Position numbers and translations under genes: made by a program
Part shown: positions 1-64,000 of the stretch, piece by piece
Layout: every line of letters starts with the position of its first letter
How positions within the stretch are numbered: position 1 is the first letter of the stretch
Source: Nitrospira sp.
GTDB taxonomy: Bacteria > Nitrospirota > Nitrospiria > Nitrospirales > Nitrospiraceae
Assembly: GCA_016873495.1 (NCBI GenBank)
Contig: VGXC01000016.1
Span: 1-64,000 of the forward strand
Length of the DNA: 64,000 nucleotides
Direction: 5' to 3'
Notes under the pieces: model-generated
Databases searched by the model: none
What the model was told of the DNA's origin: nothing
What the model saw: the letters and a program-made list of their open reading frames with translations, nothing else

Positions 1-114
1 ATCTTGTCGGTGACCATTTTCGAGAAAACCCCATTACAACAGGCCATTCTTGGAGACAACTGGCCCGGGCAATTACTTGAGAACGCGAACCAATTGAACC
101 TATTCACGTTTTAA
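1..114 (+). CDS. IS4-family transposase, C-terminal end (5' part outside window)
   Basis: The frame starting at base 1 is open from the window edge to TAA at 112-114. The 37 residues contain VTIFEKTP and finish with NQLNLFTF. This pattern closely resembles the C-terminal tail of IS4-type DDE transposases (an IFDKTP-like motif and a terminal NQL-LF). The catalytic domain is outside the window, so completeness cannot be judged. CCGGACACTACTG at 115-127 directly after the stop could be part of the right inverted repeat, but the left end is not visible. The assignment rests only on this short tail. Confidence 0.6.
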   Translation: MLSVTIFEKTPLQQAILGDNWPGQLLENANQLNLFTF

Positions 115-155
115 CCGGACACTACTGATAAAGAATAAACAATTTGAAATTGCTT

Positions 156-1544
156 TCAGTACTTCCCGTATTCCATGCCGGTCGCATAATCCAGTGCGGA
201 GTTGCCGGCCAGGTACCCGTACCGGGCCGCGGCCAGGCCGGTTTCCGCCGTCAATAGAGCGGTCGAAGCGGTCGTGACGTCCAGGATGGAGGCCAGGCCG
301 GCCTTGTACCGTTCACGCGCCAGGGTCAGGGCTTCGCGCGCTTGGGCGGCCCGCTCCTGCGCCACCGTGATCTGTTGTTCTGCCGTGAGCCGGTTCAGAT
401 AGGCTTTCGCCACTTCCAGGACCACGTCGTTGGCGATGACGCGGGTCGTCGCCCTGGCTTCTCCATGGTTCGCCTCGGCCTGCTCGATCTCGGCCTCGAT
501 GCGGAAACCGGTGAACAGCGGCGTCGAGGAGGAGATTCCGGCGCCCCACCAGCCGAGCTGGGCGCCGGGGTTGGCGGGGTTGCCCCTGGCGCTGGTGACT
601 TCCTGGCGGCCCCACCAGGCATAGCCGGCGGCTCCGACGGCGGTGATGTTGCCGTAGTGCAGGGCCCGGGCCGCCTTGAGCGCCTCCTCCGTGGCCTGGA
701 CTCGGTCCGTGCTGCCGAGCAGTTCCGGTCGTCGCTCAAGGGCCTCCTTGAACAGGGGCTCGATCGGCGGAGCGGGAGACGGAGCAGCCGGCCGTTCCTC
801 CAGCGCATAGTGGGCCGGCCCCTGACGGCCCATGGCCGCGTTTAGGGAAGCGAAGGCCGCCTGGAGATCGTTTTGAGCCTTGATGAAATCCACTTCGGCC
901 TTGGCCGCCTCGACCGCGGCCATCTCCAGGTCCAGTTTCGATCGAACTTGGTTGCGGTACAGAGACTCGGCCTGATTCCGGATCAGCTTCCGCTCGGCCA
1001 GGAGTGTGTGTGTGACGGCGACCAGCGTTTGCTGTTTGAGGCAAGCCAGGTAGGCTTGCTCCACGTTCAGGATGACCAGCGCCTTGCTGGTGAGCACCTG
1101 CTTTTCCGCCTCGGCCGCGAACGAGCGGTTCGCCAGGATCTTGTGGGCGGTCCGGCCGAAGTCGGTGATCAAGAGATCCACGCGGGCCCCGGGATCGGTG
1201 AGGGAGTTGACGGGTTTGGGCAGGGAGCCGGAGACGCCCAAATTCGACTGGACGCGGGTATTGCCGAGCGAATTGGCGAGGATGCCGGACACTTGCGGAT
1301 AGTTCACGGCGGCGATTTGTTTGCCCACCGCCTGCGTTTCCAGGACTCCGTGCCGGGCCGCTTGGATCAGCGGATGGTGCGCGACGCCCTGTTGAATCGC
1401 TTCCTCCCAGGTCAAGGCGACGGGAGATGGCGAAGCCGGCGCAACCGGAGCCGGCCCGGCGGCGCCTGCCGTCGCGTCGGACCAGAGGCAGACCAGCAAG
1501 CCGGTTGCCAGGATGCCCTTTCGTATGCCAAGTGATCGCTTCAT
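156..1544 (-). CDS. TolC-family outer-membrane efflux protein (distal copy)
   Basis: 462-residue outer-membrane channel of a tripartite exporter. The ATG at 1544 is chosen because a GGGAG-type ribosome site lies just upstream and the protein then begins with a signal peptide (MKRSLGIRK, a hydrophobic stretch, then an Ala-rich cleavage region by about residue 27). The body has the two-fold repeated long helical segments of TolC/OEP proteins, with motifs such as KALVILNVEQAYLACL and, near the C-terminus, ARERYKAGLASILDV. It is the last gene of the minus-strand operon RND pump - adaptor - TolC - TolC and is clearly a paralogue of the preceding gene (shared K-ALVILNV-QAYL-CL). Substrate unknown. 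Confidence 0.9.
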   Translation of the reverse strand: MKRSLGIRKGILATGLLVCLWSDATAGAAGPAPVAPASPSPVALTWEEAIQQGVAHHPLIQAARHGVLETQAVGKQIAAVNYPQVSGILANSLGNTRVQSNLGVSGSLPKPVNSLTDPGARVDLLITDFGRTAHKILANRSFAAEAEKQVLTSKALVILNVEQAYLACLKQQTLVAVTHTLLAERKLIRNQAESLYRNQVRSKLDLEMAAVEAAKAEVDFIKAQNDLQAAFASLNAAMGRQGPAHYALEERPAAPSPAPPIEPLFKEALERRPELLGSTDRVQATEEALKAARALHYGNITAVGAAGYAWWGRQEVTSARGNPANPGAQLGWWGAGISSSTPLFTGFRIEAEIEQAEANHGEARATTRVIANDVVLEVAKAYLNRLTAEQQITVAQERAAQAREALTLARERYKAGLASILDVTTASTALLTAETGLAAARYGYLAGNSALDYATGMEYGKY

Positions 1545-1607
1545 GATCCTGTTCTCCCTCTGACCCCGTCGTTCGTATCTCGTGCAATCGGGCAATGTTC
1601 AGTGTTC

Positions 1608-1646
1608 AATGCTTAATTGAACATTCACCATAGAACATTAAGCATT
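1608..1646. repeat. Intergenic AT-rich hairpin between the two tolC genes
   Basis: AATGCTTAAT (1608-1617) is perfectly inverted as ATTAAGCATT (1637-1646). The element lies in the 124-bp gap between the two tolC-like genes and is much more AT-rich than its surroundings. It is immediately followed by three tandem heptamers (TTTCACG, TTTCACG, CCTCACG; 1653-1673) that run into the stop codon of the upstream tolC gene. It shares its architecture, not its sequence, with hairpins near 3200, 61300 and 63100. Confidence 0.6.
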
Positions 1647-1668
1647 ACGGTCTTTCACGTTTCACGCC

Positions 1669-3270
1669 TCACGGGTACTTCCGATAGTCCCGCCCCGCGG
1701 CATAGGCCACCAGGGCCTGGCTTTTCTTGTAGACGTACTGGGCCTCGGCCAGCCGGGACTCCGCGTCGAACAGGGCCGTCACGGCGCGGATCACCTCCAC
1801 GATCGAACTGAGTCCGAGTTTGTACCGGGCTTGGGCCAGGTCCACCGCTTCTTTTGCGAAGGCCACCCGCTCCCGTTCCAGCGCGATTTGCTCGGCGGTC
1901 GTGATCTGGCCGAGCGAGGCCTTGATGACCTGGAGCGTCACCTCGTTGGCCAGGCCCTGGAGTTCCTGTTCCGCCTCTCCCCGGCGGTGGCCCGCTTCGG
2001 CGATCTGGTTCTGGATCTTGTAGCCGGTGAACAGCGGCAGCCGGGCGGTGACGCCGAAGCCCCAGAGCGAGGCCACGCCGTCCGAGGGGATTCCGCTGTC
2101 GTGCACGTCACCATACTGGGTAATGCCGAGGGCGCCGACCGCCGAGATTTCTCCGAAGTGAAGCGCCGTGACCGCCCGGAGAAGCTCCTGGCTGGCCTGA
2201 ATCCGATCCTGTCCGCCCAGGAGTTCGGGCCGGTGTCGGAGCCCTTCCTCCACCAACTCGGCCGGGGCCGGCGCCGGCTCCTGCGCAAGCGCGATCGGCG
2301 TCAGCGCATAGCGATCGGGACCCTCGATGCCCATGGCATGGTTCAGCGCGGCGAAGAATTGCGACAGGTCGTTCCGGGCTTTGATCAAGGCCAACTCGGC
2401 GTTCCCGACCTCGACCGCCATGAGGTCCAGGTCCAGTTTCGATTTGAGCTGATGCCGGTACAGCGTCTGAATCTGGTCCCGAATCGCCTTGCGTTTCGAC
2501 AGGTTTTCCGCGGCGATGTCCACGAAGCGTTGTTGCATCAGGCAGGTCAGGTAGGCTTGCTGGACGTTCAGAATGACCAGCGCCTTGTTCGTGAGGATGT
2601 CCTTCTCCGTCGCCGCTTCCGCCGCCTGGCTGGCCAGAATGCGATGGGCGGTCTGGCCGAAGTCGGTGACGAGTTGATTGACGATCAACCCGGCGGTGCC
2701 CATGTTTTGATTATGTTGGGGGAGGGCGCCGGCCAGGGCGAAGCCGCGGCCGCCCCCATACTGGTGGAGTCCGCTCCGGCCGCGGAGGAATCCGGAGGCC
2801 AGATCGCCGGTGGCATGAATATTGGCCCCGTCGCTGCTCCGGACACGGAGCGAGCCGGCGCTTCCGGCCAGGGACACTTCGAGCCAAGGGTACAGCCTCC
2901 CGATGGTCTGCTTGGTCTCGGCGGCCGCGCTCTTGGACGAGGCGCGGGCTCGCTCGATGAGCGGATGTTGCGCCAGGCCGATCGTGATGGCGTCGCTCAG
3001 GCCGAGCGAGGGCGGGGCGGACGGGGACGTCATGGAGGCCGTGGCCTTGTCTGCCCTGGCGGCGCTCCGGCCGGTTGCGCCGTCAGGCTGGGCCAGCGCG
3101 ATGTCCGATTGCCAGGCCGTCACGCCCAACAGGCAAGCGGTGAAGAGAAAGATAGTCGGGGACGCGGTCGTTTTCTGTGGAGGCCATGCTGAACGTTGAA
3201 TGCGGAATGCTGAGTGGTGACCGATGAATGCGGAATGACGAGAGACGGAATTTCCGAATTCATCATTCAT
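1669..3270 (-). CDS. TolC-family outer-membrane efflux protein (proximal copy)
   Basis: 533-residue TolC/OEP-family channel, paralogous to the gene downstream (for example KALVILNVQQAYLTCL, and ARYKLGLSSIVEV near the C-terminus). The hydrophobic signal segment (FLFTACLLGVTAW) starts only around residue 41. The first ~30 residues are translated from an intergenic hairpin repeat (3197-3271), so the true N-terminus is doubtful. The only in-frame ATG is at 3270; an ATG at the natural signal-peptide position (about 3187) is out of frame, which hints at a small frameshift or a displaced start. It follows the adaptor gene by 21 bp and belongs to the same operon. Confidence 0.85.
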   Translation of the reverse strand: MNDEFGNSVSRHSAFIGHHSAFRIQRSAWPPQKTTASPTIFLFTACLLGVTAWQSDIALAQPDGATGRSAARADKATASMTSPSAPPSLGLSDAITIGLAQHPLIERARASSKSAAAETKQTIGRLYPWLEVSLAGSAGSLRVRSSDGANIHATGDLASGFLRGRSGLHQYGGGRGFALAGALPQHNQNMGTAGLIVNQLVTDFGQTAHRILASQAAEAATEKDILTNKALVILNVQQAYLTCLMQQRFVDIAAENLSKRKAIRDQIQTLYRHQLKSKLDLDLMAVEVGNAELALIKARNDLSQFFAALNHAMGIEGPDRYALTPIALAQEPAPAPAELVEEGLRHRPELLGGQDRIQASQELLRAVTALHFGEISAVGALGITQYGDVHDSGIPSDGVASLWGFGVTARLPLFTGYKIQNQIAEAGHRRGEAEQELQGLANEVTLQVIKASLGQITTAEQIALERERVAFAKEAVDLAQARYKLGLSSIVEVIRAVTALFDAESRLAEAQYVYKKSQALVAYAAGRDYRKYP

Positions 3271-3271
3271 C
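3197..3271. repeat. Direct/inverted repeat spacer overlapping the tolC start
   Basis: TGAATGCGGAATG occurs twice (3197-3209 and 3225-3237). GATGAATG (3223-3230) pairs with CATTCATC (3264-3271), and CGGAATTTCCG (3246-3256) is a small palindrome. The element covers the annotated N-terminus of the proximal tolC gene and has the same word-like structure as other intergenic spacers in this window. Confidence 0.6.
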
Positions 3272-3291
3272 GTGCATCACTCCGCGATGGT

Positions 3292-4581
3292 CTAGTATTT
3301 CTGCTTCGCCGGTGTTCCGGAGGGCAGCGTGTAGGGGGAGGCCGTGACCGTCTGTCCGTCGGCGAGGTTGTTTTTGCCGACCACGATGACATCTTCGGTG
3401 CCGGTCAGGCCTTCCGTCACCTCGACCCAGCCCCCGTCGTCGATGCCGGTTTTAATCGGGACGCGACGACCCTTGCCGTTCTCCACCACGAACACGGCCT
3501 TGGGCTTTCCGTTCGAGGGCGGTTCGATGGCCGCCGGCGGAATGGTGAGCACGTTCGGGTGCTGTTCCAGCGCAAGCGTCACATTGGCGAAGGTGCCGGG
3601 TTGCAGGCGGTGGTCCTTGTTGGGCAAGTCGATCTCGACCAAGAGGGTGCGGGTCGCCGGGTCCAGGGATTCGGTCGTGCGTGTGATCTGGCCTTTAATC
3701 TCCACCCCCGGCATTTCCTTGATGGTCAACAGTGTCGGCACGCCGGCCCGGGCCAGCATGGCGCTTTCCTGTGGGACGCTGACGTAGACCCGGACGGTAT
3801 CCAGGTCCATGAGCGTGAACAGGGGGTTGGCCTGGGTGGACGAGCTGATCGCGGACTGAATCATGGTGCCCGGATCGGCGAAGCGGGCCGTGATGGTGCC
3901 GGCAAAGGGCGCCGTGATCTTGGTGTACTCCAGGAAGGTGCGCCGCCGTTCCATCTGTTGTTTGGCCCCTTCCGCCGCCGCCGCGGCGACGTCCACGTCC
4001 TGCTTGGCGATCACGTCGGGATTTTCTTTCCAGACGCTCAGGAGGCGTTCATAGGTCAGTTTTTTGATGGCGTAGTCCGACTCCGCCTGCTCGTACTGGT
4101 CCTGGATTTCCGGCGCGTCGATCACGGCCAGCACCTGGCCTTTCTTGACCTCGTCGCCCTTGTCGAAGCCGATCCACTTCAGGTAGCCGGAAACTTTGGC
4201 GTAGAGCGTAGCCCGATACCAGGGAGCGATGTTGGCCGGGAGGCTGAGCGTCCTGGTCAGATCGCGCCGTTGGGGTTTGAGGACCTGTACCAAGCGGGTG
4301 CCGGCCGGAGTCTGGATGGCTTCCGGTTCCGTCGAAGGGGCGGAGGCGGTCTGCGGCCGGTCTTGAAAGAGCACCACGGTGGCGACGACGAGGAACAGGA
4401 TCGCCGCCGCAATCAGCGTGAGCTTGAGGTGGCTGATGCCCGGTCCCGCGTCGGGGGGAGGTTCGAGAGACAGCTCGTCCTGCATATCCGGTTCGATCAC
4501 GCTCAGCCTCCTTGCGGCTTCCGGAGGATGCCCGTTACCCGATTGGGTGGCAGTATACTGTTCTTCAGGCTGCTGTTTCAT
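3292..4581 (-). CDS. RND efflux periplasmic adaptor (membrane fusion protein)
   Basis: 429-residue HlyD/AcrA-type adaptor that links the inner-membrane RND pump to a TolC channel. It has an N-terminal membrane anchor at about residues 60-80 (LTLIAAAILFLVVATVVLF), a split biotinyl/lipoyl hairpin (GYLKWIGFDKGDEVKKGQVL and ITAPFAGTITARFADPGT) around a helical hairpin, and a beta-barrel segment with LEQHPNVLTIPPAAI. The frame is open upstream to an ATG at 4704, but those extra 41 codons are translated from a dispersed repeat (4586-4707). The ATG at 4581 (MKQQPEEQ) is therefore preferred, although its ribosome site is weak (AGAG adjacent to the ATG). Co-oriented between pump and tolC genes. Confidence 0.88.
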   Translation of the reverse strand: MKQQPEEQYTATQSGNGHPPEAARRLSVIEPDMQDELSLEPPPDAGPGISHLKLTLIAAAILFLVVATVVLFQDRPQTASAPSTEPEAIQTPAGTRLVQVLKPQRRDLTRTLSLPANIAPWYRATLYAKVSGYLKWIGFDKGDEVKKGQVLAVIDAPEIQDQYEQAESDYAIKKLTYERLLSVWKENPDVIAKQDVDVAAAAAEGAKQQMERRRTFLEYTKITAPFAGTITARFADPGTMIQSAISSSTQANPLFTLMDLDTVRVYVSVPQESAMLARAGVPTLLTIKEMPGVEIKGQITRTTESLDPATRTLLVEIDLPNKDHRLQPGTFANVTLALEQHPNVLTIPPAAIEPPSNGKPKAVFVVENGKGRRVPIKTGIDDGGWVEVTEGLTGTEDVIVVGKNNLADGQTVTASPYTLPSGTPAKQKY

Positions 4582-4585
4582 CTCT

Positions 4586-4707
4586 AGGATGTTGAAAAAG
4601 GCCTCCAGCTTTGTTCTCGCATCGCTCGAACCCTCAACGTACCGCAAAGAGTACGCTTCGGCTTCTCGCTTGCTGCGGCCGCGCTGGGCGGCATGTTTGA
4701 ACATCCT
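4586..4707. repeat. 122-bp inverted-repeat element (MITE/REP-like), copy 1
   Basis: The element begins AGGATGTTGAAAAAGGCC and ends GGCATGTTTGAACATCCT, giving imperfect terminal inverted repeats (AGGATGTT, one mismatch, AAA). It sits between the RND pump and adaptor genes, with its end 5 bp from the chosen adaptor start. A partial second copy in reverse orientation lies at 59393-59452; its end (GGACCTTTTCAACATCCT) matches the left end of this one, with similarity running on through GTTCTCGC-TCGCTCG. No ORF of its own. Confidence 0.65.
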
Positions 4708-4723
4708 GGAGCGTTAAAATGTG

Positions 4724-7700
4724 TCATTGAGTATGATGGCCTGCCGATAGAGAGGCGGCCGACCGCTGCCGGGCGAGCATGTGCAGGACCGGAATAAAGA
4801 GCAGGGTCATCACGGTGGACACGGAGAGGCCTCCGATCACCGCCCGCGCCAGCGGCATGTTCGCCTCGCTGCCCTCGCCGATGCCCAGCGCCATCGGGGC
4901 CAGGCCGATGATCGTGGCCAGCGAGGTCATGAGAATCGGCCGGATGCGAAGGCGGCCCGCGTCCACCACGGCCTCCTCCAGCGAGGCCCCCTCGCGCAGG
5001 CGCTGGTTCGCAAAATCCACCAGCAGAACGCTGTTGGACACCACGATCCCGATCATCATGAGGGTGCCGATGAGCGACTCCACGTTGAGCGACGTGTGCG
5101 TGAGCAGCAACATCCAGATCACCCCGACGAGGCCCAGCGGAACGGCGAACATGATTACGAGTGGGTCCAGGTAGGACCGGAACAGGCCGACCATCACGAG
5201 GTAGATCAGGACCACGGCCAGCGGCAGGCCCCCGCCGAACCCGATCAGCGCCTGTCGCATGCTGTCCACCTGGCCCTTGAACGAGACGACGACATCTTTG
5301 GGCAGGTCCAGGTTCGCCAGTTCCTGCTCGATCAACCCCGCCACCTTCCCCAGGTCGTTGCCCGGCACATCCACCAGCACATCCACCGTACGTTGCAAAT
5401 TGTAATGGTCCACCGTCTCAGGGCCGTTCTTCCGCGTGACCTCGATGAGGTCGCGTAAGAGGATCGGAGCGCTGGCATTGCCGCCGGCCTGCGGCATGGC
5501 CGCCCGGTCTGGGAACGGTGTCTGTTGCAGGGCCAGGGAACTGCCGCGGGACAACGATGCACTGGAGGTCCCCGCGTGCTCGACATCGGTGCCCACGAGG
5601 GGAATATTCAGGAAGTCTTCGAATTTGACCAGGAACTGTTCCGGATACTGGGTCACGACGAAGTAGGCGTTGTTGGACTTGGGGTCGATCCAATAGCCCG
5701 GGTTGAGCTGGACGTTGGAGCTGAGCCCGGTGATCACGTCCGTGACGATCCGCTGTTCGTTGAGGCCCTGGTAGGCCGACTTGGACCGGTCCACGGTCAG
5801 GTGCAGTTCGGGATAGGCCATGCCCTGCCGCACGGCCACGTCCACCGTGCCCGGAACCTTGACGACGACCTCTCGAATGCGCGAGGCGGTCTCCGCCACT
5901 TCAGTGAGGTTCGGGCCGCTGACCTTGATGTCGATGGGAGCCGGCAAGCCGTAGTTCAGGACGTCGCTGACGATGCCGCCGGTCTGGAAGGAAAATTTCA
6001 GGCCGGGCAACTCCTGCGCCAACCGCTCCCTGAGTCGGTCCACCACGTCGTCGGTTCGTATCGTATGATCCCGCTTGAGGCTGACCAGCATGAAGGATTG
6101 GTGGGGGCCGACGACCGGGGTATAGAGCACCATCCAGCCTTGCGGCACGCCGATGTTGGCGACGATCTGGTCCAGCTCGGCCGGGGGGATCACCTGGCGG
6201 ATCAGATCTTCGATCTTGGCGACGATCGCTTCGGTCTTCTCCACCCTGGTGCCTTCCGGCGCGGCGACGTTCAGGATGAACTGGCCCGCATCCACCTTGG
6301 GGAAAAACTCGGTGGAGAGGCGCGGGGCCATCATGACCGAGCCGGCGAAAATGGCCGCCACGGCGACAATCACCGTGGCCTTGTGCCGCAGGCACCAGCG
6401 CAGCACCAGGACGTACCGGGCCACGAAGGGATCGAACAGGTTCAGCCTCTTCCACCGGCCCGTCAATCCGGACGCCGGTCGTTCTGGAGCGTCGTGATGC
6501 TTGCCCTTGAGCAAGTAGGCCAGGCAGACCGGCGCCACGCTCAGGGCGCCCACATAGGAGGCCATCATCGCGTAGCCCACGGCCAGAGCCAGGGGCACGA
6601 ACAGGAACTTGATGATCCCCGTGAAGAAGGCGATCGGCAGAAACACCAGGAACACGGTGATGGTGATCACGAGCATGGGGAGGGCGACCTCGCTTGTCGC
6701 GTCGCCGGCCGCCTGGGCGGCGGATTTGCCCATGTCGAGGTGCCGGTGCGTGTTCTCCACGACGACGATCGCGTCGTCCACGAGCCGGCCGACCGCCAGG
6801 GCCAGGCCGCCGAGCGTCATGATGTTGATGGTATGGCCGGTGAAATAGAGCCCGATGAAGGCGGCGGTGACCGAGAGGGGAATGGCCAGCGCGATGATGA
6901 CGGTGTAACGGAGGCTGCCCAGGAACAGGAGGACCATCAGGCAGGCCAGGCCGCCGCCCATCAGCCCTTCGTCCTCGAGCGTCTTGATGGATTGCCGGAT
7001 GTAGAGGGACTGGTCGAAGATCAGTTTCACGTCCAGGTTGGCGGGCAGGCCGATCAGTTTCGGCAGGGTGGCCCTGACCCCGTCGACGACCGCCAGCGTA
7101 TTGGCGCCGGCCTGTTTCATGACCGGAATGTAGACCGCGCGCCGCCCGTCGATGCGTACCACGTTCGTCTGGATCATGGTCGAGTCGACGGCCTTGCCGA
7201 CGTCCCGCAGCGTGATCGGCGTCCCGTTCACGATCTTGATCGGGATGTCGTTCATGTTGTCCACGATCTTGATCATGCTGTTGGTGTACAGGTTGTAGTC
7301 GAAGTCGCCGATCTTCACGTCGCCGGCCGGGAGCAGGAGGCTCTGGGTGTTCACCGCTTCCACGATGTCGCCGGACGAAATGCCCCGGGCCTGCATCTTT
7401 TCCCGATCCAGAAAGATCGTGACCTGCCGCACCGTGCCGCCGAAGGTCGGGGGCAGGGAGATGCCGGGGACGTTGCCGAACTGGGGGCGCACGGTGAAGT
7501 AGGCCAGGTCGCGCACTTCCTTCTCGGTCATCTGGTCGCTGCTGACGGTCAGGTCGGCGATGGGCAGGCTGGTCGCGCCGAACTTTACGATGATCGGCGG
7601 GAAGACGCCTTGCGGCAGATAGCGGAGCGTGCTGTACGTGAGGCTGGTGATCTCGGCCACCGCCGCGTTCACGTCGTAGGAGGGCTGAAAGTAGATTTTA

Positions 7701-7966
7701 ATGAGGCTGACGCCCGGCAGCGACCGGGACTCGATGTGTTCGATGTAGGACGCCTGCAGGTAGAGCTGTTCAAGACGAAGGGTGATCGCCCCCTCGATCT
7801 CGGAAGGCCCCATGCCTTTGTAAAAGGTGACCACGGCGACGACGGGCAGGTTGATTTCCGGGAAGATGTCCACGACCATCTTCTGGTAAGAGACCACGCC
7901 CAGGATGACGATGATCAGGCTGATCGCCACCACCGCGTAGGGATTTTTCAGCGACGCACGAACCAT
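4724..7966 (-). CDS. RND-family multidrug/metabolite efflux pump, inner-membrane subunit
   Basis: 1080-residue AcrB/MdtB-type proton-driven transporter of normal length. It has an N-terminal transmembrane helix followed by KMVVDIFPEINLPVV, two large periplasmic porter domains and twelve predicted membrane helices in two repeats. The TM4 proton-relay motif is intact (GRLVDDAIVVVENTH, paired Asp), and the TM10-11 region (MIGIVVSNSVLLVDFANQR) is typical. ATG at 7966 is preceded by AAAGGAG. First gene of the efflux operon (pump, adaptor, TolC, TolC). The substrate cannot be told from sequence; the sequence reads as the multidrug (HAE-1) type rather than a heavy-metal type. Confidence 0.93.
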   Translation of the reverse strand: MVRASLKNPYAVVAISLIIVILGVVSYQKMVVDIFPEINLPVVAVVTFYKGMGPSEIEGAITLRLEQLYLQASYIEHIESRSLPGVSLIKIYFQPSYDVNAAVAEITSLTYSTLRYLPQGVFPPIIVKFGATSLPIADLTVSSDQMTEKEVRDLAYFTVRPQFGNVPGISLPPTFGGTVRQVTIFLDREKMQARGISSGDIVEAVNTQSLLLPAGDVKIGDFDYNLYTNSMIKIVDNMNDIPIKIVNGTPITLRDVGKAVDSTMIQTNVVRIDGRRAVYIPVMKQAGANTLAVVDGVRATLPKLIGLPANLDVKLIFDQSLYIRQSIKTLEDEGLMGGGLACLMVLLFLGSLRYTVIIALAIPLSVTAAFIGLYFTGHTINIMTLGGLALAVGRLVDDAIVVVENTHRHLDMGKSAAQAAGDATSEVALPMLVITITVFLVFLPIAFFTGIIKFLFVPLALAVGYAMMASYVGALSVAPVCLAYLLKGKHHDAPERPASGLTGRWKRLNLFDPFVARYVLVLRWCLRHKATVIVAVAAIFAGSVMMAPRLSTEFFPKVDAGQFILNVAAPEGTRVEKTEAIVAKIEDLIRQVIPPAELDQIVANIGVPQGWMVLYTPVVGPHQSFMLVSLKRDHTIRTDDVVDRLRERLAQELPGLKFSFQTGGIVSDVLNYGLPAPIDIKVSGPNLTEVAETASRIREVVVKVPGTVDVAVRQGMAYPELHLTVDRSKSAYQGLNEQRIVTDVITGLSSNVQLNPGYWIDPKSNNAYFVVTQYPEQFLVKFEDFLNIPLVGTDVEHAGTSSASLSRGSSLALQQTPFPDRAAMPQAGGNASAPILLRDLIEVTRKNGPETVDHYNLQRTVDVLVDVPGNDLGKVAGLIEQELANLDLPKDVVVSFKGQVDSMRQALIGFGGGLPLAVVLIYLVMVGLFRSYLDPLVIMFAVPLGLVGVIWMLLLTHTSLNVESLIGTLMMIGIVVSNSVLLVDFANQRLREGASLEEAVVDAGRLRIRPILMTSLATIIGLAPMALGIGEGSEANMPLARAVIGGLSVSTVMTLLFIPVLHMLARQRSAASLSAGHHTQ

Positions 7967-8006
7967 GCCGGGTCGGCTCCTTTGTCTCCCTTGGCCGCCA
8001 TCGAGA

Positions 8007-8035
8007 TTAGTAATCTATTAATTACAAAAAGACAA
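8007..8035 (-). promoter_or_regulatory. Possible sigma-70 promoter of the efflux operon
   Basis: On the minus strand TTGTCT (8030-8035) and TACTAA (8007-8012) are separated by 17 bp in the AT-rich gap upstream of the pump gene. The same spot holds an inverted repeat GTAAT-ctatta-ATTAC that could be an operator. No regulator gene is adjacent, so this is tentative. Confidence 0.25.
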
Positions 8036-8074
8036 GTATAAAGTACGCCAATCGTCCAGGTCGAAGCGAATGAT

Positions 8075-11000
8075 CTATTGGGCGGCTCGAAACAGGGCAT
8101 CATAGATGGATCGTGGGTCCGGGAGCGGCGCCCATCCCAGGATCCCGGCGGAGTCCTCCACATAGGCCTGAGTCCGCATGCCGTTGAGCACGCAGGTGAC
8201 GCCCGGCGTGGAGGCAAGCACCCACAGGGCTTTCCGAGAGAGAGATTCATTCCGCCTGGATTCGGGCAGCAGGGGGTCGATGACGGCGGAGATGGCGTCG
8301 GTCTTGGCCCGGCTCTTCACGGTCGCCTCCCGGCGCAGTTCTTTCAAGAGTGTCAGCAGCTCAGGAATGTACCGCTCGCGCCAGGATTGCCACTGGTCCC
8401 CTTGCTCGCCGCGCAGATGTTGCGTGAGGGCGCGCAGGACTTGGTTGATGTGCGGCGCGATCATCTGGGTTTCGATTTGTTCCCAATGTTCCAGGTTCTG
8501 GATGCGAGGTCTCAGCCTGGCCAGCTCCTCCGCCCAGTTGAAATAATCCGCCGGGGGCATGCCCTGGCCAGCGTGGGTGACGGACGGGGCGATGGTGCGC
8601 CGGTATTCCTCTTCCAGTGTGGCCAAAAGGTCCCGCTGAGTCTCGAATGCGACCGTGGAGGGCTCCAGGGAGAGTTCAGCCAGACGGACCATGCCGCCCC
8701 GCTTCGGCTGCATGGCATTGAGTGGCCGGTTCAGCAAGACGGCGAGGCCGGCGGCCCTGGCCTGGTCCAGGACCGTCTGCCGGTTTCCCGCCCCGCAGTT
8801 GGGTGTGAGCAGGGCCCCCGATTCGAACAGGTTCATCGGACATTGCACCACGCGCAGATGGTGGCGCAAGAGGCCCAGCCCTTGCGCGGCGGCCCGGGCG
8901 GCTTCCAGCATGAAGCTCAGCGACGTGGCTTCCGGGTCGTTGGGCTCCGCCGTGCAGGTGTTGGAGGAGACGCCGTAATATTGGATGCGTCCTGCCTGGA
9001 CTTGGCGTTCCAGATAGGCGAAGGCCGTTTGGAGTCGGCGGTACAACTCGTTCCGCAGCCGGTCGAGGTCCTTGTCCATTCGATGGGCCGCGTCGGAGAG
9101 GAAGTATTCAACATTGTGCAGCAACAGGACATCCAGGGTCTGCAAACCCAACCGATCCAACGACAGTTCTATCTGATCGGCCAGGAATTCCGGATGCAGG
9201 CAGTGCCAGATCCCTTCGCCATACTTGACCATCTCCGGGTACGGCTTGCCGGCCTTTTCCCGCGCCTCCGCCAGTTTCAAGTTTTGCCCTTGCACATAGC
9301 CGATCTTGGACACGACGACGATCTCTTCGCGGGCCGCTTCGCCTTGCTTGATCAGGTCCGTCAGGACGAGGCCGATGAGGCGTTCGCTGTCTCCGTCTGC
9401 GTAGTTGCTGGAAGTGTCGATGACGTTAATACCCTCGCGCAGGGCTTTGAGAAGCGCTTCTCGATGCTCCGGCTCTTCCGTATGGGTGCGGTATCCGCCG
9501 AACCCGAGCTTGCTGACGCTGAGCCCGGTAGAGCCGAAGTTCATATAGCCATGCGCTAATCCCTCGGGTGCCCCCGGCCGATTCACCATCCGGACCGCAT
9601 AGGCGCCGGTGCCACCGGCTGTGGCATGGCCGGGGAGGCGGCTACCAGCAAGGGTTTTCTGTCCTGAGACGGGCGGGTCCGTCGCGGTCTTGTCCGGGCC
9701 GGCTAAGGCTGTCGCCACTGCCTGCGGATCGGTGATCGGGCTTTGGCAGGCGAAGTTGCGGCAGATGTAGAGGGCCGCCCGTTCCTGGACCAGGGTTTTC
9801 CCGTTCAGCAGCGGATGGCTGGTTGACGGCCCGCTGGGGTCGTGATGGGCGATGATGCGATTGGGCAAGTAGGGACGGTTGGCTGCTGCGCACAGGGCCT
9901 CGTAGTCCGGTTTCCCGGGAGTTCCGACCAGCGCCAACTCAACCGGCCCTGCCAGCAGCAGGTCAACCACGGCCAGACTCTTGGCGAAGGCCCGTGGATA
10001 GCGGGCCGTCTGGCGGCCATAGGCTCGGATCGCGAGGGTTGCGGCTTCGCGAAAATCGTCTCGCCCATAGTGGAAGGAGAGGCGGGCCAGGGCCGACGCG
10101 GCCACGGCATTGCCGCTGGGGATGGCCCCGTCCGGTCCCTCGCGGCTCCGCAGGAGCAAGGCTTCATGGTCCTTGGCCGTGGTGAAGAAGCCGCCCCGCT
10201 CTGCATCCGAAAAGTCGGCCAGGATGCGTTCGGCCAAGCGGACCGCATTTTCGAGGTAACGTTCCGATCCTCCCGCTTCGTAGAGGTCAACCAGCCCTTC
10301 CGCTAGATAGGCATAGTCTTCGAGATAGGCGGGCAGGTGCGCCTTCCCGGCTCTGGCGGTCCGGTAGAGGCCTCCGTCGGGACGGGAGAGGGCGGACAGC
10401 AAAAAGTCGGCGGCCCGCTCGGCCGTCCGGAAGTAACGCGGCTCCGACAAGACCCTGGCTCCTTCGGCCATGGCGCCGATCATCATGCCGTTCCAGGCGG
10501 TGAGGATCTTGTCGTCTAAGGCCGGCGGGATGCGCTTACGCCGCTCTTCATAGATCAGCGGTTTCACCCGCTCGATCGTGCGATGCAATTCGTCGGGCTC
10601 GACCGCCAACTCATTCGTGACTTCGTCCAGCGGCCGAAGGCGGTTGGGGATGCTGGCCTGTTCCCAGTTGCCGCCGGGGGTGATGTCGTAATAAGCACAG
10701 AAGCGTCGAGCGTCTGCTTCGTCGGGGACGACGGCGCGGATCTGTTCCGGCGTCCAGACGAAGAACTTGCCCTCCACGCCTTCGGAATCCGCGTCGGTGG
10801 CCGAGTAGAAGCCGCCTTCCGGAGCGGTCATTTCGCGGATAATGTAGTCCAGGGTTTCCGTCGCGATACGTCGGTATTCCGGATTCTGCGTGGCCTGATA
10901 GGCTTCAACATAGATGTGGGCCAGCAGGGCGTTGTCGTAGAGCATTTTCTCGAAGTGGGGCACCAGCCACCGTTCGTCGGTAGAGTAACGGGCGAACCCG

Positions 11001-11761
11001 CCTCCGATCTGATCGTACATCCCGCCGGCCGCCATCGCGTCCAGCGTCTTCCGCACCATCTGCAAGGTCTGCGGGTTGCCGGTCCGCTGGTGGCAGCGGA
11101 GCAACAGGGAGAGGCCGGTGGCGGGGGGGAACTTCGGCGCGCCGCCGAACCCTCCGTGACGGGCGTCGAATTCCTCGGCAAACTGGGCGACGGCTGCATC
11201 CAGCTCCGCCTGGCCCACGGCCATGGGCGCGCCTCCTTGCAAGGTCTGCTTCAGCCGCTCGGTCAACTGGGCCGCTTGCTGTTGCAGGGCTTCTTGGTCC
11301 TTGCGCCAGAACTCCGCGACTTTTTGCAGGACGGCCGGGAATCCGGGCCGGCCCCACTTGTCGGCCGGGGGAAAGTAAGTGCCGGCGAAGAAGGGCCGCT
11401 GGTCCGGGGTCAGAAAAACGGTCATGGGCCAGCCGCCCTGGCCCTGGTTGAGCTGGAGGGTGGCCTGCATGTAAATCTCGTCCAGGTCCGGCCGTTCTTC
11501 CCGGTCCACTTTGATGCAGACGAAATGTTCGTTCATGAGCGCGGCGATCCGCTCATTCTCGAAGGATTCCCGCTCCATCACGTGGCACCAGTGACAGGCG
11601 GAATACCCGATGGACAGGAGGATGGGGCGGTTCAGCTCGCGCGCCTGGCGCAGAGCCTCCTCTCCCCAGGGGTACCAGTCGACGGGATTGTGGGCATGTT
11701 GAAGCAGGTAGGGGCTGGTTTCACGGGCCAAACGGTTGGCCGGCCGGTTACTCGATGACAT
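8075..11761 (-). CDS. Fused DUF255/thioredoxin-domain protein and aldo/keto reductase
   Basis: 1228-residue single reading frame with two normally separate proteins. Residues 1 to ~690 are a DUF255 (YyaL / spermatogenesis-associated protein 20-like) protein: a thioredoxin fold with [14 protein letters not shown] (CxxC), then an (alpha/alpha)6 barrel related to N-acylglucosamine 2-epimerases (for example [15 protein letters not shown]). After a ~45-residue linker, from about the internal Met at 9544, comes an aldo/keto reductase: [13 protein letters not shown], the catalytic Asp and Tyr in [19 protein letters not shown], Lys in VVSKIGY and His in LLLHNVEYF. The start at 11761 ([11 protein letters not shown]) fits the family N-terminus, without an obvious ribosome site. 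No stop separates the halves. Physiological role unknown. Confidence 0.85.
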
Positions 11762-11820
11762 GCGGCACCGTACCATCCGTCAACGAGGCGGGTCAATCGC
11801 TTGTGCGGGGCTCAAAATGA

Positions 11821-11860
11821 AACGGCCCGTAGCGTCGGTGTGAGCCGAGCACGGGCCGTT
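11821..11860 (-). terminator. Rho-independent-type terminator after the small Lys-rich gene
   Basis: AACGGCCCGT (11821-11830) and ACGGGCCGTT (11851-11860) form a perfect 10-bp stem with a 20-nt loop. Read on the minus strand the stem is followed by TTTCATTTT. It lies 28 bp past the stop of the small minus-strand gene. Confidence 0.6.
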
Positions 11861-11887
11861 CGATCGGGAAAGATGGAGGGCAGAAGA

Positions 11888-12040
11888 TTACTTGCCCTTC
11901 TTCTCGTCCTTCTTCTCGCCCTTCTTCTCGTCCTTCTTCTCCGCCTTCTTCTCATCGGCCATCGCGTTGCCGACGAACACCGGGGCGGTAAAGCCGCCGA
12001 GGAGCATGAGCGCGAACATCGCCATTAGAATCCGCTTCAT
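11888..12040 (-). CDS. Small secreted Lys/Glu-rich peptide (50 aa)
   Basis: 50-residue protein: a signal peptide or membrane anchor (MKRILMAMFALMLLGGFTAP, then a probable cleavage after NAMA), followed by a tail built only of D/E/K/G in repeats of KKDEKKGE type. An almost ideal ribosome site (AAGGAGGTGATCTCTC) precedes the ATG at 12040, and a strong terminator follows, so it is very likely expressed even though it is tiny. The tandem repeat encoding the tail (units of CTTCTTCTCGTC or CTTCTTCTCGCC on the plus strand) could change length by slippage. Unknown function; a periplasmic polyampholyte or peptide linked to its cytochrome neighbour is possible but not shown. Confidence 0.75.
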   Translation of the reverse strand: MKRILMAMFALMLLGGFTAPVFVGNAMADEKKAEKKDEKKGEKKDEKKGK

Positions 12041-12101
12041 GAGAGATCACCTCCTTCCACCAACGGTTTACTGACTCGAACCGGGATTAAAACAGGCGTT
12101 G

Positions 12102-12131
12102 AACCTAGACCAAAGTATCGAGGATTGTCAA
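12102..12131 (-). promoter_or_regulatory. Possible promoter of the small Lys-rich gene
   Basis: On the minus strand a consensus -35 TTGACA (12126-12131) is followed after 18 bp by TAGGTT (12102-12107). It stands about 60 bp upstream of the ATG of the 50-residue gene and overlaps nothing coding. Confidence 0.35.
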
Positions 12132-12153
12132 CTACGATTTGTCGATCCCAGGA

Positions 12154-12648
12154 TTATCGGCTTTCGCCGAGGCTTCGTTCGTACAGCAACACCTTCCATC
12201 CATCTTCTTCGCTCAGGAACTGGCCGACGATAGGCAGCATGCCGGTGCCGGGGACTTTGCCCGATTGGCCCATGCTTCCGTTCTTCAGCACCCACATCAT
12301 TTCCCCCGGCGTCCGCACCTTATTGAACGCCGGGTTCGTGAAATTACGCGGCTGGATGGGGAGCACCTTGGCGGCGCCTCCGTCGCCCCTGCCTTCCGGT
12401 CCGTGGCATTGAAAACAGGTGCCGCGGCCCAGAAAGATCGCCTTGCCCTCGGCGAGAACCTCCGGGGTGGGGGCGAAGGGGGACTTGTTCGCCTTGGCGG
12501 CCGGCAGTTCCGCAGCCGGGACCCGTGGAATTTTGATATCGAACTCGCCGCCCGCCTGCCCATAGCCGGATGGGTCGGCGGCCTGTGCGGCGGTGGACCA
12601 GAAAAGCACGCTCCAGCTGACGGCCAGGTACCAAGTCCGACGCTTCAT
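12154..12648 (-). CDS. Secreted monohaem cytochrome c
   Basis: 164 residues with a signal peptide (MKRRTWYLAVSW..., cleavage near AQAA-DPS at residues 21-25). There is one haem-attachment motif, C78-F-Q-C81-H82, in a class I context (GKAIFLGRGTCFQCHGPEG), and a likely axial Met in GTGM (residue 137). This is a soluble periplasmic electron carrier or a cytochrome domain for a respiratory complex. ATG at 12648 has a strong site CGAGGAGGAAGA. It is encoded upstream of the small Lys-rich gene on the same strand and divergently from the J-domain gene. The redox partner is not identifiable here. Confidence 0.9.
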   Translation of the reverse strand: MKRRTWYLAVSWSVLFWSTAAQAADPSGYGQAGGEFDIKIPRVPAAELPAAKANKSPFAPTPEVLAEGKAIFLGRGTCFQCHGPEGRGDGGAAKVLPIQPRNFTNPAFNKVRTPGEMMWVLKNGSMGQSGKVPGTGMLPIVGQFLSEEDGWKVLLYERSLGESR

Positions 12649-12828
12649 TCTTCCTCCTCGGTGCAGGATGACGCGCGCGCCGGCCGGAGTTAGGCCTCCG
12701 TGGCGCACAACGGGGCGGGAGTCTAGCACAGGGCGAAATGTCGAGGCAATCCTGGGCCTGGTCAAGGTCGAAGCGCGGCCGAATATGCTAGAATGCGGCC
12801 CACGCCGGTTGAGGCAGACAGGGGAGTC

Positions 12829-13434
12829 ATGGCATTCGACGCGTCGAAACAAGCCAAGTTTCAAGCCCAAATGGCCAGGCGAATCGGGGAGCTCAAGATT
12901 AAGACGGAGGACAGCCTCGATTTTGCCATGGACCACATGATGCAAGAGCGGGTGGACAGCTATTTCAAGGTCGAAGAGGGACTGGAAGAGATCGACCGGA
13001 CCCTGATGTTGATCGAGGAGGAGCTGGCCTACATCCAGGACCAGAGCGGAGCGGTCCGGCTCCAGTCCCGGCTGGAGTTCGTCGAAGACCGGTTCGAGGA
13101 GTTCGACAGCGAGATCCGGCAACGTCCGAGGCGTCGTCGCCGCCGGATCAATTTTGCCGACTTCTTCAAGGCGGCCGGCGGCGGCGGTGAGATGCCGGCG
13201 GCCCGTGGAGAGATCGGAAGCGTGTCCGAAGCCTTTGCGGTCTTGGAACTGGAGTACGGGAGTTCCATGGCGCAGGTGACCGCCGCGTTCAGGCAGCGAG
13301 CCAAGCGCCTCCATCCCGATGCGCGCAAAGGGGATCGGAGCGCGGAGCCGGAGCTCCGCCGAATCATCGAGGCCTATCAGTACCTCAAGGAGCATTTGAG
13401 TTTGTCCATGACGGAGCCGCCGCGCGAGGTGTAA
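12829..13434 (+). CDS. J-domain-containing protein with N-terminal coiled coil
   Basis: 201 residues. The first ~100 are acidic and helical (probable coiled coil with EEGLEEIDRTLMLIEEEL), followed by an arginine run (RPRRRRRR, about 99-106) and a C-terminal J-domain (about 133-191) with the HPD motif at 162-164 (RLHPDARKG). The J-domain predicts stimulation of a DnaK/Hsp70 ATPase; the client is unknown. The G/F-rich and zinc regions of true DnaJ are missing. Start ATG at 12829 follows GGGGAG. An extended -10 (TGC TAGAAT, 12786-12794) lies upstream. The rnd gene follows after 34 bp. Confidence 0.8.
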   Translation: MAFDASKQAKFQAQMARRIGELKIKTEDSLDFAMDHMMQERVDSYFKVEEGLEEIDRTLMLIEEELAYIQDQSGAVRLQSRLEFVEDRFEEFDSEIRQRPRRRRRRINFADFFKAAGGGGEMPAARGEIGSVSEAFAVLELEYGSSMAQVTAAFRQRAKRLHPDARKGDRSAEPELRRIIEAYQYLKEHLSLSMTEPPREV

Positions 13435-13468
13435 GCGGCCGACTTGTGTCGGAGAGAATGCGAGAGCT

Positions 13469-14665
13469 ATGGCCCAGCCCGGCCCTCATTACATTGCCGA
13501 TCCTGACGCATTGCAGGCGCTCTGCGCCCGTCTGCGGGAACACCCGCGGTTCGCCCTGGATACGGAGTTCGTGGGAGAGGACAGTTTCGTCCCCCGGCTG
13601 GAACTCATCCAGGTGGCCGTAGGGGATGTCAGCGCCGTGATCGATTTCCCCGCCATCGGCTCGCTCGGCGACTTTGCGGCGCTGCTCAACGATCCCGGTA
13701 TCGAGAAGGTGGTGCATGCGGGGCGGCAGGACCTGGAGCTATTCTACGCGCATACGGGGCAGCTGCCGGCCTCGGTGTTCGACACTCAGATGGCTGCGGC
13801 TATGGTCGGGTATGGGACGCAGGTGGCCTATGCGCAACTCGTGCAACGCATCGTCGGGGCCAGGCTGGACAAGTCCCACACCCTTTCGAACTGGAGTCAG
13901 CGGCCGCTGTCCGCCGAACAGATCGCCTATGCCCTCGACGATGTCACGTACTTGCTGCAAGTCCACGAGCATCTCCATCAGCGTCTCCGGTCGTTGGGAC
14001 GCCTGGACTGGGCGCAGGAAGAGTTCCGGCGTCTGGAAGCCAAACTGATGGAGGCCTCGTCGGAGGCCGGGCTTCGCTACCAGCGGATCCGCGGGTGGGA
14101 CGGGTTGAAGCCCAAGTCGGCGGCGGTGCTCCGGGAGTTGGTCCACTGGCGGGAAGGGGAGGCTCGGCGGAGGAATGTGCCGCGGGGACGGGTCGTGCGG
14201 GATGAGGTTTTGTTGGAGCTGGCGCGCCGCCAGCCTGCGACCCCGTCCGCCCTGCGCGCGACACGCGGGCTCCATGCCTCGGAAGCGGAGAAGCGGGGCG
14301 AAGCGATTCTCGCCGCGATTCAGGCGGGGCTGGCCCTGCCTCCGTCGGAATGGCCTGAGATCCCGCGCGAACGCAAGCCGGAGCCGGAGGCGGCCGGCCT
14401 GGTCGAACTGCTCCAAGCCGTGTTGAAGGCCTGCGCGCTGGAGGCCGAGATCGCGCCCAGCCTCTTGGCCAGCGCGGCGGACCTGCAACAACTGGCGGAG
14501 GCCAAGGGAAACCGCGAGCAAGTGGATGTGCCGGTCTTGCAGGGTTGGCGTCGGACGCTGGCTGGCGAGACCTTGCTCAACGTGCTGGATGGGCGGACGG
14601 CGGTACTGGTGGATGGCCGCAAGGGCCGGCTGACCCTGAAGCCGGAATCAAAGGGAGATGCATGA
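13469..14665 (+). CDS. rnd: Ribonuclease D
   Basis: 398-residue 3'-5' exoribonuclease of the DEDD family that matures tRNA 3' ends. The exonuclease motifs are intact: D31-T-E33 (FALDTEFVGED), an Asp in VVHAGRQDLELF, and YALDDVTYL. One HRDC domain follows at about 205-285 (AVLRELVHWREGEARRRNVPRG), and the C-terminal ~100 residues resemble a second HRDC-like region. Length fits the family. The stop overlaps the start of the next lipoprotein gene (ATGA), so the three genes from here are probably co-translated. Confidence 0.93.
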   Translation: MAQPGPHYIADPDALQALCARLREHPRFALDTEFVGEDSFVPRLELIQVAVGDVSAVIDFPAIGSLGDFAALLNDPGIEKVVHAGRQDLELFYAHTGQLPASVFDTQMAAAMVGYGTQVAYAQLVQRIVGARLDKSHTLSNWSQRPLSAEQIAYALDDVTYLLQVHEHLHQRLRSLGRLDWAQEEFRRLEAKLMEASSEAGLRYQRIRGWDGLKPKSAAVLRELVHWREGEARRRNVPRGRVVRDEVLLELARRQPATPSALRATRGLHASEAEKRGEAILAAIQAGLALPPSEWPEIPRERKPEPEAAGLVELLQAVLKACALEAEIAPSLLASAADLQQLAEAKGNREQVDVPVLQGWRRTLAGETLLNVLDGRTAVLVDGRKGRLTLKPESKGDA

Positions 14666-15096
14666 ATTCGGTCGTTCGATCATTTGCCATCTTTGCACTG
14701 ATGGGATTGATCGGCTGTGTCACGCCTTCCCCATCAAAGCAGGAACTTGAAGCTGCCGACTTTGGGCGATTTCCGAGTGACTATGAGGCTCGAATTAAAG
14801 ACTACGTCAAGCCAGTACTCTATGATTCCAATTGGGCCCAATACGATATCGGGAAGCCCTATAAGGCAGCGGTTTATCGCCACGTGGTGGGGCTGATCTA
14901 CGGGCAGATGTGGTTTTTCGGATATGCCGTGGACGCTCGAATCAGTGATCTCAATGCACGCAGGCAGTATGCCGGATGGCGCCGATTTACTTTTCTTTTT
15001 CTGGCCGACGGGACCTTGCGTGAGGTCAGGGTGAATGGCGCTCAGCCTGTGGTTGAGCCACCAAAGAATGAAGAACCGATTCGGTACTTGCAATGA
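14662..15096 (+). CDS. Putative lipoprotein of unknown function
   Basis: 144 residues. The N-terminus has a lipoprotein signal (FAIFALMGLIGC, lipobox Cys at about residue 19), so it should be lipid-anchored in the periplasm or outer membrane. No domain recognised in the remainder, which is aromatic-rich (YGQMWFFGYAVDARI). The ATG overlaps the rnd stop (ATGA) and is preceded by AAGGGAGATGC. Its own stop overlaps the start of the next gene in the same way. Base composition is lower in GC than in neighbouring genes. Confidence 0.7.
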   Translation: MNSVVRSFAIFALMGLIGCVTPSPSKQELEAADFGRFPSDYEARIKDYVKPVLYDSNWAQYDIGKPYKAAVYRHVVGLIYGQMWFFGYAVDARISDLNARRQYAGWRRFTFLFLADGTLREVRVNGAQPVVEPPKNEEPIRYLQ

Positions 15097-15701
15097 TCGG
15101 CTTGGACAAAAGACGACTATTGCGGCTGAATTCTTCGCTGGCCGTTCTAACCGCTGTCAGCATTGCCAATGGGTTGCTTTCGGCAGCCTGTGCGCCCGTC
15201 GGGACGATCAAGGTTGAGGTGGCTGCAGCATCGGGTCCAAACGTGTACCTGGTGGATGCTCGGCCGGTGCGCTGGTTTTCTTGGGATTACTTGGGCGCAG
15301 GCGTGGCAGCACATCGTCTTTCAGACGGTAGCTTCGACCCCGATCCGATGACCGTCATGTCGCGCGTCTTCCAAGAAAAACTTTCCCAAAGACTGGAAGG
15401 CAAGACGATCATCGTTACGCGGTTCTTGGTCAGTCTGGTTGACGTTGGGGCGAGCAGTCAATCGCTTGGTTTGCCTGGGGAGGCGCTGGGATCAGCCGTT
15501 GTTGATCTCGCAGTGCGCATCAACTATGGCTGGATGATCTTCTGTGAATTTGAAGCCAGTCTCGATGGTGAGACATTTAAGGCCGTAGAGACGACCCGCA
15601 CAGACAAATCCAAAGTCGAGGAAGGCGTCAACAAAGTCATCAAGAAGGCTCTTGACACCGCCGCGAGGGCTATGAATGCTCGCTTTGCTTACCAATTCTA
15701 G
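15093..15701 (+). CDS. Putative exported protein of unknown function
   Basis: 202 residues with an N-terminal hydrophobic segment ending in LLSAACAP, an imperfect lipobox (Cys at about residue 33). The rest alternates beta-type stretches and ends in a charged helix (KVEEGVNKVIKKALDTAAR). I recognise no family. The start overlaps the previous stop (ATGA), so it is translationally coupled to the preceding lipoprotein; both may act together in the envelope. Like its partner it is less GC-rich than the surrounding genes. Confidence 0.65.
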   Translation: MIGLDKRRLLRLNSSLAVLTAVSIANGLLSAACAPVGTIKVEVAAASGPNVYLVDARPVRWFSWDYLGAGVAAHRLSDGSFDPDPMTVMSRVFQEKLSQRLEGKTIIVTRFLVSLVDVGASSQSLGLPGEALGSAVVDLAVRINYGWMIFCEFEASLDGETFKAVETTRTDKSKVEEGVNKVIKKALDTAARAMNARFAYQF

Positions 15702-15726
15702 GCACGTGCCCTGTTCCTAACAGTAA

Positions 15727-16074
15727 TCAGAGCAGCTCCTTGATTCGCTCCGCCGGTCGCGCCAGCATCGCGCGCGCGCCGTTCTCGACCAGCGGTCGCT
15801 GGATCAGGTCCAGGTGTGTGAGCATCAGATCGATCAACTCGTCTTCCGATACCTGCTTTTTCGCCAGCCCCAGGGTCTTATAGATGTCGTCTTTAGTCCG
15901 GAGGATGTCTTTGGCCGAGAGCCCGGCCTTCTTCAGCAGGCCCTTCAGGAGCGCCTTGGAAAACGGCTGCTCGTAATAATTGACGGAGGTGAACGGCTGC
16001 CCGCTGGCCTGGAGCAGCTTAATGGCTTCCCGGCAGGTGCTGCAGGTGGGTTTCTGGTAAATCGTGATCTTCAT
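15727..16074 (-). CDS. ArsC/Spx-family thioredoxin-like protein
   Basis: 115 residues, the normal size for the arsenate reductase (ArsC)/Spx family. The N-terminal motif YQKPTCSTCREA carries the reactive Cys in a CxxC arrangement, and the C-terminal motif LVENGARAMLARP resembles the ArsC 'RP-(x)-A-(x)-RP' region. No ars genes are adjacent, so it may be a general redox/Spx-like protein (YffB type) rather than an arsenate reductase. ATG at 16074 has GAGGGAG upstream. Convergent with the preceding gene. Confidence 0.85.
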   Translation of the reverse strand: MKITIYQKPTCSTCREAIKLLQASGQPFTSVNYYEQPFSKALLKGLLKKAGLSAKDILRTKDDIYKTLGLAKKQVSEDELIDLMLTHLDLIQRPLVENGARAMLARPAERIKELL

Positions 16075-16206
16075 CGGGCGATCTCCCTCGCTTCGGTCTC
16101 TTGACCCGCTTTTTCGGTACGTGATAGATGAACCTCTGGAAGAGGCAAGGGACGCAGTGTATCTCCCGTTGCTGCTTCCCGCTAGCCGATATTGTGGAGT
16201 AAGCCT

Positions 16207-16575
16207 ATGCCGACAGCCGGAACCAGTTCAAGCGGGAGTTTTGCCACCGCCCAACCGGGCCAACGGACCCTCAAAGAATTGCGGACGAAACGCAAGGGGC
16301 AGCCGGTGTTCGTGGTCGGACATGTGCCCGAACGCAAGGGCCAGGAGGCAGTCTTCGAACTTTTCAACGTACGTCTGGCGGTCGTGAAGTTTTCCGACGG
16401 AGCCCTCCTGGGGTTCGATCCGACCGAGCTGCTGCTGCCCACGGAGATCGACGAGGCCGGCGTGGCCTATTTCGAAATTCGGTCTTGTCGCCACTGTGAA
16501 CAGCCGTTCCCCTTGACTCACGACGAAGCGCAAGCGGACGAGGAGCCCACGGCCTGTCCCGCCTGTTCTGCCTAG
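16207..16575 (+). CDS. Conserved hypothetical protein with C-terminal zinc ribbon
   Basis: 122 residues. The last ~30 contain CRHC and CPAC about 23 residues apart, a likely zinc ribbon or knuckle. The middle has a compact beta-type region (FVVGHVPERKGQ, FELFNVRLAVVKFSDG). The ATG at 16207 is preferred over an upstream TTG at 16192 because GTGGAG sits nine bases before it. Unknown function; isolated between two minus-strand genes. Confidence 0.65.
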   Translation: MPTAGTSSSGSFATAQPGQRTLKELRTKRKGQPVFVVGHVPERKGQEAVFELFNVRLAVVKFSDGALLGFDPTELLLPTEIDEAGVAYFEIRSCRHCEQPFPLTHDEAQADEEPTACPACSA

Positions 16576-16591
16576 TCGGGGCCGGGTCCGC

Positions 16592-16984
16592 TCAATCCAC
16601 GAGTGGGCCGAAATCCAAGGCCTTCTTGATCAGACAATCTCCCGCCACGCCCTGAAGCGGCATCGGCAGCATGCCCGCATCCAGCACACGAATGGACACG
16701 AGCCGGTACCCCTCCTGATTCTTCCAGGCCTCGGCTTTCAAGGCATGGCAGATTTCCAGTTTCCGCCAGATCAGGTTGTCCAGAATCGGATCGGTGGGGA
16801 TCAGCGCCGCTTCGACAGACGGTCCCCCGTCGGACACTTGCGCGGTGACTTGCTTCTTGTCTTTGGAGACCTTGGTGACCACGGCAAAAATGATCAGCGG
16901 ATCCTGCTGCGGCTGCGCCGCCGTGGCCGAAAAGAACAGGGCCGCGGTCGCTATCATTCCCACCCACCATCCATGCGGTGTCAT
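16592..16984 (-). CDS. Exported hypothetical protein
   Basis: 130 residues with a signal peptide (GWWVGMIATAALFFSATAAQ). The mature part is beta-rich with one CHALKAEAW and one GDCLIKK segment, giving two cysteines that may form a disulphide. No family recognised. The start ATG overlaps the stop of the small upstream gene (TGATG), so both form a two-gene unit. Confidence 0.65.
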   Translation of the reverse strand: MTPHGWWVGMIATAALFFSATAAQPQQDPLIIFAVVTKVSKDKKQVTAQVSDGGPSVEAALIPTDPILDNLIWRKLEICHALKAEAWKNQEGYRLVSIRVLDAGMLPMPLQGVAGDCLIKKALDFGPLVD

Positions 16985-17241
16985 CACTCGGTGCCCTTTC
17001 GCTCCTTGGTGATGGAGCCCGGCATCGCCGTTCCAGGTCCGGCTGCGGGCGGCGCGGCCGGACCGCCATGGCCGATCGCGCTGGTGCCGACCTTCTTGGC
17101 TGGCGCGCCGGGCGGAGGCGCGATCAGCCTGTCCGGCGAATTCGTGTGAGCAGGCTCGATCCCGTTTCGCATCCATAGGGGCAGCCCCACCAGCAATGCG
17201 AGTCCTCCGGCCAGTATGGCGATGCGCAATGAACGACTCAT
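16984..17241 (-). CDS. Small single-pass membrane protein
   Basis: 85 residues: a short basic N-terminus (MSRSLR), one transmembrane helix (IAILAGGLALLVGLPLWM) and a Pro/Ala/Gly-rich tail ending in a charged KERKGTE. Probably anchored in the inner membrane with the tail outside. Coupled by TGATG to the exported protein gene downstream. ATG at 17241 preceded by AGGACCAGGATCC. Unknown function. Confidence 0.55.
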   Translation of the reverse strand: MSRSLRIAILAGGLALLVGLPLWMRNGIEPAHTNSPDRLIAPPPGAPAKKVGTSAIGHGGPAAPPAAGPGTAMPGSITKERKGTE

Positions 17242-17393
17242 GGATCCTGGTCCTGCGGTAGGTATCGTGCCGGCGGTGCTCTCATGAGTTGGCCAATTCA
17301 GTATGCCAATCCGAACTCTGCATTGCAAGGTGGCTGGTTTCTTGACGGTGCGATGGGGGGCCTCTATGATTGAGGCAGAGAGGGGATAGCGAA

Positions 17394-18527
17394 ATGCCGC
17401 ACGACTTCATGCCCGGCCTGGCAGGGGTGCCGGCCGCCAAATCCGCCGTCAGTGATGTGGACGGGGAGCGGGGGATTTTGGAATATCGAGGCATTCGGGT
17501 CGAAGAACTTTGCGCCGGATCTTCCTTTCTGGAGACCGCCTGGTTGTTGCTCTTCGGTCGCCTCCCGAGCCGATCGGAGCTTGAGCGGTTTGTCCGCGAT
17601 GTGACGCTCCACCGACGGATCAAATATCGCATTGTAGACTTGATCAAGTGCCTGCCAGAGCAGGGCCATCCGATGGATGCGCTGCAAGCGGGCGTGGCGG
17701 CGCTGGGCATGTTTTACCCGGGCCGCCAGGTCACCGACGTGGAAAACAACTATTGGTCGGCCGTGCGGCTGATTGCCAAGCTTCCCACGATCGTGGCGGC
17801 CTATGCCAGGCTGCGGCGGGGCGACGACTATCTGCCGCCACGCGACGACTTGAGCTTTGCCGAGAATTTTCTCTACATGCTCACGGAGCGCGTTCCCGAT
17901 CCCGTGCTGAGCCGGACCTTGGATGTCTGTTTGATCCTGCATGCCGAGCACACGATGAATGCCTCCACCTTTGCCGGGATCGTGACGGCCTCGACCCTGG
18001 CCGATCCCTATACGGTCGTCGCCTCGTCCATCGGCGCGCTCAAGGGGCCGCTGCACGGGGGGGCGAACGAAGAAGTCGTGCAGATGCTGCGCGAGATCGG
18101 TGCCCCCGGCAACGTCAGGCCCTATATCACGCGGCTCCTGGCTGAGAAGCGGAAGGTCATGGGGCTGGGGCACCGGGTCTACAAGGTCAAGGATCCGCGT
18201 GCCACCGTGTTGCAGGGTCTGTGCGGGCAGGTCTTCCGGGAATGCGGAACCTCGCCTCTCTACGAGGTGGCGGTGGAGGTGGAACGGGTGTCGGCAGAGC
18301 TCCTGGCCGGGAAACCCATCTATCCCAACGTGGACTTCTACTCCGGGATCGTCTACGACAAGATGGGGATGGAGGCGGATTGCTTTACCCCAATCTTTGC
18401 GATGGCCCGTGTGGCCGGATGGCTGGCCCATTGGTTCGAGCAACTTCGCGAGAACAAGTTATACCGCCCGGACCAGATCTACGAAGGCGACCACAACCGC
18501 CCCTATGTCCCGCTGAGCCAACGCTAG
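17394..18527 (+). CDS. gltA: Citrate synthase
   Basis: 377 residues; condenses oxaloacetate and acetyl-CoA. Family signatures: HAEHTMNASTFAG with a catalytic-site His, the GALKGPLHGGANE loop, MGLGHRVYKVKDPRA with the second His, and the catalytic Asp in NVDFYSGIVYDKMG. The length fits short (type II / 2-methylcitrate synthase-like) enzymes, so some activity with propionyl-CoA cannot be excluded. Start ATG at 17394 follows AGAGGGGATAGCGAA. Transcribed alone. Confidence 0.9.
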   Translation: MPHDFMPGLAGVPAAKSAVSDVDGERGILEYRGIRVEELCAGSSFLETAWLLLFGRLPSRSELERFVRDVTLHRRIKYRIVDLIKCLPEQGHPMDALQAGVAALGMFYPGRQVTDVENNYWSAVRLIAKLPTIVAAYARLRRGDDYLPPRDDLSFAENFLYMLTERVPDPVLSRTLDVCLILHAEHTMNASTFAGIVTASTLADPYTVVASSIGALKGPLHGGANEEVVQMLREIGAPGNVRPYITRLLAEKRKVMGLGHRVYKVKDPRATVLQGLCGQVFRECGTSPLYEVAVEVERVSAELLAGKPIYPNVDFYSGIVYDKMGMEADCFTPIFAMARVAGWLAHWFEQLRENKLYRPDQIYEGDHNRPYVPLSQR

Positions 18528-18608
18528 CCCGCACGACCTATGAGTCTCGCTGGCCGTCGTCGATGTCTGTCGGACTCTTGGCCCCGCTGCCGCCTCCGAT
18601 ATTGAGCA

Positions 18609-18646
18609 CTGTCTCATCGACACATAATCTGAGACAGAATGTGTCG
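18609..18646. promoter_or_regulatory. Two interleaved perfect 8-bp inverted repeats, possible activator site
   Basis: CTGTCTCA (18609-18616) pairs with TGAGACAG (18630-18637), while CGACACAT (18618-18625) pairs with ATGTGTCG (18639-18646). The arms alternate, so the two hairpins exclude each other. TGTC/GACA half-sites cluster here. The position, about 110 bp before a sigma-54-like element, suits an enhancer site for an NtrC-type activator; alternatively it is a switching RNA structure. Confidence 0.4.
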
Positions 18647-18744
18647 CGCCAGTGTCGCAACCACGAAGAACCAGCCTCATCTGTTTCACGTCCAAAGTGT
18701 CCGACATATTTGAATTTACAAGAACATTTTAAGTGTGGATATCG

Positions 18745-18760
18745 TGGCACGTGAATTGAT
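18745..18760 (+). promoter_or_regulatory. Weak sigma-54-like promoter element
   Basis: TGGCACG, four bases, then TTGAT. The -24 box is perfect, but the -12 box has GA instead of the near-invariant GC. It lies 54 bp before the start at 18814. Confidence 0.22.
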
Positions 18761-18813
18761 AATGCCAAGTGGCGTATAGGCTTTTGGCTCAAGGGGACAG
18801 AGGAGCGCACGCG

Positions 18814-19104
18814 ATGCTAGCGAAAGGCCTCCTGGTAGAGGATCAAAACGGACAAGAATATCTTCTCAGCGTCAACGAGCAGGGTCAAGGCGGGTCGCAT
18901 GATGTGCGAATCAGTCGACGCGTCGCAGGCCAGTGGGTCTTGATGGGAGTGACGGAGCCGCCAGTCTCCTCCGTACGCGAGGGAGTCATTGGGGCATTGC
19001 TGGATTTCTTTACGGGGATTTGCCGCGTTCTCAATCAAAGCGACAGCCGTCGACAGGCACAACGGATGCGACCGGCCGTTCGATCTCGTACGTCCCATTC
19101 GTGA
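18814..19104 (+). CDS. Hypothetical protein at the head of the exopolysaccharide locus
   Basis: 96 residues, no recognised domain. The first half is a beta-type stretch (GLLVEDQNGQEYLLSVNEQG), the second has a short hydrophobic segment (VIGALLDFFTGICRVL) and a basic tail. ATG at 18814 has AGAGGAG nine bases upstream. It lies 140 bp before the ATPase gene on the same strand. It could belong to the locus or be independent. Confidence 0.5.
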   Translation: MLAKGLLVEDQNGQEYLLSVNEQGQGGSHDVRISRRVAGQWVLMGVTEPPVSSVREGVIGALLDFFTGICRVLNQSDSRRQAQRMRPAVRSRTSHS

Positions 19105-19149
19105 GACGGTGCGGTCCCCGATGATTGTGGGTTAAGTGGCTGTAATATC

Positions 19150-19177
19150 TTGACAAATCATAAATTTGTGGCACAAT
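19150..19177 (+). promoter_or_regulatory. Probable sigma-70 promoter of the exopolysaccharide locus
   Basis: Consensus -35 TTGACA (19150-19155), 16 bp, then CACAAT (19172-19177), located 68 bp before the first locus gene. The -10 is overlapped by the palindrome TTGTG-G-CACAA (19166-19176), a candidate operator. Confidence 0.42.
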
Positions 19178-19244
19178 CCATCGGGAGTCCAGCTCCTGCG
19201 GACCTGTCCCGGTCGCACTAGCACTGGAAAGGGCTGATCGTCTC

Positions 19245-20072
19245 GTGCATTACGAAGACTATTGGGGGCTAAAGCTCTCACCCTTCGAGAACGTCCCCGA
19301 TCCCAAATTTTATTTCCCCTCGCCGAAGCACGAGGAGGGGCTGCACCGGCTTCTCTACGGCGTGGAAGCGCGTAAAGGAGCGCTGTTGCTTACCGGCGAG
19401 ATCGGCTGCGGCAAGACGACCCTCAGCCGCCAGTTCATTCAGCATCTGGCCCACGAGCGGTACGACACGGCGCTGATCGCCAATCCCGCCATTGATGCGC
19501 AGGAGTTTATCGGCGAGGTGCTATATCAATTCGGGTTGACCGGCAACGGGAGCAAGCTCGAACGGCTGCATCACCTCAACGAGCATCTGCTGGAGAACTT
19601 GAAAAAAGGCAAAGACACGGTTGTCATCGTGGATGAAGCCCAGGCGATCAAAGACGACAGCGTCTTCGAGGAACTCCGACTGCTCTTGAATTTCCAGCTC
19701 AACGATCGCTTCCTGCTCACGCTGATCATGCTTGGCCAGCCGGAGTTGAACGCACGGATCAACGCCATTCAACAGTTTGCACAACGCATTGCCATCCGGT
19801 TCCATTTGCCGGCCTTCGACCTTCAGGAGACCACCAAGTATATGGAATTCCGCCTTCAGACGGCGGGAGCGGACCGCCGGCCGATTTTCTCCCCGGATGC
19901 GATCGATTTGATCTTCCGGAGCTCCGGCGGGATTCCGAGAAACATCAACACCATGGCCGACCTGGCGCTGTTGAGCGGATTTCTTGAGCGGAAGGCGCAA
20001 ATCGACGGGCCGGTCGTCAGTCGTGTCATCGCGGACTTTAACCTGGGGGAGCCGCGTGGTTCGGCTCACTGA
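19245..20072 (+). CDS. ExeA-like AAA+ ATPase (XrtA/polysaccharide-locus type)
   Basis: 275 residues. MHYEDYWGLKLSPFENVPDP is the standard N-terminus of the ExeA/GspA-type AAA ATPases that are often encoded in exosortase-A polysaccharide loci. Walker A GEIGCGKTT (51-59), Walker B VVIVDEAQ (126-133) and a sensor/arginine region GGIPRNINTMAD are intact. It has no membrane segment and no peptidoglycan-binding domain, so it is probably cytoplasmic. The GTG start at 19245 follows GGAAAGGG. Its end overlaps the HD-domain gene by 17 bp, implying coupled expression. Exact role in polysaccharide export is not established. Confidence 0.85.
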   Translation: MHYEDYWGLKLSPFENVPDPKFYFPSPKHEEGLHRLLYGVEARKGALLLTGEIGCGKTTLSRQFIQHLAHERYDTALIANPAIDAQEFIGEVLYQFGLTGNGSKLERLHHLNEHLLENLKKGKDTVVIVDEAQAIKDDSVFEELRLLLNFQLNDRFLLTLIMLGQPELNARINAIQQFAQRIAIRFHLPAFDLQETTKYMEFRLQTAGADRRPIFSPDAIDLIFRSSGGIPRNINTMADLALLSGFLERKAQIDGPVVSRVIADFNLGEPRGSAH

Positions 20073-21327
20073 TCTGATCAGGGGGGCAAAGGCTCCGCCG
20101 GGGACCGCAGAGGAGGCAAAGCCCGGAGCCGACGCTGCGCAAGAGGAGAAAGCCGCGTCTCCGGCCGTCGCTCCCCCTGCGCCCGCCGTATTGCCGGTCC
20201 AGTTGCGCGCCCTTAAAGAGCAGATTCAACGTCAAGCCGACCCTTCGGTGGCAGTGCCTGCGCCGCCGACGCCGCAAGCGGCTCCGCCGGCCGGACCGCG
20301 GACGATGGCGCTCGAAGCGGCAATTCTCACGGCGCCGCCGCCCGCGCCGATGACTTCGGCTACGCCGCTCACGCAGCCCAGAACTGCGGTGCTGGAGTTG
20401 CCGCCGGATCTGACCGGTTTTACCACGCAAGCGGCCGTCTCCGCGGCGTCACAGGTGGATTGGTACGGCAAGGCGGAAGCGGCTCTTGCGGGGATCGCGA
20501 CGGCTGTCAGTAAGCAGCGCGCCTTGTCGCTCGGCGATCTGCCGCAAATCGCCGAAGGCTTGGCCGAGTCCCTCGCGGTCGATGACCGCCTCCTGGTCCG
20601 CGCGATCTCTCACCAAAGCGGTCCTTCGCTGATCGGCAACATGGTGCATGTCGCCATCTTCGGCGTGAAGATCGGCATGGGACTGGGCTATCGTCCGGAT
20701 GAACTGGCCAAGTTGGCCTTCGCGGCGCTCGTGCACGACATCGGGATGTTTCAGTTGCCCGAAGCGATGTTGGAAGAGACGGGCCGGTGGACGGAGGAAC
20801 AGGTCGAATTGCTGCGCCGACATCCTCACACCGGATCCGATCTGCTCAAGCAGGCCGCCAAAGCCCATCCCTGGCTCCCCGAGATCGTGCTGCAGGAACA
20901 CGAGCGAATCAACGGCTCTGGCTACCCGAAGGGGTTGCAAGGGCCGCAGATCCACGAGTTCGCACTGGTTATCGGACTGGCGGATGTGCTCGATGCCATG
21001 CTGCGATCGCGGGCGACCAGGAAGGCCCTGCTCCCGCATGAGGCGGTCCGTCTGCTCTTGTCGCGCGAGAAGTCCGGCTTCCCCACGCGTCTCTTTAAAA
21101 GCCTTCTCCAGCAGTTTTCGCTGTTTCCGGTGGGCACCTGGGTGAAGTTGACATCGGGCGAGATCGGCGAGGTCTTCCGGTCGAACCCGCGCTTCCCCTT
21201 GCGTCCCGCGGTGAAGATCATCATCGACCAGAGCGGGCAGCGGCTGCGCGAGCCCAAGGATCTGGACTTGAGCGGATCTCCCTTGGTCCATGTCGCGGAG
21301 ATCGTGGATGCGTTGCAGCTCGTCTGA
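20056..21327 (+). CDS. HD-GYP-like domain protein with Pro/Ala-rich N-terminus
   Basis: 423 residues from GTG 20056 (GGGGGAG upstream). Residues 10-135 are a low-complexity Ala/Pro linker; about 140-330 form an HD-type helical domain. Seen: H227-D228 in LVHDIGMFQLP, H256 in RRHPHTG, EHERINGSGYPKGL (281-294) and D310. This follows the HD-GYP layout of c-di-GMP phosphodiesterases, but the usual HHE..DG reads E-H-E..NG and the Lys after HDIG is Met, so activity could be altered. A small C-terminal domain follows (LFPVGTWVKLTSGEIGEV). Overlap with the ATPase gene suggests a regulatory pair for the locus. Confidence 0.75.
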   Translation: MVRLTDLIRGAKAPPGTAEEAKPGADAAQEEKAASPAVAPPAPAVLPVQLRALKEQIQRQADPSVAVPAPPTPQAAPPAGPRTMALEAAILTAPPPAPMTSATPLTQPRTAVLELPPDLTGFTTQAAVSAASQVDWYGKAEAALAGIATAVSKQRALSLGDLPQIAEGLAESLAVDDRLLVRAISHQSGPSLIGNMVHVAIFGVKIGMGLGYRPDELAKLAFAALVHDIGMFQLPEAMLEETGRWTEEQVELLRRHPHTGSDLLKQAAKAHPWLPEIVLQEHERINGSGYPKGLQGPQIHEFALVIGLADVLDAMLRSRATRKALLPHEAVRLLLSREKSGFPTRLFKSLLQQFSLFPVGTWVKLTSGEIGEVFRSNPRFPLRPAVKIIIDQSGQRLREPKDLDLSGSPLVHVAEIVDALQLV

Positions 21328-21394
21328 CGGCATACTCCCGTCACGAAGGAGCGACCACCGACTGGTTCCCATGGCTGGTGGAACGCTGGATGCG

Positions 21395-22525
21395 ATGAGA
21401 TCGAGCAGCCTAATCGCGACGACGGCAATGCTTTTTTTGGTCCTGGGGGCGCTCGCCGGCTGCTCGAGTTGGAGCGGCGTCATCCAGCCCACCGTTCCCA
21501 AGAACGCCTCGTCCGTCTATGTCATTCCCGACACCGAGGAACCGGTCGACGCAGCCGGATTAACCGAGCCTGCTCCGAGGCAGGACCCGGAGGATATGCT
21601 GGAGCCGGGGGACGCGCTGGACATCGTCGTTCGCCGGGGGGCCGGGGAAGAGAAGTATCAGGCTGTGGTTCGGGCCAACGGCAATATTACGGTGTCGTTC
21701 CAGGATATCAACGTCAAGGGGCTGACCGAGGGAGAGGCGGAGGAAAGGATCAATCAAGCACTGTCCCGGGTCATCAGAAACCCCAGCACACAATTGCGGA
21801 TCATGCAAAAGGTGTCGGGGCGTCCCAAGAGCATCTACCTGATCGGGGAAGTGAGGCAGCCGGGAAAATTTCCGCTGACGCGGCGGATGACGCTCCTGCA
21901 GGCGATCGCCGTGGGGAACGGTTATACCGATGTGGCGATGACGGAGCGGGTCGTGCTGATTTCCAAGCGGGAAGGGCGCAAGCCGTTGATTCGAGTCGTG
22001 AACATGAAGGCGGCCTTGATCTCGGCGGACCAAGCTCCGGATCTGTCTTTGAACGAGAACGATATCATTTTCGTTCCGCGGAGCGAAGCCGGAGACTTTT
22101 ACAATTACTATATCAAAGTGGCGTTGCCCATCGTCACCCAGGTGGTCAACGCGCTCAACTCGGTGTTCATCGGTAAAACTCTGGATCAGGCTTTCAGGGT
22201 TCCTGTGGACCAGCCGGTCACGCCGGCCATTCCGGTCTGTTGGGTCGCCGGCGTGCTCTACGGCGAGCAGGCCTGGCAGACCAAGATGCTCCGCTGGTAC
22301 ATCGTCGGGCCGTTCTCCGACCATTGGGCCGGCCGGGCCTTTGCGGACCTCTATCGCGCCTATGGAAAGCAAACGGCCCGGGTCTTGGAACGGCACCCCC
22401 GCTTGCAGGCGCTGGTCCGCCCTCTGTTCGACCGGCTCTTGATTCAGGCCGTTCGGGCGGCAGGGGACCGCCCGGCGCAGGCGTTCCCCGTCGCTCGATC
22501 GGCAAACATCCGGGACCACCGTTAG
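21395..22525 (+). CDS. wza: Wza-type polysaccharide export lipoprotein with CFI-box-like C-terminal domain
   Basis: 376 residues. The lipoprotein signal ends at LGALAGC (Cys23). A Poly_export domain lies at about 65-145 (MLEPGDALDIVVRR, VRANGNITVS) and an SLBB domain at about 146-230 (YLIGEVRQPGKFPL, NDIIFVPRSEAGDF), as in outer-membrane export proteins. Beyond residue 275 there is an extra domain, PVCWVAGVLYG ... LRWYIVGPFSDHWAGRAF ... YRAYG ... ERHPRLQALVRPL. It resembles the CFI-box-CTERM module (CFIATAAYG...LR.FRD..L....GR.F...YY). The ATG at 21395 is chosen because it gives a proper lipoprotein signal. Confidence 0.85.
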   Translation: MRSSSLIATTAMLFLVLGALAGCSSWSGVIQPTVPKNASSVYVIPDTEEPVDAAGLTEPAPRQDPEDMLEPGDALDIVVRRGAGEEKYQAVVRANGNITVSFQDINVKGLTEGEAEERINQALSRVIRNPSTQLRIMQKVSGRPKSIYLIGEVRQPGKFPLTRRMTLLQAIAVGNGYTDVAMTERVVLISKREGRKPLIRVVNMKAALISADQAPDLSLNENDIIFVPRSEAGDFYNYYIKVALPIVTQVVNALNSVFIGKTLDQAFRVPVDQPVTPAIPVCWVAGVLYGEQAWQTKMLRWYIVGPFSDHWAGRAFADLYRAYGKQTARVLERHPRLQALVRPLFDRLLIQAVRAAGDRPAQAFPVARSANIRDHR

Positions 22526-22534
22526 CGGAACCCT

Positions 22535-24679
22535 ATGGCGCAATACGACCTCAATCTTGTCGACTTCTGGCTGATCGTCCGCCGCCGGAAGCTCATCATC
22601 CTCTTCACGGTGGTCCTCGTCGGAATCTCGACCGCAACCCTGCCCTATCTCGTCGGCCCGGCTCCTGTGTTCAAAGCCTCGGCTCGGGTCAAATATGAAC
22701 GGTCCACGACCGCGTCCGGCCTGTTGCAGGAATCTATCGGCGCGGTCGGGGAGGGGAGCGATATCGCGACGCAAGCCGAGGTGATCAAGAGCTTCAACGT
22801 GATCGAGCGGGTCGCTAAGGAAATGAATCTAATCGACAAGACCCTGGAGTCCAAAGACGTCCGCGGGAATCATGAACTTCTGGGCATAATTTAGGACATC
22901 CAAGGGCATATCGAAGCCTCGCAGGAGGGGAGCACCAACATCATCAAGATCACGGCGACGGCGGGCGATCCCAGGACCGCCGAACGGTACGCGACCTTGT
23001 CGGCCGACGCCTATCGCGAGGAGAACATTTACAACCGGAACCGTCAGGTGATCGAGGCGCGGCGTTTCGTCGAGGGGCAGTTGAAGAACCTGGCGGCCAG
23101 TTTGCACGAATCCGAGCAGGCGCTTCGGGAGTTCAAGGAGCAGGAAGGGCAGGTGTTCGTCACCGAGGAAGCCAAGCAGGCCCTCGAACAGTACAACAAG
23201 CTGGAAGGGGAGCAGGAACGGTTGTCGCGGGTTCGAAAGGAGGTAACGGCCCAACTCCAATCGCTGAAGGAGAGCAAGACCGTCGTGCAGGAGACGCAGA
23301 GCCGCGTCTACTCCGACGAGGTGGAGGCGCTGATCAGCAAGCTGAACCAGCGTATGTCGGACCTCACCCAGGAGCGGGATCTGCTGTTGATCAACTATAC
23401 GTCCGAGCATGCCCTCGTGCGCGAGCTGGACCGCCGGATCGTGAACGTCAAAGGCGAGATGATCCGGGAGTTGGAAGCCAAGCTCAGGACCTTCGATGAA
23501 CGGGAGCGGGCGCTTCGGGAGTCCATCGTGCGATACAAGGAGCGATACCTCAGTCTGCCCCAAGCGGCAATCCAATTGGCGCGGCTCGAGCGGGACGTCA
23601 TGGTGAACAGCAACCTCTATGCGGCGCTCAAATCCAAGCACCAGGAGTTCATGATCAAGGGCGCCGAGCAGATCGAAGAGGTGACGATCATCGAGCCGGC
23701 GCCGCTGCCGACCCGCCCGACGAATGCGCCGAACCTGCCCTTGAACGCATTTCTGGGCATACTGATGGGCGGCATGGTCGGACTGGTGGCGGCCTTTCTG
23801 AAGGAATCCTTCGACACCTCCATCGGCACGATCGAAGAGGTCGAGGCGTACCTGAAAGTGCCGGTGCTGGGCGTCATTCCGAGGATGAACCGCAAGGAGA
23901 TCGAACGAGAAATCCAGATGGGCTTCCAGGAAAAACTGGACCGCGAAACGCTGGACCTCTATTGCCACCTGGTGGCCCTGTTCGATCCGCAATCCCCGCT
24001 GGCGGAGGGGTACCGTTCGCTGCGCACGAATATTCAATTCGCGGGCGGGATGCAGGGGAATCGGGTGTTGGCCTTCGTCAGTGCCGGCGCGCAGGAAGGC
24101 AAATCCACCAGCGCGGTCAATCTGGCGATCGCATTGGCTCAGGACGGTAAACGGGTGTTGCTCGTCGATGCCGACTTGCGGAAGCCCACCATCCATGAAC
24201 GGCTGGGCTTGGAGCAGATACCGGGTCTGAGCGAGGTCATCCTCGGCGCGGTGTCCTACCTGGAGGCGATCCGCACCGTGACGGACCTGATGTTGGGCAA
24301 GTTGGGGGTCGAGCAGGTGATCAATGCCCCCGGCATCGACAACCTCAACATCCTTCCCTCCGGAAAACGCCCGGACAATCCGGCCGAGTTTATGAATTCC
24401 CCGAAGCTGACCGAACTTATCGACACCGTGCGGAAGGAGTACGATATCGTGATTTTCGACTGCCCGCCCATCCTCCCGGTCACGGACGGCGTGACGCTGG
24501 GCTCCAAGGTGGACGGGGTCGTGATGGTCTACCAGGTCGGCAAGGTGGGACGCAACGCGCTCAAACGCGCCAAGTCGCTTCTGGAAAACGCCCACGCCTC
24601 GTTGATCGGGATCGTCTTAAGCAACGTCAGCGCCGAGCTCACGCCCGATTACGAAATGTACCGGTATAGCTACAAATAG
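22535..24679 (+). pseudogene. wzc: Wzc-type chain-length determinant/tyrosine autokinase, interrupted by in-frame TAG
   Basis: The frame runs 715 codons, the normal size for Wzc, but codon 120 (22892-22894) is TAG, inside the N-terminal Wzz domain (...NHELLGII-stop-DIQGHIEAS...). The sequence reads as the family on both sides in the same frame, so one substitution (for example from CAG) would restore it. Features: an N-terminal TM helix (KLIILFTVVLVGIS), a long coiled coil, a second TM (LGILMGGMVGLVAAFL), a BY-kinase domain with Walker A GAQEGKSTSAVNLA, A' VLLVDADLRKP and B VIFDCPPI, and a C-terminal Tyr cluster (YEMYRYSYK) for autophosphorylation. Readthrough, a restart at TTG 22997, real decay or a base-call error are all possible. 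Confidence 0.8.
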
Positions 24680-24706
24680 CCGCTCCTCACAGGCAGGCCG
24701 TCGAAC

Positions 24707-26182
24707 ATGGACAGCGCGCGTATCGGACCGATAGAACTGGTGGTACTCGTCGTGCTGGCGGTCGGGATGGGCGTGGCTGTGACCAGCGGCCAGTCGACGA
24801 TGATGGTGGCCGCCGTGGCCGGCACCGCCTTCATGATCGCGGCGTTCCTCTCCACCCGCCTCTGCCTCTACTTCCTCGTCTATTCCATGCTGCTCGGCCC
24901 CGAACTCGAGTTCGGCGGGGAATTCACCGGCGGAGCGACGGGCAGAAAAGGCCAAGCGAGCCTGGGGCACGGGATGACCCTTCGTTTGGACGATTTTCTG
25001 CTGGTCATCGTCGGATTGATCTGGCTCATCAAGGCCGCCATCCATAAGCAAGAGGCGCCTCTCAAGCATACGCCGCTGAACGGCCCGATCATGCTCTATG
25101 TGGCAGCCTGCGCATTCGCCACGCTGATGGGAGTCTTTTCCGGCCGCGTGAAGCCCCTGCCGGGCTTCTTCTTCAACTTGAAGTACTTCGAGTATTTCTT
25201 CCTGTACTTCATGGTGCTCAACGTGGTGGAGACCAAAGACCAGGTCAAGGGGTTGATCACCGCCAGCCTGTGGACCTGCTTGTTCGTCTCGCTGTTTGCG
25301 CTTGCCCAGATTCCAAGCGGGGACCGGGTGTCCGCGCCCTTCGAAGGGAAAGAGGGCGAGCCGAACACCCTCGGCGGCTACCTGGTCTTCATGTTGTCGA
25401 TCGTCGCCGGCTTGTTGATGACGCCCGGTGCGGTGCAAAAAAAATGGCCTTTATTGGCGCTGGTTTTCTTCGGCGGATTTTCGGTGTTGGCCACGTTATC
25501 GCGCTCGTCCTATCTGGCGGCCGCCGTCGTCCTGGTGGCGATCGTCGGCAAGATGAGCTACAAGCGGCCCTTGCTGTTCTCCATCATGTTCATGGTGCTG
25601 GCCGCGTCGCCCTGGTGGCTGCCGAAACCGGTGACGGAGCGCGTCTTCTTCACGTTCACCCAGGCCGCGGAAAAGGGCCAGGAAAAGGTGGCCGGCATTA
25701 GGGTGGACACGTCCACCTCCGAACGGATCCGCAACTGGGAGCAGGCCATGGACTCGTTTAAGAAGTCTCCCATCTATGGAATGGGCGTGACCGGGGCGCG
25801 ATATTTTATCGACGGCATGTATCCTCGGACCCTCAGCGAAACGGGCCTGTTCGGACTGGCCTCGTTTCTCTGGCTCTGCTGGATGGTCTTCCGTGTCGGG
25901 TGGACCTCCTACCATGAAGTCCGCGACCCCTATTTCGAAGGCATCGCGCTGGGATTCCTGTTGGGGCATCTCGGCATTTTGACGCACGCCATCGGCGGCA
26001 ACAGTTTCATCATCGTCCGCATCATGGAGCCCTACTGGCTGTTCGCGGCCCTGGTCATGAAAAGCTATATGTTGAGTCAAAGCGCTCCGGAAGAGGGCGT
26101 CGAAGCAAGAGGGACGCCGTCCGTGGAGTTGTCGGAGGCTAAACCCGGCCTTGCATGGAGTCCCGGGATTCGCCGCGCCTAA
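24707..26182 (+). CDS. O-antigen ligase / polymerase family membrane protein (Wzy/WaaL-like)
   Basis: 491 residues with about ten to twelve hydrophobic helices and a large hydrophilic loop towards the C-terminus containing RNWEQAMDSFKKSPIYGMGV. This is the characteristic Wzy_C / O-antigen ligase region, with the downstream ETGLFGLASFLWL. It either polymerises lipid-linked repeat units or ligates the polymer to an acceptor; sequence alone does not tell which. Being directly after wzc and the only such gene in the locus, polymerase is the likelier role. ATG at 24707 is 27 bp after the wzc stop. Confidence 0.85.
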   Translation: MDSARIGPIELVVLVVLAVGMGVAVTSGQSTMMVAAVAGTAFMIAAFLSTRLCLYFLVYSMLLGPELEFGGEFTGGATGRKGQASLGHGMTLRLDDFLLVIVGLIWLIKAAIHKQEAPLKHTPLNGPIMLYVAACAFATLMGVFSGRVKPLPGFFFNLKYFEYFFLYFMVLNVVETKDQVKGLITASLWTCLFVSLFALAQIPSGDRVSAPFEGKEGEPNTLGGYLVFMLSIVAGLLMTPGAVQKKWPLLALVFFGGFSVLATLSRSSYLAAAVVLVAIVGKMSYKRPLLFSIMFMVLAASPWWLPKPVTERVFFTFTQAAEKGQEKVAGIRVDTSTSERIRNWEQAMDSFKKSPIYGMGVTGARYFIDGMYPRTLSETGLFGLASFLWLCWMVFRVGWTSYHEVRDPYFEGIALGFLLGHLGILTHAIGGNSFIIVRIMEPYWLFAALVMKSYMLSQSAPEEGVEARGTPSVELSEAKPGLAWSPGIRRA

Positions 26183-26482
26183 CAGGATATAGGAAAGACC
26201 TCCAACCTCGTTCTCGGTGGCGCCCGTGGGAAAGGCGCATTTTTTTCGCGCCGGGATTGGGCGGGTGAGAAACGGCCTTATCGGACGTTATGAAGAGTTC
26301 TCCGAAGGCATGACGATGGGTGCGTCTATACTTGCCCTGAGACGCCGACACGCTTTGCAATAATCCGCTCGGCTCGACCCGGTTTCGCCGACATGGCGGA
26401 TGCGTGCGGAGCGGCGGCCGACTCGGTTCTTTGTCGGAAAAGCAATGCGTCGTCAACCGGCGGTGAGGCCGACGAGACGAAT
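26183..26482. other. Longest gap within the polysaccharide locus
   Basis: About 300 bp without a supported gene. It contains GGCGC-ATTTTTTTC-GCGCC (26234-26252), a short stem with the T-run in the loop instead of after it, so not a standard terminator, and TATACT near 26327, an isolated -10-like word. The locus may be split into two transcripts here. Confidence 0.4.
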
Positions 26483-27478
26483 ATGACGAGCCATCGACCG
26501 AACGACGATATACTGCTGTCCGTGGTGATTCCCATCTACAACGACGCGGACTGCCTGGAAGAGCTCTCTCGCCGGCTTCGCGCCGCGCTGTCCGGCGCCG
26601 GGATCGAAGACTATGAAGTGATCTTCGTCGACGACGGGAGCCGGGATCGTACGCGCGTGACGCTCCGGCGGCTGTGCGGGGAGGATCCGCGGGTCAAACT
26701 GATCGGGCTGTCGAGAAACTTCGGCCATCAATTTGCGATCACCGCCGGCTTCGATTGCAGCCGTGGGGAGGCCGTCCTGGTGATGGACGGCGATCTTCAA
26801 GATCCGCCGGAAGTCGTGCCGGAGTTCGTCGCCAAGTGGCGGGAAGGGTTCGATGTGGTTTATGGGGTCCGGCTTGAACGTGCCGGGGAGTCGCCGTTCA
26901 AGAAATGGACGGCGATCTGTTTCTACCGCCTCCTCCGGAAGTTGACGAATACCGAGATCGCCCTGGATGCGGGCGACTTCCGACTGCTGAGCCGGCGCGC
27001 GATGGACAGCTTCGGGCGGCTCAGGGAGCGGTCGCGTTTTGTGAGGGGGATGGTCAGTTGGCTGGGCTATCCCCAGGCGCCGGTCTACTACAAGCGGGCG
27101 CAACGTTGGGCCGGCACGACACATTATCCTTTCCATAAAATGGTCAAATTGGCCCTGGACGCTATTGTGTCGTTTTCAGACGTGCCTCTTCGGATCGCGA
27201 GTTGGAGCGGGTTCGTGGGCGTCGGGGCGTGCCTGGTCTATCTCGCCTATGCGATCACGGCCAAACTTCTGTGGGACCAGCCGGTTCGGGGCTGGGCCTC
27301 GCTGGTGGCGATCACTCTTTTGATCGGCTCGGTGCAGTTGGCTGTCTTGGGCGTGATGGGCCAGTATGTCGGGCGTATCTACGAGGAAGTGAAGGGCCGC
27401 CCCCTCTACTTGGTGCAAGAGCGCATCGGGTTTGCCGATGCCGAGGAGCCGGCCCGGGACCGACATGCGATGCGGTAG
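26483..27478 (+). CDS. Polyprenyl-phosphate glycosyltransferase, GT2 (GtrB/DPM-like)
   Basis: 331 residues. The GT-A domain starts LLSVVIPIYNDADCLEEL, with VIFVDDGSRDRT and the metal-binding MDGDLQDPPE, followed by FRLLSRRAMDSF. Two C-terminal transmembrane helices follow (about 240-260 and 275-300), ending GQYVGRIYEEVKGRP. This is the layout of GtrB/PglI-type enzymes that load a sugar on undecaprenyl phosphate. The activated sugar may be used by the GT39-type transferases of the locus. ATG at 26483 is chosen over upstream in-frame starts because translation from there fits the family N-terminus. Confidence 0.85.
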   Translation: MTSHRPNDDILLSVVIPIYNDADCLEELSRRLRAALSGAGIEDYEVIFVDDGSRDRTRVTLRRLCGEDPRVKLIGLSRNFGHQFAITAGFDCSRGEAVLVMDGDLQDPPEVVPEFVAKWREGFDVVYGVRLERAGESPFKKWTAICFYRLLRKLTNTEIALDAGDFRLLSRRAMDSFGRLRERSRFVRGMVSWLGYPQAPVYYKRAQRWAGTTHYPFHKMVKLALDAIVSFSDVPLRIASWSGFVGVGACLVYLAYAITAKLLWDQPVRGWASLVAITLLIGSVQLAVLGVMGQYVGRIYEEVKGRPLYLVQERIGFADAEEPARDRHAMR

Positions 27479-27537
27479 GCGCTTCTGCCGACCGACGTGC
27501 GATGTCGTTGTCCGAACGATGGAATGGATGAACCGAT

Positions 27538-28251
27538 ATGAGCGAATTCGACCGGTTTGCCTTGAGCTATAAGGAGGTCTTGGACCAAGACCTGACCATC
27601 TCCGGTGAAACATCCGAGTATTTTGCCGAGTACAAGGCCAGATTCATGGTCCGAGAGGCGGTGGGGCCTGGCTTTTCCGGCAAGGTGCTCGATTATGGCT
27701 GCGGGGTCGGGCTTCTTTCGGAAATTCTGAACAAGCATCTCCCTGCCTGTACCCTTCACGGGTTCGACGTGTCTTCCGAGAGCATCGGGAAAATCGGCGC
27801 CGGCCTTCGTGCCCGCGGATTGTTCACGGCCAAGGACCAGGACCTTGACGACGATTACGATGCGATCATTGTGTCGAACGTGATGCATCATATTTGTCCT
27901 GAAGATCGGCAGGCAACGATCTGTCGATTGCGTTCGCGCCTGGCACCAGCCGGTAAACTGGTGATGTTCGAGCACAATCCTTTGAATCCCTGCACACGAT
28001 GGGTGGTGCGCCACAGTCCCCTAGACAAGGAAGCCATTCTGTTGCCTCGAGGGGAAGCGCTGGCCTACCTGCGCGACGCCGGACTGCGCGTGACCCGCCG
28101 AGCCTATATCGTCTTTTTCCCGCGTCCCTTGGCATGGCTCCGGGCGCTTGAACCCTGGCTGGCATGGCTTCCGGCTGGGGCGCAATATGCCCTGGTCGCC
28201 GAGGGAGGGCCGCACAATGGCGATGGTCTGGGCGGTCCACGCCATTCATGA
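27538..28251 (+). CDS. Class I SAM-dependent methyltransferase
   Basis: 237 residues. Motif I (VLDYGCGVGLLSE) and the acidic residue after strand 2 (LHGFDVS) are clear, followed by DAIIVSNVMHHI. The C-terminal third carries a hydrophobic/basic segment (AYIVFFPRPLAWLRALEPWL) that may touch the membrane. Probably methylates a sugar or lipid-linked intermediate of the polymer. Stop overlaps the next start (ATGA). Confidence 0.85.
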   Translation: MSEFDRFALSYKEVLDQDLTISGETSEYFAEYKARFMVREAVGPGFSGKVLDYGCGVGLLSEILNKHLPACTLHGFDVSSESIGKIGAGLRARGLFTAKDQDLDDDYDAIIVSNVMHHICPEDRQATICRLRSRLAPAGKLVMFEHNPLNPCTRWVVRHSPLDKEAILLPRGEALAYLRDAGLRVTRRAYIVFFPRPLAWLRALEPWLAWLPAGAQYALVAEGGPHNGDGLGGPRHS

Positions 28252-29996
28252 CCGGCCAGATCAGAACCATCTGGACCCTGGCCGCGCTCGGCATTGCGTG
28301 GGGCGCGCTCCTGTGCGCCTACCAAGGCGTCATGCTCGAGTCGGACGACGTCCTCTATGCTCGTCTGGCCTCCGATCTGGCCCAAGGCCATCCCACCTTC
28401 GCGATCAACCCCCATACCTATCGACTGGGGTATATCGTCCCGCTGGCGGCTTTGTACCATGTCTTCGGCATCCATGAGTGGACCACGGTGGCGTTTCCGC
28501 TCCTATGCGGCCTTCTGACGGTCCTACTCGCCGCTTATGCGGCCGACCGGCTGTACGGACGACGGGCTGCGTTGGTCGCCGCGCTCCTCAGCGGCTTCAA
28601 TCCGATGCTCTATCGGTCGGCCTCGGTGGGCATGCCAGATGTTCCGGCCGGTTTTCTGTATGGAGTCTTCGTCGTCGGCTGGCTCCTCGTCGTCGCGGAT
28701 CGCGTTGGGTGCGCTCGAACCTGGGCTCTGCTGTCCGGCCTGGCCGGCGCATGGGCTGTCGCCACGCGAGAGAGCACCGCGCCGATGGTGCTTGTGACCC
28801 TGGCCGGATTCTTGATGGTCGGCTGGCGCGGAGGGACATTGCAAAAATTTCCCTTCAGGGATTGGCTGTTGGGCTGTTGCGTAATCGGGATCCCCTACCT
28901 GTCGTATCTCTGGTGGCACACAGGAACGCCCTTCTATATGTTGAAGGCGGCCCAAGGAGGCTTCGCCTTCGCTGGCGTCCCCTGGCTGCATCAGCTCGAA
29001 GGGTTTCCGCTGGTGGCGAGGCTGACCGGGCTCACCATCTTCCGCGCGAGCCTTGAAGGGTATTTGTTTGCCGTGCTGCCGGTCTTGCTCGCGGCGGCAA
29101 TCGGAGGCCTGCCGGGGGGCGACGGCCCCTCTAATCTCATCCGCCGGCATTTGTTGGTGGCGATCGTCTCGCCGCTGGTGATTCTCAGCCACTTCTCGAC
29201 CACCCTCAGCCAATGGGCGCCGGTCCACCTCGATCTGCGTTTCGGCAGCCCCCTCATCGCACCGGCCGGAATATTCGCCGCCGCCGCCTCCCTTCGGTTG
29301 CCGGAGGTGCCCCTGGCCAAAGCCGCGCGGATAGGAGTTGGGCTCGTCTTGTTGGCCGCGATCGGTCTGGTGGGGGTGAGCTGGACACGCGACAATCATT
29401 GGAGTCTCATCGGCGGTCTGGCTTCGGTCGCCGCGTGCCTGGCCGTGTTACTGGCGAAGCGGCTGCCGACGGTGGTCTTGCCCGCGTTGACGGTTGCGCT
29501 GTTGATGGCCAATTGGGGGTGGCACTTCACGCACGTCTATGCCGAGGAGGCCGCGCGCAATCGTGCGATCAGGCAGGATGCCGAGGTGGTTCCATGGAAC
29601 CCGGCGCTCCCCATTTTGACCGACCCGTTGGCTGCGAGGATGCTGCTGTATCTGCACCGGTTCGACGAGGCGCCGATGGTGGCGACCTGGAAAGGCACGG
29701 GCGAGATCGGTCGGCCCTTCTATTGGGAAGCACGGTTGGATGGGCCATGGGCTGGCCCATACCTGTTGGTCTGGCATAGGGGAGAGGCCGCCGTGCAAAC
29801 CCAGCGCTGGTATGGGCAGATGCCGCCGTGGGTGTTCCAGGAACTGGCCCGAGGCCGGCTTATCCGCCCGTTTCTCGATGAGAGCACCTTCGTGCCTGCT
29901 TTTCCATCTTTCGACAGGCCGAGGACCCTGTCCGATGAGTATCAAACGTGGCCGCAGTCCGGGATCTATCTGATCGAAGGCGCGCATGGAGACTGA
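28248..29996 (+). CDS. GT39-type membrane glycosyltransferase (ArnT/PMT-like)
   Basis: 582 residues with about eleven to twelve transmembrane helices and a C-terminal soluble region of about 130 residues. The first extracytoplasmic loop has the acidic signature ESDDVLYARLASDLAQGH, as in ArnT/PMT enzymes (DE-type catalytic loop), which use polyprenyl-phosphate sugars on the periplasmic side. The GtrB-like enzyme at 26483 is a plausible donor source. ATG at 28248 overlaps the previous stop. Acceptor unknown. Confidence 0.8.
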   Translation: MTGQIRTIWTLAALGIAWGALLCAYQGVMLESDDVLYARLASDLAQGHPTFAINPHTYRLGYIVPLAALYHVFGIHEWTTVAFPLLCGLLTVLLAAYAADRLYGRRAALVAALLSGFNPMLYRSASVGMPDVPAGFLYGVFVVGWLLVVADRVGCARTWALLSGLAGAWAVATRESTAPMVLVTLAGFLMVGWRGGTLQKFPFRDWLLGCCVIGIPYLSYLWWHTGTPFYMLKAAQGGFAFAGVPWLHQLEGFPLVARLTGLTIFRASLEGYLFAVLPVLLAAAIGGLPGGDGPSNLIRRHLLVAIVSPLVILSHFSTTLSQWAPVHLDLRFGSPLIAPAGIFAAAASLRLPEVPLAKAARIGVGLVLLAAIGLVGVSWTRDNHWSLIGGLASVAACLAVLLAKRLPTVVLPALTVALLMANWGWHFTHVYAEEAARNRAIRQDAEVVPWNPALPILTDPLAARMLLYLHRFDEAPMVATWKGTGEIGRPFYWEARLDGPWAGPYLLVWHRGEAAVQTQRWYGQMPPWVFQELARGRLIRPFLDESTFVPAFPSFDRPRTLSDEYQTWPQSGIYLIEGAHGD

Positions 29997-30762
29997 TGCG
30001 CCGCGATCGGCGCCGCCCGGAGGGTACGATGAACAGCGTTACAACCCGGCGATGCGCCGCGTGTGGCCCTGGCCAGCCCTGCTCCTGGAAAGTGTTGCGG
30101 GGTGGATGCAGGCGTTGCCGGGACGGGTCTGGCTGGACGGAGCCTGCGGCGAAGGGCACTTGGGGCGATTGATCGGCACGAGCAAATGCCTGGTGGGTCT
30201 GGAAATCGACCCGCAGCGGCTGACACTCGCTCAAGGCCGTCCATACCGCCTGTTGTTGCAAGGCTCGTTGGCCGCCATTCCTCTCGCGGATGCCAGCTTG
30301 CACGGTATTGCCAGCGTAGAGACGTTGGAGCACGTGTCCCATCTCGACCGAGTCCTCAAGGAATGTGCGCGGTGTCTATGTGGCGGGGGTTATATGATAG
30401 TCACGGTGCCATCCGTCACACTACGCAGCTGGTGGCAGATGCGCCAGACCGGGCACCCCGTATATTGCAGCGAGCGGGAGCATCTGCGGGAACTGTCCTC
30501 CGTTCCGATCCGGGGGTTCCCGCACATGTTCGAGACCTGGAAGGAGTTCGAACGCCGATTCGAGGGCCACGGGTTCGCCATTGTACGGACCGGGGGGCTG
30601 GGGTTTCTGTTTCCCATGTGGACGGGACGCCTGGCATGGGTCGAGCGCGGCATGAATCTGCTGTATCGGGAGTCGTGCAATAGCTGGGTGGGCCGGCTGC
30701 CCATCGTGCGACGCTTCCCCTACTATCGGATATATCTGCTTCGCCGGAGGGAGGCTCCATGA
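29986..30762 (+). CDS. SAM-dependent methyltransferase
   Basis: 258 residues with a shortened motif I (VWLDGACGEGHLG), LVGLEIDPQRL after strand 2, and GIASVETLEHVSHLDRVLKEC typical of type-11 methyltransferases. Overlaps the preceding GT39 gene by 11 bp (ribosome site GAAGG inside it) and the following methyltransferase gene by 4 bp. Probably a sugar O-methyltransferase of the locus. Confidence 0.82.
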   Translation: METDAPRSAPPGGYDEQRYNPAMRRVWPWPALLLESVAGWMQALPGRVWLDGACGEGHLGRLIGTSKCLVGLEIDPQRLTLAQGRPYRLLLQGSLAAIPLADASLHGIASVETLEHVSHLDRVLKECARCLCGGGYMIVTVPSVTLRSWWQMRQTGHPVYCSEREHLRELSSVPIRGFPHMFETWKEFERRFEGHGFAIVRTGGLGFLFPMWTGRLAWVERGMNLLYRESCNSWVGRLPIVRRFPYYRIYLLRRREAP

Positions 30763-31418
30763 TGCCGGCCTTCCCGCGTCGGGTATTGACCTGCCTGCTC
30801 TATGCCTATTGGTGGCTACACGGGCCCGGTTTGGGCTTCGTGCTTCGGCGTCGCCGCTCAACGATCCACCTCACCCGCTTTTATATGTACCGACGATTGC
30901 GAGATGTGCTGGGGCCGCTGCCGTCAGGCGGGCGTGTGCTCTCGATCAGCGGGCGCGGCCCCATCGTGGAGATGCTCGCGCGCCAGGGGGTGGAAGTGGT
31001 GCAAACGGCCTATCCGGGGGTCGATATCCATGCCTTGCCCTATCCGGACCGGAGCTTTTCCGCCGTCATCTCGGATCAGGTGCTGGAGCACGTACAGGAT
31101 CCCGCGAAGGCGGTCCGCGAAACGCTGCGCGTCCTGGCCCCGGGTGGACTCCTGGTGCACACCAGCTGTTTCCTGAATCCCGTGCATCGGCATCCGGTCG
31201 ATCTCTGGCGGTTCACCCCGGAGGCGCTCCGTGACCTTGTGGGCCAGGCGGAGATCGTCGATTGTGGGGGATGGGGCAATCGGTCGGCCCTGTTGCTGAT
31301 GTTCATGGGGGTCGGGCAACACTTGATCCCCGACCATCCGGACCATCCTTTGCATCGGATTGCGACGTACAACGATCCGGCCTATCCGATCGTCACCTGG
31401 GTGGTGGCGCGAGCGTGA
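30759..31418 (+). CDS. SAM-dependent methyltransferase (type 11)
   Basis: 219 residues. Motif I is atypical (VLSISGRGPIVEML instead of a clear GxGxG), followed by VDIHALPYPDRSFSAVISDQVLEHV, the strongest family signature, and LRVLAPGGLLVHTS. The altered SAM loop could mean weakened cofactor binding or a variant family. The ATG overlaps the previous stop, with GGAGGGAGG upstream. Its own stop overlaps the GTG of the flippase. Confidence 0.75.
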   Translation: MMPAFPRRVLTCLLYAYWWLHGPGLGFVLRRRRSTIHLTRFYMYRRLRDVLGPLPSGGRVLSISGRGPIVEMLARQGVEVVQTAYPGVDIHALPYPDRSFSAVISDQVLEHVQDPAKAVRETLRVLAPGGLLVHTSCFLNPVHRHPVDLWRFTPEALRDLVGQAEIVDCGGWGNRSALLLMFMGVGQHLIPDHPDHPLHRIATYNDPAYPIVTWVVARA

Positions 31419-32848
31419 ACCCTACCGCGTCATCTCGTGCCGCCGTCATTGCCGGCGGTCTCTGGGTCGGATTGGGATTCGTCGGGCAGCAGGGCATCTC
31501 CTTTCTCCGCACGCTCGTTCTGGCTCGGTTACTGACGCCGGAAGACTTCGGACTGGTCGGCATCGTGATGCTGACGTTGTTTGCCGGATTCATGCTGACC
31601 GAATGGGGGATCGAGAGCGCGCTGATTCAACGGTCCGAGCTCCGCCCGGAGGCCGTAGACACGGCCGGGACGCTGATGTTCCTGCGCGGCTGTGGACTGT
31701 TTTTGCTGATTCAGGTCGCGGCGCCATGGATCGCGGCGGGCTTCGATCGTCCCGACGCAACGAGTTTTCTACGGGTCGGGGCCGTCAGCTTTTTGCTCGT
31801 CACCGTGCCGGCGGTGCCGGCAACCTTGCTCTTGCGCGACCTGCGCTTCCGAGATCGGACCATGCTGGACACCGGACGCGATGTCTGCGGCTTGGTCTGC
31901 GCGATCGTTCTGGCTTGGTGGCTGGGCAATGCCTGGGCCTTATTGCTCGGGTTGCTGTTCGGGCAATTGGCAGCGGCGATAGCTGTCTGGTTTCTTCGGC
32001 CGATACGCCCAAGGTGGCGGCTGGACCGAGCGGCGCTGCGAGAATATGGGCAGTTCGGCCGGCACTTGTACGCCAGCGGCCTGATGGCCTACGTGGTCAC
32101 CAAGGGCGACGACATAGTGGTGGGAAAGGTGCGGGGCGTGAGGGAGTTGGGCCAATACCAGGTTGTCTTCGGGATTGCGGAAATGCTCACCCGCGGATTG
32201 AGCGAAACGGTGAACAAAGTGGTGTTCCCCGCCTATTCACGCCTCACGGGAGAAGGACGCAGCCTGGCCACGGCCTTCGATGAGGTCTGGCGTCTCCACT
32301 TGTTGCTCCTGCTGCCGATTGCATCGGTGTTGATTCTGTTTCCGGTCGATTCCGTGGCGCTGCTGCTCGGCTCGCAATGGCTGACGGCGGCGGTGCCTTT
32401 TGCGGTCCTCGTGTTGGCAGAAACCCTGCGGGCCTTGGCGGCCGCTTGCGGAGTCCTCATCCTGGCCGGGGGACGGACCGTCTATCTGTCGCGGATTAAA
32501 CTGGTCGAAGTGGTCTGTTTCGGTCTGTTGATTGTGCCGATGACGACCCGGTGGGGGATGAGCGGCGCGGCCGGTTGTCTGGTGGCGGTCTATACTCTCA
32601 GCTTGATCGGACACGTCGTCGGAGCCCGGCAGGTGGAACGGGCGGTGGGCGCCGTCTTGGCCCGCTCCGGAGAGCCGGTCCTCGTGGCCGCAGTCCTGTC
32701 CGGTGTCGCCTGGGGCCTGGTGGTCGGCATGCAGATGCCGGCGGCTGTCGGGGCGGTTGCGTGGCTCCTGCTCTGGAGCGGGTATGGATGGTATCGACAG
32801 GGGGGATTGCTTATAATGCTGTGGGATTCTATTCGCGCGAGGCCGTAG
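31415..32848 (+). CDS. Wzx-type oligosaccharide flippase
   Basis: 477 residues, about twelve to fourteen transmembrane helices, of the polysaccharide synthase/MOP flippase type (GLWVGLGFVGQQGISFLRTLVLARLLTPEDFGLV split as WxGLGFVGQQG and RLLTPEDFGLV). It moves lipid-linked repeat units across the inner membrane. GTG at 31415 overlaps the preceding stop (GTGA). It is the only flippase in the locus. Confidence 0.88.
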   Translation: MNPTASSRAAVIAGGLWVGLGFVGQQGISFLRTLVLARLLTPEDFGLVGIVMLTLFAGFMLTEWGIESALIQRSELRPEAVDTAGTLMFLRGCGLFLLIQVAAPWIAAGFDRPDATSFLRVGAVSFLLVTVPAVPATLLLRDLRFRDRTMLDTGRDVCGLVCAIVLAWWLGNAWALLLGLLFGQLAAAIAVWFLRPIRPRWRLDRAALREYGQFGRHLYASGLMAYVVTKGDDIVVGKVRGVRELGQYQVVFGIAEMLTRGLSETVNKVVFPAYSRLTGEGRSLATAFDEVWRLHLLLLLPIASVLILFPVDSVALLLGSQWLTAAVPFAVLVLAETLRALAAACGVLILAGGRTVYLSRIKLVEVVCFGLLIVPMTTRWGMSGAAGCLVAVYTLSLIGHVVGARQVERAVGAVLARSGEPVLVAAVLSGVAWGLVVGMQMPAAVGAVAWLLLWSGYGWYRQGGLLIMLWDSIRARP

Positions 32849-32881
32849 CAAAGCATTCCCTATCCAACAGCGGGTCTTATC

Positions 32882-34069
32882 GTGCGCATTGCGTATGTGG
32901 CTTTGATCGAAATTGACGTGGCCAATGCTTGCTTGATCCATACCCGGGAGATCGGCGAGCAGTGGGCCAGATTGGGACACGAGGTCACCGTCCTCTTGCC
33001 GAAGCCTCTGCGGAAGCAGGCATGGTCGGGGGTCCGGCACGCCTGGGTGCGATGGTGGGGGTTTGATTGGCCAAGGCAGCTGGCCTTTATTGGGGAGAGC
33101 GCCTGGCGATTGATCCGCTTGCACCGCGCCAGGCCGTTCGATCTTTTGTACGTCAGGGAACTGACGGTGCGCCCCGGGCTAGCCTGGCTGCTGAGGCGCA
33201 TGCGGTTGCCCTACTTCGTGGAGGTCAATGGCTGGGTGCTCGACGAGATGCGAATGATGGGCGCATCTGCGCGGGCGCTCAGGGTCGCTCGGCGTACGCA
33301 GGGGCGAATCTTGTCGGGGGCATCCGGCATCGTGGCCAGCACGACGGGCAATGCCGACAAGGTGATCCGCGAGTACGGCATTCCAACTGAACGGGTGATG
33401 GTTCAGGAGCTCGGGACGAATGCGGAACATTTTTTGCCCGGCGACCGCAGACGCGCCCGTCTTGCCCTGGCCCTGCCTCAGGAGGGGCCAGTGATTCTAT
33501 TTGCCGGCAGCTTCCATCCGCACCATGATTTGAGCACGATGGTAAAGGCCTTCGCTTCATTAGGGGAGGCGGAACAACGGCCGTGGCTGTTGCTGGTGGG
33601 ATACGGGACCACCTGGGATGCGGTACGGAAACAATGCGAGTCGTTGGGGATTGCCGACCGAGTCCTCTTGCCCGGCAGCCGTCCCTATGAGGCGATGCCC
33701 CTGTATTTTCAGGCAGCCGATATAGCCGTATTGCCCCTGACCGGGGCGAATATCCGTCAACGGAACGGATGCATCACGCTGAAGCTCTGGGATTATATGG
33801 CGGCGGGGTTGCCCGTACTGGTCACGGATTTTCAGGACACGCCAAGCGCGGCGATCCTTATGGGCAAAGTATACAGCGTCAAGCCTGAGGACCCGGATGC
33901 GATGGCGGCCGGCTTGCGGGATCTGCTCAGGCAAGAGAATCTGCGCAGGCGGCTAGGCCAGACAGGCCTTGACTATGTCCGAAAACACCGGACCTGGCGG
34001 CAGGCTGCAGAGGACACGCTTCGGTTCATTGAAGACCGGCTGGCAACGACGAGATCTCATCGGCCGTAG
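32882..34069 (+). CDS. Glycosyltransferase family 4
   Basis: 395 residues, GT-B fold. The N-terminal domain starts MRIAYVALIEIDVANACLIH. The C-terminal donor-binding domain has VILFAGSFHPHHDLSTMVKA, LLPGSRPYEAMPLYFQAADI and LKLWDYMAAGLPVLVTD, where a Glu normally sits before Y/P in EAMA; here the position is LWDYMAAG, a known variant. GTG start at 32882. Donor and acceptor sugars unknown. Confidence 0.82.
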   Translation: MRIAYVALIEIDVANACLIHTREIGEQWARLGHEVTVLLPKPLRKQAWSGVRHAWVRWWGFDWPRQLAFIGESAWRLIRLHRARPFDLLYVRELTVRPGLAWLLRRMRLPYFVEVNGWVLDEMRMMGASARALRVARRTQGRILSGASGIVASTTGNADKVIREYGIPTERVMVQELGTNAEHFLPGDRRRARLALALPQEGPVILFAGSFHPHHDLSTMVKAFASLGEAEQRPWLLLVGYGTTWDAVRKQCESLGIADRVLLPGSRPYEAMPLYFQAADIAVLPLTGANIRQRNGCITLKLWDYMAAGLPVLVTDFQDTPSAAILMGKVYSVKPEDPDAMAAGLRDLLRQENLRRRLGQTGLDYVRKHRTWRQAAEDTLRFIEDRLATTRSHRP

Positions 34070-34114
34070 GGCCAGGGCAGCCGATCGGGCTGCAAGGCGT
34101 AAGGTGGGAACCCT

Positions 34115-36001
34115 ATGTGCGGGATTGCCGGCATCGTGGCTCCGGGTCGTCCGGCGGCCTTCCTGGCGGAGCGGGTCGAGCGCATGGGGCTGGCAATGAC
34201 CCATCGCGGGCCCGACGGCCAGGGCCGGTATGCGGCCGACGGCATCGCCCTGGAACACAGGCGGCTGGCGATCATCGACCTCTCGGAGGCGGGCCGGCAG
34301 CCCATGACGAATGAGGCCTGTGCCGAGCGCGGTCGTAGCAAGGGAACTCTGCGCCTGGTGGTCAACGGGGAAATCTACAACTATCGCCGGCTCCGCGACG
34401 AACTGATCGCCCGCGGCCATGCCTTTCGCAGCACGTCGGACTCGGAGGTGGTCCTCCACCTCTACGAAGAGTATGGCGACGACTGTCTGTCGCGGCTCGA
34501 CGGGATGTTTGCGCTGGCCCTGTGGGACGAGCCTGCGAGACGGCTGCTGCTGGCGCGGGACCGGTTCGGCATCAAGCCCTTGTATGTCGCTCAACGGGGG
34601 GAGACCCTCTGTTTCGCCTCCGAGCTGACCGCGCTGGTGCAGAGCGGCCTTGTGGCAGCCGTGGTGGCGCCGGAGGCCCTCTATGCCTATCTGGCCTTTT
34701 CCTATGTGCCTGCCCCCCAGACCATCCTGAAGGGCATCGACAAACTGTTACCGGCCGAGTCGGTTGTGTGGGAGGGGGGCAAACTGGAACGGCGAATCTA
34801 TTGGGAGCCCCGACCGACAGCCGTTCTCGATTCGCGCAGGGACGCATTGGCCGAGTTGGAGCATCGGCTGGAGTCCTCGGTCCGGGATCATCTGGTGGCC
34901 GATGTGCCAGTCGCCGCCTTTCTGTCCGGCGGAGTGGATTCCTCCACGATCGTGGCGCTGGCGCAACGGCGGCATCGGATGCAGACATTCTGTGTGTCGT
35001 TTCCAGGGACCGACGTGGATGAAGCGCCGTTTGCGCGGCTGGTGGCCGACCATGTGGGCGCCCGGCATCATGAGGTGGCGCTCGGTCTTGATCCTGCGGC
35101 GTTGTTGGTCCAGGCGGTCGCCCGTATGGACGAGCCCTTTGCCGACTCCTCGGCGTTGCCGACGTTCGCGGTCTGCCGGGCGGCCCGGGAACTGGCCACC
35201 GTGGTCCTCTCGGGAGACGGAGGCGATGAGGTGTTCGGCGGTTATACAGGCCGTTACCGGGTGGCGGCGATGCAAGCAGCGCTGCCGGGACGAAGCCACC
35301 TGGCTCGCTGGCTTCGCAGCGTGCCGCCCTGGCGTTCCGGACGGCGCAGCTCCTTGCCGGCGATGCTGGACCTCGCGGCCCTCCCGGATGCCGAGCGGTA
35401 TCTGTGCGAACGTCAAATTACCACCCCCGAGGAGCGAGCGTGCCTCTTCGGTCAGACCGCTAGTGTCCCCTACGAACGGGCGTTGCGGAACGCGCCGGCC
35501 CTGGCGATCCGCCAGGCGACGGGATGGCATCCGGTGCACCGGGCCCTGTGGATGGACCTGGCCACGTCGCTGGCGGACGATATGCTCACCAAAGTGGATC
35601 GTATGAGCATGGCCCACGGGCTGGAAGTGCGGGTCCCGTTCCTGGACCATCGCTTGGTGGAGTTCGCCCTGTCGCTGCCGCCCTCCTGGCTAGTGAGCCC
35701 TTGGCCCGTCGAGGGGAAACGGTTGCTGCGGAGTTTCGCGGCGCCGCTCTTGCCGCCCGGTCTTCTGAATCGTCCCAAACAAGGGTTTGTCGTGCCGTTG
35801 AATCGCTGGCTGCAGGACGCCTTGCTGAAGATGTTCGATGACGGGTGCTTGGGCGCCGACTCCGAAACGGCCCGATGGATGGACCGTCGGGCCGTTGCCG
35901 CGCTGCGGCAGGCTCCTTTTGCAGCGGCGCCGCGGCAGGAGTTGTATGCGCTGCTGGTCCTGGAACTCTGGCTCCGACGCGTGAGGCCCGGTCATGCGTA
36001 G
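34115..36001 (+). CDS. asnB: Asparagine-synthase-type amidotransferase, copy 1
   Basis: 628 residues. N-terminal class II glutaminase with Cys2 as nucleophile (MCGIAGIV), HRGPDGQG, RRLAIIDL, NGEIYNY and SDSEVVL all present. The C-terminal synthase has the PP-loop FLSGGVDSSTI, DEPFADSSALPT, LSGDGGDEVFGGY and GLEVRVPFLDH. All catalytic residues appear intact. In polysaccharide loci such enzymes (for example Francisella WbtH, Bordetella WbmE) amidate uronic acids to uronamides; that role, rather than free asparagine synthesis, is inferred from context. Two paralogues lie at 39266 and 46550. Confidence 0.9.
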   Translation: MCGIAGIVAPGRPAAFLAERVERMGLAMTHRGPDGQGRYAADGIALEHRRLAIIDLSEAGRQPMTNEACAERGRSKGTLRLVVNGEIYNYRRLRDELIARGHAFRSTSDSEVVLHLYEEYGDDCLSRLDGMFALALWDEPARRLLLARDRFGIKPLYVAQRGETLCFASELTALVQSGLVAAVVAPEALYAYLAFSYVPAPQTILKGIDKLLPAESVVWEGGKLERRIYWEPRPTAVLDSRRDALAELEHRLESSVRDHLVADVPVAAFLSGGVDSSTIVALAQRRHRMQTFCVSFPGTDVDEAPFARLVADHVGARHHEVALGLDPAALLVQAVARMDEPFADSSALPTFAVCRAARELATVVLSGDGGDEVFGGYTGRYRVAAMQAALPGRSHLARWLRSVPPWRSGRRSSLPAMLDLAALPDAERYLCERQITTPEERACLFGQTASVPYERALRNAPALAIRQATGWHPVHRALWMDLATSLADDMLTKVDRMSMAHGLEVRVPFLDHRLVEFALSLPPSWLVSPWPVEGKRLLRSFAAPLLPPGLLNRPKQGFVVPLNRWLQDALLKMFDDGCLGADSETARWMDRRAVAALRQAPFAAAPRQELYALLVLELWLRRVRPGHA

Positions 36002-36084
36002 CGGCCCGGAAGGGACCGGCCGAATGAAAATCAAGGGAAGCGCCCTATGTCCGTTTGTTCAACCAGTGGAGCCTGAAGAGCCTT

Positions 36085-36999
36085 ATGCACTATCGTGACG
36101 TGTTTACGGCAGAGCCGGACTCGGTGACGGTCGTCAAGGGACGAGTGACAAGCGCCGACTGCGAGGTGCCGTCGTTCGTGCCGGGGCGGCATTACGCGGA
36201 AAATTTCGGCAAGCAGTGGGCCAGGTTTCGAGACGTGCAGCTCGACTCGGTGAACGGGACGTCGATCTCGCGGGACTATCTTGAGCAGCTCATGGGGCGC
36301 CCGCTTGCGTCGCTGGCGGGGCAATCGGTGTTGGAGATCGCCGCTGGGGCTGGCCGATTTACGGAGCATTTCGTTCGGCATGCCCGACTCGTCGTGGCCA
36401 CGGATTTGTCCGAGGCGATCTTCGTCAACACCGCCCTCGGTGTCGACAATTTGGTGCCCGCTCAGGCCGATTTATTCCGGATGCCGCCCATGACGATGCG
36501 ATTCGATCTCGTGTACTGCCGGGGCATGCTCCAACATACCCCGGATCCCGTCAAGGCGATCGAGACGATTCATCGGTGGGTCGCGCCGGGCGGCACGGTG
36601 GCCTTCGACATCTACGCGGCCGGAAACCTCGGCAAGTTGGGGGCCAAGTACGTGTTGCGTCCGATCGTCCAGCGGATGTTCACGTACGACTCGTTGCTCG
36701 CATTCCTCGAGCGGCACGGCGAACGGATGCTGCGCCTGCGCTGGAAGATCAAGCCGTACCTGCCGGGCAAGACGAAGCAACTGTTGGATTTCATCCTGCC
36801 GGTCTACGATTACAAGGGTTTTTATCCCTTGACCGATGCGCAGCTGGTCGAGTGGGCGCAACTCGACACGCTGGACGCCATGTTTGCGCGATACGACAAC
36901 CCCATGGAGCACGACGACGTGCTCGCGGTGTTGCAGCGGCTGGGCTGCCGGGTCTTGTCGTCGGACCCGAAGATGAATTTTTTTCGGACCACCGTCTAG
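36085..36999 (+). CDS. SAM-dependent methyltransferase
   Basis: 304 residues. YAENFGKQWARFRDVQLDS upstream of the Rossmann core is a recognised signature of this type of polysaccharide-locus methyltransferase; motif I is VLEIAAGAGRFTE and a later motif is YCRGMLQHTPDPVKA. The ATG at 36085 has GAAGAG just upstream; an in-frame TTG at 36055 is an alternative and would add ten residues. A C-terminal ~90-residue region after the Rossmann core is unassigned. Confidence 0.8.
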   Translation: MHYRDVFTAEPDSVTVVKGRVTSADCEVPSFVPGRHYAENFGKQWARFRDVQLDSVNGTSISRDYLEQLMGRPLASLAGQSVLEIAAGAGRFTEHFVRHARLVVATDLSEAIFVNTALGVDNLVPAQADLFRMPPMTMRFDLVYCRGMLQHTPDPVKAIETIHRWVAPGGTVAFDIYAAGNLGKLGAKYVLRPIVQRMFTYDSLLAFLERHGERMLRLRWKIKPYLPGKTKQLLDFILPVYDYKGFYPLTDAQLVEWAQLDTLDAMFARYDNPMEHDDVLAVLQRLGCRVLSSDPKMNFFRTTV

Positions 37000-37007
37000 G
37001 AGCTGGC

Positions 37008-38162
37008 ATGCAAGTCGCCCTGGACACAGTGCCGCTAATCTACAGCCAGAGCGCTGAGCGGCGCACCACGTTTCATCTGTATCGCGAGTTGCTGGCTAGG
37101 GATGGGGCGGACGACTTTGTCTTTCTCTGTATCGACCGGCACGGCCGCCGGGCTGCCTTAGACCCGTTGCTGGTTTTGCGGGACGTTCCAGTCCGCCGGA
37201 TTCGCCTGCCGTTCCGGGTCGTCGAATGGACCTGGAAACATCTTCGCTGGCCGACGGTCGAGCGCTTGATGGGGCCGGTTGAATTGTACCATGTGGCCTC
37301 GATGCACGCTCCGCCGGCCCGTCGAGCCTCGGTTCTGCTGACAGTGCGGGGAATCGCATGGGAGGCCATTCCCCAGTTGCTGTCGGCCCCCCGCGTGCGC
37401 GCGTTGCGCGCGACGTTCAATACCTCCATGACTTGCGCCGATTACTACCTGGCCGTGTCCGCAACCACCAGGGACGATATGGTCAAGCATTTGGGTGTCG
37501 ATCCGCAGAGGATTTTTGTGGTGCACCACGGAGTGGATCCGATTTTTCGCCCGCCGGACGACCGGCAGGCGCTTGCGTTTCGTCTGCGGGCGCGGTTCGG
37601 GATCGAGCGGCCTTACATCCTGTACGTGGGGGCGATCGGACATCACAAGAACATCATGGGCCTGCTGGAGGCGTACCGTTTGTTGCATGCGCAGGGGCTC
37701 GGCGGTTATGACCTGTGGCTGGTCGGTGCGCCGGACAGTGCCTGGGACGAGGCGCAGGCCAGTGTCGTCCGGCAGGGATTGCAGGACCGCGTACACTTTC
37801 CGGGCTCGATGAGCCAGGAGAGCCGGGACTTGACCGATCTCTATGGCGGGGCCGGCTGCTGTGTGTTCCCCAGTTTTTACGAAGGCTGGTGTTCGCCGCC
37901 GGTGGAAGCGATGGCGTGCGGCGCACCGGTCGTGGTGTCGAACCGGTCCTCGTTGCCGGAGACGGCGGGCGGCGCAGCCTTGTTGACCGATCCCGACGAC
38001 CCGCTGCGCATCGCGGAGGATGTGGCCAGGGCGCTGACCGATGAGCCGATACGGCGCGATTTGGTGCACAAGGGCCTGGCGCGGGTGGTCCAGCTCAGCT
38101 GGGGCGCGTCGGCGGAACGCCTGATCGGCGTGTATCGCCAGATCGAGAGGGCTCGAGGGTGA
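37008..38162 (+). CDS. Glycosyltransferase family 4
   Basis: 384 residues, GT-B. Donor-domain motifs: FVVHHGVDPIFRP, YILYVGAIGHHKNIMGLLEA, VFPSFYEGWCSPPVEAMACG (with the E-x7-E signature) and VVVSNRSSLPETAGGAALL. Resembles mannosyl/rhamnosyl transferases of O-antigen clusters. ATG at 37008 is preceded by TAGGAGCTGGC. It shares a GTGA overlap with the next, similar GT4 gene, suggesting two successive additions in the repeat unit. Confidence 0.87.
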   Translation: MQVALDTVPLIYSQSAERRTTFHLYRELLARDGADDFVFLCIDRHGRRAALDPLLVLRDVPVRRIRLPFRVVEWTWKHLRWPTVERLMGPVELYHVASMHAPPARRASVLLTVRGIAWEAIPQLLSAPRVRALRATFNTSMTCADYYLAVSATTRDDMVKHLGVDPQRIFVVHHGVDPIFRPPDDRQALAFRLRARFGIERPYILYVGAIGHHKNIMGLLEAYRLLHAQGLGGYDLWLVGAPDSAWDEAQASVVRQGLQDRVHFPGSMSQESRDLTDLYGGAGCCVFPSFYEGWCSPPVEAMACGAPVVVSNRSSLPETAGGAALLTDPDDPLRIAEDVARALTDEPIRRDLVHKGLARVVQLSWGASAERLIGVYRQIERARG

Positions 38163-39262
38163 GGGTTGGACTGGACGTCTATCAGGCCGGCCATGCCTAC
38201 GGCGGCATCGCGCGCTACGTCCGCAGCCTTGTGCCCGCGCTGACGTCCGCGGCCCCGTCGGACCAGTTCATTCTGTTCAGCAATCACCTCCGGGCGCCCG
38301 AGACGGAGTGGCGGTACGAAAGCGATAATGCGCGCCGGGTGAATTTGCGCCTGCCTCGCCGCCTGGTGCAGACCTGCTGGGACCGCCTGGGCTGGCCGCC
38401 GATCGAAGCGGTCATCGGCGCCGCGGATGTGTTTCACGGCACCCATTTCATGCTTCCGGCCGTGCGTGCCGCAAGGCGAGTTTTGACCGTCCATGACGTG
38501 ATGTTCCTGCGGCATCCCGAGTTGTTCGCCGATCGCAGCGCCAATGAACGGTGGCATCGAAAGGAATTGCTGAGGTCGCTCGATCGGACCGACCTCGTGA
38601 TGGCCGATTCGCAGTGCACAAGGAACGATTTGATGGAGGTGCTCGACTATCCCAAGGAGCGGATCCGGGTCGTCCTGCTCGGCGTGGAAGAACGGTTTTT
38701 TGCGACGTCGAATCAGGCCGTCGCGGCGGTCGCGGTGCGCTATGGGCTGGACCGTCCGTACCTAGTGTTTCTCGTGGGCACGCCGGAGCCGAGAAAGAAT
38801 CTTCGCCGCACGGTGGAAGCGGCACGACTGGCCGCGCCGGATCTGCCCCTCGTCATCCTCGGGCGTGCGGCTCCCATCCGTTCGTTTCTCGGTGGCGATC
38901 AGCTGGGTGTGCGCTTGCCGGGAGCGATTCCAGACGCGGATCTGCCACTGCTTCTGCGCGGCGCCGAACTGGCGCTCTATCCGAGCCTGTACGAAGGCTT
39001 CGGGTTGCCGGCGCTCGAAGTCCTGGCCGCCGGCGTTCCCTTGATCACGTCGGATCGAGGTTCGTTGCCGGAGGTGGTGGGGGATGCGGCGGTGTTGGTC
39101 GATCCCGAGTCGGTCGAAGAGATGGCGTACGCCATTCGGCGGCTACGGAGCGATACGGAGAGGCGGACGCGCTTGGTCGAACGGGGAGTGGCCCGGGCGC
39201 GAGAATTATCGTGGCCCCGCACGGCAGAGCAAGTCCTGCAAGTCTACCGGGAGCTGGTCTGA
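38159..39262 (+). CDS. Glycosyltransferase family 4
   Basis: 367 residues, GT-B. N-terminus MRVGLDVYQAGHAYGGIARY carries the Gly-rich loop; the donor domain has YLVFLVGTPEPRKNLRRTVEA, ALYPSLYEGFGLPALEVLAAG (E-x7-E) and LITSDRGSLPEVVGDAAVL split around SDRGSLPEV. GTG start overlaps the preceding gene. Probably a mannosyltransferase-type enzyme, but donor not determined. The second amidotransferase gene follows after 3 bp. Confidence 0.87.
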   Translation: MRVGLDVYQAGHAYGGIARYVRSLVPALTSAAPSDQFILFSNHLRAPETEWRYESDNARRVNLRLPRRLVQTCWDRLGWPPIEAVIGAADVFHGTHFMLPAVRAARRVLTVHDVMFLRHPELFADRSANERWHRKELLRSLDRTDLVMADSQCTRNDLMEVLDYPKERIRVVLLGVEERFFATSNQAVAAVAVRYGLDRPYLVFLVGTPEPRKNLRRTVEAARLAAPDLPLVILGRAAPIRSFLGGDQLGVRLPGAIPDADLPLLLRGAELALYPSLYEGFGLPALEVLAAGVPLITSDRGSLPEVVGDAAVLVDPESVEEMAYAIRRLRSDTERRTRLVERGVARARELSWPRTAEQVLQVYRELV

Positions 39263-39265
39263 CGC

Positions 39266-41155
39266 ATGTGCGGCTTGGGCGGATATGTGGGGCCGGGATC
39301 CGAGCCGGTGCTCGAGGCCATGACCAAACTGCTGGCTCATCGCGGTCCGGATGCCGCCGGCGTCTGGGCAGGCGACGGCGTCGGGTTGGCCCATACGCGC
39401 TTGTCCATCCTCGATTTGTCCACGGCCGGCAACCAGCCGATGGGGGATGCCGCTACCGGCCTGTGGGTCGTGTTCAACGGGGAGATCTATAACTTCGGCG
39501 AGTTGCGCGTCGAACTGGAGGCGGCCGGCTGTCGTTTCCGGAGTCGGACCGATACCGAGGTTTTGTTGCACGGCTACGGCCGATGGGGCCAGGACCTCCT
39601 GGGGCGGTTGCGCGGCATGTTTGCCTTTGCGATCTGGGATGCCCGTCGGCGAACCTTGTTGATCGCCCGCGACCGGCTGGGGATCAAGCCGCTGTTCTAT
39701 GCGCCGCTGGCCGGCGGGTTGGTCTTTGCCTCGGAGATGAAGGCCTTGTTCGCGCACCCGGGCGTCCGGGCCGAACTGTCGCCGGACGGCGTGGATGCGT
39801 ATCTGACCTTGGGGTACGTGCCGGCTCCGCGCACGATTTTCAAGGGACTGACGGCGCTGTCGCCGGGACATTGGCTGCAATGGCAGGAGGGGAGGATTCG
39901 GTTGGGGCGGTACTGGGCGCCCGACTACCGCCAGCCGATTCTGGAGGGGAGCGAAGACGTCCTGGCGGACGAATTGGACGCCCGCCTGAACGACGCCGTG
40001 CGCGCGCACCTGGTGGCGGATGTGCCGATCGGCGCGTTTCTGTCCGGCGGGGTGGATTCCAGCCTGGTGGCGGCGATCGCCCAGCGCGCCAGCCCCGAGC
40101 CGCTGGAGACCTTCACCATCGGGTTTGAAGGCGGAGGGGACGAACGGGGCTATGCGCGACGCGTGGCCGAGCATATCGGCTCGCGCCACCATGAACGGCT
40201 GGCCCAACCGGACATGGAAGAGGTCCTGCCGAGGCTGGTCTGGCATTTGGATCAGCCGTTGTTCGACAACTCCGCGCTGCCGACCTATCTGGTTTCGCGC
40301 ATGGCTCGGGAATCGGGCAAGGTGGTCCTGTCCGGCGACGGGGGCGACGAACCGTTTTTCGGCTACGATTGGACGCGATGGGCCGTGGCGCTTCCATCCC
40401 TGCCGCTGCCCCGGTTCGCGTCCGGCTGGAGCTGGGCCTATCGAACCGGATCGATTGGGAACATGGAGCGGCTCTATTATGACGTCAGTCACTCGGCTGC
40501 GGACCGGTATGTGAGGCGGATGACAACGTCCCAATCGTTCCGATCTTGGTTGTGCCGGCCGGAGTTTCTGGGCCGGCTGGAGCGAAATGTGGAGGAGGAA
40601 CTCCGGAGCGAGCTTGGACGAGCTCCGGTGCGCGACCGTCGGGATGCCTTCCCCTATGCCGACCTCACCCGGTACCTGCCCGATGACGTGCTCTTCAAGG
40701 TGGACCGGATGAGCATGGCCTGTGGCTTGGAGGTACGCGTTCCGCTGCTCGACCATCGGCTGCTGGAGTGGATACTGTGCCTGCCCGTCCCCCTCCGGTT
40801 TCACCGAGGCTACGGCAAGTATCTGCTGCGAAAGGTGGCGGCGCGGTATCTGCCGGCCTCCATCCTGGCGCCGAGGAAGCAGGGGTTTACGGTGCCGATC
40901 GGGCGATGGTTGCAGGGGGGGCTGGGGGACCTCGCGCGGGGCTTGCTGGCTTCCAAGCGGTTCGCCGCGCGGGGCGTGATCCGACAGGATCGCGCCCTGG
41001 CGCTGATGGACATGCACCGCACCGGTCGATATGAACTGGGGCACCGTCTCTGGAGCCTGGTCGTGCTCGAGGTCTGGTGCCGGGTCTGGCTAGACGGGCA
41101 GAGCCATGGACAAAGCTTGCGCGCGATGTTGGCGGAGGGAGGTGACGCGGCATGA
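39266..41155 (+). CDS. asnB: Asparagine-synthase-type amidotransferase, copy 2
   Basis: 629 residues, same architecture as copy 1. Glutaminase: MCGLGGYVGPG (Cys2), HRGPDAAG, TRLSILDL, NGEIYNF, TDTEVLLHG. Synthase: FLSGGVDSSLV, DQPLFDNSALPTYLVS, LSGDGGDEPFFGYDW and GLEVRVPLLDH. The F-x-F-G-Y-D-W loop replaces the usual ELFGGY, so the acceptor pocket may differ from the two paralogues. Lies between a GT4 and a GT2 gene. Probable sugar-uronate amidation by inference. Confidence 0.9.
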   Translation: MCGLGGYVGPGSEPVLEAMTKLLAHRGPDAAGVWAGDGVGLAHTRLSILDLSTAGNQPMGDAATGLWVVFNGEIYNFGELRVELEAAGCRFRSRTDTEVLLHGYGRWGQDLLGRLRGMFAFAIWDARRRTLLIARDRLGIKPLFYAPLAGGLVFASEMKALFAHPGVRAELSPDGVDAYLTLGYVPAPRTIFKGLTALSPGHWLQWQEGRIRLGRYWAPDYRQPILEGSEDVLADELDARLNDAVRAHLVADVPIGAFLSGGVDSSLVAAIAQRASPEPLETFTIGFEGGGDERGYARRVAEHIGSRHHERLAQPDMEEVLPRLVWHLDQPLFDNSALPTYLVSRMARESGKVVLSGDGGDEPFFGYDWTRWAVALPSLPLPRFASGWSWAYRTGSIGNMERLYYDVSHSAADRYVRRMTTSQSFRSWLCRPEFLGRLERNVEEELRSELGRAPVRDRRDAFPYADLTRYLPDDVLFKVDRMSMACGLEVRVPLLDHRLLEWILCLPVPLRFHRGYGKYLLRKVAARYLPASILAPRKQGFTVPIGRWLQGGLGDLARGLLASKRFAARGVIRQDRALALMDMHRTGRYELGHRLWSLVVLEVWCRVWLDGQSHGQSLRAMLAEGGDAA

Positions 41156-41194
41156 GCGCGCGTCGTTCGGAAATCGAGAAAGGAGCCGCGGCCA

Positions 41195-42175
41195 TTGCAG
41201 CATCTTGAGCAGCGACTTGAGACGGACGTGTGGCGGCCGGCAGCGCCGATCTCCCGGTCGTTTGTGCGCCACCTCCATCCGACCCCCTCGCCGGGATCGG
41301 TCTGGCATGTACGACCGGAAGATGGTCGCGCGCCGATATCCGTGGTCGTTCCCACCGTCGATGCCAGACGGGGCGGGTATTTTCTGCAGCTCCTCCGGCA
41401 GATCGACGCGCAGCGGGGGCAGCCGTATGAACTCATCGTCGTTAAGGGTGATCCCCGCCAAGGGCGGGCCATCAACGTGGGGGCCGAGCTGGCTAGAGGC
41501 CGCTACCTGTTGATCCTGGACGACGACACGTCCTTGCCCGACCCGGAGACCTTCGAGAAGTTGGTGGCGGTGCTGGAGGGGCATGCGGCGATCGGCATGG
41601 TAGGGGGGAACAACCTGATCCCATCCGACGCCGCTTCGTTCGTTCGACGGGCCATGGAAGAAATTCCGCGACGTTCGTGGAGTCCCGTGCAGGCTCTGAC
41701 CGACTCGGATTTGGCCGAGCATCCCTGCTTGATGATGCGGACCGCCGAGTTTAAGGCGGTTGGGGGCGAAAACGAGCTGATCCCGCGCGGGCTTGATCCC
41801 TATTTGCGGCAGGCATTTCGTGAGGCGGGCCTGCGGGTCGTGGTGGCGCCCGGCGTCGTGTATCACCACCTGCCGCCCGATTCCTGGCTGAAGTTGCTCG
41901 GCCAATATTTCCGCAACGGCCGCCAGGCGGCGTTCGTCAACCGGCACTATCCCCAATGGGTCATCGAAACCCCGAGCGATCACGGCGCGTTTGCGTTACA
42001 GGTGCCCTTCCGGCGACGACTGCTGCGCTATGTTGGCAGCCTCACCGACAGTCTCTGTGCCGGGCAATGGGTATGGCTGTCCTGTCAACTGTGGTATCTG
42101 ACGGGGTTTGCGTGGGGCTGGATCGAGGAGGCCTCGCGGACGTTCGACCGGCGCGCGTGCGACTATGAACGATGA
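41195..42175 (+). CDS. Glycosyltransferase family 2
   Basis: 326 residues from a TTG start (41195) supported by a strong GAAAGGAG site. The GT-A core begins PISVVVPTVDARRGGYF; INVGAELARGRYLLILDDDTSLPD holds the D-D-D metal motif and is followed by FKAVGGENELIPRGLDPYL, so a rhamnosyl/GalNAc-type transferase is plausible. A C-terminal hydrophobic region (WLSCQLWYLTGFAWGW) suggests membrane contact. Overlaps the next gene by 11 bp. Confidence 0.8.
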   Translation: MQHLEQRLETDVWRPAAPISRSFVRHLHPTPSPGSVWHVRPEDGRAPISVVVPTVDARRGGYFLQLLRQIDAQRGQPYELIVVKGDPRQGRAINVGAELARGRYLLILDDDTSLPDPETFEKLVAVLEGHAAIGMVGGNNLIPSDAASFVRRAMEEIPRRSWSPVQALTDSDLAEHPCLMMRTAEFKAVGGENELIPRGLDPYLRQAFREAGLRVVVAPGVVYHHLPPDSWLKLLGQYFRNGRQAAFVNRHYPQWVIETPSDHGAFALQVPFRRRLLRYVGSLTDSLCAGQWVWLSCQLWYLTGFAWGWIEEASRTFDRRACDYER

Positions 42176-43835
42176 TCGTCCGGGAAACAGGGCCCCAGGT
42201 GCGATCTGGGGGCGGACCGCCATCCTGGCGGGACTCGGTATCGTAATCGGACTGGGTCTGTGGCTCCGATGGGCCCATCTTCTTCATTCGGGGTTTCTGT
42301 ACGACGGGGACGAAGCGTTCATTGCGTTGATGGGGCTTCGAATGGCGAAGGGCCAGGCCTTCCCCTTGATTCAGCACGGCGCCCACTATATGGGCACCGC
42401 CGATGCCGCAATTACGGCGTTGCTGTTGCGCGGCTTCGGCATTTCCGTCGAGATGCATAAGATGACGCACCTGCTGTACGCCGGACTGGCGATGGCGCTG
42501 CTGGGCTGGATCGGTTGGCGGCTGTGGGGATGGGGTCGCGCCTATGCGGCCGTCGGGCTGCTCGCCGTCGCCCCTTCGGCCATCCGGTGGCAGATAGATG
42601 CCAATACCAATTATGGAATATCGCTTGCCTTGGAGTGCGGCGTGATGGCGCTCACGGTCGCCGTGTTGCTCGAATGGTCGCACAGGTCGCCGCAGGGGCC
42701 GTCCCTGTGGAAGGTCTGGTGGCTGGGTCTGCTCTCGGGGCTTGCGTTCTGGCAATATTCCCTGATCGTCAGCTTGTTATTGGCCTTGGTCTGCGTGGCC
42801 TGGCTGTGTCCGGGCGCGGTGACGAGGAAAACAGCCGGGATCGGAGCCGCAGGGTTTCTGATCGGGGCAAGCCCGCTCCTGATCCACAATGCGACGCATT
42901 CTTTCGCAACGGTCAGGACCTTTCTCGGTTTTTTCCTCGACATATCCTCCCGGCGCGAGGTGGAGGAGGGGTCCGTCGCGCGGGTCGTGGCCGGTGGTCT
43001 GTGGAAACACCTCGATCCGATCGGACTCGGCGCCAACCTGCTGACGGCCTTGCGCGGGCCCAGCTTCGGCGCCTCCGGGCTCTTGGCCGTGGCGGGCCCC
43101 GTCGCGCTGGGGGTGCTCGGCCTCCTCGTCGTGTCTGCGCTTGTGACATGGTTGCGGGAAGCGCGCAGCCTTGGGTGGCGACGCTGGCTCGCGGCGCCGG
43201 ACGGCGTGCTCCTCGGTTGGCTGTTGTTGTCCATCGGGCTGGCCGTCTTTTTCGGGAGCACAAGGGCGCGGTATTTGTCGTTGCTGTTGCCTCTCCTGGT
43301 GACGCTCGTTGCGGGAAAATGGCCGGCTGCCTTGCTTGGCCGGACGATGCAAGCCGCGCTGCTCGCCGGACTGATCCTGTATCTTACGGCGGTTTCCGTG
43401 ATGCTGAACCTGGTCAAGCCGGACATGACCGTCGATCCGATTCCCGAACTGGTGAGATTTCTCGAGGCCAAAGGGTTGCGTCAGGGCTACGCGGACTACA
43501 ATATCGCGTATCCCATTTTGCTCTACTCGCAAGAGGCGGTGACGGTCTCTCCGCTCGCCGGCCCGGTCATGACGGATCGATTTCGTTATCATACGAAGGC
43601 GGTCGAACAGGCGTCCGCTCCGTTCTACATCTACGAGGAGCGCGAACCGCTGAAGGATGCGCTGACCGGCTATCTCCATGGAAGCGGCATCCGATTCGAT
43701 CAGGCGGTCGTCGGTCGATACCTGGTGATCTGGAACCTGTCCCGGGCGGTCAGGCCGGATGAATTTCTCCCTCCCAAGTATTTGGACACCTATAGGCGGG
43801 AACATGATGGCGCGTCACAGACAGAACCGGCCTAG
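42165..43835 (+). CDS. GT39-like multi-pass membrane glycosyltransferase
   Basis: 556 residues with about ten to eleven transmembrane helices. The first periplasmic loop has LYDGDEAFIALMGLRMAKGQ, the acidic DE signature of ArnT/PMT-type enzymes. A long C-terminal soluble part follows. ATG at 42165 lies inside the preceding GT2 gene. A second GT39-type protein (28248) is in the same locus, so two sugars may be added on the periplasmic face from polyprenyl-phosphate donors. Confidence 0.75.
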   Translation: MNDDRPGNRAPGAIWGRTAILAGLGIVIGLGLWLRWAHLLHSGFLYDGDEAFIALMGLRMAKGQAFPLIQHGAHYMGTADAAITALLLRGFGISVEMHKMTHLLYAGLAMALLGWIGWRLWGWGRAYAAVGLLAVAPSAIRWQIDANTNYGISLALECGVMALTVAVLLEWSHRSPQGPSLWKVWWLGLLSGLAFWQYSLIVSLLLALVCVAWLCPGAVTRKTAGIGAAGFLIGASPLLIHNATHSFATVRTFLGFFLDISSRREVEEGSVARVVAGGLWKHLDPIGLGANLLTALRGPSFGASGLLAVAGPVALGVLGLLVVSALVTWLREARSLGWRRWLAAPDGVLLGWLLLSIGLAVFFGSTRARYLSLLLPLLVTLVAGKWPAALLGRTMQAALLAGLILYLTAVSVMLNLVKPDMTVDPIPELVRFLEAKGLRQGYADYNIAYPILLYSQEAVTVSPLAGPVMTDRFRYHTKAVEQASAPFYIYEEREPLKDALTGYLHGSGIRFDQAVVGRYLVIWNLSRAVRPDEFLPPKYLDTYRREHDGASQTEPA

Positions 43836-43883
43836 CCTGCGCATGAACTTGTTCAGGGGGGATTGGCCCGGGCGACCCAGGCG

Positions 43884-44495
43884 ATGAGCTTGCTCGGACA
43901 CATGCATGCGCGTGTCGTGCACCGCCGCCGGATCGCGGTATTGGCCGAGCGCATCTCGGCGTTGCTGCCGCGCGGCGCGAAGGTGTTGGACGTCGGCTGC
44001 GGCGACGGGATGATCGATGCGCTGATTCAACGACAGCGTCCCGATCTGGTCGTCTCGGGAATCGACGTCCTGGTGCGCAGCCACGCGCAGATACCGGTGG
44101 CCCCGTTCGACGGCCGGACTATCCCTTACGGGACCGGGAGTTTTGACGCGGTCGTGCTCGTCGATGTCCTGCATCACGCCGAGAGCCCCGACGCGTTACT
44201 GCGAGAAGCCGCGCGCGTTTCTCGGGAGTGCCTTGTGCTCAAGGATCACATCAAGGAGGGAGTGCTGGCGGACCAGACCTTGCGATTGATGGATTGGGTC
44301 GGCAATGCCCGCCACGGCGTTACGTTGCCCTATCATTACTGGACGGAACGCGAGTGGCAGGCGGCGTTTGTCAGGTTGGACCTGACGGTCCAGTCCTGGA
44401 ACGGACGGATCGGCCTGTACCCATGGCCGGCGGCATGGCTGTTCGAGCGATCCCTGCATTTCCTGGCTCGTCTGCACAAACGAGCGCCCGTATGA
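43884..44495 (+). CDS. SAM-dependent methyltransferase
   Basis: 203 residues. Motif I VLDVGCGDGMIDAL, a following ISGIDVLVR-like acidic site and FDAVVLVDVLHHAESPDALL are clear. KDHIKEGVLADQTLRLMDW is shared with a subgroup of locus-associated methyltransferases. The ATG at 43884 is weakly supported; a TTG at 43863 directly after GGGGGGA would add seven residues. Upstream of a GT2 gene. Confidence 0.78.
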   Translation: MSLLGHMHARVVHRRRIAVLAERISALLPRGAKVLDVGCGDGMIDALIQRQRPDLVVSGIDVLVRSHAQIPVAPFDGRTIPYGTGSFDAVVLVDVLHHAESPDALLREAARVSRECLVLKDHIKEGVLADQTLRLMDWVGNARHGVTLPYHYWTEREWQAAFVRLDLTVQSWNGRIGLYPWPAAWLFERSLHFLARLHKRAPV

Positions 44496-44516
44496 CCGGT
44501 CCTCGAGAGGAGCCGT

Positions 44517-45701
44517 ATGAGCGATGAGATGAGGCCTTCTGGACACCCCGTCGAAGTCTCCGTGGTCATGCCTTGCCTGAACGAGGCCGATACGTTGGCC
44601 GCCTGTATTCAGAAGGCGCAGCGGGCCTTCGCCGAGCACCGGATCGCGGGCGAGGTCGTCGTGGCCGACAACGGCAGTACCGACGGGTCCCAGGCCATCG
44701 CGTCGGGCCTTGGCGCACGGGTCGTTCCCGTGGAGGCGAAGGGGTACGGGAATGCGCTGATGGGCGGCATCGAGGCGTCTCGGGGCCGATATGTGGTAAT
44801 GGGCGACGCCGACGACAGTTACGATTTCCTGGAGGTGCCGAAGTTCGTGGAGAAGTTGCGGAAAGGGGTGGCGCTGGTGCAGGGCTGCCGCCTGCCGTCC
44901 GGTGGCGGGACGGTGTTGCCCGGGGCCATGCCGTTTCTCCATCGCTGGTGGGGCAACCCCATGTTCAGCCTGATGGCGAGACGGATGTTTCATGCGCCGG
45001 TCCACGACGTGTATTGCGGCATGCGGGGGTTTTGCAAAGACCTCTATGCCCGCCTGGATCAGCGCTGCACGGGCATGGAGTTCGCCACGGAGATGATCGT
45101 CAAGGCCAGCCTGCGCGGGGAAACCATCGCCGAGGTTCCGATCACCCTCCACCCGGATGGTCGTAAGGCGCACAAGCCCCATCTGAAGACCTTTCGCGAC
45201 GGATGGCGGACGCTGCGCTTCTATCTCATGTACAGTCCGCGCTGGCTGTTCCTCATTCCCGGAGTCGCCCTGATCCTCCTGGGGCTGCTGGGCTATGCCG
45301 TGGCGATGCCGGGGCTGACGTTGGGGGGAATGAATTTCGACGCGCACACCCTCTTGTTTGCCAGCCTGGCCATCCTTTGCGGATACCAGTCAATCCTGTT
45401 CGCGATTTTCACCAAGACCTTTGCCATTACCGAGGGCCTGATCCCCTCCGATCCCCGAATGGACCGGTTCTTCCGCCACCTCTACCTCGAACGGGGGCTG
45501 ATGCTCGGCGCCCTGTCCCTGCTTGCCGGGGTGGGGCTGTTGCTGATGGCCGTGGAACAGTGGCGCGCCGTCAATTTCGGACCGCTCAATTATGCCACAA
45601 CCATGCGATGGGTGATCCCCGGCGCGACGCTCACGGCGCTGGGTTTCCAAACCATTCTGGCCAGCTTTTTCACCAGCATCCTGGGGTTGCGTCGAAAATG
45701 A
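44517..45701 (+). CDS. Glycosyltransferase family 2 with C-terminal membrane domain (DPM-like)
   Basis: 394 residues. GT-A core: VSVVMPCLNEADTLAAC, VVVADNGSTDGSQAIA, YVVMGDADDSYDF (metal-binding DADD) and VHDVYCGMRGF. About four transmembrane helices follow from residue 240. This resembles dolichyl/polyprenyl-phosphate sugar synthases that supply lipid-linked donors. ATG at 44517 with GAGAGGAGCC. It is followed by a related but broken GT2 gene. Confidence 0.85.
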   Translation: MSDEMRPSGHPVEVSVVMPCLNEADTLAACIQKAQRAFAEHRIAGEVVVADNGSTDGSQAIASGLGARVVPVEAKGYGNALMGGIEASRGRYVVMGDADDSYDFLEVPKFVEKLRKGVALVQGCRLPSGGGTVLPGAMPFLHRWWGNPMFSLMARRMFHAPVHDVYCGMRGFCKDLYARLDQRCTGMEFATEMIVKASLRGETIAEVPITLHPDGRKAHKPHLKTFRDGWRTLRFYLMYSPRWLFLIPGVALILLGLLGYAVAMPGLTLGGMNFDAHTLLFASLAILCGYQSILFAIFTKTFAITEGLIPSDPRMDRFFRHLYLERGLMLGALSLLAGVGLLLMAVEQWRAVNFGPLNYATTMRWVIPGATLTALGFQTILASFFTSILGLRRK

Positions 45702-45741
45702 GCTCGTCCCGGCCGGGATGGTTGCACAAGAAAGGGTCGTG

Positions 45742-46510
45742 ATGACTGAAGAGCGCATGGCACAGGGCCCGCCGAAACTGTCCGTGGTGATGCCCGTCTA
45801 CAATGAACGGCTGACGATCGAAGAGATTCTCTGCCGCGTTCAGGCTGTGGCGATCGAGAAAGAGATTGTCGTCGTGGACGACAAGTCCACGGATGGGACG
45901 AGGGAGTTTCTCGAGCTGCTGACTCGGAGCGCCGAGACGCTCGGCAGCATGGCGCTCCCTCGCTCAGGCAAGACTTTGCGCATAGACAATATTCGGGTCT
46001 TCTTTCAGGAGGCCAATCAGGGTAAGGGGGTGGCGGTTCGTCGTGGGTTCCGCGAGATTCGCGGTGACATGGTCATTATCCAGGATTCGGATTTGGAGTA
46101 TGACCCGCAAGAGTACCACGCACTCTTGGCGCCCATCGAGCAGGGGCGGGCCGAATTGGTCTATGGGTCCCGTTTTCAAGGGGGGCACACCGGGTCCTGC
46201 TGTTTTGGCATCAGGTGGGCAATACCGGCTTGACCCTGCTCTCCAACATGGTCACGGATGTGAATCTTTCGGATGTCTGGACCTGCTTCAAGGCCTTCCG
46301 GCGGGAGGTCTTACAGGGAATCACCTTGCGGGAAAACTGGTTTGGGTTTGAGCCTGAAATTACCGCCAAGGTGGCGAGGGGCCGCTGGCGCAGTACGAGG
46401 TGCCCGTGTCCTACCATGGGCGAACCTATGCGGAGGGCAAGAAGATTACATGGCGTGACGGGATCGTGGCGGTCTGGTGCATTCTCCGGTATGGGCTCTT
46501 CCGCGGTTAG
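45742..46510 (+). pseudogene. GT2 (polyprenyl-phosphate mannose synthase-like) gene with two frameshifts
   Basis: Three frames in turn encode one GT2 protein. The first covers LSVVMPVYNERLTIEEIL to LVYGSRFQGG. The second resumes as HRVLLFWHQVGNTGLTLLSN and runs through [14 protein letters not shown]. The third gives [20 protein letters not shown] and ends at TAG 46508-46510. Each break needs one added base, and each coincides with a G-run (GGGGGG 46180-46185 and GGGG 46378-46381). With both repaired the protein is about 256 residues, normal for the family. Homopolymer base-calling error, slippage-type phase variation and real decay are all possible. Confidence 0.8.
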
Positions 46511-46549
46511 GGGTGGGTGCGGGCAAGTCATCCGGGAGCTGAGACGCTG

Positions 46550-48475
46550 ATGTGCGGGATTTGCGGGTTGGTCGGTCAGGTTGGGCAGGAAGACGAGGCG
46601 GTCCTGACGCGCATGATGCGCCGCCTGGAGCACCGGGGGCCGGATGAAAACGGGAAGCACCGGGAGCCAGGCATCCGACTGGGGATGCAACGGCTGCGCG
46701 TGATCGACCCGCAAGGCGGACATCAGCCGATCTCCAACGAAACCGGGACGGTCTGGGTGGTGATGAACGGCGAAATCTACAACTATCGGGAACTGCGACG
46801 GGAGTTGATCGACAAGGGCCATCGGTTTACGACCAACTGCGATACCGAGGTGCTTGTCCACCTCTACGAGCAGGAGGGAGAGGCCGGCGTACAACGGCTC
46901 CGCGGCATGTTTGCCTATGCGATCTGGGATCGTGAGCGACGCCGCTTGCTCCTGGTTCGCGACCGCTTGGGCATCAAGCCCCTCTACTACGCGTGGGTGC
47001 CGTCGTCGTCCGGGGACGGGCCGGCGCTGGCCTTTGCCTCCGAGCTGCCGTCGCTCCTGGAAGCCATCCCGTCTCGTTCCGTCGATCCCTCGGCGGTCGC
47101 CCAGTATCTGAGTTTGCTCTATGTGCCTGGGCCTGGAACGATGTACGAGGGAATCCGGCAGCTCCAGCCTGGCGCGTGGCTGAAGGTGGAAGGCGGCAAG
47201 GTTGAAACGGGGTGTTACTATCATCCAAGCGCAGCTCTGCCGACGTGTGCCGCGATATCGCATGGAAGAGAATCCGTAGCCGAGACGGAAGAACGGTTTC
47301 TGGCCTTGCTCAAGGACACGGTCCAGGCGCACCTCGTGAGCGACGTTCCTTTAGGCCTCTTCCTGTCCGGCGGGCTTGATTCGGGCGCGATTTTGGCCAT
47401 GATGCGGTTGGTGACCGACGGGCCGATCAAAAGCTTTTCGATCGGCTATGGATCGCCGGTGGATCGGTCCTACAACGAACTCGACGCGGCCCGTCTCATG
47501 GCGGACCGCTTCGGCGCGGAGCATACGGAAGAGCGGTTGACTCCGGATGTCGTGACCCTGTTGCCGAAGATCGTGACGGCCATGGGGGAGCCCTTCGGGG
47601 ATTCCTCGGCCATCCCGACCTACCTGGTCTCGGCCGTCGCGCGCCGCTCCGTTACGGTAGCTCTCTCGGGAATCGGGGGAGACGAGCTGTTCGGCGGCTA
47701 TCCCCGCTATCTGGGGATGCGAGCTGCGGCCCGCTATGCGTTGGTGCCGGCCGTCGTGCGCGGGTGGGTAGGAACATGGGTGGCCCCGCTGTTGCGCGAG
47801 GGGGTGGGCGGCCGGGATCAGCTTGGCCGGCTCAAGCGGTTCTTGCGGGACGGTCGATTGGAACTGTCGGAACAGTACCGGCAGTGGATCACGTTTCTAC
47901 CCTCCGAATGGAGGGGCTCGGCCTTGACCGAGGATTGTCTCGCAGCAGGCGAGCCGGATGCGACCGCCCGATCCTATCAGGCCCTGTTCGAACGCTGGCC
48001 GGTCCCCGATCCGTCGGACCGGGCCATGGGACTGGACCTCCAGACCTATCTGCCCGACGACCTGCTTAGGATGGGAGATCGGCTCAGCATGGCCCACTCG
48101 CTCGAGTTGCGCGTGCCCTTCTGCGATCATGAGTTGCTGGCCTTTGCCTGCAGCCTGCCGCCGCCGGTCCGGTTCGACGGGTGGACCTTAAAAGGATTCA
48201 TGCGGAAATCGCTGCGCCGTCTCTTGCCTCCCTCAATCGTCAGCGCGCCCAAACGGGGTTTTCAGGTGCCGCTCGCGCGGTGGCTGCGCGAAGATCTCCG
48301 CGAGATGGTCGGGGACCTGCTCAGCGACGAAGCCGTGCGTCGGCGGGGTTATGTGAAACCCGAGTATGTGCGGTGGCTGCTTCAGGCACATAGAACGGGC
48401 CGGCGCAACTTGGCCGATCAGATTTTCGCCTTGCTGGTGTTGGAGCTCTGGCACCAACAGATAGCGGCGCGGTGA
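46550..48475 (+). CDS. asnB: Asparagine-synthase-type amidotransferase, copy 3
   Basis: 641 residues. Glutaminase: MCGICGLVGQ (Cys2), HRGPDENG, QRLRVIDPQGG, NGEIYNY, CDTEVLVH. Synthase: FLSGGLDSGAI, GEPFGDSSAIPTYLVS, LSGIGGDELFGGY (the usual SGDGGDE reads SGIGGDE) and SLELRVPFCDH. More distant from copies 1 and 2 than those are from each other, judging by these motifs. Starts 40 bp after the frameshifted GT2 gene; stop overlaps the next GT4 start region. Likely amidates a different substrate. Confidence 0.9.
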   Translation: MCGICGLVGQVGQEDEAVLTRMMRRLEHRGPDENGKHREPGIRLGMQRLRVIDPQGGHQPISNETGTVWVVMNGEIYNYRELRRELIDKGHRFTTNCDTEVLVHLYEQEGEAGVQRLRGMFAYAIWDRERRRLLLVRDRLGIKPLYYAWVPSSSGDGPALAFASELPSLLEAIPSRSVDPSAVAQYLSLLYVPGPGTMYEGIRQLQPGAWLKVEGGKVETGCYYHPSAALPTCAAISHGRESVAETEERFLALLKDTVQAHLVSDVPLGLFLSGGLDSGAILAMMRLVTDGPIKSFSIGYGSPVDRSYNELDAARLMADRFGAEHTEERLTPDVVTLLPKIVTAMGEPFGDSSAIPTYLVSAVARRSVTVALSGIGGDELFGGYPRYLGMRAAARYALVPAVVRGWVGTWVAPLLREGVGGRDQLGRLKRFLRDGRLELSEQYRQWITFLPSEWRGSALTEDCLAAGEPDATARSYQALFERWPVPDPSDRAMGLDLQTYLPDDLLRMGDRLSMAHSLELRVPFCDHELLAFACSLPPPVRFDGWTLKGFMRKSLRRLLPPSIVSAPKRGFQVPLARWLREDLREMVGDLLSDEAVRRRGYVKPEYVRWLLQAHRTGRRNLADQIFALLVLELWHQQIAAR

Positions 48476-49725
48476 TGCCGATGGATGTGCTGCTATTGTC
48501 CGAAGTGTCGGCGGCCAAAGTCATCGGGGGTGCGGAACGGATGCTGCGCGAACAGGCTGTCGGTTTGGCGAAGCGGGGCCATGCCGTCGGCATCGTTTGC
48601 CGCGCGCCACAGGGAGACGCCTCCGCTCACGTGCGGATCGAAGGGGTCCCCGAATCCCGGTATGCCGTCTCTCGCGGCCATGAGGGGGCGTTTTTCCTGT
48701 CGTCGGTGAGACAATCCCTCCGTGCCTTCGAAGTCGGACGGAGCGGGCGAACGTTGGACGCCGTGTTGGTCTACCAGTCCCTGGCCGGATTCGGGCCGAT
48801 CCGGCGGTGCGCCACCACCGCCGGCGCCTGGATTTACATGTGTCTGTCCCTCGCGCATGAGGAGTACCTGAGCCGCGTGCGGCCGGGCCGGACTCCGGCC
48901 GCCAGGATCCGCCGGGCGCTCAACGCCCGCGTCCGGCTGTGGGTCGAACGGTCGGTGATGCGCCGCTGCCACCGCGTGACCGTGATGAGCGACTTTATGA
49001 AAGAGCGGGTGCACCGGATTCACGGCATTCCGGAGGCCAAGTTGTCGCTGCTGCCCGGAGCGGCCGATACGACCCGGTTCCGTCCGCCGGACGATCAGCG
49101 ACGGCTCAAAGTCGCGCTGGGTTTGCCGACGGATCGAATGGTATTCTTCACCGTCAGGAACCTTGTGCCCCGCATGGGCTTGGAGAACCTGGTGGATGCG
49201 GTGGCGCTACTGAAGGATCTGTCCGGCGATCTGCTCGTCCTCATTGGCGGACAGGGCCCCTTGCGAGAGTCTCTGCAAGCTCGGATCGAGTCGTTGAACC
49301 TCGGATGCCAGATCCGGTTACTCGGCTTCGTCGGCGAGGCCGACCTGCCGAAATATTATCAGGCCGCAGACTGCGTGGTGATGCCGACGGTGGAATTGGA
49401 AGGGTTCGGGCTGGTGACGGTTGAAGCGCTGGCCTGCGGCACTCCGGTGCTGGGCACGCCGGTCGGCGCGACGCCGGAAATTCTCAGCCGCATCGATCCG
49501 TTGCTGGTGACGCCAGGCTGCGATGCCGCCGCGCTCGCCGGGTCGATTCGCCTGGTGCTCGACCGCTTTCGGGACAGGCCGGGCGAGCGAGCCCGACTCG
49601 CAGCCGCAGGGCTTGATTTGGTCGCCAAGGAGTACAACTGGACCAGGCAGAGCGAGCGGCTGGAAGCGCTCATCCGGGACTCCTGTGCCGCCCCTGGCGG
49701 GTACCTCGCGGACGGGTTGCGTTGA
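48475..49725 (+). CDS. Glycosyltransferase family 4
   Basis: 417 residues counted from the GTG at 48472; the overlapping ATG at 48475 is preferred. GT-B fold: KVIGGAERMLREQAVGLAKR is the Gly-rich N-terminal motif, and the donor domain has FFTVRNLVPRMGLENLVDA, LLGFVGEADLPKYYQAADC and ELEGFGLVTVEALACGTPV (E-x7-E). Located between the third amidotransferase and another GT4. Confidence 0.86.
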   Translation: MPMDVLLLSEVSAAKVIGGAERMLREQAVGLAKRGHAVGIVCRAPQGDASAHVRIEGVPESRYAVSRGHEGAFFLSSVRQSLRAFEVGRSGRTLDAVLVYQSLAGFGPIRRCATTAGAWIYMCLSLAHEEYLSRVRPGRTPAARIRRALNARVRLWVERSVMRRCHRVTVMSDFMKERVHRIHGIPEAKLSLLPGAADTTRFRPPDDQRRLKVALGLPTDRMVFFTVRNLVPRMGLENLVDAVALLKDLSGDLLVLIGGQGPLRESLQARIESLNLGCQIRLLGFVGEADLPKYYQAADCVVMPTVELEGFGLVTVEALACGTPVLGTPVGATPEILSRIDPLLVTPGCDAAALAGSIRLVLDRFRDRPGERARLAAAGLDLVAKEYNWTRQSERLEALIRDSCAAPGGYLADGLR

Positions 49726-49738
49726 GCCGGTCGGAACG

Positions 49739-50938
49739 ATGACGCGGAAGGTCATGCATGTGATTACGAGGCTCGACTGGGGCGGGTCGGCGCAGAATAC
49801 GTTGTTGACGGCGCTCGGGCACGATCGGACCGCGTTCGAGCCGTTTGTCGTGGCGGGGCGGGCCGGGCATTGGGATGCGCAAGGCGGAGATCGGGCGACC
49901 GAGGCCATTTGTCTGCGTCTGACCGAAGCCGGCATCCGGTGGGTGCTGCTGCCGAGCCTGACGCGCGAGGTCAATCCGCTCAAAGATCTGGTAACCCTCT
50001 GGCGGTTGTTTACGCTGTTCCGCAAGGAACGGCCGGCGGTCGTTCATACCCATACATCCAAAGCCGGGGCGCTGGGCCGGCTGGCCGCCTGGCTGGCCGG
50101 CGTGCCGGTGCTCATTCACACGCCGCACGGCCATATCTTCTACGGCCATTTCGGCCGCCTGGCTTCCCGGCTGTTTCTTCGAATCGAGCGAATTCTGGCG
50201 CGAGGCACGACGCGCTTGATCGCCTTGACCGAGGCCGAGCGGGACGAGCATCTTGCCTGTAGAGTCGGGAAGGCGGAGCAGTTTTCCGTCGCCCCCAGCG
50301 GGATCGATCTGGCGCGATTCCGAGAGGCTGCTTCGGAAGGGCTGCGCGCCCGTCCCCCGGGGTTCGACTGCCCCTCCGAGGCCTTTGTGATAGGATCGGT
50401 CGGCTGGTTGACGGAGGTGAAGGGACACCGATTTCTGATCGAAGCCTTCGCCATGGTGAAGCCGTTGCATCCGAACCTGCATCTGGTGATCGTGGGGGGC
50501 GGCGGTTTGCGAGACGCCTATCTGGCCTTGGCGGATCGACTGGGGGTCCACGGCTCGGTGCACCTGCTGGGGGAACGGCAGGACGTGCCGGAATGTCTGG
50601 CCGGCATGGACCTATTCGTGCTGCCTTCGTTGAACGAAGGGATGGGCCGCGCGTTGATCGAGGCCATGGCGGCAGGACTCCCGGTGGTCGCCAGCCGGGT
50701 CGGCGGCGTGCCGGCGATCGTGGAGGATCGCCGCACCGGGTTGCTCGTGCCGGCCGGCGATGCCGGGGCTCTAGCGTCGGCCTTGGAGGAATTGGTGCAA
50801 AAACCGGAGTGGGCTAAGGAGCTCGGGGTTGCGGCCAGCCGGAGCATCGGCGAACGGTTTAGTTCCGAGGCGATGGTGCGGGCCATCGAGTCCTCCTACG
50901 ACAAGGCCTGGGCCGCAAGCGGCCGGGAGAGATTGTGA
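49739..50938 (+). CDS. Glycosyltransferase family 4
   Basis: 399 residues, GT-B. N-terminal domain: KVMHVITRLDWGGSAQNTLL; acceptor-side motif VVHTHTSKAGALGRLAAWL; donor domain: IGSVGWLTEVKGHRFLIEA, FVLPSLNEGMGRALIEAMAAG (E-x7-E) and VVASRVGGVPAIVEDRRTG in two parts. ATG at 49739, with the next gene starting at the TGATG of its stop. This subfamily often uses UDP-GlcNAc-like or UDP-hexose donors, but none is assigned here. Confidence 0.86.
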   Translation: MTRKVMHVITRLDWGGSAQNTLLTALGHDRTAFEPFVVAGRAGHWDAQGGDRATEAICLRLTEAGIRWVLLPSLTREVNPLKDLVTLWRLFTLFRKERPAVVHTHTSKAGALGRLAAWLAGVPVLIHTPHGHIFYGHFGRLASRLFLRIERILARGTTRLIALTEAERDEHLACRVGKAEQFSVAPSGIDLARFREAASEGLRARPPGFDCPSEAFVIGSVGWLTEVKGHRFLIEAFAMVKPLHPNLHLVIVGGGGLRDAYLALADRLGVHGSVHLLGERQDVPECLAGMDLFVLPSLNEGMGRALIEAMAAGLPVVASRVGGVPAIVEDRRTGLLVPAGDAGALASALEELVQKPEWAKELGVAASRSIGERFSSEAMVRAIESSYDKAWAASGRERL

Positions 50939-52536
50939 TGAACCGTCGGCGGCTGATACCGATAATGCTGGCAAGCCTTTGGATGGCCCTAGTTACAGTC
51001 CAGGCCGGAGCGGAGCAGTCCGCGCTGACGCCGTTAGTAACCAGCTTTCACGTGCACAGCCAGGCCAGCACCGGCGACCTCAGTTTGGATCAACTTGCCG
51101 AGCAAGCTGAAGCTCTGGGATTGGACGCGGTGGTCCTGACCGACAACTTCGTCCTTCGGTACGAGTATGGGCTCTATCCGCTTCGTAACCTGCTCAAGCG
51201 CACGTTCTCGATCCGCTCAGTCCTGGATTACGGGTTGGACCGATATTTGACAGATGTGGCGGCGGCGCAGGTCCGCCACCCCAAGGTATTGTTGATTCCC
51301 GGCGTCGAAGTCGTGCCCCACTACTATTGGACCGGCTCCCTCTTCGAGGGCAACCTGACGATGCACAATTCCCAAAAGAATATTCTGGTGTTCGGCTTGG
51401 CGCGCGGGGAAGACTATGCTGCCCTGCCGGCGATCGGCACCCCCGGATCCTACCACTATGATTTGGCCAGCGCAGCGGCCTTGCTGCCGGCGCTGCTGTT
51501 TGTGCCGGCGATCCGGCTCTGGTTCCGCCAAAGCGCCAGGATCTCGCACGATGGGCAGGTCACCTATCGGGTACGTCGCAAGCATCGTCTGGCCTCCTTC
51601 TTGCTGGCCGGCACCGCCTCCTTGCTCTTGTACAATGCCTGGCCGGTTGGCGATCCGATCTACAGCATCTATGATGATCATCTGAGCTACAGGCCCTATC
51701 AAACATTCATTGATGCCGTGGCGACCCGCGGTGGGGTGACGATCTGGTCCATGCCCGAAGCCAGGGACTTCAACCAGTTCGACTACGGTCCTCTCGGCAA
51801 GGTGACGGTCAAGACGGATCCCTACCCAGATGCCTTGGTGATGACCAGCGGCTATACCGGGTTCGGCGGGATCTATCAGGATACTCGGACGGTGATCGAA
51901 CCGGGCAATAACTGGGACCAACTGTTGGGCCAGTATCTCGCTCAACGTCAAGGCCAGTCTCCACCGTTCACGGTGGGCGAAATCGCCTTCCACGGTATTA
52001 ATAGGGACACCAGGGAACTTGACCAAGTCCTGACGATTTTTTGGGTCCGCCAGCGGAACGTCACCGGTCTCGTGGAGGCGCTGCGCAGCGGCCGGCTCTA
52101 TTCGGTTGGCCAATACGTCAAGGGGGCCGGTCTGCGCCTCGATCAGTTTCGTGTCGAGTGCGAAGGCGGGGCTAGGGGGGCCGAGAGCGGCGAGTCGTTG
52201 GACCCCAACGGGGCCAGGGACGTGGTGGTGCGGCTGAGGGTCACGGCTGTGGACCAGAGCGCGCATCCCATTACGTTGACGCTGATCCGATCGGGCCAAG
52301 TGGCCGCGACTCTGACAGGCGTCACGCCGTTCGAACAAATGATTTCCGATCCAGGCGCTCCGCCAGGGGTCTGGAATTTTTATCGCGTCTCGGTCCAAAG
52401 CCAGGAGAGTGAAATTTTGAGCAATCCGATTTTTGTTGGGCCGGTGCCAGCCGCTCAATATGATGAGGTAGGCAGGCCGATACAGCCGGCCCTGGGCGCA
52501 GCCCCGGTTCCGACTGTGCGGGCGCAAGGGTTGTAA
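50938..52536 (+). CDS. PHP-like exported/membrane protein with degenerate metal site
   Basis: 532 residues. A signal peptide or anchor (residues 1-26) is followed by FHVHSQASTGDLSLDQL (H38, H40) and LDAVVLTDNF and LIPGVEV, the order of motifs in PHP-type metal phosphoesterases. TDH has become TDN and the usual AHP after GG is SMP (GGVTIWSMPEARDF), so the active site looks altered. Two transmembrane stretches (ALLPALLFVPAIRLWF; SFLLAGTASLLLYN) sit inside the domain. The C-terminal ~110 residues look like a beta-sandwich. TGATG coupling with the preceding GT4 places it in the pathway. Role unknown. Confidence 0.65.
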   Translation: MNRRRLIPIMLASLWMALVTVQAGAEQSALTPLVTSFHVHSQASTGDLSLDQLAEQAEALGLDAVVLTDNFVLRYEYGLYPLRNLLKRTFSIRSVLDYGLDRYLTDVAAAQVRHPKVLLIPGVEVVPHYYWTGSLFEGNLTMHNSQKNILVFGLARGEDYAALPAIGTPGSYHYDLASAAALLPALLFVPAIRLWFRQSARISHDGQVTYRVRRKHRLASFLLAGTASLLLYNAWPVGDPIYSIYDDHLSYRPYQTFIDAVATRGGVTIWSMPEARDFNQFDYGPLGKVTVKTDPYPDALVMTSGYTGFGGIYQDTRTVIEPGNNWDQLLGQYLAQRQGQSPPFTVGEIAFHGINRDTRELDQVLTIFWVRQRNVTGLVEALRSGRLYSVGQYVKGAGLRLDQFRVECEGGARGAESGESLDPNGARDVVVRLRVTAVDQSAHPITLTLIRSGQVAATLTGVTPFEQMISDPGAPPGVWNFYRVSVQSQESEILSNPIFVGPVPAAQYDEVGRPIQPALGAAPVPTVRAQGL

Positions 52537-53303
52537 TGCTGGTCGCGATCCATCAACCTCAGTATCTGCCCTGGTTGGGCTATTTGGATAAGATTGATCG
52601 GGCCGATGTCTTTGTGATACTGGACACCGTTCAGTTCAAGAAGAACGAATGGCAGAACCGCAATCGCATTCGGACGTCGAAGGGCTGCCAGTGGGTGACC
52701 GTGCCCGTGCTCCATCGGTTCGGCCAGCCGATCAATGAAGTCCGCATCAATCCGAGCGAGAACTGGGCCGTCAAGCACGTGCGGACGATCGAGATGAACT
52801 ATGCCCGTGCCCCGCATCGCAAACCGTTTCTGGAGGAGTTGCGGGCAATTTTCAGTCTACCCTGGGAACGGTTGTCGGATCTTAATGTGGCGGTGCTCAC
52901 ATGGCTGCTGGAAGCCTACGGCATCACGACGCCCTTGCGTAGGGCGTCGGAGATGACGCTCCGGGAAGAGCCGACGGACCGGCTGATCGATATCTGCCGG
53001 ACCGTGGGCGGCGACAGCTATCTGGCCGGGGCCGGCGCGGCCGGATACATGGATCTGCCGAGGTTCGAAGCTTCGGGGATACGGTTGGAGGTGCAAGACT
53101 TCCGCCATCCGGTCTATCCCCAATGTTACGAGCCGTTCATGCCCGGCATGGCCGCGATAGACTTGCTCTTTCTCTGCGGCGGCGAGGCGTTGCCGCGGTT
53201 ACGCGCCGCCAGGAGTGCGGGCGTGGCCTTTGCGGACGTGCATGAGGAAGCCGCCGGACCGGCCGGTCCCACGCGGTCCGAAACGGAACGGGAGATATCA
53301 TAG
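52536..53303 (+). CDS. WbqC-family protein
   Basis: 255 residues, typical size. Family hallmarks: AIHQPQYLPWLGYLDKI, FVILDTVQFKKNEWQNRNRI in two pieces and DFRHPVYPQCY. WbqC-like proteins occur in O-antigen and polysaccharide loci and are thought to modify amino sugars, but no reaction is firmly established. The ATG overlaps the preceding stop (TAATG). It forms a tight unit with the PIG-L deacetylase and DegT aminotransferase genes. Confidence 0.9.
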   Translation: MLVAIHQPQYLPWLGYLDKIDRADVFVILDTVQFKKNEWQNRNRIRTSKGCQWVTVPVLHRFGQPINEVRINPSENWAVKHVRTIEMNYARAPHRKPFLEELRAIFSLPWERLSDLNVAVLTWLLEAYGITTPLRRASEMTLREEPTDRLIDICRTVGGDSYLAGAGAAGYMDLPRFEASGIRLEVQDFRHPVYPQCYEPFMPGMAAIDLLFLCGGEALPRLRAARSAGVAFADVHEEAAGPAGPTRSETEREIS

Positions 53304-53317
53304 GAAGGGGGGTGGCG

Positions 53318-53953
53318 ATGACTTTGGAGGACTCGAACCGGATTCGCATCTTGGCACTGGGCGCCCATCCCGACGATATCGAAGCCGGATGCGGGGGTGC
53401 CCTCCTGCGGTACTCGAAGCAAGGCCACCAGGTATTCCTGATGATCATGACCGAAGGCGAGTTGGGAGGGAATGCGCGGGTCCGCACGGCCGAGCAGGGC
53501 GATGCGGCAAAGATTTTGGGAGCCGACAAAGTGTATTGGGGAGGGTATCCAGATACCGCCATTCCCAATGACCGAGGATTGGTGCAGAAGATCGAACGGG
53601 TGGTTCAGGAGGTCGCCCCCCATGTGATTTTCGTGCATTTCCACGATGATACGCACCAAGATCACCGCCATTTGGCGATGAGCACCGTCTCGGCGACCCG
53701 GTATATCAAAAACGTGCTGTTCTACGAGGGGCCGACGACACAGCATTTTTCTCCGACGGTCTTCGTGGACATCGGCGCGGTCCTAGACGAAAAGATCAAG
53801 GCGCTTCAAGCCCACGCCTCGCAAGTCAACAAAACGAACGTGGAAGGGCTGAGCATCGTCGAGGTGACAAAGTCCGCAGCTCATTTCCGCGGAATTCAGG
53901 GGCGGGTGAAGAACGCGGAAGGGTTCGTGCCGTTGCGTATGTTCATACCTTAA
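53318..53953 (+). CDS. PIG-L/LmbE-family zinc deacetylase
   Basis: 211 residues. Zinc/catalytic motif AHPDDIEAGCGG near the N-terminus and the second His motif HFHDDTHQDHRH are intact, as in GlcNAc-PI and BshB-type N-deacetylases. Predicted to remove an N-acetyl group from a sugar in the polymer or its precursor. ATG at 53318 has AGGAAGGGGGG upstream; a GTG at 53312 is possible. Five bases before the aminotransferase gene. Confidence 0.9.
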   Translation: MTLEDSNRIRILALGAHPDDIEAGCGGALLRYSKQGHQVFLMIMTEGELGGNARVRTAEQGDAAKILGADKVYWGGYPDTAIPNDRGLVQKIERVVQEVAPHVIFVHFHDDTHQDHRHLAMSTVSATRYIKNVLFYEGPTTQHFSPTVFVDIGAVLDEKIKALQAHASQVNKTNVEGLSIVEVTKSAAHFRGIQGRVKNAEGFVPLRMFIP

Positions 53954-53957
53954 GGCC

Positions 53958-55028
53958 ATGACCCACTCTGTTGAGCTGATTCCCCATTCGCGTCCCACCC
54001 TCGGCGAGGCTGAAGCCAAGGCTGTGGCGTCGGTGCTCGCCTCCGGACAGGTGGCCCAGGGTCCGCAGACCGATGCGTTCGAGCGGCGGGTGGCGGAGTT
54101 GGTGGGAGTCCGCGGCGGCGTCGCCGTCAGTTCCGGGACGGTCGCACTGGAGGTTGCGCTGCTGGCTCTGGGCATCGGGTCCGGTGACGAAGTCATCCTC
54201 CCGACCTACGTCTGTGTCGCACCCTGGTTGGCCGTGACCAGGGTGGGGGCGACCCCGAAGCTGGTGGACATCGAGCCGCAGTCCTACAACATTGATCCGG
54301 CAAGCGTCCGACAGGCGCTGTCTCCCCGCACGAAGGCGGTCATCGTGCCGCATCTGTTCGGGTTGCCGGCGGACCTGACCGCTCTGCAATCCTACGGGGT
54401 CCCATTGATCGAAGATTGCGCGCAAACGGTGGGGGCTCTCGAGCGGGGTCGGCGAGTCGGAAGCGTAGGGCGGGTGACCGTCTGTTCTTTTTACGCCACC
54501 AAACTTCTATGTGCCGGCGAAGGTGGGATGGTGTTGTCCAACGACGCCGGACTGCTGGAGCAGGGGCGAGCCCTGCGCGAATACGATGAAAGCGATCGGT
54601 TGAATCCCCTTTCCTACAACCGAAAGCTGACGGACCTGCAGGCTGCGCTTGGGCTCGCCCAAGTCAACCGGTTCCAGGATTTTGCGCGCCGGCGGACGGC
54701 CATCGCCGCCAGGTACGGGGCTGCGCTGAGTACTCTCGGGCTCACGCTGCCGGTCGTCCCAGATGGGCGCACGCATGTCTATTATCGGTATGTGGTGAGG
54801 ATTCCGGAGTCGGCTGGCCCCTTGGACGGGATGGTGCAGCGGTTGGAAGGGCGGGGCATCCAATGCCGGCGACCTGTGTTTCGGCCGATCCATCGGTTTC
54901 TGGGAGCGGCGGGATTTCCCGTCAGCGACGACGCCCATGTCCGCGCCTTATCGCTCCCCCTCTATCCCACGTTGACCGATGCCGAAGCGGATTTGGTGAT
55001 CCGAGCCCTGTGCGAGGAGTTTCGATGA
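53958..55028 (+). CDS. DegT/DnrJ/EryC1/StrS-family sugar aminotransferase
   Basis: 356 residues of PLP-dependent fold type I. VSSGTVALEVALLALGIG and GDEVILPTYVCVA at the N-terminus, LIEDCAQTVGA for the cofactor Asp, and the internal-aldimine Lys in SFYATKLLCAGEGGMVLS. It makes amino sugars from 4-keto or 3-keto nucleotide sugars; the matching dehydratase is not in the window. ATG at 53958; its stop overlaps the WecA start (ATGA). Confidence 0.9.
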   Translation: MTHSVELIPHSRPTLGEAEAKAVASVLASGQVAQGPQTDAFERRVAELVGVRGGVAVSSGTVALEVALLALGIGSGDEVILPTYVCVAPWLAVTRVGATPKLVDIEPQSYNIDPASVRQALSPRTKAVIVPHLFGLPADLTALQSYGVPLIEDCAQTVGALERGRRVGSVGRVTVCSFYATKLLCAGEGGMVLSNDAGLLEQGRALREYDESDRLNPLSYNRKLTDLQAALGLAQVNRFQDFARRRTAIAARYGAALSTLGLTLPVVPDGRTHVYYRYVVRIPESAGPLDGMVQRLEGRGIQCRRPVFRPIHRFLGAAGFPVSDDAHVRALSLPLYPTLTDAEADLVIRALCEEFR

Positions 55029-56179
55029 CGACGGTCGAGCGCGACGAGCCGAGGTGGCCCAACTGGGCCCAGTGGATCGGGCTGGCAGGTTTGGCGCTGC
55101 TGCTCATCCCGTCCATGCGCGAGTTCTATATCGTGGAGGGACGCCGGTGGCTCTACATTCTGTTGCTGTCGTTCGCGATCGCCTTCACGCTGACGCCTGT
55201 TCTGATTCGCATGGGCGTCAAGTGGGGATTGGTGGATCAGCCGTCGGAGCGGAAGATTCACGCGACGCCGATCCCGCGCATCGGCGGCCTGGCCGTCTAT
55301 TGCGGGTTCGTCGGGGCGATCGTGATCAATTCGATTCTAGAAGACTGGATGGTGGCCATTCTGTTGGCTGGGTCCCTGCTCCTCGTGGTCGGGATCGTCG
55401 ACGATGCCAGGGGGCTGCCGGCCTGGCTCCGATTGGGGGTGCAGCTGCTCGGCGCCGGAATGGTGATCTATACGGGCAAGATGCTCACGTTGTTTTCCCC
55501 CGGCGCCTTCGGTACGACCGTCAACGTCTTGTTGACCTTCTTATGGATCGTCGGTATCACGAACGCCTTCAACTTCTTCGACGGGATGGACGGGCTGGCG
55601 ACCGGCATGGCCATGCTGATGGCGTTCTTTATGGGCATCGTGGCCTATGAGACGAACCAGCCGGGCCTGGCCTGGCTGGCGGTGGCGGTGATCGGGTCCA
55701 GCCTGGGGTTCTTCTTCTACAATTTCAGGCTCGATAAGGGGGATGCCCTGATCTTTTTGGGCGACGGCGGGGCCACCTTCCTCGGCTTTACCCTGGCCTG
55801 CCTCGCCGTCAAGGGCGAATGGGCCGACGACAATCCCATCGTGTCGTTCAGCAATCCCTTGCTGATCTTCGGGGTGCTGATCTACGACATGATCCATATC
55901 ACCGTGGAGCGGATCATGACCGGCAAGGTCGCATCGGTGAAACAATGGATCGATTATGTGGGCAAGGATCACTTACATCACCGTTTTGCGCGGCTGCTCG
56001 GCAGCAGGCGGGCCAGTGTCGAGCTGATCTTCGCGTTGGTGACGACCTTGGGGCTGGCCGCGATCGTTTTGCGTAAAGCGGGCACCACGGAAGCGATCCT
56101 CCTGCTGGCCCAGGCGGCCTTGATCGTCATCATGGTCACCATTTTGGAACATTATGCGCGACGCGAAAACGGACCGTAG
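55025..56179 (+). CDS. wecA: WecA-type undecaprenyl-phosphate sugar-1-phosphate transferase
   Basis: 384 residues with about ten to eleven transmembrane helices, MraY/WecA family. VDQPSERKIHATPIPRIGG, the catalytic GIVDDARGLPAW, NAFNFFDGMDGLATG, FLGDGGATFLG and the HLHHRFARL motif are all present. It starts repeat-unit synthesis by transferring (probably) GlcNAc-1-phosphate to undecaprenyl phosphate. Last gene of the polysaccharide locus. The stop is followed by TAGTTG-AA-CAACTA (56177-56190), a small hairpin. Confidence 0.9.
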   Translation: MTTVERDEPRWPNWAQWIGLAGLALLLIPSMREFYIVEGRRWLYILLLSFAIAFTLTPVLIRMGVKWGLVDQPSERKIHATPIPRIGGLAVYCGFVGAIVINSILEDWMVAILLAGSLLLVVGIVDDARGLPAWLRLGVQLLGAGMVIYTGKMLTLFSPGAFGTTVNVLLTFLWIVGITNAFNFFDGMDGLATGMAMLMAFFMGIVAYETNQPGLAWLAVAVIGSSLGFFFYNFRLDKGDALIFLGDGGATFLGFTLACLAVKGEWADDNPIVSFSNPLLIFGVLIYDMIHITVERIMTGKVASVKQWIDYVGKDHLHHRFARLLGSRRASVELIFALVTTLGLAAIVLRKAGTTEAILLLAQAALIVIMVTILEHYARRENGP

Positions 56180-56207
56180 TTGAACAACTAATCAGGAGTG
56201 GAGCTGT

Positions 56208-57239
56208 ATGGTACCGACTGTAGAGTGGAAGGAGGGGGGCGTCCGGCTCCTGGACCAGGCCCAACTTCCCGAGCGCGTCGTTTTTCTGGATTGTCGCGAT
56301 TACCAGACGGTGGCCCGCGCGATTCGGGAACTGCGGGTGAGGGGGGCGCCGGCCATCGGTGTGACGGCGGCGATGGGAGTAGCGCTTGGTGCAAATTCAA
56401 TTAAATCAGTCGATTTCGATCAATTTTCAAAAGAAGTACATGAGATTTGCGATGCTCTGGCTGCGACGCGGCCGACCGCGGTGAATTTGTTCTGGGCCAT
56501 CGAGCGGATGAAGCGAGCCCTGGCCGACAGCCGACAATGCCCGGTGGAGACCATCAAGCGGCGGCTGGTGGAGGAGTCGCAGCGGATTCTGGACGAAGAT
56601 ATCGCCATGAACAAGACCATGGGGCGTCATGGGGCGGCGCTCGTCAAAGACGGGCAAACGATTCTGACCCATTGCAACGCCGGGGCCTTGGCGACGGCCG
56701 GCTATGGGACGGCCTTGGGGGTGGTCCGGGCTGCCTGGGAGCAGGGGAAAAAGATCAAGGTCTTGGCCGACGAGACGAGGCCCGTGCTGCAAGGCGCCAG
56801 GTTGACGGCCTGGGAGTTGATGCAGGACGGCATTCCCGTCACGCTGATCACGGACAACATGGCCGGGGCCTTAATGCGGCAGGGCCTGGTGCATCTCTGT
56901 GTCGTGGGGGCGGATCGGATTGCGGCCAATGGGGACGTGGCCAACAAGATCGGGACTTACTCGGTGGCGGTGCTGGCCAGGGCCCACGGCATTCCCTTTT
57001 ATGTCGCCGCTCCCTATTCGACCATCGATTTGAACACGCCGTCAGGCGAACAGATTCCTATTGAGGAGCGACAGCCGGGGGAGGTCACGTCGATTTGCGG
57101 CAAGGCGGTCGTGGCGCCGGTCGGCGTTCCGGTGCTGAACCCGGCCTTCGATGTGACGCCGGCCGCCTACATCACCGCGATCATCACGGAACGAGGCGTG
57201 TTCAAGCCGGGAGAGCTGGCCGAGCGGTTTCGCACGTAG
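56208..57239 (+). CDS. mtnA: S-methyl-5-thioribose-1-phosphate isomerase
   Basis: 343 residues, normal length. [39 protein letters not shown] (with the catalytic Cys) and [17 protein letters not shown] (catalytic Asp) are the enzyme's signatures. It converts methylthioribose-1-phosphate to methylthioribulose-1-phosphate in methionine salvage; homologues can act in related sugar-phosphate pathways. ATG at 56208 with CAGGAGTGGAGCTGT. Other salvage genes are not adjacent. Confidence 0.95.
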
Positions 57240-57245
57240 CGGAGG

Positions 57246-57274
57246 TTGCAACCGGCCCCTGCTTCGACTAGAAT
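57246..57274 (+). promoter_or_regulatory. Probable sigma-70 promoter of ndk
   Basis: TTGCAA (57246-57251) and TAGAAT (57269-57274) separated by exactly 17 bp in the 97-bp gap before ndk. Good match in both boxes. Confidence 0.5.
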
Positions 57275-57336
57275 GCCGCGCGGTCGGATGCAGCGCCGCG
57301 CATCTTTTCACCTTATTATGGAGAAAGTGACGGACG

Positions 57337-57759
57337 ATGAGCGAACGGACATTGGCGATTATCAAGCCCGATGCAGTGAAGAAGCAGGTCATCGGGGACA
57401 TCATCAAACGGTATGAAGCGGCAAATCTGCACCCGGTGGCCATCCGGATGATGCAGCTTACGAAGACGGCTGCCGAGGGGTTCTACGCGGTGCACAAGCA
57501 GCGGCCGTTTTTCAACAGTCTCACGGCCTTCATGTCCTCGGGTCCCGTCGTGGTCCTGGTTCTGGCCGGAGACAACGCCATCAAGCGACATCGCGAGCTG
57601 ATGGGCGCGACGGACCCGGCCAAGGCCGAGCCCGGGACGCTCCGGGCCGTGCACGGGACCAACATCGAATTCAATGCGGTCCACGGGTCCGATTCCGCGG
57701 ACACCGCTCGCTTCGAGATCGGCTACTTCTTTCCTGAAATGGACTTGGTTGCCCGGTAA
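57337..57759 (+). CDS. ndk: Nucleoside diphosphate kinase
   Basis: 140 residues. [15 protein letters not shown] at the N-terminus, the nucleotide-binding [12 protein letters not shown] and the phospho-histidine in [12 protein letters not shown] are intact. Transfers gamma-phosphate between NTPs and NDPs in the cytosol. ATG at 57337 with GGAG. Preceded by a good promoter. Confidence 0.95.
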
Positions 57760-57844
57760 GTCGCGCCACGTCGACGCGATGGGAATCGGGGGGAGCCTCT
57801 CGATTCCCCCAATCCAGCCCGCGGTCGTTCCTTCCTGCGAAAAC

Positions 57845-59293
57845 ATGAAACGGCCAGCCTACCAGTGGAGCGACGTTCCTGTTGCCGGCCGGTTGGCCCT
57901 ACTGGGGCTGGTTTGTGTCTTGCTCTGGGCCGGCTGCGCCGGCCCCCGGGTCTCTCCCCCCCCGCGCCCGCCGGCTGTTGCCGAACCAAGCCTTGAGATC
58001 CAGCGTCGGCTCCTCCGGGATGCGCAGGAGCTCCACCGTCAAGGCCGGAGCCAGGCGGCGGTGCAACTCCTGGAGCGGTGGTTGCGGACATACCCACGCT
58101 CGCCGCTGGCTCGGGAGGCCCATTGGTGGCTGGGCCGTTCCTACGAACAGGCCGGCGATCTCGGCGCGGCCCTGGTTCAGTATCGAAGCGTCGTGCAGGC
58201 CGGCGGGGACAGCGAACTGGTGGTTGCGGCGCGCAGCCGTATCGCTGCGTTGGAACGGCCTGCCGCCGGTCCGCCGCGTCTTGCCGGGAAGCAGACGGCT
58301 CTCGGGCTGCCCGCGCAACGCTTCCCGCAGCCGCCTTTGTTGGAGAGCTGGCTCCGTTCTTTGGCCAAGGCAGGGGTCACCACATTGGTGTTGGAGGCGG
58401 GTACCGAGGAGATCCGGAGTCAAAAGCCAGGAGGGGCTCCGACAGCGCCGGCGGGAGTGTATTTCCGAACGGACTGGGCCTTGACCGTCCAGGATACGAT
58501 CGGGCAGCTGGTCCCCTTGGCCCATCGGCAGGGGATGGCGGTCTATGTCACGGTCAATCCCTGGCGGATGGCCTGGGTGGACCCGGCGCTCGGGTGGCAA
58601 GCCCAGGCTTACGATGCCGCCGCCGGCCAATTCAGACCATCCCTATTTTTGGACCTCTTCCATCCGGCGTTCCAGGAATACCTCGTCGGATTGGTGACGG
58701 ATCTGGCCGGTTCCGGCGCGGACGGGGTCCTGTTTCGTGCGCCGCCCGGCGTCGATCCTGGCGAACGGCTCAGCCGCTTTGCGCGGGAAGCGGTCGAACG
58801 GGAATTTGGGATCAGGCTCGATCCCGCATCCTTGAGGGGCGATCAGCGGAGTTATGCGCCTGAAGTCTGGCGCTGGCTGGGCTGGGAGTCCCGTCAGTCG
58901 GTGAAAGTGCTGGACCGGCTGGCGCAAGCGGTGCGCAAGCGATCCGCCACGATGCAGGTCGGACTGGAGGTGCATGAGGAAACGATCACGGAGCCGGTGG
59001 CCGCCCTGGTCCGCTACCGGGAAGATGTCCTGGAAGCCAATCAGAGCGCATGGGATTTTTATGTGATCATGCCGAGGCCGTCACTCTCCCTGGGGCAGGG
59101 GAAGGGCCAGGCCGGAGTCGTGACGAAGGCGGTTGCGTTGCTCGGGGAACGGCGTCCGATCTGGCTGGAGACTCGGCTGCAGGGCGGCGATCTCGTGAAG
59201 CTGGACGAGCGACTGCCTGCGGCGATCGCACAGGCCGGGCTTCCGCCGGGCATCGGTCTCTGGTACGTCATGCCGGCCGGCTCCGTTCCTTGA
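57845..59293 (+). CDS. TPR lipoprotein with PgaB-like glycoside hydrolase domain
   Basis: 482 residues from ATG 57845. Lipoprotein signal LVCVLLWAGCAG (Cys at about residue 31), tetratricopeptide-type helices at about 55-140 (LLRDAQELHRQGRSQAAVQLL; WWLGRSYEQAGDLGAALVQY), then a TIM-barrel domain. That domain contains GVTTLVLEAG, GMAVYVTVNPWRMAW, FLDLFHPAFQEYLVGLVTDL and ADGVLFRAPPG and resembles the C-terminal hydrolase domain of PgaB. A role in cleaving or trimming an amino-sugar polysaccharide in the periplasm is likely but inferred. It follows ndk by 85 bp and lies 1.7 kb past the exopolysaccharide locus. Confidence 0.7.
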   Translation: MKRPAYQWSDVPVAGRLALLGLVCVLLWAGCAGPRVSPPPRPPAVAEPSLEIQRRLLRDAQELHRQGRSQAAVQLLERWLRTYPRSPLAREAHWWLGRSYEQAGDLGAALVQYRSVVQAGGDSELVVAARSRIAALERPAAGPPRLAGKQTALGLPAQRFPQPPLLESWLRSLAKAGVTTLVLEAGTEEIRSQKPGGAPTAPAGVYFRTDWALTVQDTIGQLVPLAHRQGMAVYVTVNPWRMAWVDPALGWQAQAYDAAAGQFRPSLFLDLFHPAFQEYLVGLVTDLAGSGADGVLFRAPPGVDPGERLSRFAREAVEREFGIRLDPASLRGDQRSYAPEVWRWLGWESRQSVKVLDRLAQAVRKRSATMQVGLEVHEETITEPVAALVRYREDVLEANQSAWDFYVIMPRPSLSLGQGKGQAGVVTKAVALLGERRPIWLETRLQGGDLVKLDERLPAAIAQAGLPPGIGLWYVMPAGSVP

Positions 59294-59342
59294 CAAACCC
59301 TACCTCCTGCACTACGATCCCAAAACCGTTTTGCGAGACGAA

Positions 59343-59383
59343 CCGCGCGCTTCGATCACATGCGGGCGGATAGTGACTATGCC
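59343..59383. repeat. 41-bp hairpin repeat, copy 1
   Basis: CCGCGCGC-ttcgatcacat-GCGGGCGG stem with one mismatch, followed by ATAGTGACTATGCC. Thirty-five of 41 positions equal the copy at 63443-63483. It stands 50 bp after a gene end and may act as a transcript end. Confidence 0.6.
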
Positions 59384-59392
59384 TCTCGCTTT

Positions 59393-59452
59393 TCAGGACG
59401 GTGAGCCTCCGAGCGAGGCGAGAACAAACCTGGCGGACCTTTTCAACATCCT
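59393..59452. repeat. Partial second copy of the 122-bp element (inverted)
   Basis: Reading the minus strand from 59452, AGGATGTTGAAAAGGTCC and further words (GTTCTCGC, TCGCTCG, CTCA-CGT-C) follow the element at 4586-4707. The second terminal repeat is absent. It ends 13 bp before gcvH and directly adjoins the 41-bp hairpin repeat. Confidence 0.6.
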
Positions 59453-59465
59453 GTAAGAGGAGAGC

Positions 59466-59852
59466 ATGGAGCCTAACGATCTGCGATACCACGAGGAACA
59501 TGAATGGATCCGGGTGCAAGGCAAGCAGGCGACCCTGGGCATCAGCAATTTCGCCCAGGATGCGCTGGGTGATATCGTCTTCATCGATCTGCCGAAGCCG
59601 GGGACTTCGGTCACGGCAGGGGAGCAGATCGGCGAAGTGGAATCCACCAAGACGACCTCCAGCATCTACACCCCTGTGAGCGGCACCATCGCCAAGATCA
59701 ACGGCGACCTCAAAGACCATCCCGAAGCGGTCAACGCCGATCCCTACGGCAAGGGGTGGATGACGGTGATCGAGCTGTCCGATCCCGCGCAGGTGGACAA
59801 GCTCATGACCGCCGCGCAGTACGAGACCTTCCTCGCCTCTCAGAAAAAGTAG
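59466..59852 (+). CDS. gcvH: Glycine cleavage system H protein
   Basis: 128 residues, normal length. LRYHEEHEWIRVQGKQATLG and the lipoylation site VESTKTTSSIYTPVSG (lipoyl Lys) are clear; the usual ESVKAAS-Y is ESTKTTSSIY. Carries the aminomethyl group between P, T and L proteins. ATG at 59466 with AAGAGGAGAGC. Directly upstream of the dihydrolipoyl dehydrogenase gene (14 bp), so both form an operon; gcvT and gcvP are not in the window. Confidence 0.93.
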   Translation: MEPNDLRYHEEHEWIRVQGKQATLGISNFAQDALGDIVFIDLPKPGTSVTAGEQIGEVESTKTTSSIYTPVSGTIAKINGDLKDHPEAVNADPYGKGWMTVIELSDPAQVDKLMTAAQYETFLASQKK

Positions 59853-59866
59853 CACCGACCGACGGC

Positions 59867-61297
59867 ATGACGGACCGGACACACATCGCGATCCTGGGCG
59901 CGGGGCCCGGCGGGTACGTGGCGGCGATTCGAGCCGCCCAGCTCGGGGCGCGGGTGACGGTCGTGGAAAACCAGGCTCTGGGAGGCGTGTGCCTGAACTG
60001 GGGCTGCATTCCCAGCAAAGCGCTGCTTGCCGTCGTGGAGTTGGGGGATAAGGCCAAGAAGGCGGCGGACGTCGGCCTGCAACTGGGCGGGGGCGTGACC
60101 TACGACCTCGCCCGCATGGTGGCGAGAAAAAACAAGGTCGTGGAGGGGCTGGTCAAGGGCATCGCCACCCTGTTCAAAACCTGGGGCGTCGAACACATAG
60201 CCGGGACCGGCGAGCTGCTGGATGCGCGAACGCTATTGGTGAGAAAGCCGGACGAGACCGAGATCAGGGTGCAGGCGGATGCGGTGATCGTGGCCACCGG
60301 CTCCTCCTGGCCGAACCTGCCGCTGTTCCCCATCGACGGGGGGCAGGTCATCACTAGCAAAGAGGCCCTGGACCAAACGGCGGTTCCGGCCAGCCTCCTG
60401 ATCGTCGGCGGCGGCGTCGAAGGTTGCGAGTTCGCGGCGCTCTATAGCGGTCTGGGAACCAAGGTGACGGTCGTCGAGTTGATGGCGCGTCTCCTGCCGC
60501 TCGAAGATGAAGAAATTTCCTCCTTCATGGAACGGGAGCTCAAAAAACGAGGGGTGGAGGTGCGCACCGGGACGACGGTCGAGCGAGTCGAGCGGGACGC
60601 CGGTGCCGTGACGGCCCTGCTCAAGGACGGGACCAGGCTGACGGGGGACAAGCTGCTCGTCTCGGTGGGGCGTGGCTTCAACACGAAGGGCATCGGCCTC
60701 GAGACTGTGGGCGTCCAGCTCGGCCGGAGGGGCGAGATTGTGACCGACGACCGGATGGAGACCAACATTAAGGGCGTCTATGCGATCGGAGACGTGGTCG
60801 GGAAGGCGATGCTGGCCCACGTCGCCTCAGCGCAGGGGAAAGTAGCGGCGGCCAATATCATGGGCCATCCGGAATCGATCTCCTACGACGTGGTGCCGGC
60901 CGGCATCTTTACCCTGCCGGAAATCGGCCGGGTGGGACTGACCGAGCAGCAAGCGAAAGAACGGTGCGCCCAACAGGGAGGGAATCCGGAACAGGACGTG
61001 AAAGTGGGGCGGTTCCGGTATCTGGGATTGGGCAAGGCGCAAGCGACCGGGGACGCCACGGGCCTGTTCAAAGTCATTGCCGATGGGAAGACGGGAGCCG
61101 TGCTGGGGACCCACATCGTCGGAGCCCATGCGGCCGACCTCGTCCATGAAGCGGCCCTGGCCATGCAAGCGGGGGCGACCGTGTCCGCGATGGCCGGCAT
61201 GATTCACGCCCATCCGACCCTGGCCGAGGGCCTGATGGAAGCGGCGGAGGACGTCGCGGGAATGGCGATCCATCAGGCGAGAAAAAGAATGTCGTAA
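59867..61297 (+). CDS. lpdA: Dihydrolipoyl dehydrogenase
   Basis: 476 residues. FAD-binding ILGAGPGGYVAAIRAAQLG, redox pair GGVCLNWGCIPSKALL, NAD-binding LIVGGGVEGCEFAALYSGLG, YAIGDVVGKAMLAHVASAQG and the catalytic His-Glu HAHPTLAEG are all intact. L/E3 subunit of glycine cleavage and 2-oxoacid dehydrogenase complexes. ATG at 59867 is the position that gives the family N-terminus. Pairs with gcvH just upstream. Confidence 0.95.
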   Translation: MTDRTHIAILGAGPGGYVAAIRAAQLGARVTVVENQALGGVCLNWGCIPSKALLAVVELGDKAKKAADVGLQLGGGVTYDLARMVARKNKVVEGLVKGIATLFKTWGVEHIAGTGELLDARTLLVRKPDETEIRVQADAVIVATGSSWPNLPLFPIDGGQVITSKEALDQTAVPASLLIVGGGVEGCEFAALYSGLGTKVTVVELMARLLPLEDEEISSFMERELKKRGVEVRTGTTVERVERDAGAVTALLKDGTRLTGDKLLVSVGRGFNTKGIGLETVGVQLGRRGEIVTDDRMETNIKGVYAIGDVVGKAMLAHVASAQGKVAAANIMGHPESISYDVVPAGIFTLPEIGRVGLTEQQAKERCAQQGGNPEQDVKVGRFRYLGLGKAQATGDATGLFKVIADGKTGAVLGTHIVGAHAADLVHEAALAMQAGATVSAMAGMIHAHPTLAEGLMEAAEDVAGMAIHQARKRMS

Positions 61298-61365
61298 AGT
61301 CTGAAAGTCAGCAAGTCGTCTAGTCTTGAAACTTTCAACTTTTTGACCTTCTGACTTTATAGACT
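61298..61365. repeat. Intergenic hairpin spacer between lpdA and the ComEA-like gene
   Basis: AGTCT (61298-61302) pairs with AGACT (61361-61365) and AAAGTCAG (61304-61311) with CTGACTTT (61351-61358), enclosing the palindrome TTGAAA-C-TTTCAA (61326-61338). It fills the complete gap and is AT-rich. Possibly a terminator or processing site. Confidence 0.6.
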
Positions 61366-61863
61366 ATGGTGCAGTCGCTGCTGATCAAGCTGGCCATGCT
61401 GGCTGCAGCGGTCGCTCTGGTGTTCTGGATCGGCTGGCCGATGCCCGATGAGCCGGAGCTGGAGCCGGAGGGGGAGGAAAAGGCGCAGGGTCCCTCGCCG
61501 CCGCCTCAGGTTCAGCTCCCTCCGCGTAGCGACATAGGTACAGGTACGATTCAACCGGGAGGGGAGTCGCCGAGATTCGGCTGGCAGGCAAAGAACTCCT
61601 CCAGGCTGGACTTGAACCGGGCAACGGCCGATGATCTTGAGCAATTGCCGGGGATTGGGCCGGTGCTGGCCCGTCGTATCGTGGAATGGCGGCGCGGGCA
61701 TGGAGCGTTCAGCAACGTGGATGACTTGAATCACGTCAAGGGCATCGGGGAGAAAAAATTGCGGCAGCTCAAGCCTTTGGTCATGGTGGGTCAGTCCAAG
61801 CCGCCAGTCCCATCCCGTTTTCGGCCTGCTGCTGCTCACGAGAAGGGTCCGGAGGCGCCATGA
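61366..61863 (+). CDS. ComEA-like helix-hairpin-helix DNA-binding protein
   Basis: 165 residues: N-terminal membrane anchor ([17 protein letters not shown], about 8-24), a Pro/Glu-rich linker, then a double helix-hairpin-helix domain at about 83-140 ([38 protein letters not shown]). This fits ComEA-type DNA-binding proteins of natural transformation, but the same fold occurs in other membrane-tethered HhH proteins. Stop overlaps the tyrS start (ATGA), and no other competence genes are visible here. Confidence 0.8.
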
Positions 61864-63083
61864 GTGAACTGACTCGTCAACTCGATCTGATTCTCCGCGG
61901 TTCCGTGGAGGTGATTCAGCAGAGCGAGCTGGAGTCCAAACTCACCCGTTCGCTGAAAGAGAAGCGGCCTTTGCGCGTGAAGGCCGGGTTCGACCCGACC
62001 GCGCCGGACTTGCACCTGGGCCATACGGTCCTGATCCACAAGCTCAAGCACTTCCAGGACCTGGGACACCAGGTGCTCTTCCTGATCGGCGACTTTACCG
62101 GCATGATCGGGGACCCGACCGGCGTGTCCGAGACCCGCGTGGCGTTGACCAAGGAGAAGGTCCAGGAGAACGCGAGGACCTATCAGGAGCAAATCTTCAA
62201 GATCCTCGATCCGGCGAAGACGGAGATTGTCTTCAACAGCCACTGGATGAGCCGGATGACGGCCGACCAGTTGATTCAGCTCAGCGCCCATTACAACGTG
62301 GCGCGTATGCTGGAGCGGGAGGACTTTCACAAACGCTATCACGAGCAGAAGCCGATCAGCATCCACGAGTTCCTCTATCCCTTGATCCAGGGCTACGACT
62401 CGGTGGAGCTCAAGGCCGACGTGGAGCTGGGCGGGACCGATCAAAAATTCAACCTGTTGGTCGGGCGCGATTTGCAGCGGGACTACAAGCAGGAGGCGCA
62501 AGTCGTGCTGACGATGCCCTTGCTGGAAGGGACCGACGGGGTCCGCAAGATGAGCAAGAGCTTCGGGAATTACATCGCGATCAAGGACGTCCCCAACGAC
62601 ATGTTCGGCAAGCTCATGTCCATCAGCGATACCCTCATGCTCCGCTACTATGAGCTGCTGACGACGGAGAATCTGGAGCAGGTCAAATCGGCCCATCCGA
62701 TGCAGGCCAAGCAGAGGCTGGCGGAGCTGGTCGTCACCCGGTACCACGGGGCCGAGGCGGCGTCCCGAGCCAAGCAGGAGTTTGCCCACCGGTTCAGCGA
62801 GAAGGAGTTTCCGGACGAGCCCGACGCGCGCGTGACGTTGACGACAGCCGATGTGGCCGATCCGGCTGCACCGGCGATCGGGCTGGTGGATCTGGTGGCC
62901 AGAACCAAGCTGGTGCCGAGCAAGAGCGAGGCCCGGCGTCTGATCGTCCAGGGCGGGGTGGAGATGGATGAGCAGAAGCAGACCGACCCGAACGCCTCCA
63001 TCCGGTTGGCCGCTGGGCGGCAATACCGGTTCCGCATCGGCCGCAGGAAATTCGCCATCGTCGAGTACAAAGCCGAGGGATAA
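61860..63083 (+). CDS. tyrS: Tyrosyl-tRNA synthetase
   Basis: 407 residues. Class I signature [10 protein letters not shown] (HIGH-type), [12 protein letters not shown] (KMSKS) and a C-terminal S4 RNA-binding domain ([19 protein letters not shown]) identify tyrosyl-tRNA synthetase of the TyrZ-like subtype. Attaches Tyr to tRNA-Tyr in the cytosol. ATG at 61860 is translationally coupled to the ComEA-like gene. Confidence 0.95.
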
Positions 63084-63087
63084 GAGC

Positions 63088-63178
63088 ATATGGCTGATGG
63101 CATATGGCGAAAGCGTGATGAGCAGGAGCTCGAGAATAGGGTGTTCTTACCATCAGCTATTCGCTATCGGCCATCAGC
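63088..63178. repeat. Intergenic hairpin spacer after tyrS
   Basis: GCTGATGGCATATGGCGAA (from 63093) is inverted as TTCGCTATCGGCCATCAGC (to 63178) with 16 of 19 positions pairing. CATATGGC (63088-63095, 63101-63108) and CCATCAGC (63150-63157, 63171-63178) are each repeated within the arms. Same construction as the other word-like spacers. Confidence 0.6.
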
Positions 63179-63350
63179 TCCCGGCATTTCCCACCCTTGA
63201 CTTGCCGCGGTCCACAGAGTAGGATTCCTCTCGCCATCCATTATGAATGGGCCTCATCCACTTCCGGACCCGGTTGTTCAAGACCTGTGGTGCAGGCTGC
63301 GAGCGTCGGTGACTAGATTGGCCTTGCCTGTTATCGAGCAGAGAAAGAGA

Positions 63351-63425
<75 letters not shown>

Positions 63426-63442
63426 TACCTCGCTTGCGTGAT

Positions 63443-63483
63443 CCGCGCCCTTCGATCAAATGGGCGCGGATAGTTACTTTGCC
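63443..63483. repeat. 41-bp hairpin repeat, copy 2
   Basis: ATCCGCGCCC (63441-63450) and GGGCGCGGAT (63462-63471) form a perfect 10-bp stem, followed by AGTTACTTTGCC. It matches the copy at 59343-59383 in 35 of 41 positions. It lies just after the tRNA gene, so it may terminate that transcript. Confidence 0.6.
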
Positions 63484-63595
63484 ACCAGTAGCTTAGATTC
63501 TTCGCTTCGTGTGAACCGTCGGCTCATCGGGCCGAGCCCCTGCCGACTGATGCCGACGGAGAAACACCTTCAGATCTTTTTTCGTTTCCAGTGAC

Positions 63596-64000
63596 ATGAC
63601 AGCGGAGGCTGCTGTGGCCGCACCTGTTCGGCTCCTCGCGGGACTACTTCTCTTCTTGCTCGCCGGTTGCGCCACCCCCTTGGGTGATGCGGCTGGAAGA
63701 GGCGATCTGAAAGCGATGAGCGCGCTGCTGGAGCAGGGGCAAGACGTCAACGAGAAGGACGCCTGCGGGATGAGCGGGGGGGAGACCGCCTTGTTCTGCG
63801 CGGTCTGGTCGGGCAATCAGCCGGTGGTCAAATTCCTGCTAGAGCGTGGCGCCGACGTGAATGCCAAGACCAATTGGAACATGACGCCTCTCGATGCGGC
63901 CGTGGGCAGAGGCGATGTGCAGATGGTCCAGTTCCTGCTGGAGCGGGGGGCGGAAACGAACAACGCGCAGGTCCAGGTCTGCGATTCCGGCGGATTCGAC
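63596..64000 (+). CDS. Ankyrin-repeat lipoprotein (3' end outside window)
   Basis: 135 residues visible, no stop before the window end. A lipoprotein signal (LLAGLLLFLLAGCATPLGD, Cys at about residue 25) is followed by ankyrin repeats: AAGRGDLKAMSALLEQGQDV, then TALFCAVWSGNQPVVKFLLE, and TPLDAAVGRGDVQMVQFLLE with RGADVN/RGAETN ends. Likely a surface or periplasmic protein-binding module. ATG at 63596 has only a weak ribosome site; a GTG six codons later is an alternative. Confidence 0.8.
   Translation, partial: MTAEAAVAAPVRLLAGLLLFLLAGCATPLGDAAGRGDLKAMSALLEQGQDVNEKDACGMSGGETALFCAVWSGNQPVVKFLLERGADVNAKTNWNMTPLDAAVGRGDVQMVQFLLERGAETNNAQVQVCDSGGFD

Follow-up and report, generated by a model that had tools for sequence, protein, structure and literature searches.

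Wzc is a tyrosine autokinase of polysaccharide export systems. PMC8285477 describes autophosphorylation of Wzc as essential for the polymerisation of exopolysaccharide (EPS), whereby cycling of the phosphorylation is needed. It also states that deletions of periplasmic helices in characterised Wzc proteins abolish the polysaccharide, and that in Staphylococcus aureus the region of Wzc residues 418-474 belongs to CapA. According to PMC3795738, firmicutes have a catalytic domain that is not joined to the Wzz-like membrane protein. In evolution experiments, Klebsiella clones without capsule had acquired early stop codons or frameshifts in wcaJ, wzc or rfaH (PMC9376106), and nonsense alleles of wzc are already known in print. 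The premature stop mentioned in PMC5359410 is located in an acetyltransferase. In one paper from a search on wzc nonsense mutations and phage resistance, wcaJ was hit and wzc merely appears in a list. A literature search on Nitrospira exopolysaccharide and wzc returned no paper with this subject in the title or at the start of the abstract. Here we describe a wzc gene of Nitrospira sp. which is interrupted by one in-frame amber codon. The gene is located in a stretch of 64,000 nt (contig C16 of the assembly), referred to as the window.

Layout of the interrupted wzc gene and its surroundings

The wzc frame covers positions 22535-24679 on the plus strand and comprises 714 codons. Its translation consists of 119 residues (MAQYDLNLVDFWLIVRRRK... 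up to codon 119), a TAG at codon 120 (22892-22894, plus strand), 594 further residues in the same frame and a terminal TAG at 24677-24679. The 5' part (22535-22894, plus strand) encodes the N-terminus, a first membrane helix at residues ~19-40, which is supported by hydropathy and by the structure model, and the Wzz domain. The latter matches Pfam PF02706 at residues 6-96 (E 2.2e-8), i.e. the whole model lies 5' of the stop. The 3' part (22895-24679, plus strand) carries the remaining periplasmic domain, GNVR (PF13807, E 5.8e-13), a second membrane helix at residues ~401-426 and the BY-kinase domain (AAA_31, E 1.5e-17). The NCBIfam model TIGR01007 (eps_fam, polysaccharide biosynthesis tyrosine autokinase) exceeds its cut-off (161.1 vs 108.05 bits). 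PRK11519 (Wzc) is matched with E 4.8e-54, under its own cut-off.

Within the kinase domain three intact stretches are found which we take to be the Walker A (AGAQEGKST, residues 517-525, 24083-24109), Walker A' (VLLVDADLRK, residues 541-550, 24155-24184) and Walker B motifs (IVIFDCPP, residues 638-645, 24446-24469), all on the plus strand. The protein ends with a Tyr-rich tail containing four Tyr (PDYEMYRYSYK, from residue 704, 24644-24676, plus strand). All parts of a Wzc of the PCP-2a BY-kinase type are thus present, namely Wzz with helix 1, GNVR with helix 2 and a kinase with Walker A/A'/B and Tyr tail. Merely the single uninterrupted polypeptide is missing in the assembled form, owing to the TAG at codon 120. 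An earlier note on this DNA had described a Wzc frame with one in-frame TAG and with intact Walker motifs and Tyr tail, and translation, Pfam and motif location agree with this description. Homologs align gap-free across the stop, and full-length, stop-free counterparts with 92% and 91% identity exist in two genomes of the same genus (G002 and G003, respectively). Hence, the two parts represent one interrupted gene and not a chance arrangement. Judged by its sequence the locus descends from a wzc gene, but its assembled form does not code for a full Wzc.

The structure of the protein was predicted using AlphaFold2 (17 sequences, mean pLDDT 76.8, pTM 0.44). Apart from both membrane helices the model contains a strand at residues 46-53, a helix at 113-125 and strands at 126-130 and 136-143. 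Residue 120 is located within the helix and ahead of the two latter periplasmic strands. Based on the model, the periplasmic alpha/beta fold looks as if it extended to residue ~143 and would be cut by the stop. Since the stop falls in a helix between strands, what appears to be a single folded unit would be divided and membrane helix 1 would be stripped from the remainder. The earlier note had stated that a split product restarting at TTG 22997 would separate part of the Wzz domain from the kinase. This does not hold for the Pfam Wzz model, which lies wholly ahead of the stop, but it does hold for the predicted periplasmic fold.

The genes around wzc are intact. Directly upstream a Wza-like outer-membrane polysaccharide export protein is encoded (21290-22525, plus strand; Poly_export PF02563 E 3e-10, SLBB_2 E 6e-8). 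It shows 59.6, 63.2 and 48.0% identity to its counterparts in G002, G003 and the outgroup G014 without any internal stop. The next gene downstream encodes a Wzy/O-antigen-ligase-like polymerase (24707-26182, plus strand; Wzy_C PF04932, E 4.6e-11). A Wzx-like flippase follows at 31262-32848 on the plus strand with an intact domain (Polysacc_synt_3 PF13440, E 6.9e-66), whereby the true start is probably downstream of 31262. Also encoded downstream of wzc are glycosyltransferases, asparagine-synthase-like proteins and a Glycos_transf_4 protein of the initiating-transferase type. Judged by this gene set, the region presumably represents an exopolysaccharide cluster of the Wzx/Wzy type.

Some features of the cluster were noted aside from wzc. 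The identity of the Wza-like protein to G002 and G003 (59.6/63.2%) is lower than that of the adjoining wzc (~91%), so that the export protein is apparently evolving or being exchanged fast. Asparagine-synthase-like proteins (GATase and Asn_synthase) are encoded three times in the one cluster (34115-36001, 39266-41155 and 46517-48475). The middle of the cluster (26393-46500) has few matches in an 80 kb stretch of G003 and many in the more distant genus of G014. Such a pattern would fit a serotype-like cassette that is exchanged while the ends of the cluster stay conserved.

The stop codon among relatives and in the assembly

Homologs were surveyed in 235 genomes of the order, with a strong homolog defined by E <= 1e-150. 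Strong Wzc homologs are found in 71 of them. Seventy lack an in-frame stop, the present gene being the sole exception. Considering the own genome together with 60 relatives (n=61), every genome has some match. The column of the stop is occupied by Tyr in all 18 aligned homologs (codons TAC or TAT); in this alignment one sequence (L066) is continuous with the query only to residue 601, its tail being translated out of frame, and another (L015) is cut by a contig end. A further alignment, comprising 17 full-length proteins, likewise shows no variation in this column, which is one of many such columns. The alignments therefore point to Tyr as the expected sense residue at codon 120 and not to Gln or Glu, as implied by the CAG or GAG codons which the earlier note had named. 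A 30-base pattern around the TAG gave 0 matches in viral_contigs.

The main rival of a genuine nonsense allele is a consensus error or a minority base from a strain mixture in a metagenome-type assembly, so that the gene would be intact in most cells. The genome (3.19 Mb, estimated completeness 99.97%) is divided into 89 contigs with an estimated contamination of 2.19%. Both figures favour this reading, as do the undecayed rest of wzc and the lack of a stop in the other 70 strong homologs. The window was compared on protein level to the syntenic stretches of G003 (37 places, 36,888 bp), G014 (32 places, 37,512 bp) and G002 (12 places, 12,237 bp). Five, six and one of the matches contain stops, respectively. 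Just one of these stops is both clean and internal, namely that at 22892, which is seen against all three genomes. The sequence is hence not generally error-rich, since no other clean interruption occurs in the stretches comparable to the sisters. Moreover, the divergence profile around codon 120 shows no local oddity. In view of these findings we regard an assembly or strain artefact as unlikely, but as an explanation that has to be taken seriously.

Other apparent stops and matches of this comparison were set aside. At 17284 (minus strand) a likely secretion-signal start follows only far downstream of the apparent stop, and the intervening residues resemble an antisense reading. Position 31232 is ahead of the flippase domain in a stretch also covered by the ORF 30759-31418. 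The apparent stops at 61722, 61360, 34067, 34100 and 42099 are each ahead of the start listed for the ORF in question, and that at 22523 terminates the upstream wza. Two rows were left out as not clean, a weak antisense match (31100-30726) and a short ORF (12026) with 35% identity before the stop vs 84% after it.

Lineage-private changes in wzc were counted by reference to G002, G003 and G014 (outgroup). In the part behind the stop, 12 nonsynonymous and 43 synonymous changes are private to the own lineage, compared to 21 and 116 in the two sisters summed (Fisher p 0.30). Ahead of the stop there are 5 nonsynonymous and 3 synonymous changes vs 11 and 23 in the sisters (p 0.22), counts that are too few to read. 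The changes after the stop are still mostly synonymous, indicating a stop that arose recently, has not become fixed or is unreal. A rough mixture estimate yields a neutral share of the lineage of 3-5%, with an upper value that varies with the transition bias (~11-15%). If the lineage were fully neutral, 4-7 additional stops would be expected, and none is observed. The sequence gives no sign of a long neutral evolution of wzc after the stop. A low nonsynonymous share behind the stop would be equally expected if the stop was unreal or the downstream product functional.

The kinase half of wzc (codons 481-714, 23975-24676) is nearer to the sister G003 (L006) than the rest of the gene. Fourfold differences to G003 amount to 25/119 in this half and 79/198 in the remainder (p 0.0005, with a breakpoint picked after looking at the data). 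This suggests past recombination with the G003 lineage within the kinase half, by which the lineage substitution counts are apparently blurred.

Read-through of the amber codon and restart of translation as possible alternatives

The earlier note had offered three readings of the stop, namely an inactive locus, suppression of the amber codon, or a split product restarting at TTG 22997. By suppression or read-through of UAG full-length Wzc would be made at some level. Low-level misreading of UAG by near-cognate tRNAs occurs in bacteria generally. This general background is in favour of such a read-through, as is the apparent selection on the part behind the stop, which seems to have lasted until recent times. 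Against it, the machinery for suppression is not detectable. The genome has 44 matches to RF00005, 30 of which were read as loci and 14 taken by place, and 43 of the 44 were recognised as tRNAs by ARAGORN. None of these 43 has the CUA anticodon of the suppressor tRNA that had been proposed as a check; Ile(GAT), Ala(TGC) and Gln(TTG) are missing from the same set as well, so that the set is incomplete. The release factor RF1 (prfA) is present and intact (505.8 bits). PylS is not above its cut-off (21.1 bits vs 178.15), and 13 of 14 control genomes match it in the same way. TAG serves as a normal terminator here: it ends 13 of the 37 ORFs of the window listed by hand, including wza and wzc. The use of TAG as terminator of wzc itself is a direct argument against efficient suppression. 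Moreover, no relative has conserved the in-frame stop. Suppression is therefore poorly compatible with the data and we consider it very improbable.

The remaining tRNA match (L081, G000:C56:100-330) is a serine-like fragment with a TGA anticodon of which only the 5' part is present. It is probably a pseudo-tRNA or an integration scar.

A restart downstream of the stop, at TTG 22997 or later, would generate a separate kinase-containing product working together with the 119 aa fragment. Candidate codons are not lacking, as 32 in-frame ATG, GTG or TTG codons occur between 22895 and 24100. Some of them have a fair pairing with the anti-Shine-Dalgarno sequence, i.e. TTG 23387 (-12.0 kcal/mol, matched by just 1.1% of random positions), GTG 23786 (-9.5 kcal/mol) and GTG 23153 (-9.3 kcal/mol), the latter two being matched by 6%. 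However, TTG 22997 (22997-22999, plus strand, codon 155) only reaches -3.4 kcal/mol, a value which is reached or surpassed at 61% of 3000 random window positions. For comparison, the median over 26 listed gene starts is -6.9. The measure alone is weak, as the own start of wzc has just -3.5. A TTG at codon 155 is found in three of eight close homologs, the own gene counted. Among the first nine restart candidates, ATG 23354 (codon 274) coincides with a start codon in 8/8 homologs compared, but it lies inside the coding sequence and pairs with -1.8 only.

The architecture likewise argues against a restart. The products would be devoid of membrane helix 1, which would presumably take the second helix out of its usual out-to-in context. 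According to the model, the periplasmic fold would be cut between strand 46-53 and the strands at 126-143. Natural splits are located at residues ~455-477 and not at 120. This is exemplified by two related genomes (G051:C188 and G053:C162) in which adaptor and kinase matches are separate and in different frames, with breaks at ~454-477 and 458-465. The analogy to a known natural split drawn in the earlier note hence breaks down, because the natural break comes after membrane helix 2, as in these two genomes and for CapA of S. aureus. The proposed start at TTG 22997 fares no better: it has no Shine-Dalgarno sequence, is not conserved and gives a product without helix 1 that begins inside the periplasmic domain. 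Weak restarts at later codons, e.g. 23387, 23786 or 23153, are conceivable. A working split kinase is nevertheless hardly to be expected, and even restart and suppression taken jointly are improbable.

A probable recent nonsense allele and its relation to known systems

Observed directly are the TAG in the assembly, its uniqueness among the relatives, the absence of decay around it and the absence of detectable suppression machinery. These observations are probably best explained by a single recent nonsense substitution at an invariant periplasmic Tyr codon of a single-copy wzc in the assembled genotype. Of the three readings offered before, the inactive locus is thus the best supported one. 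Translation would end after 119 residues, and the product would have a single membrane helix and a periplasmic fold that is incomplete, but no kinase. The assembly yielded no further Wzc, the other three matches having <=23.3 bits and being confined to residues 506-659. The stop would therefore switch off the sole Wzc found in the genome, and we infer that the Wzc protein is absent. Polymerisation and export of long-chain polysaccharide would be lost or strongly reduced, while the remaining cluster is still intact. By analogy to the characterised systems, EPS should be lost or strongly reduced. Drift or selection for the loss of EPS may be the cause.

The TAG allele might also belong to a standing on/off polymorphism of the population, with some cells having a silenced Wzc and no long-chain EPS. 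It could be kept up e.g. by phage or grazing pressure and would be reversible, since the rest of the gene is undecayed. We consider such a polymorphism rather improbable.

If the codon is real, the nonsense allele shows an uncultured bacterium of the Nitrospirales type at the moment of losing its EPS, before further decay. Annotation pipelines would turn the locus into two fragments or a pseudogene, and the EPS capability predicted from the assembly would be overcalled. The explanation is ordinary and has no bearing on the genetic code or the architecture of BY-kinases.

In comparison to known systems, the gene resembles Wzc of E. coli and Klebsiella (PCP-2a, BY-kinase) in the layout of Wzz, GNVR and kinase, the two membrane helices, the Walker motifs and the Tyr tail. 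A Wzc chain from the PDB (9xgv_A) is matched over residues 314-714 (E 1.3e-43). In contrast to these proteins the present gene is interrupted at codon 120. Moreover, the identity in the periplasmic part is low, and in the phmmer alignment the Tyr column of the stop is opposite to a residue other than Tyr in the Wzc chain from the PDB. With split pairs such as CapA/CapB of S. aureus and those of G051 and G053 it would share the distribution of the same domains on two polypeptides, if a restart occurred. However, the break in these pairs follows helix 2, between this helix and the kinase in the CapA/CapB type, whereas here it is located at residue 120, inside the periplasmic domain after helix 1. 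The gene also resembles the wzc, wcaJ and rfaH alleles of non-capsulated Klebsiella, where likewise a lone early stop codon or frameshift affects a capsule gene that is intact elsewhere (PMC9376106). Those alleles, as described there, arose in laboratory evolution and have a known phenotype, whereas the Nitrospira allele comes from one environmental assembly and is known from its sequence.
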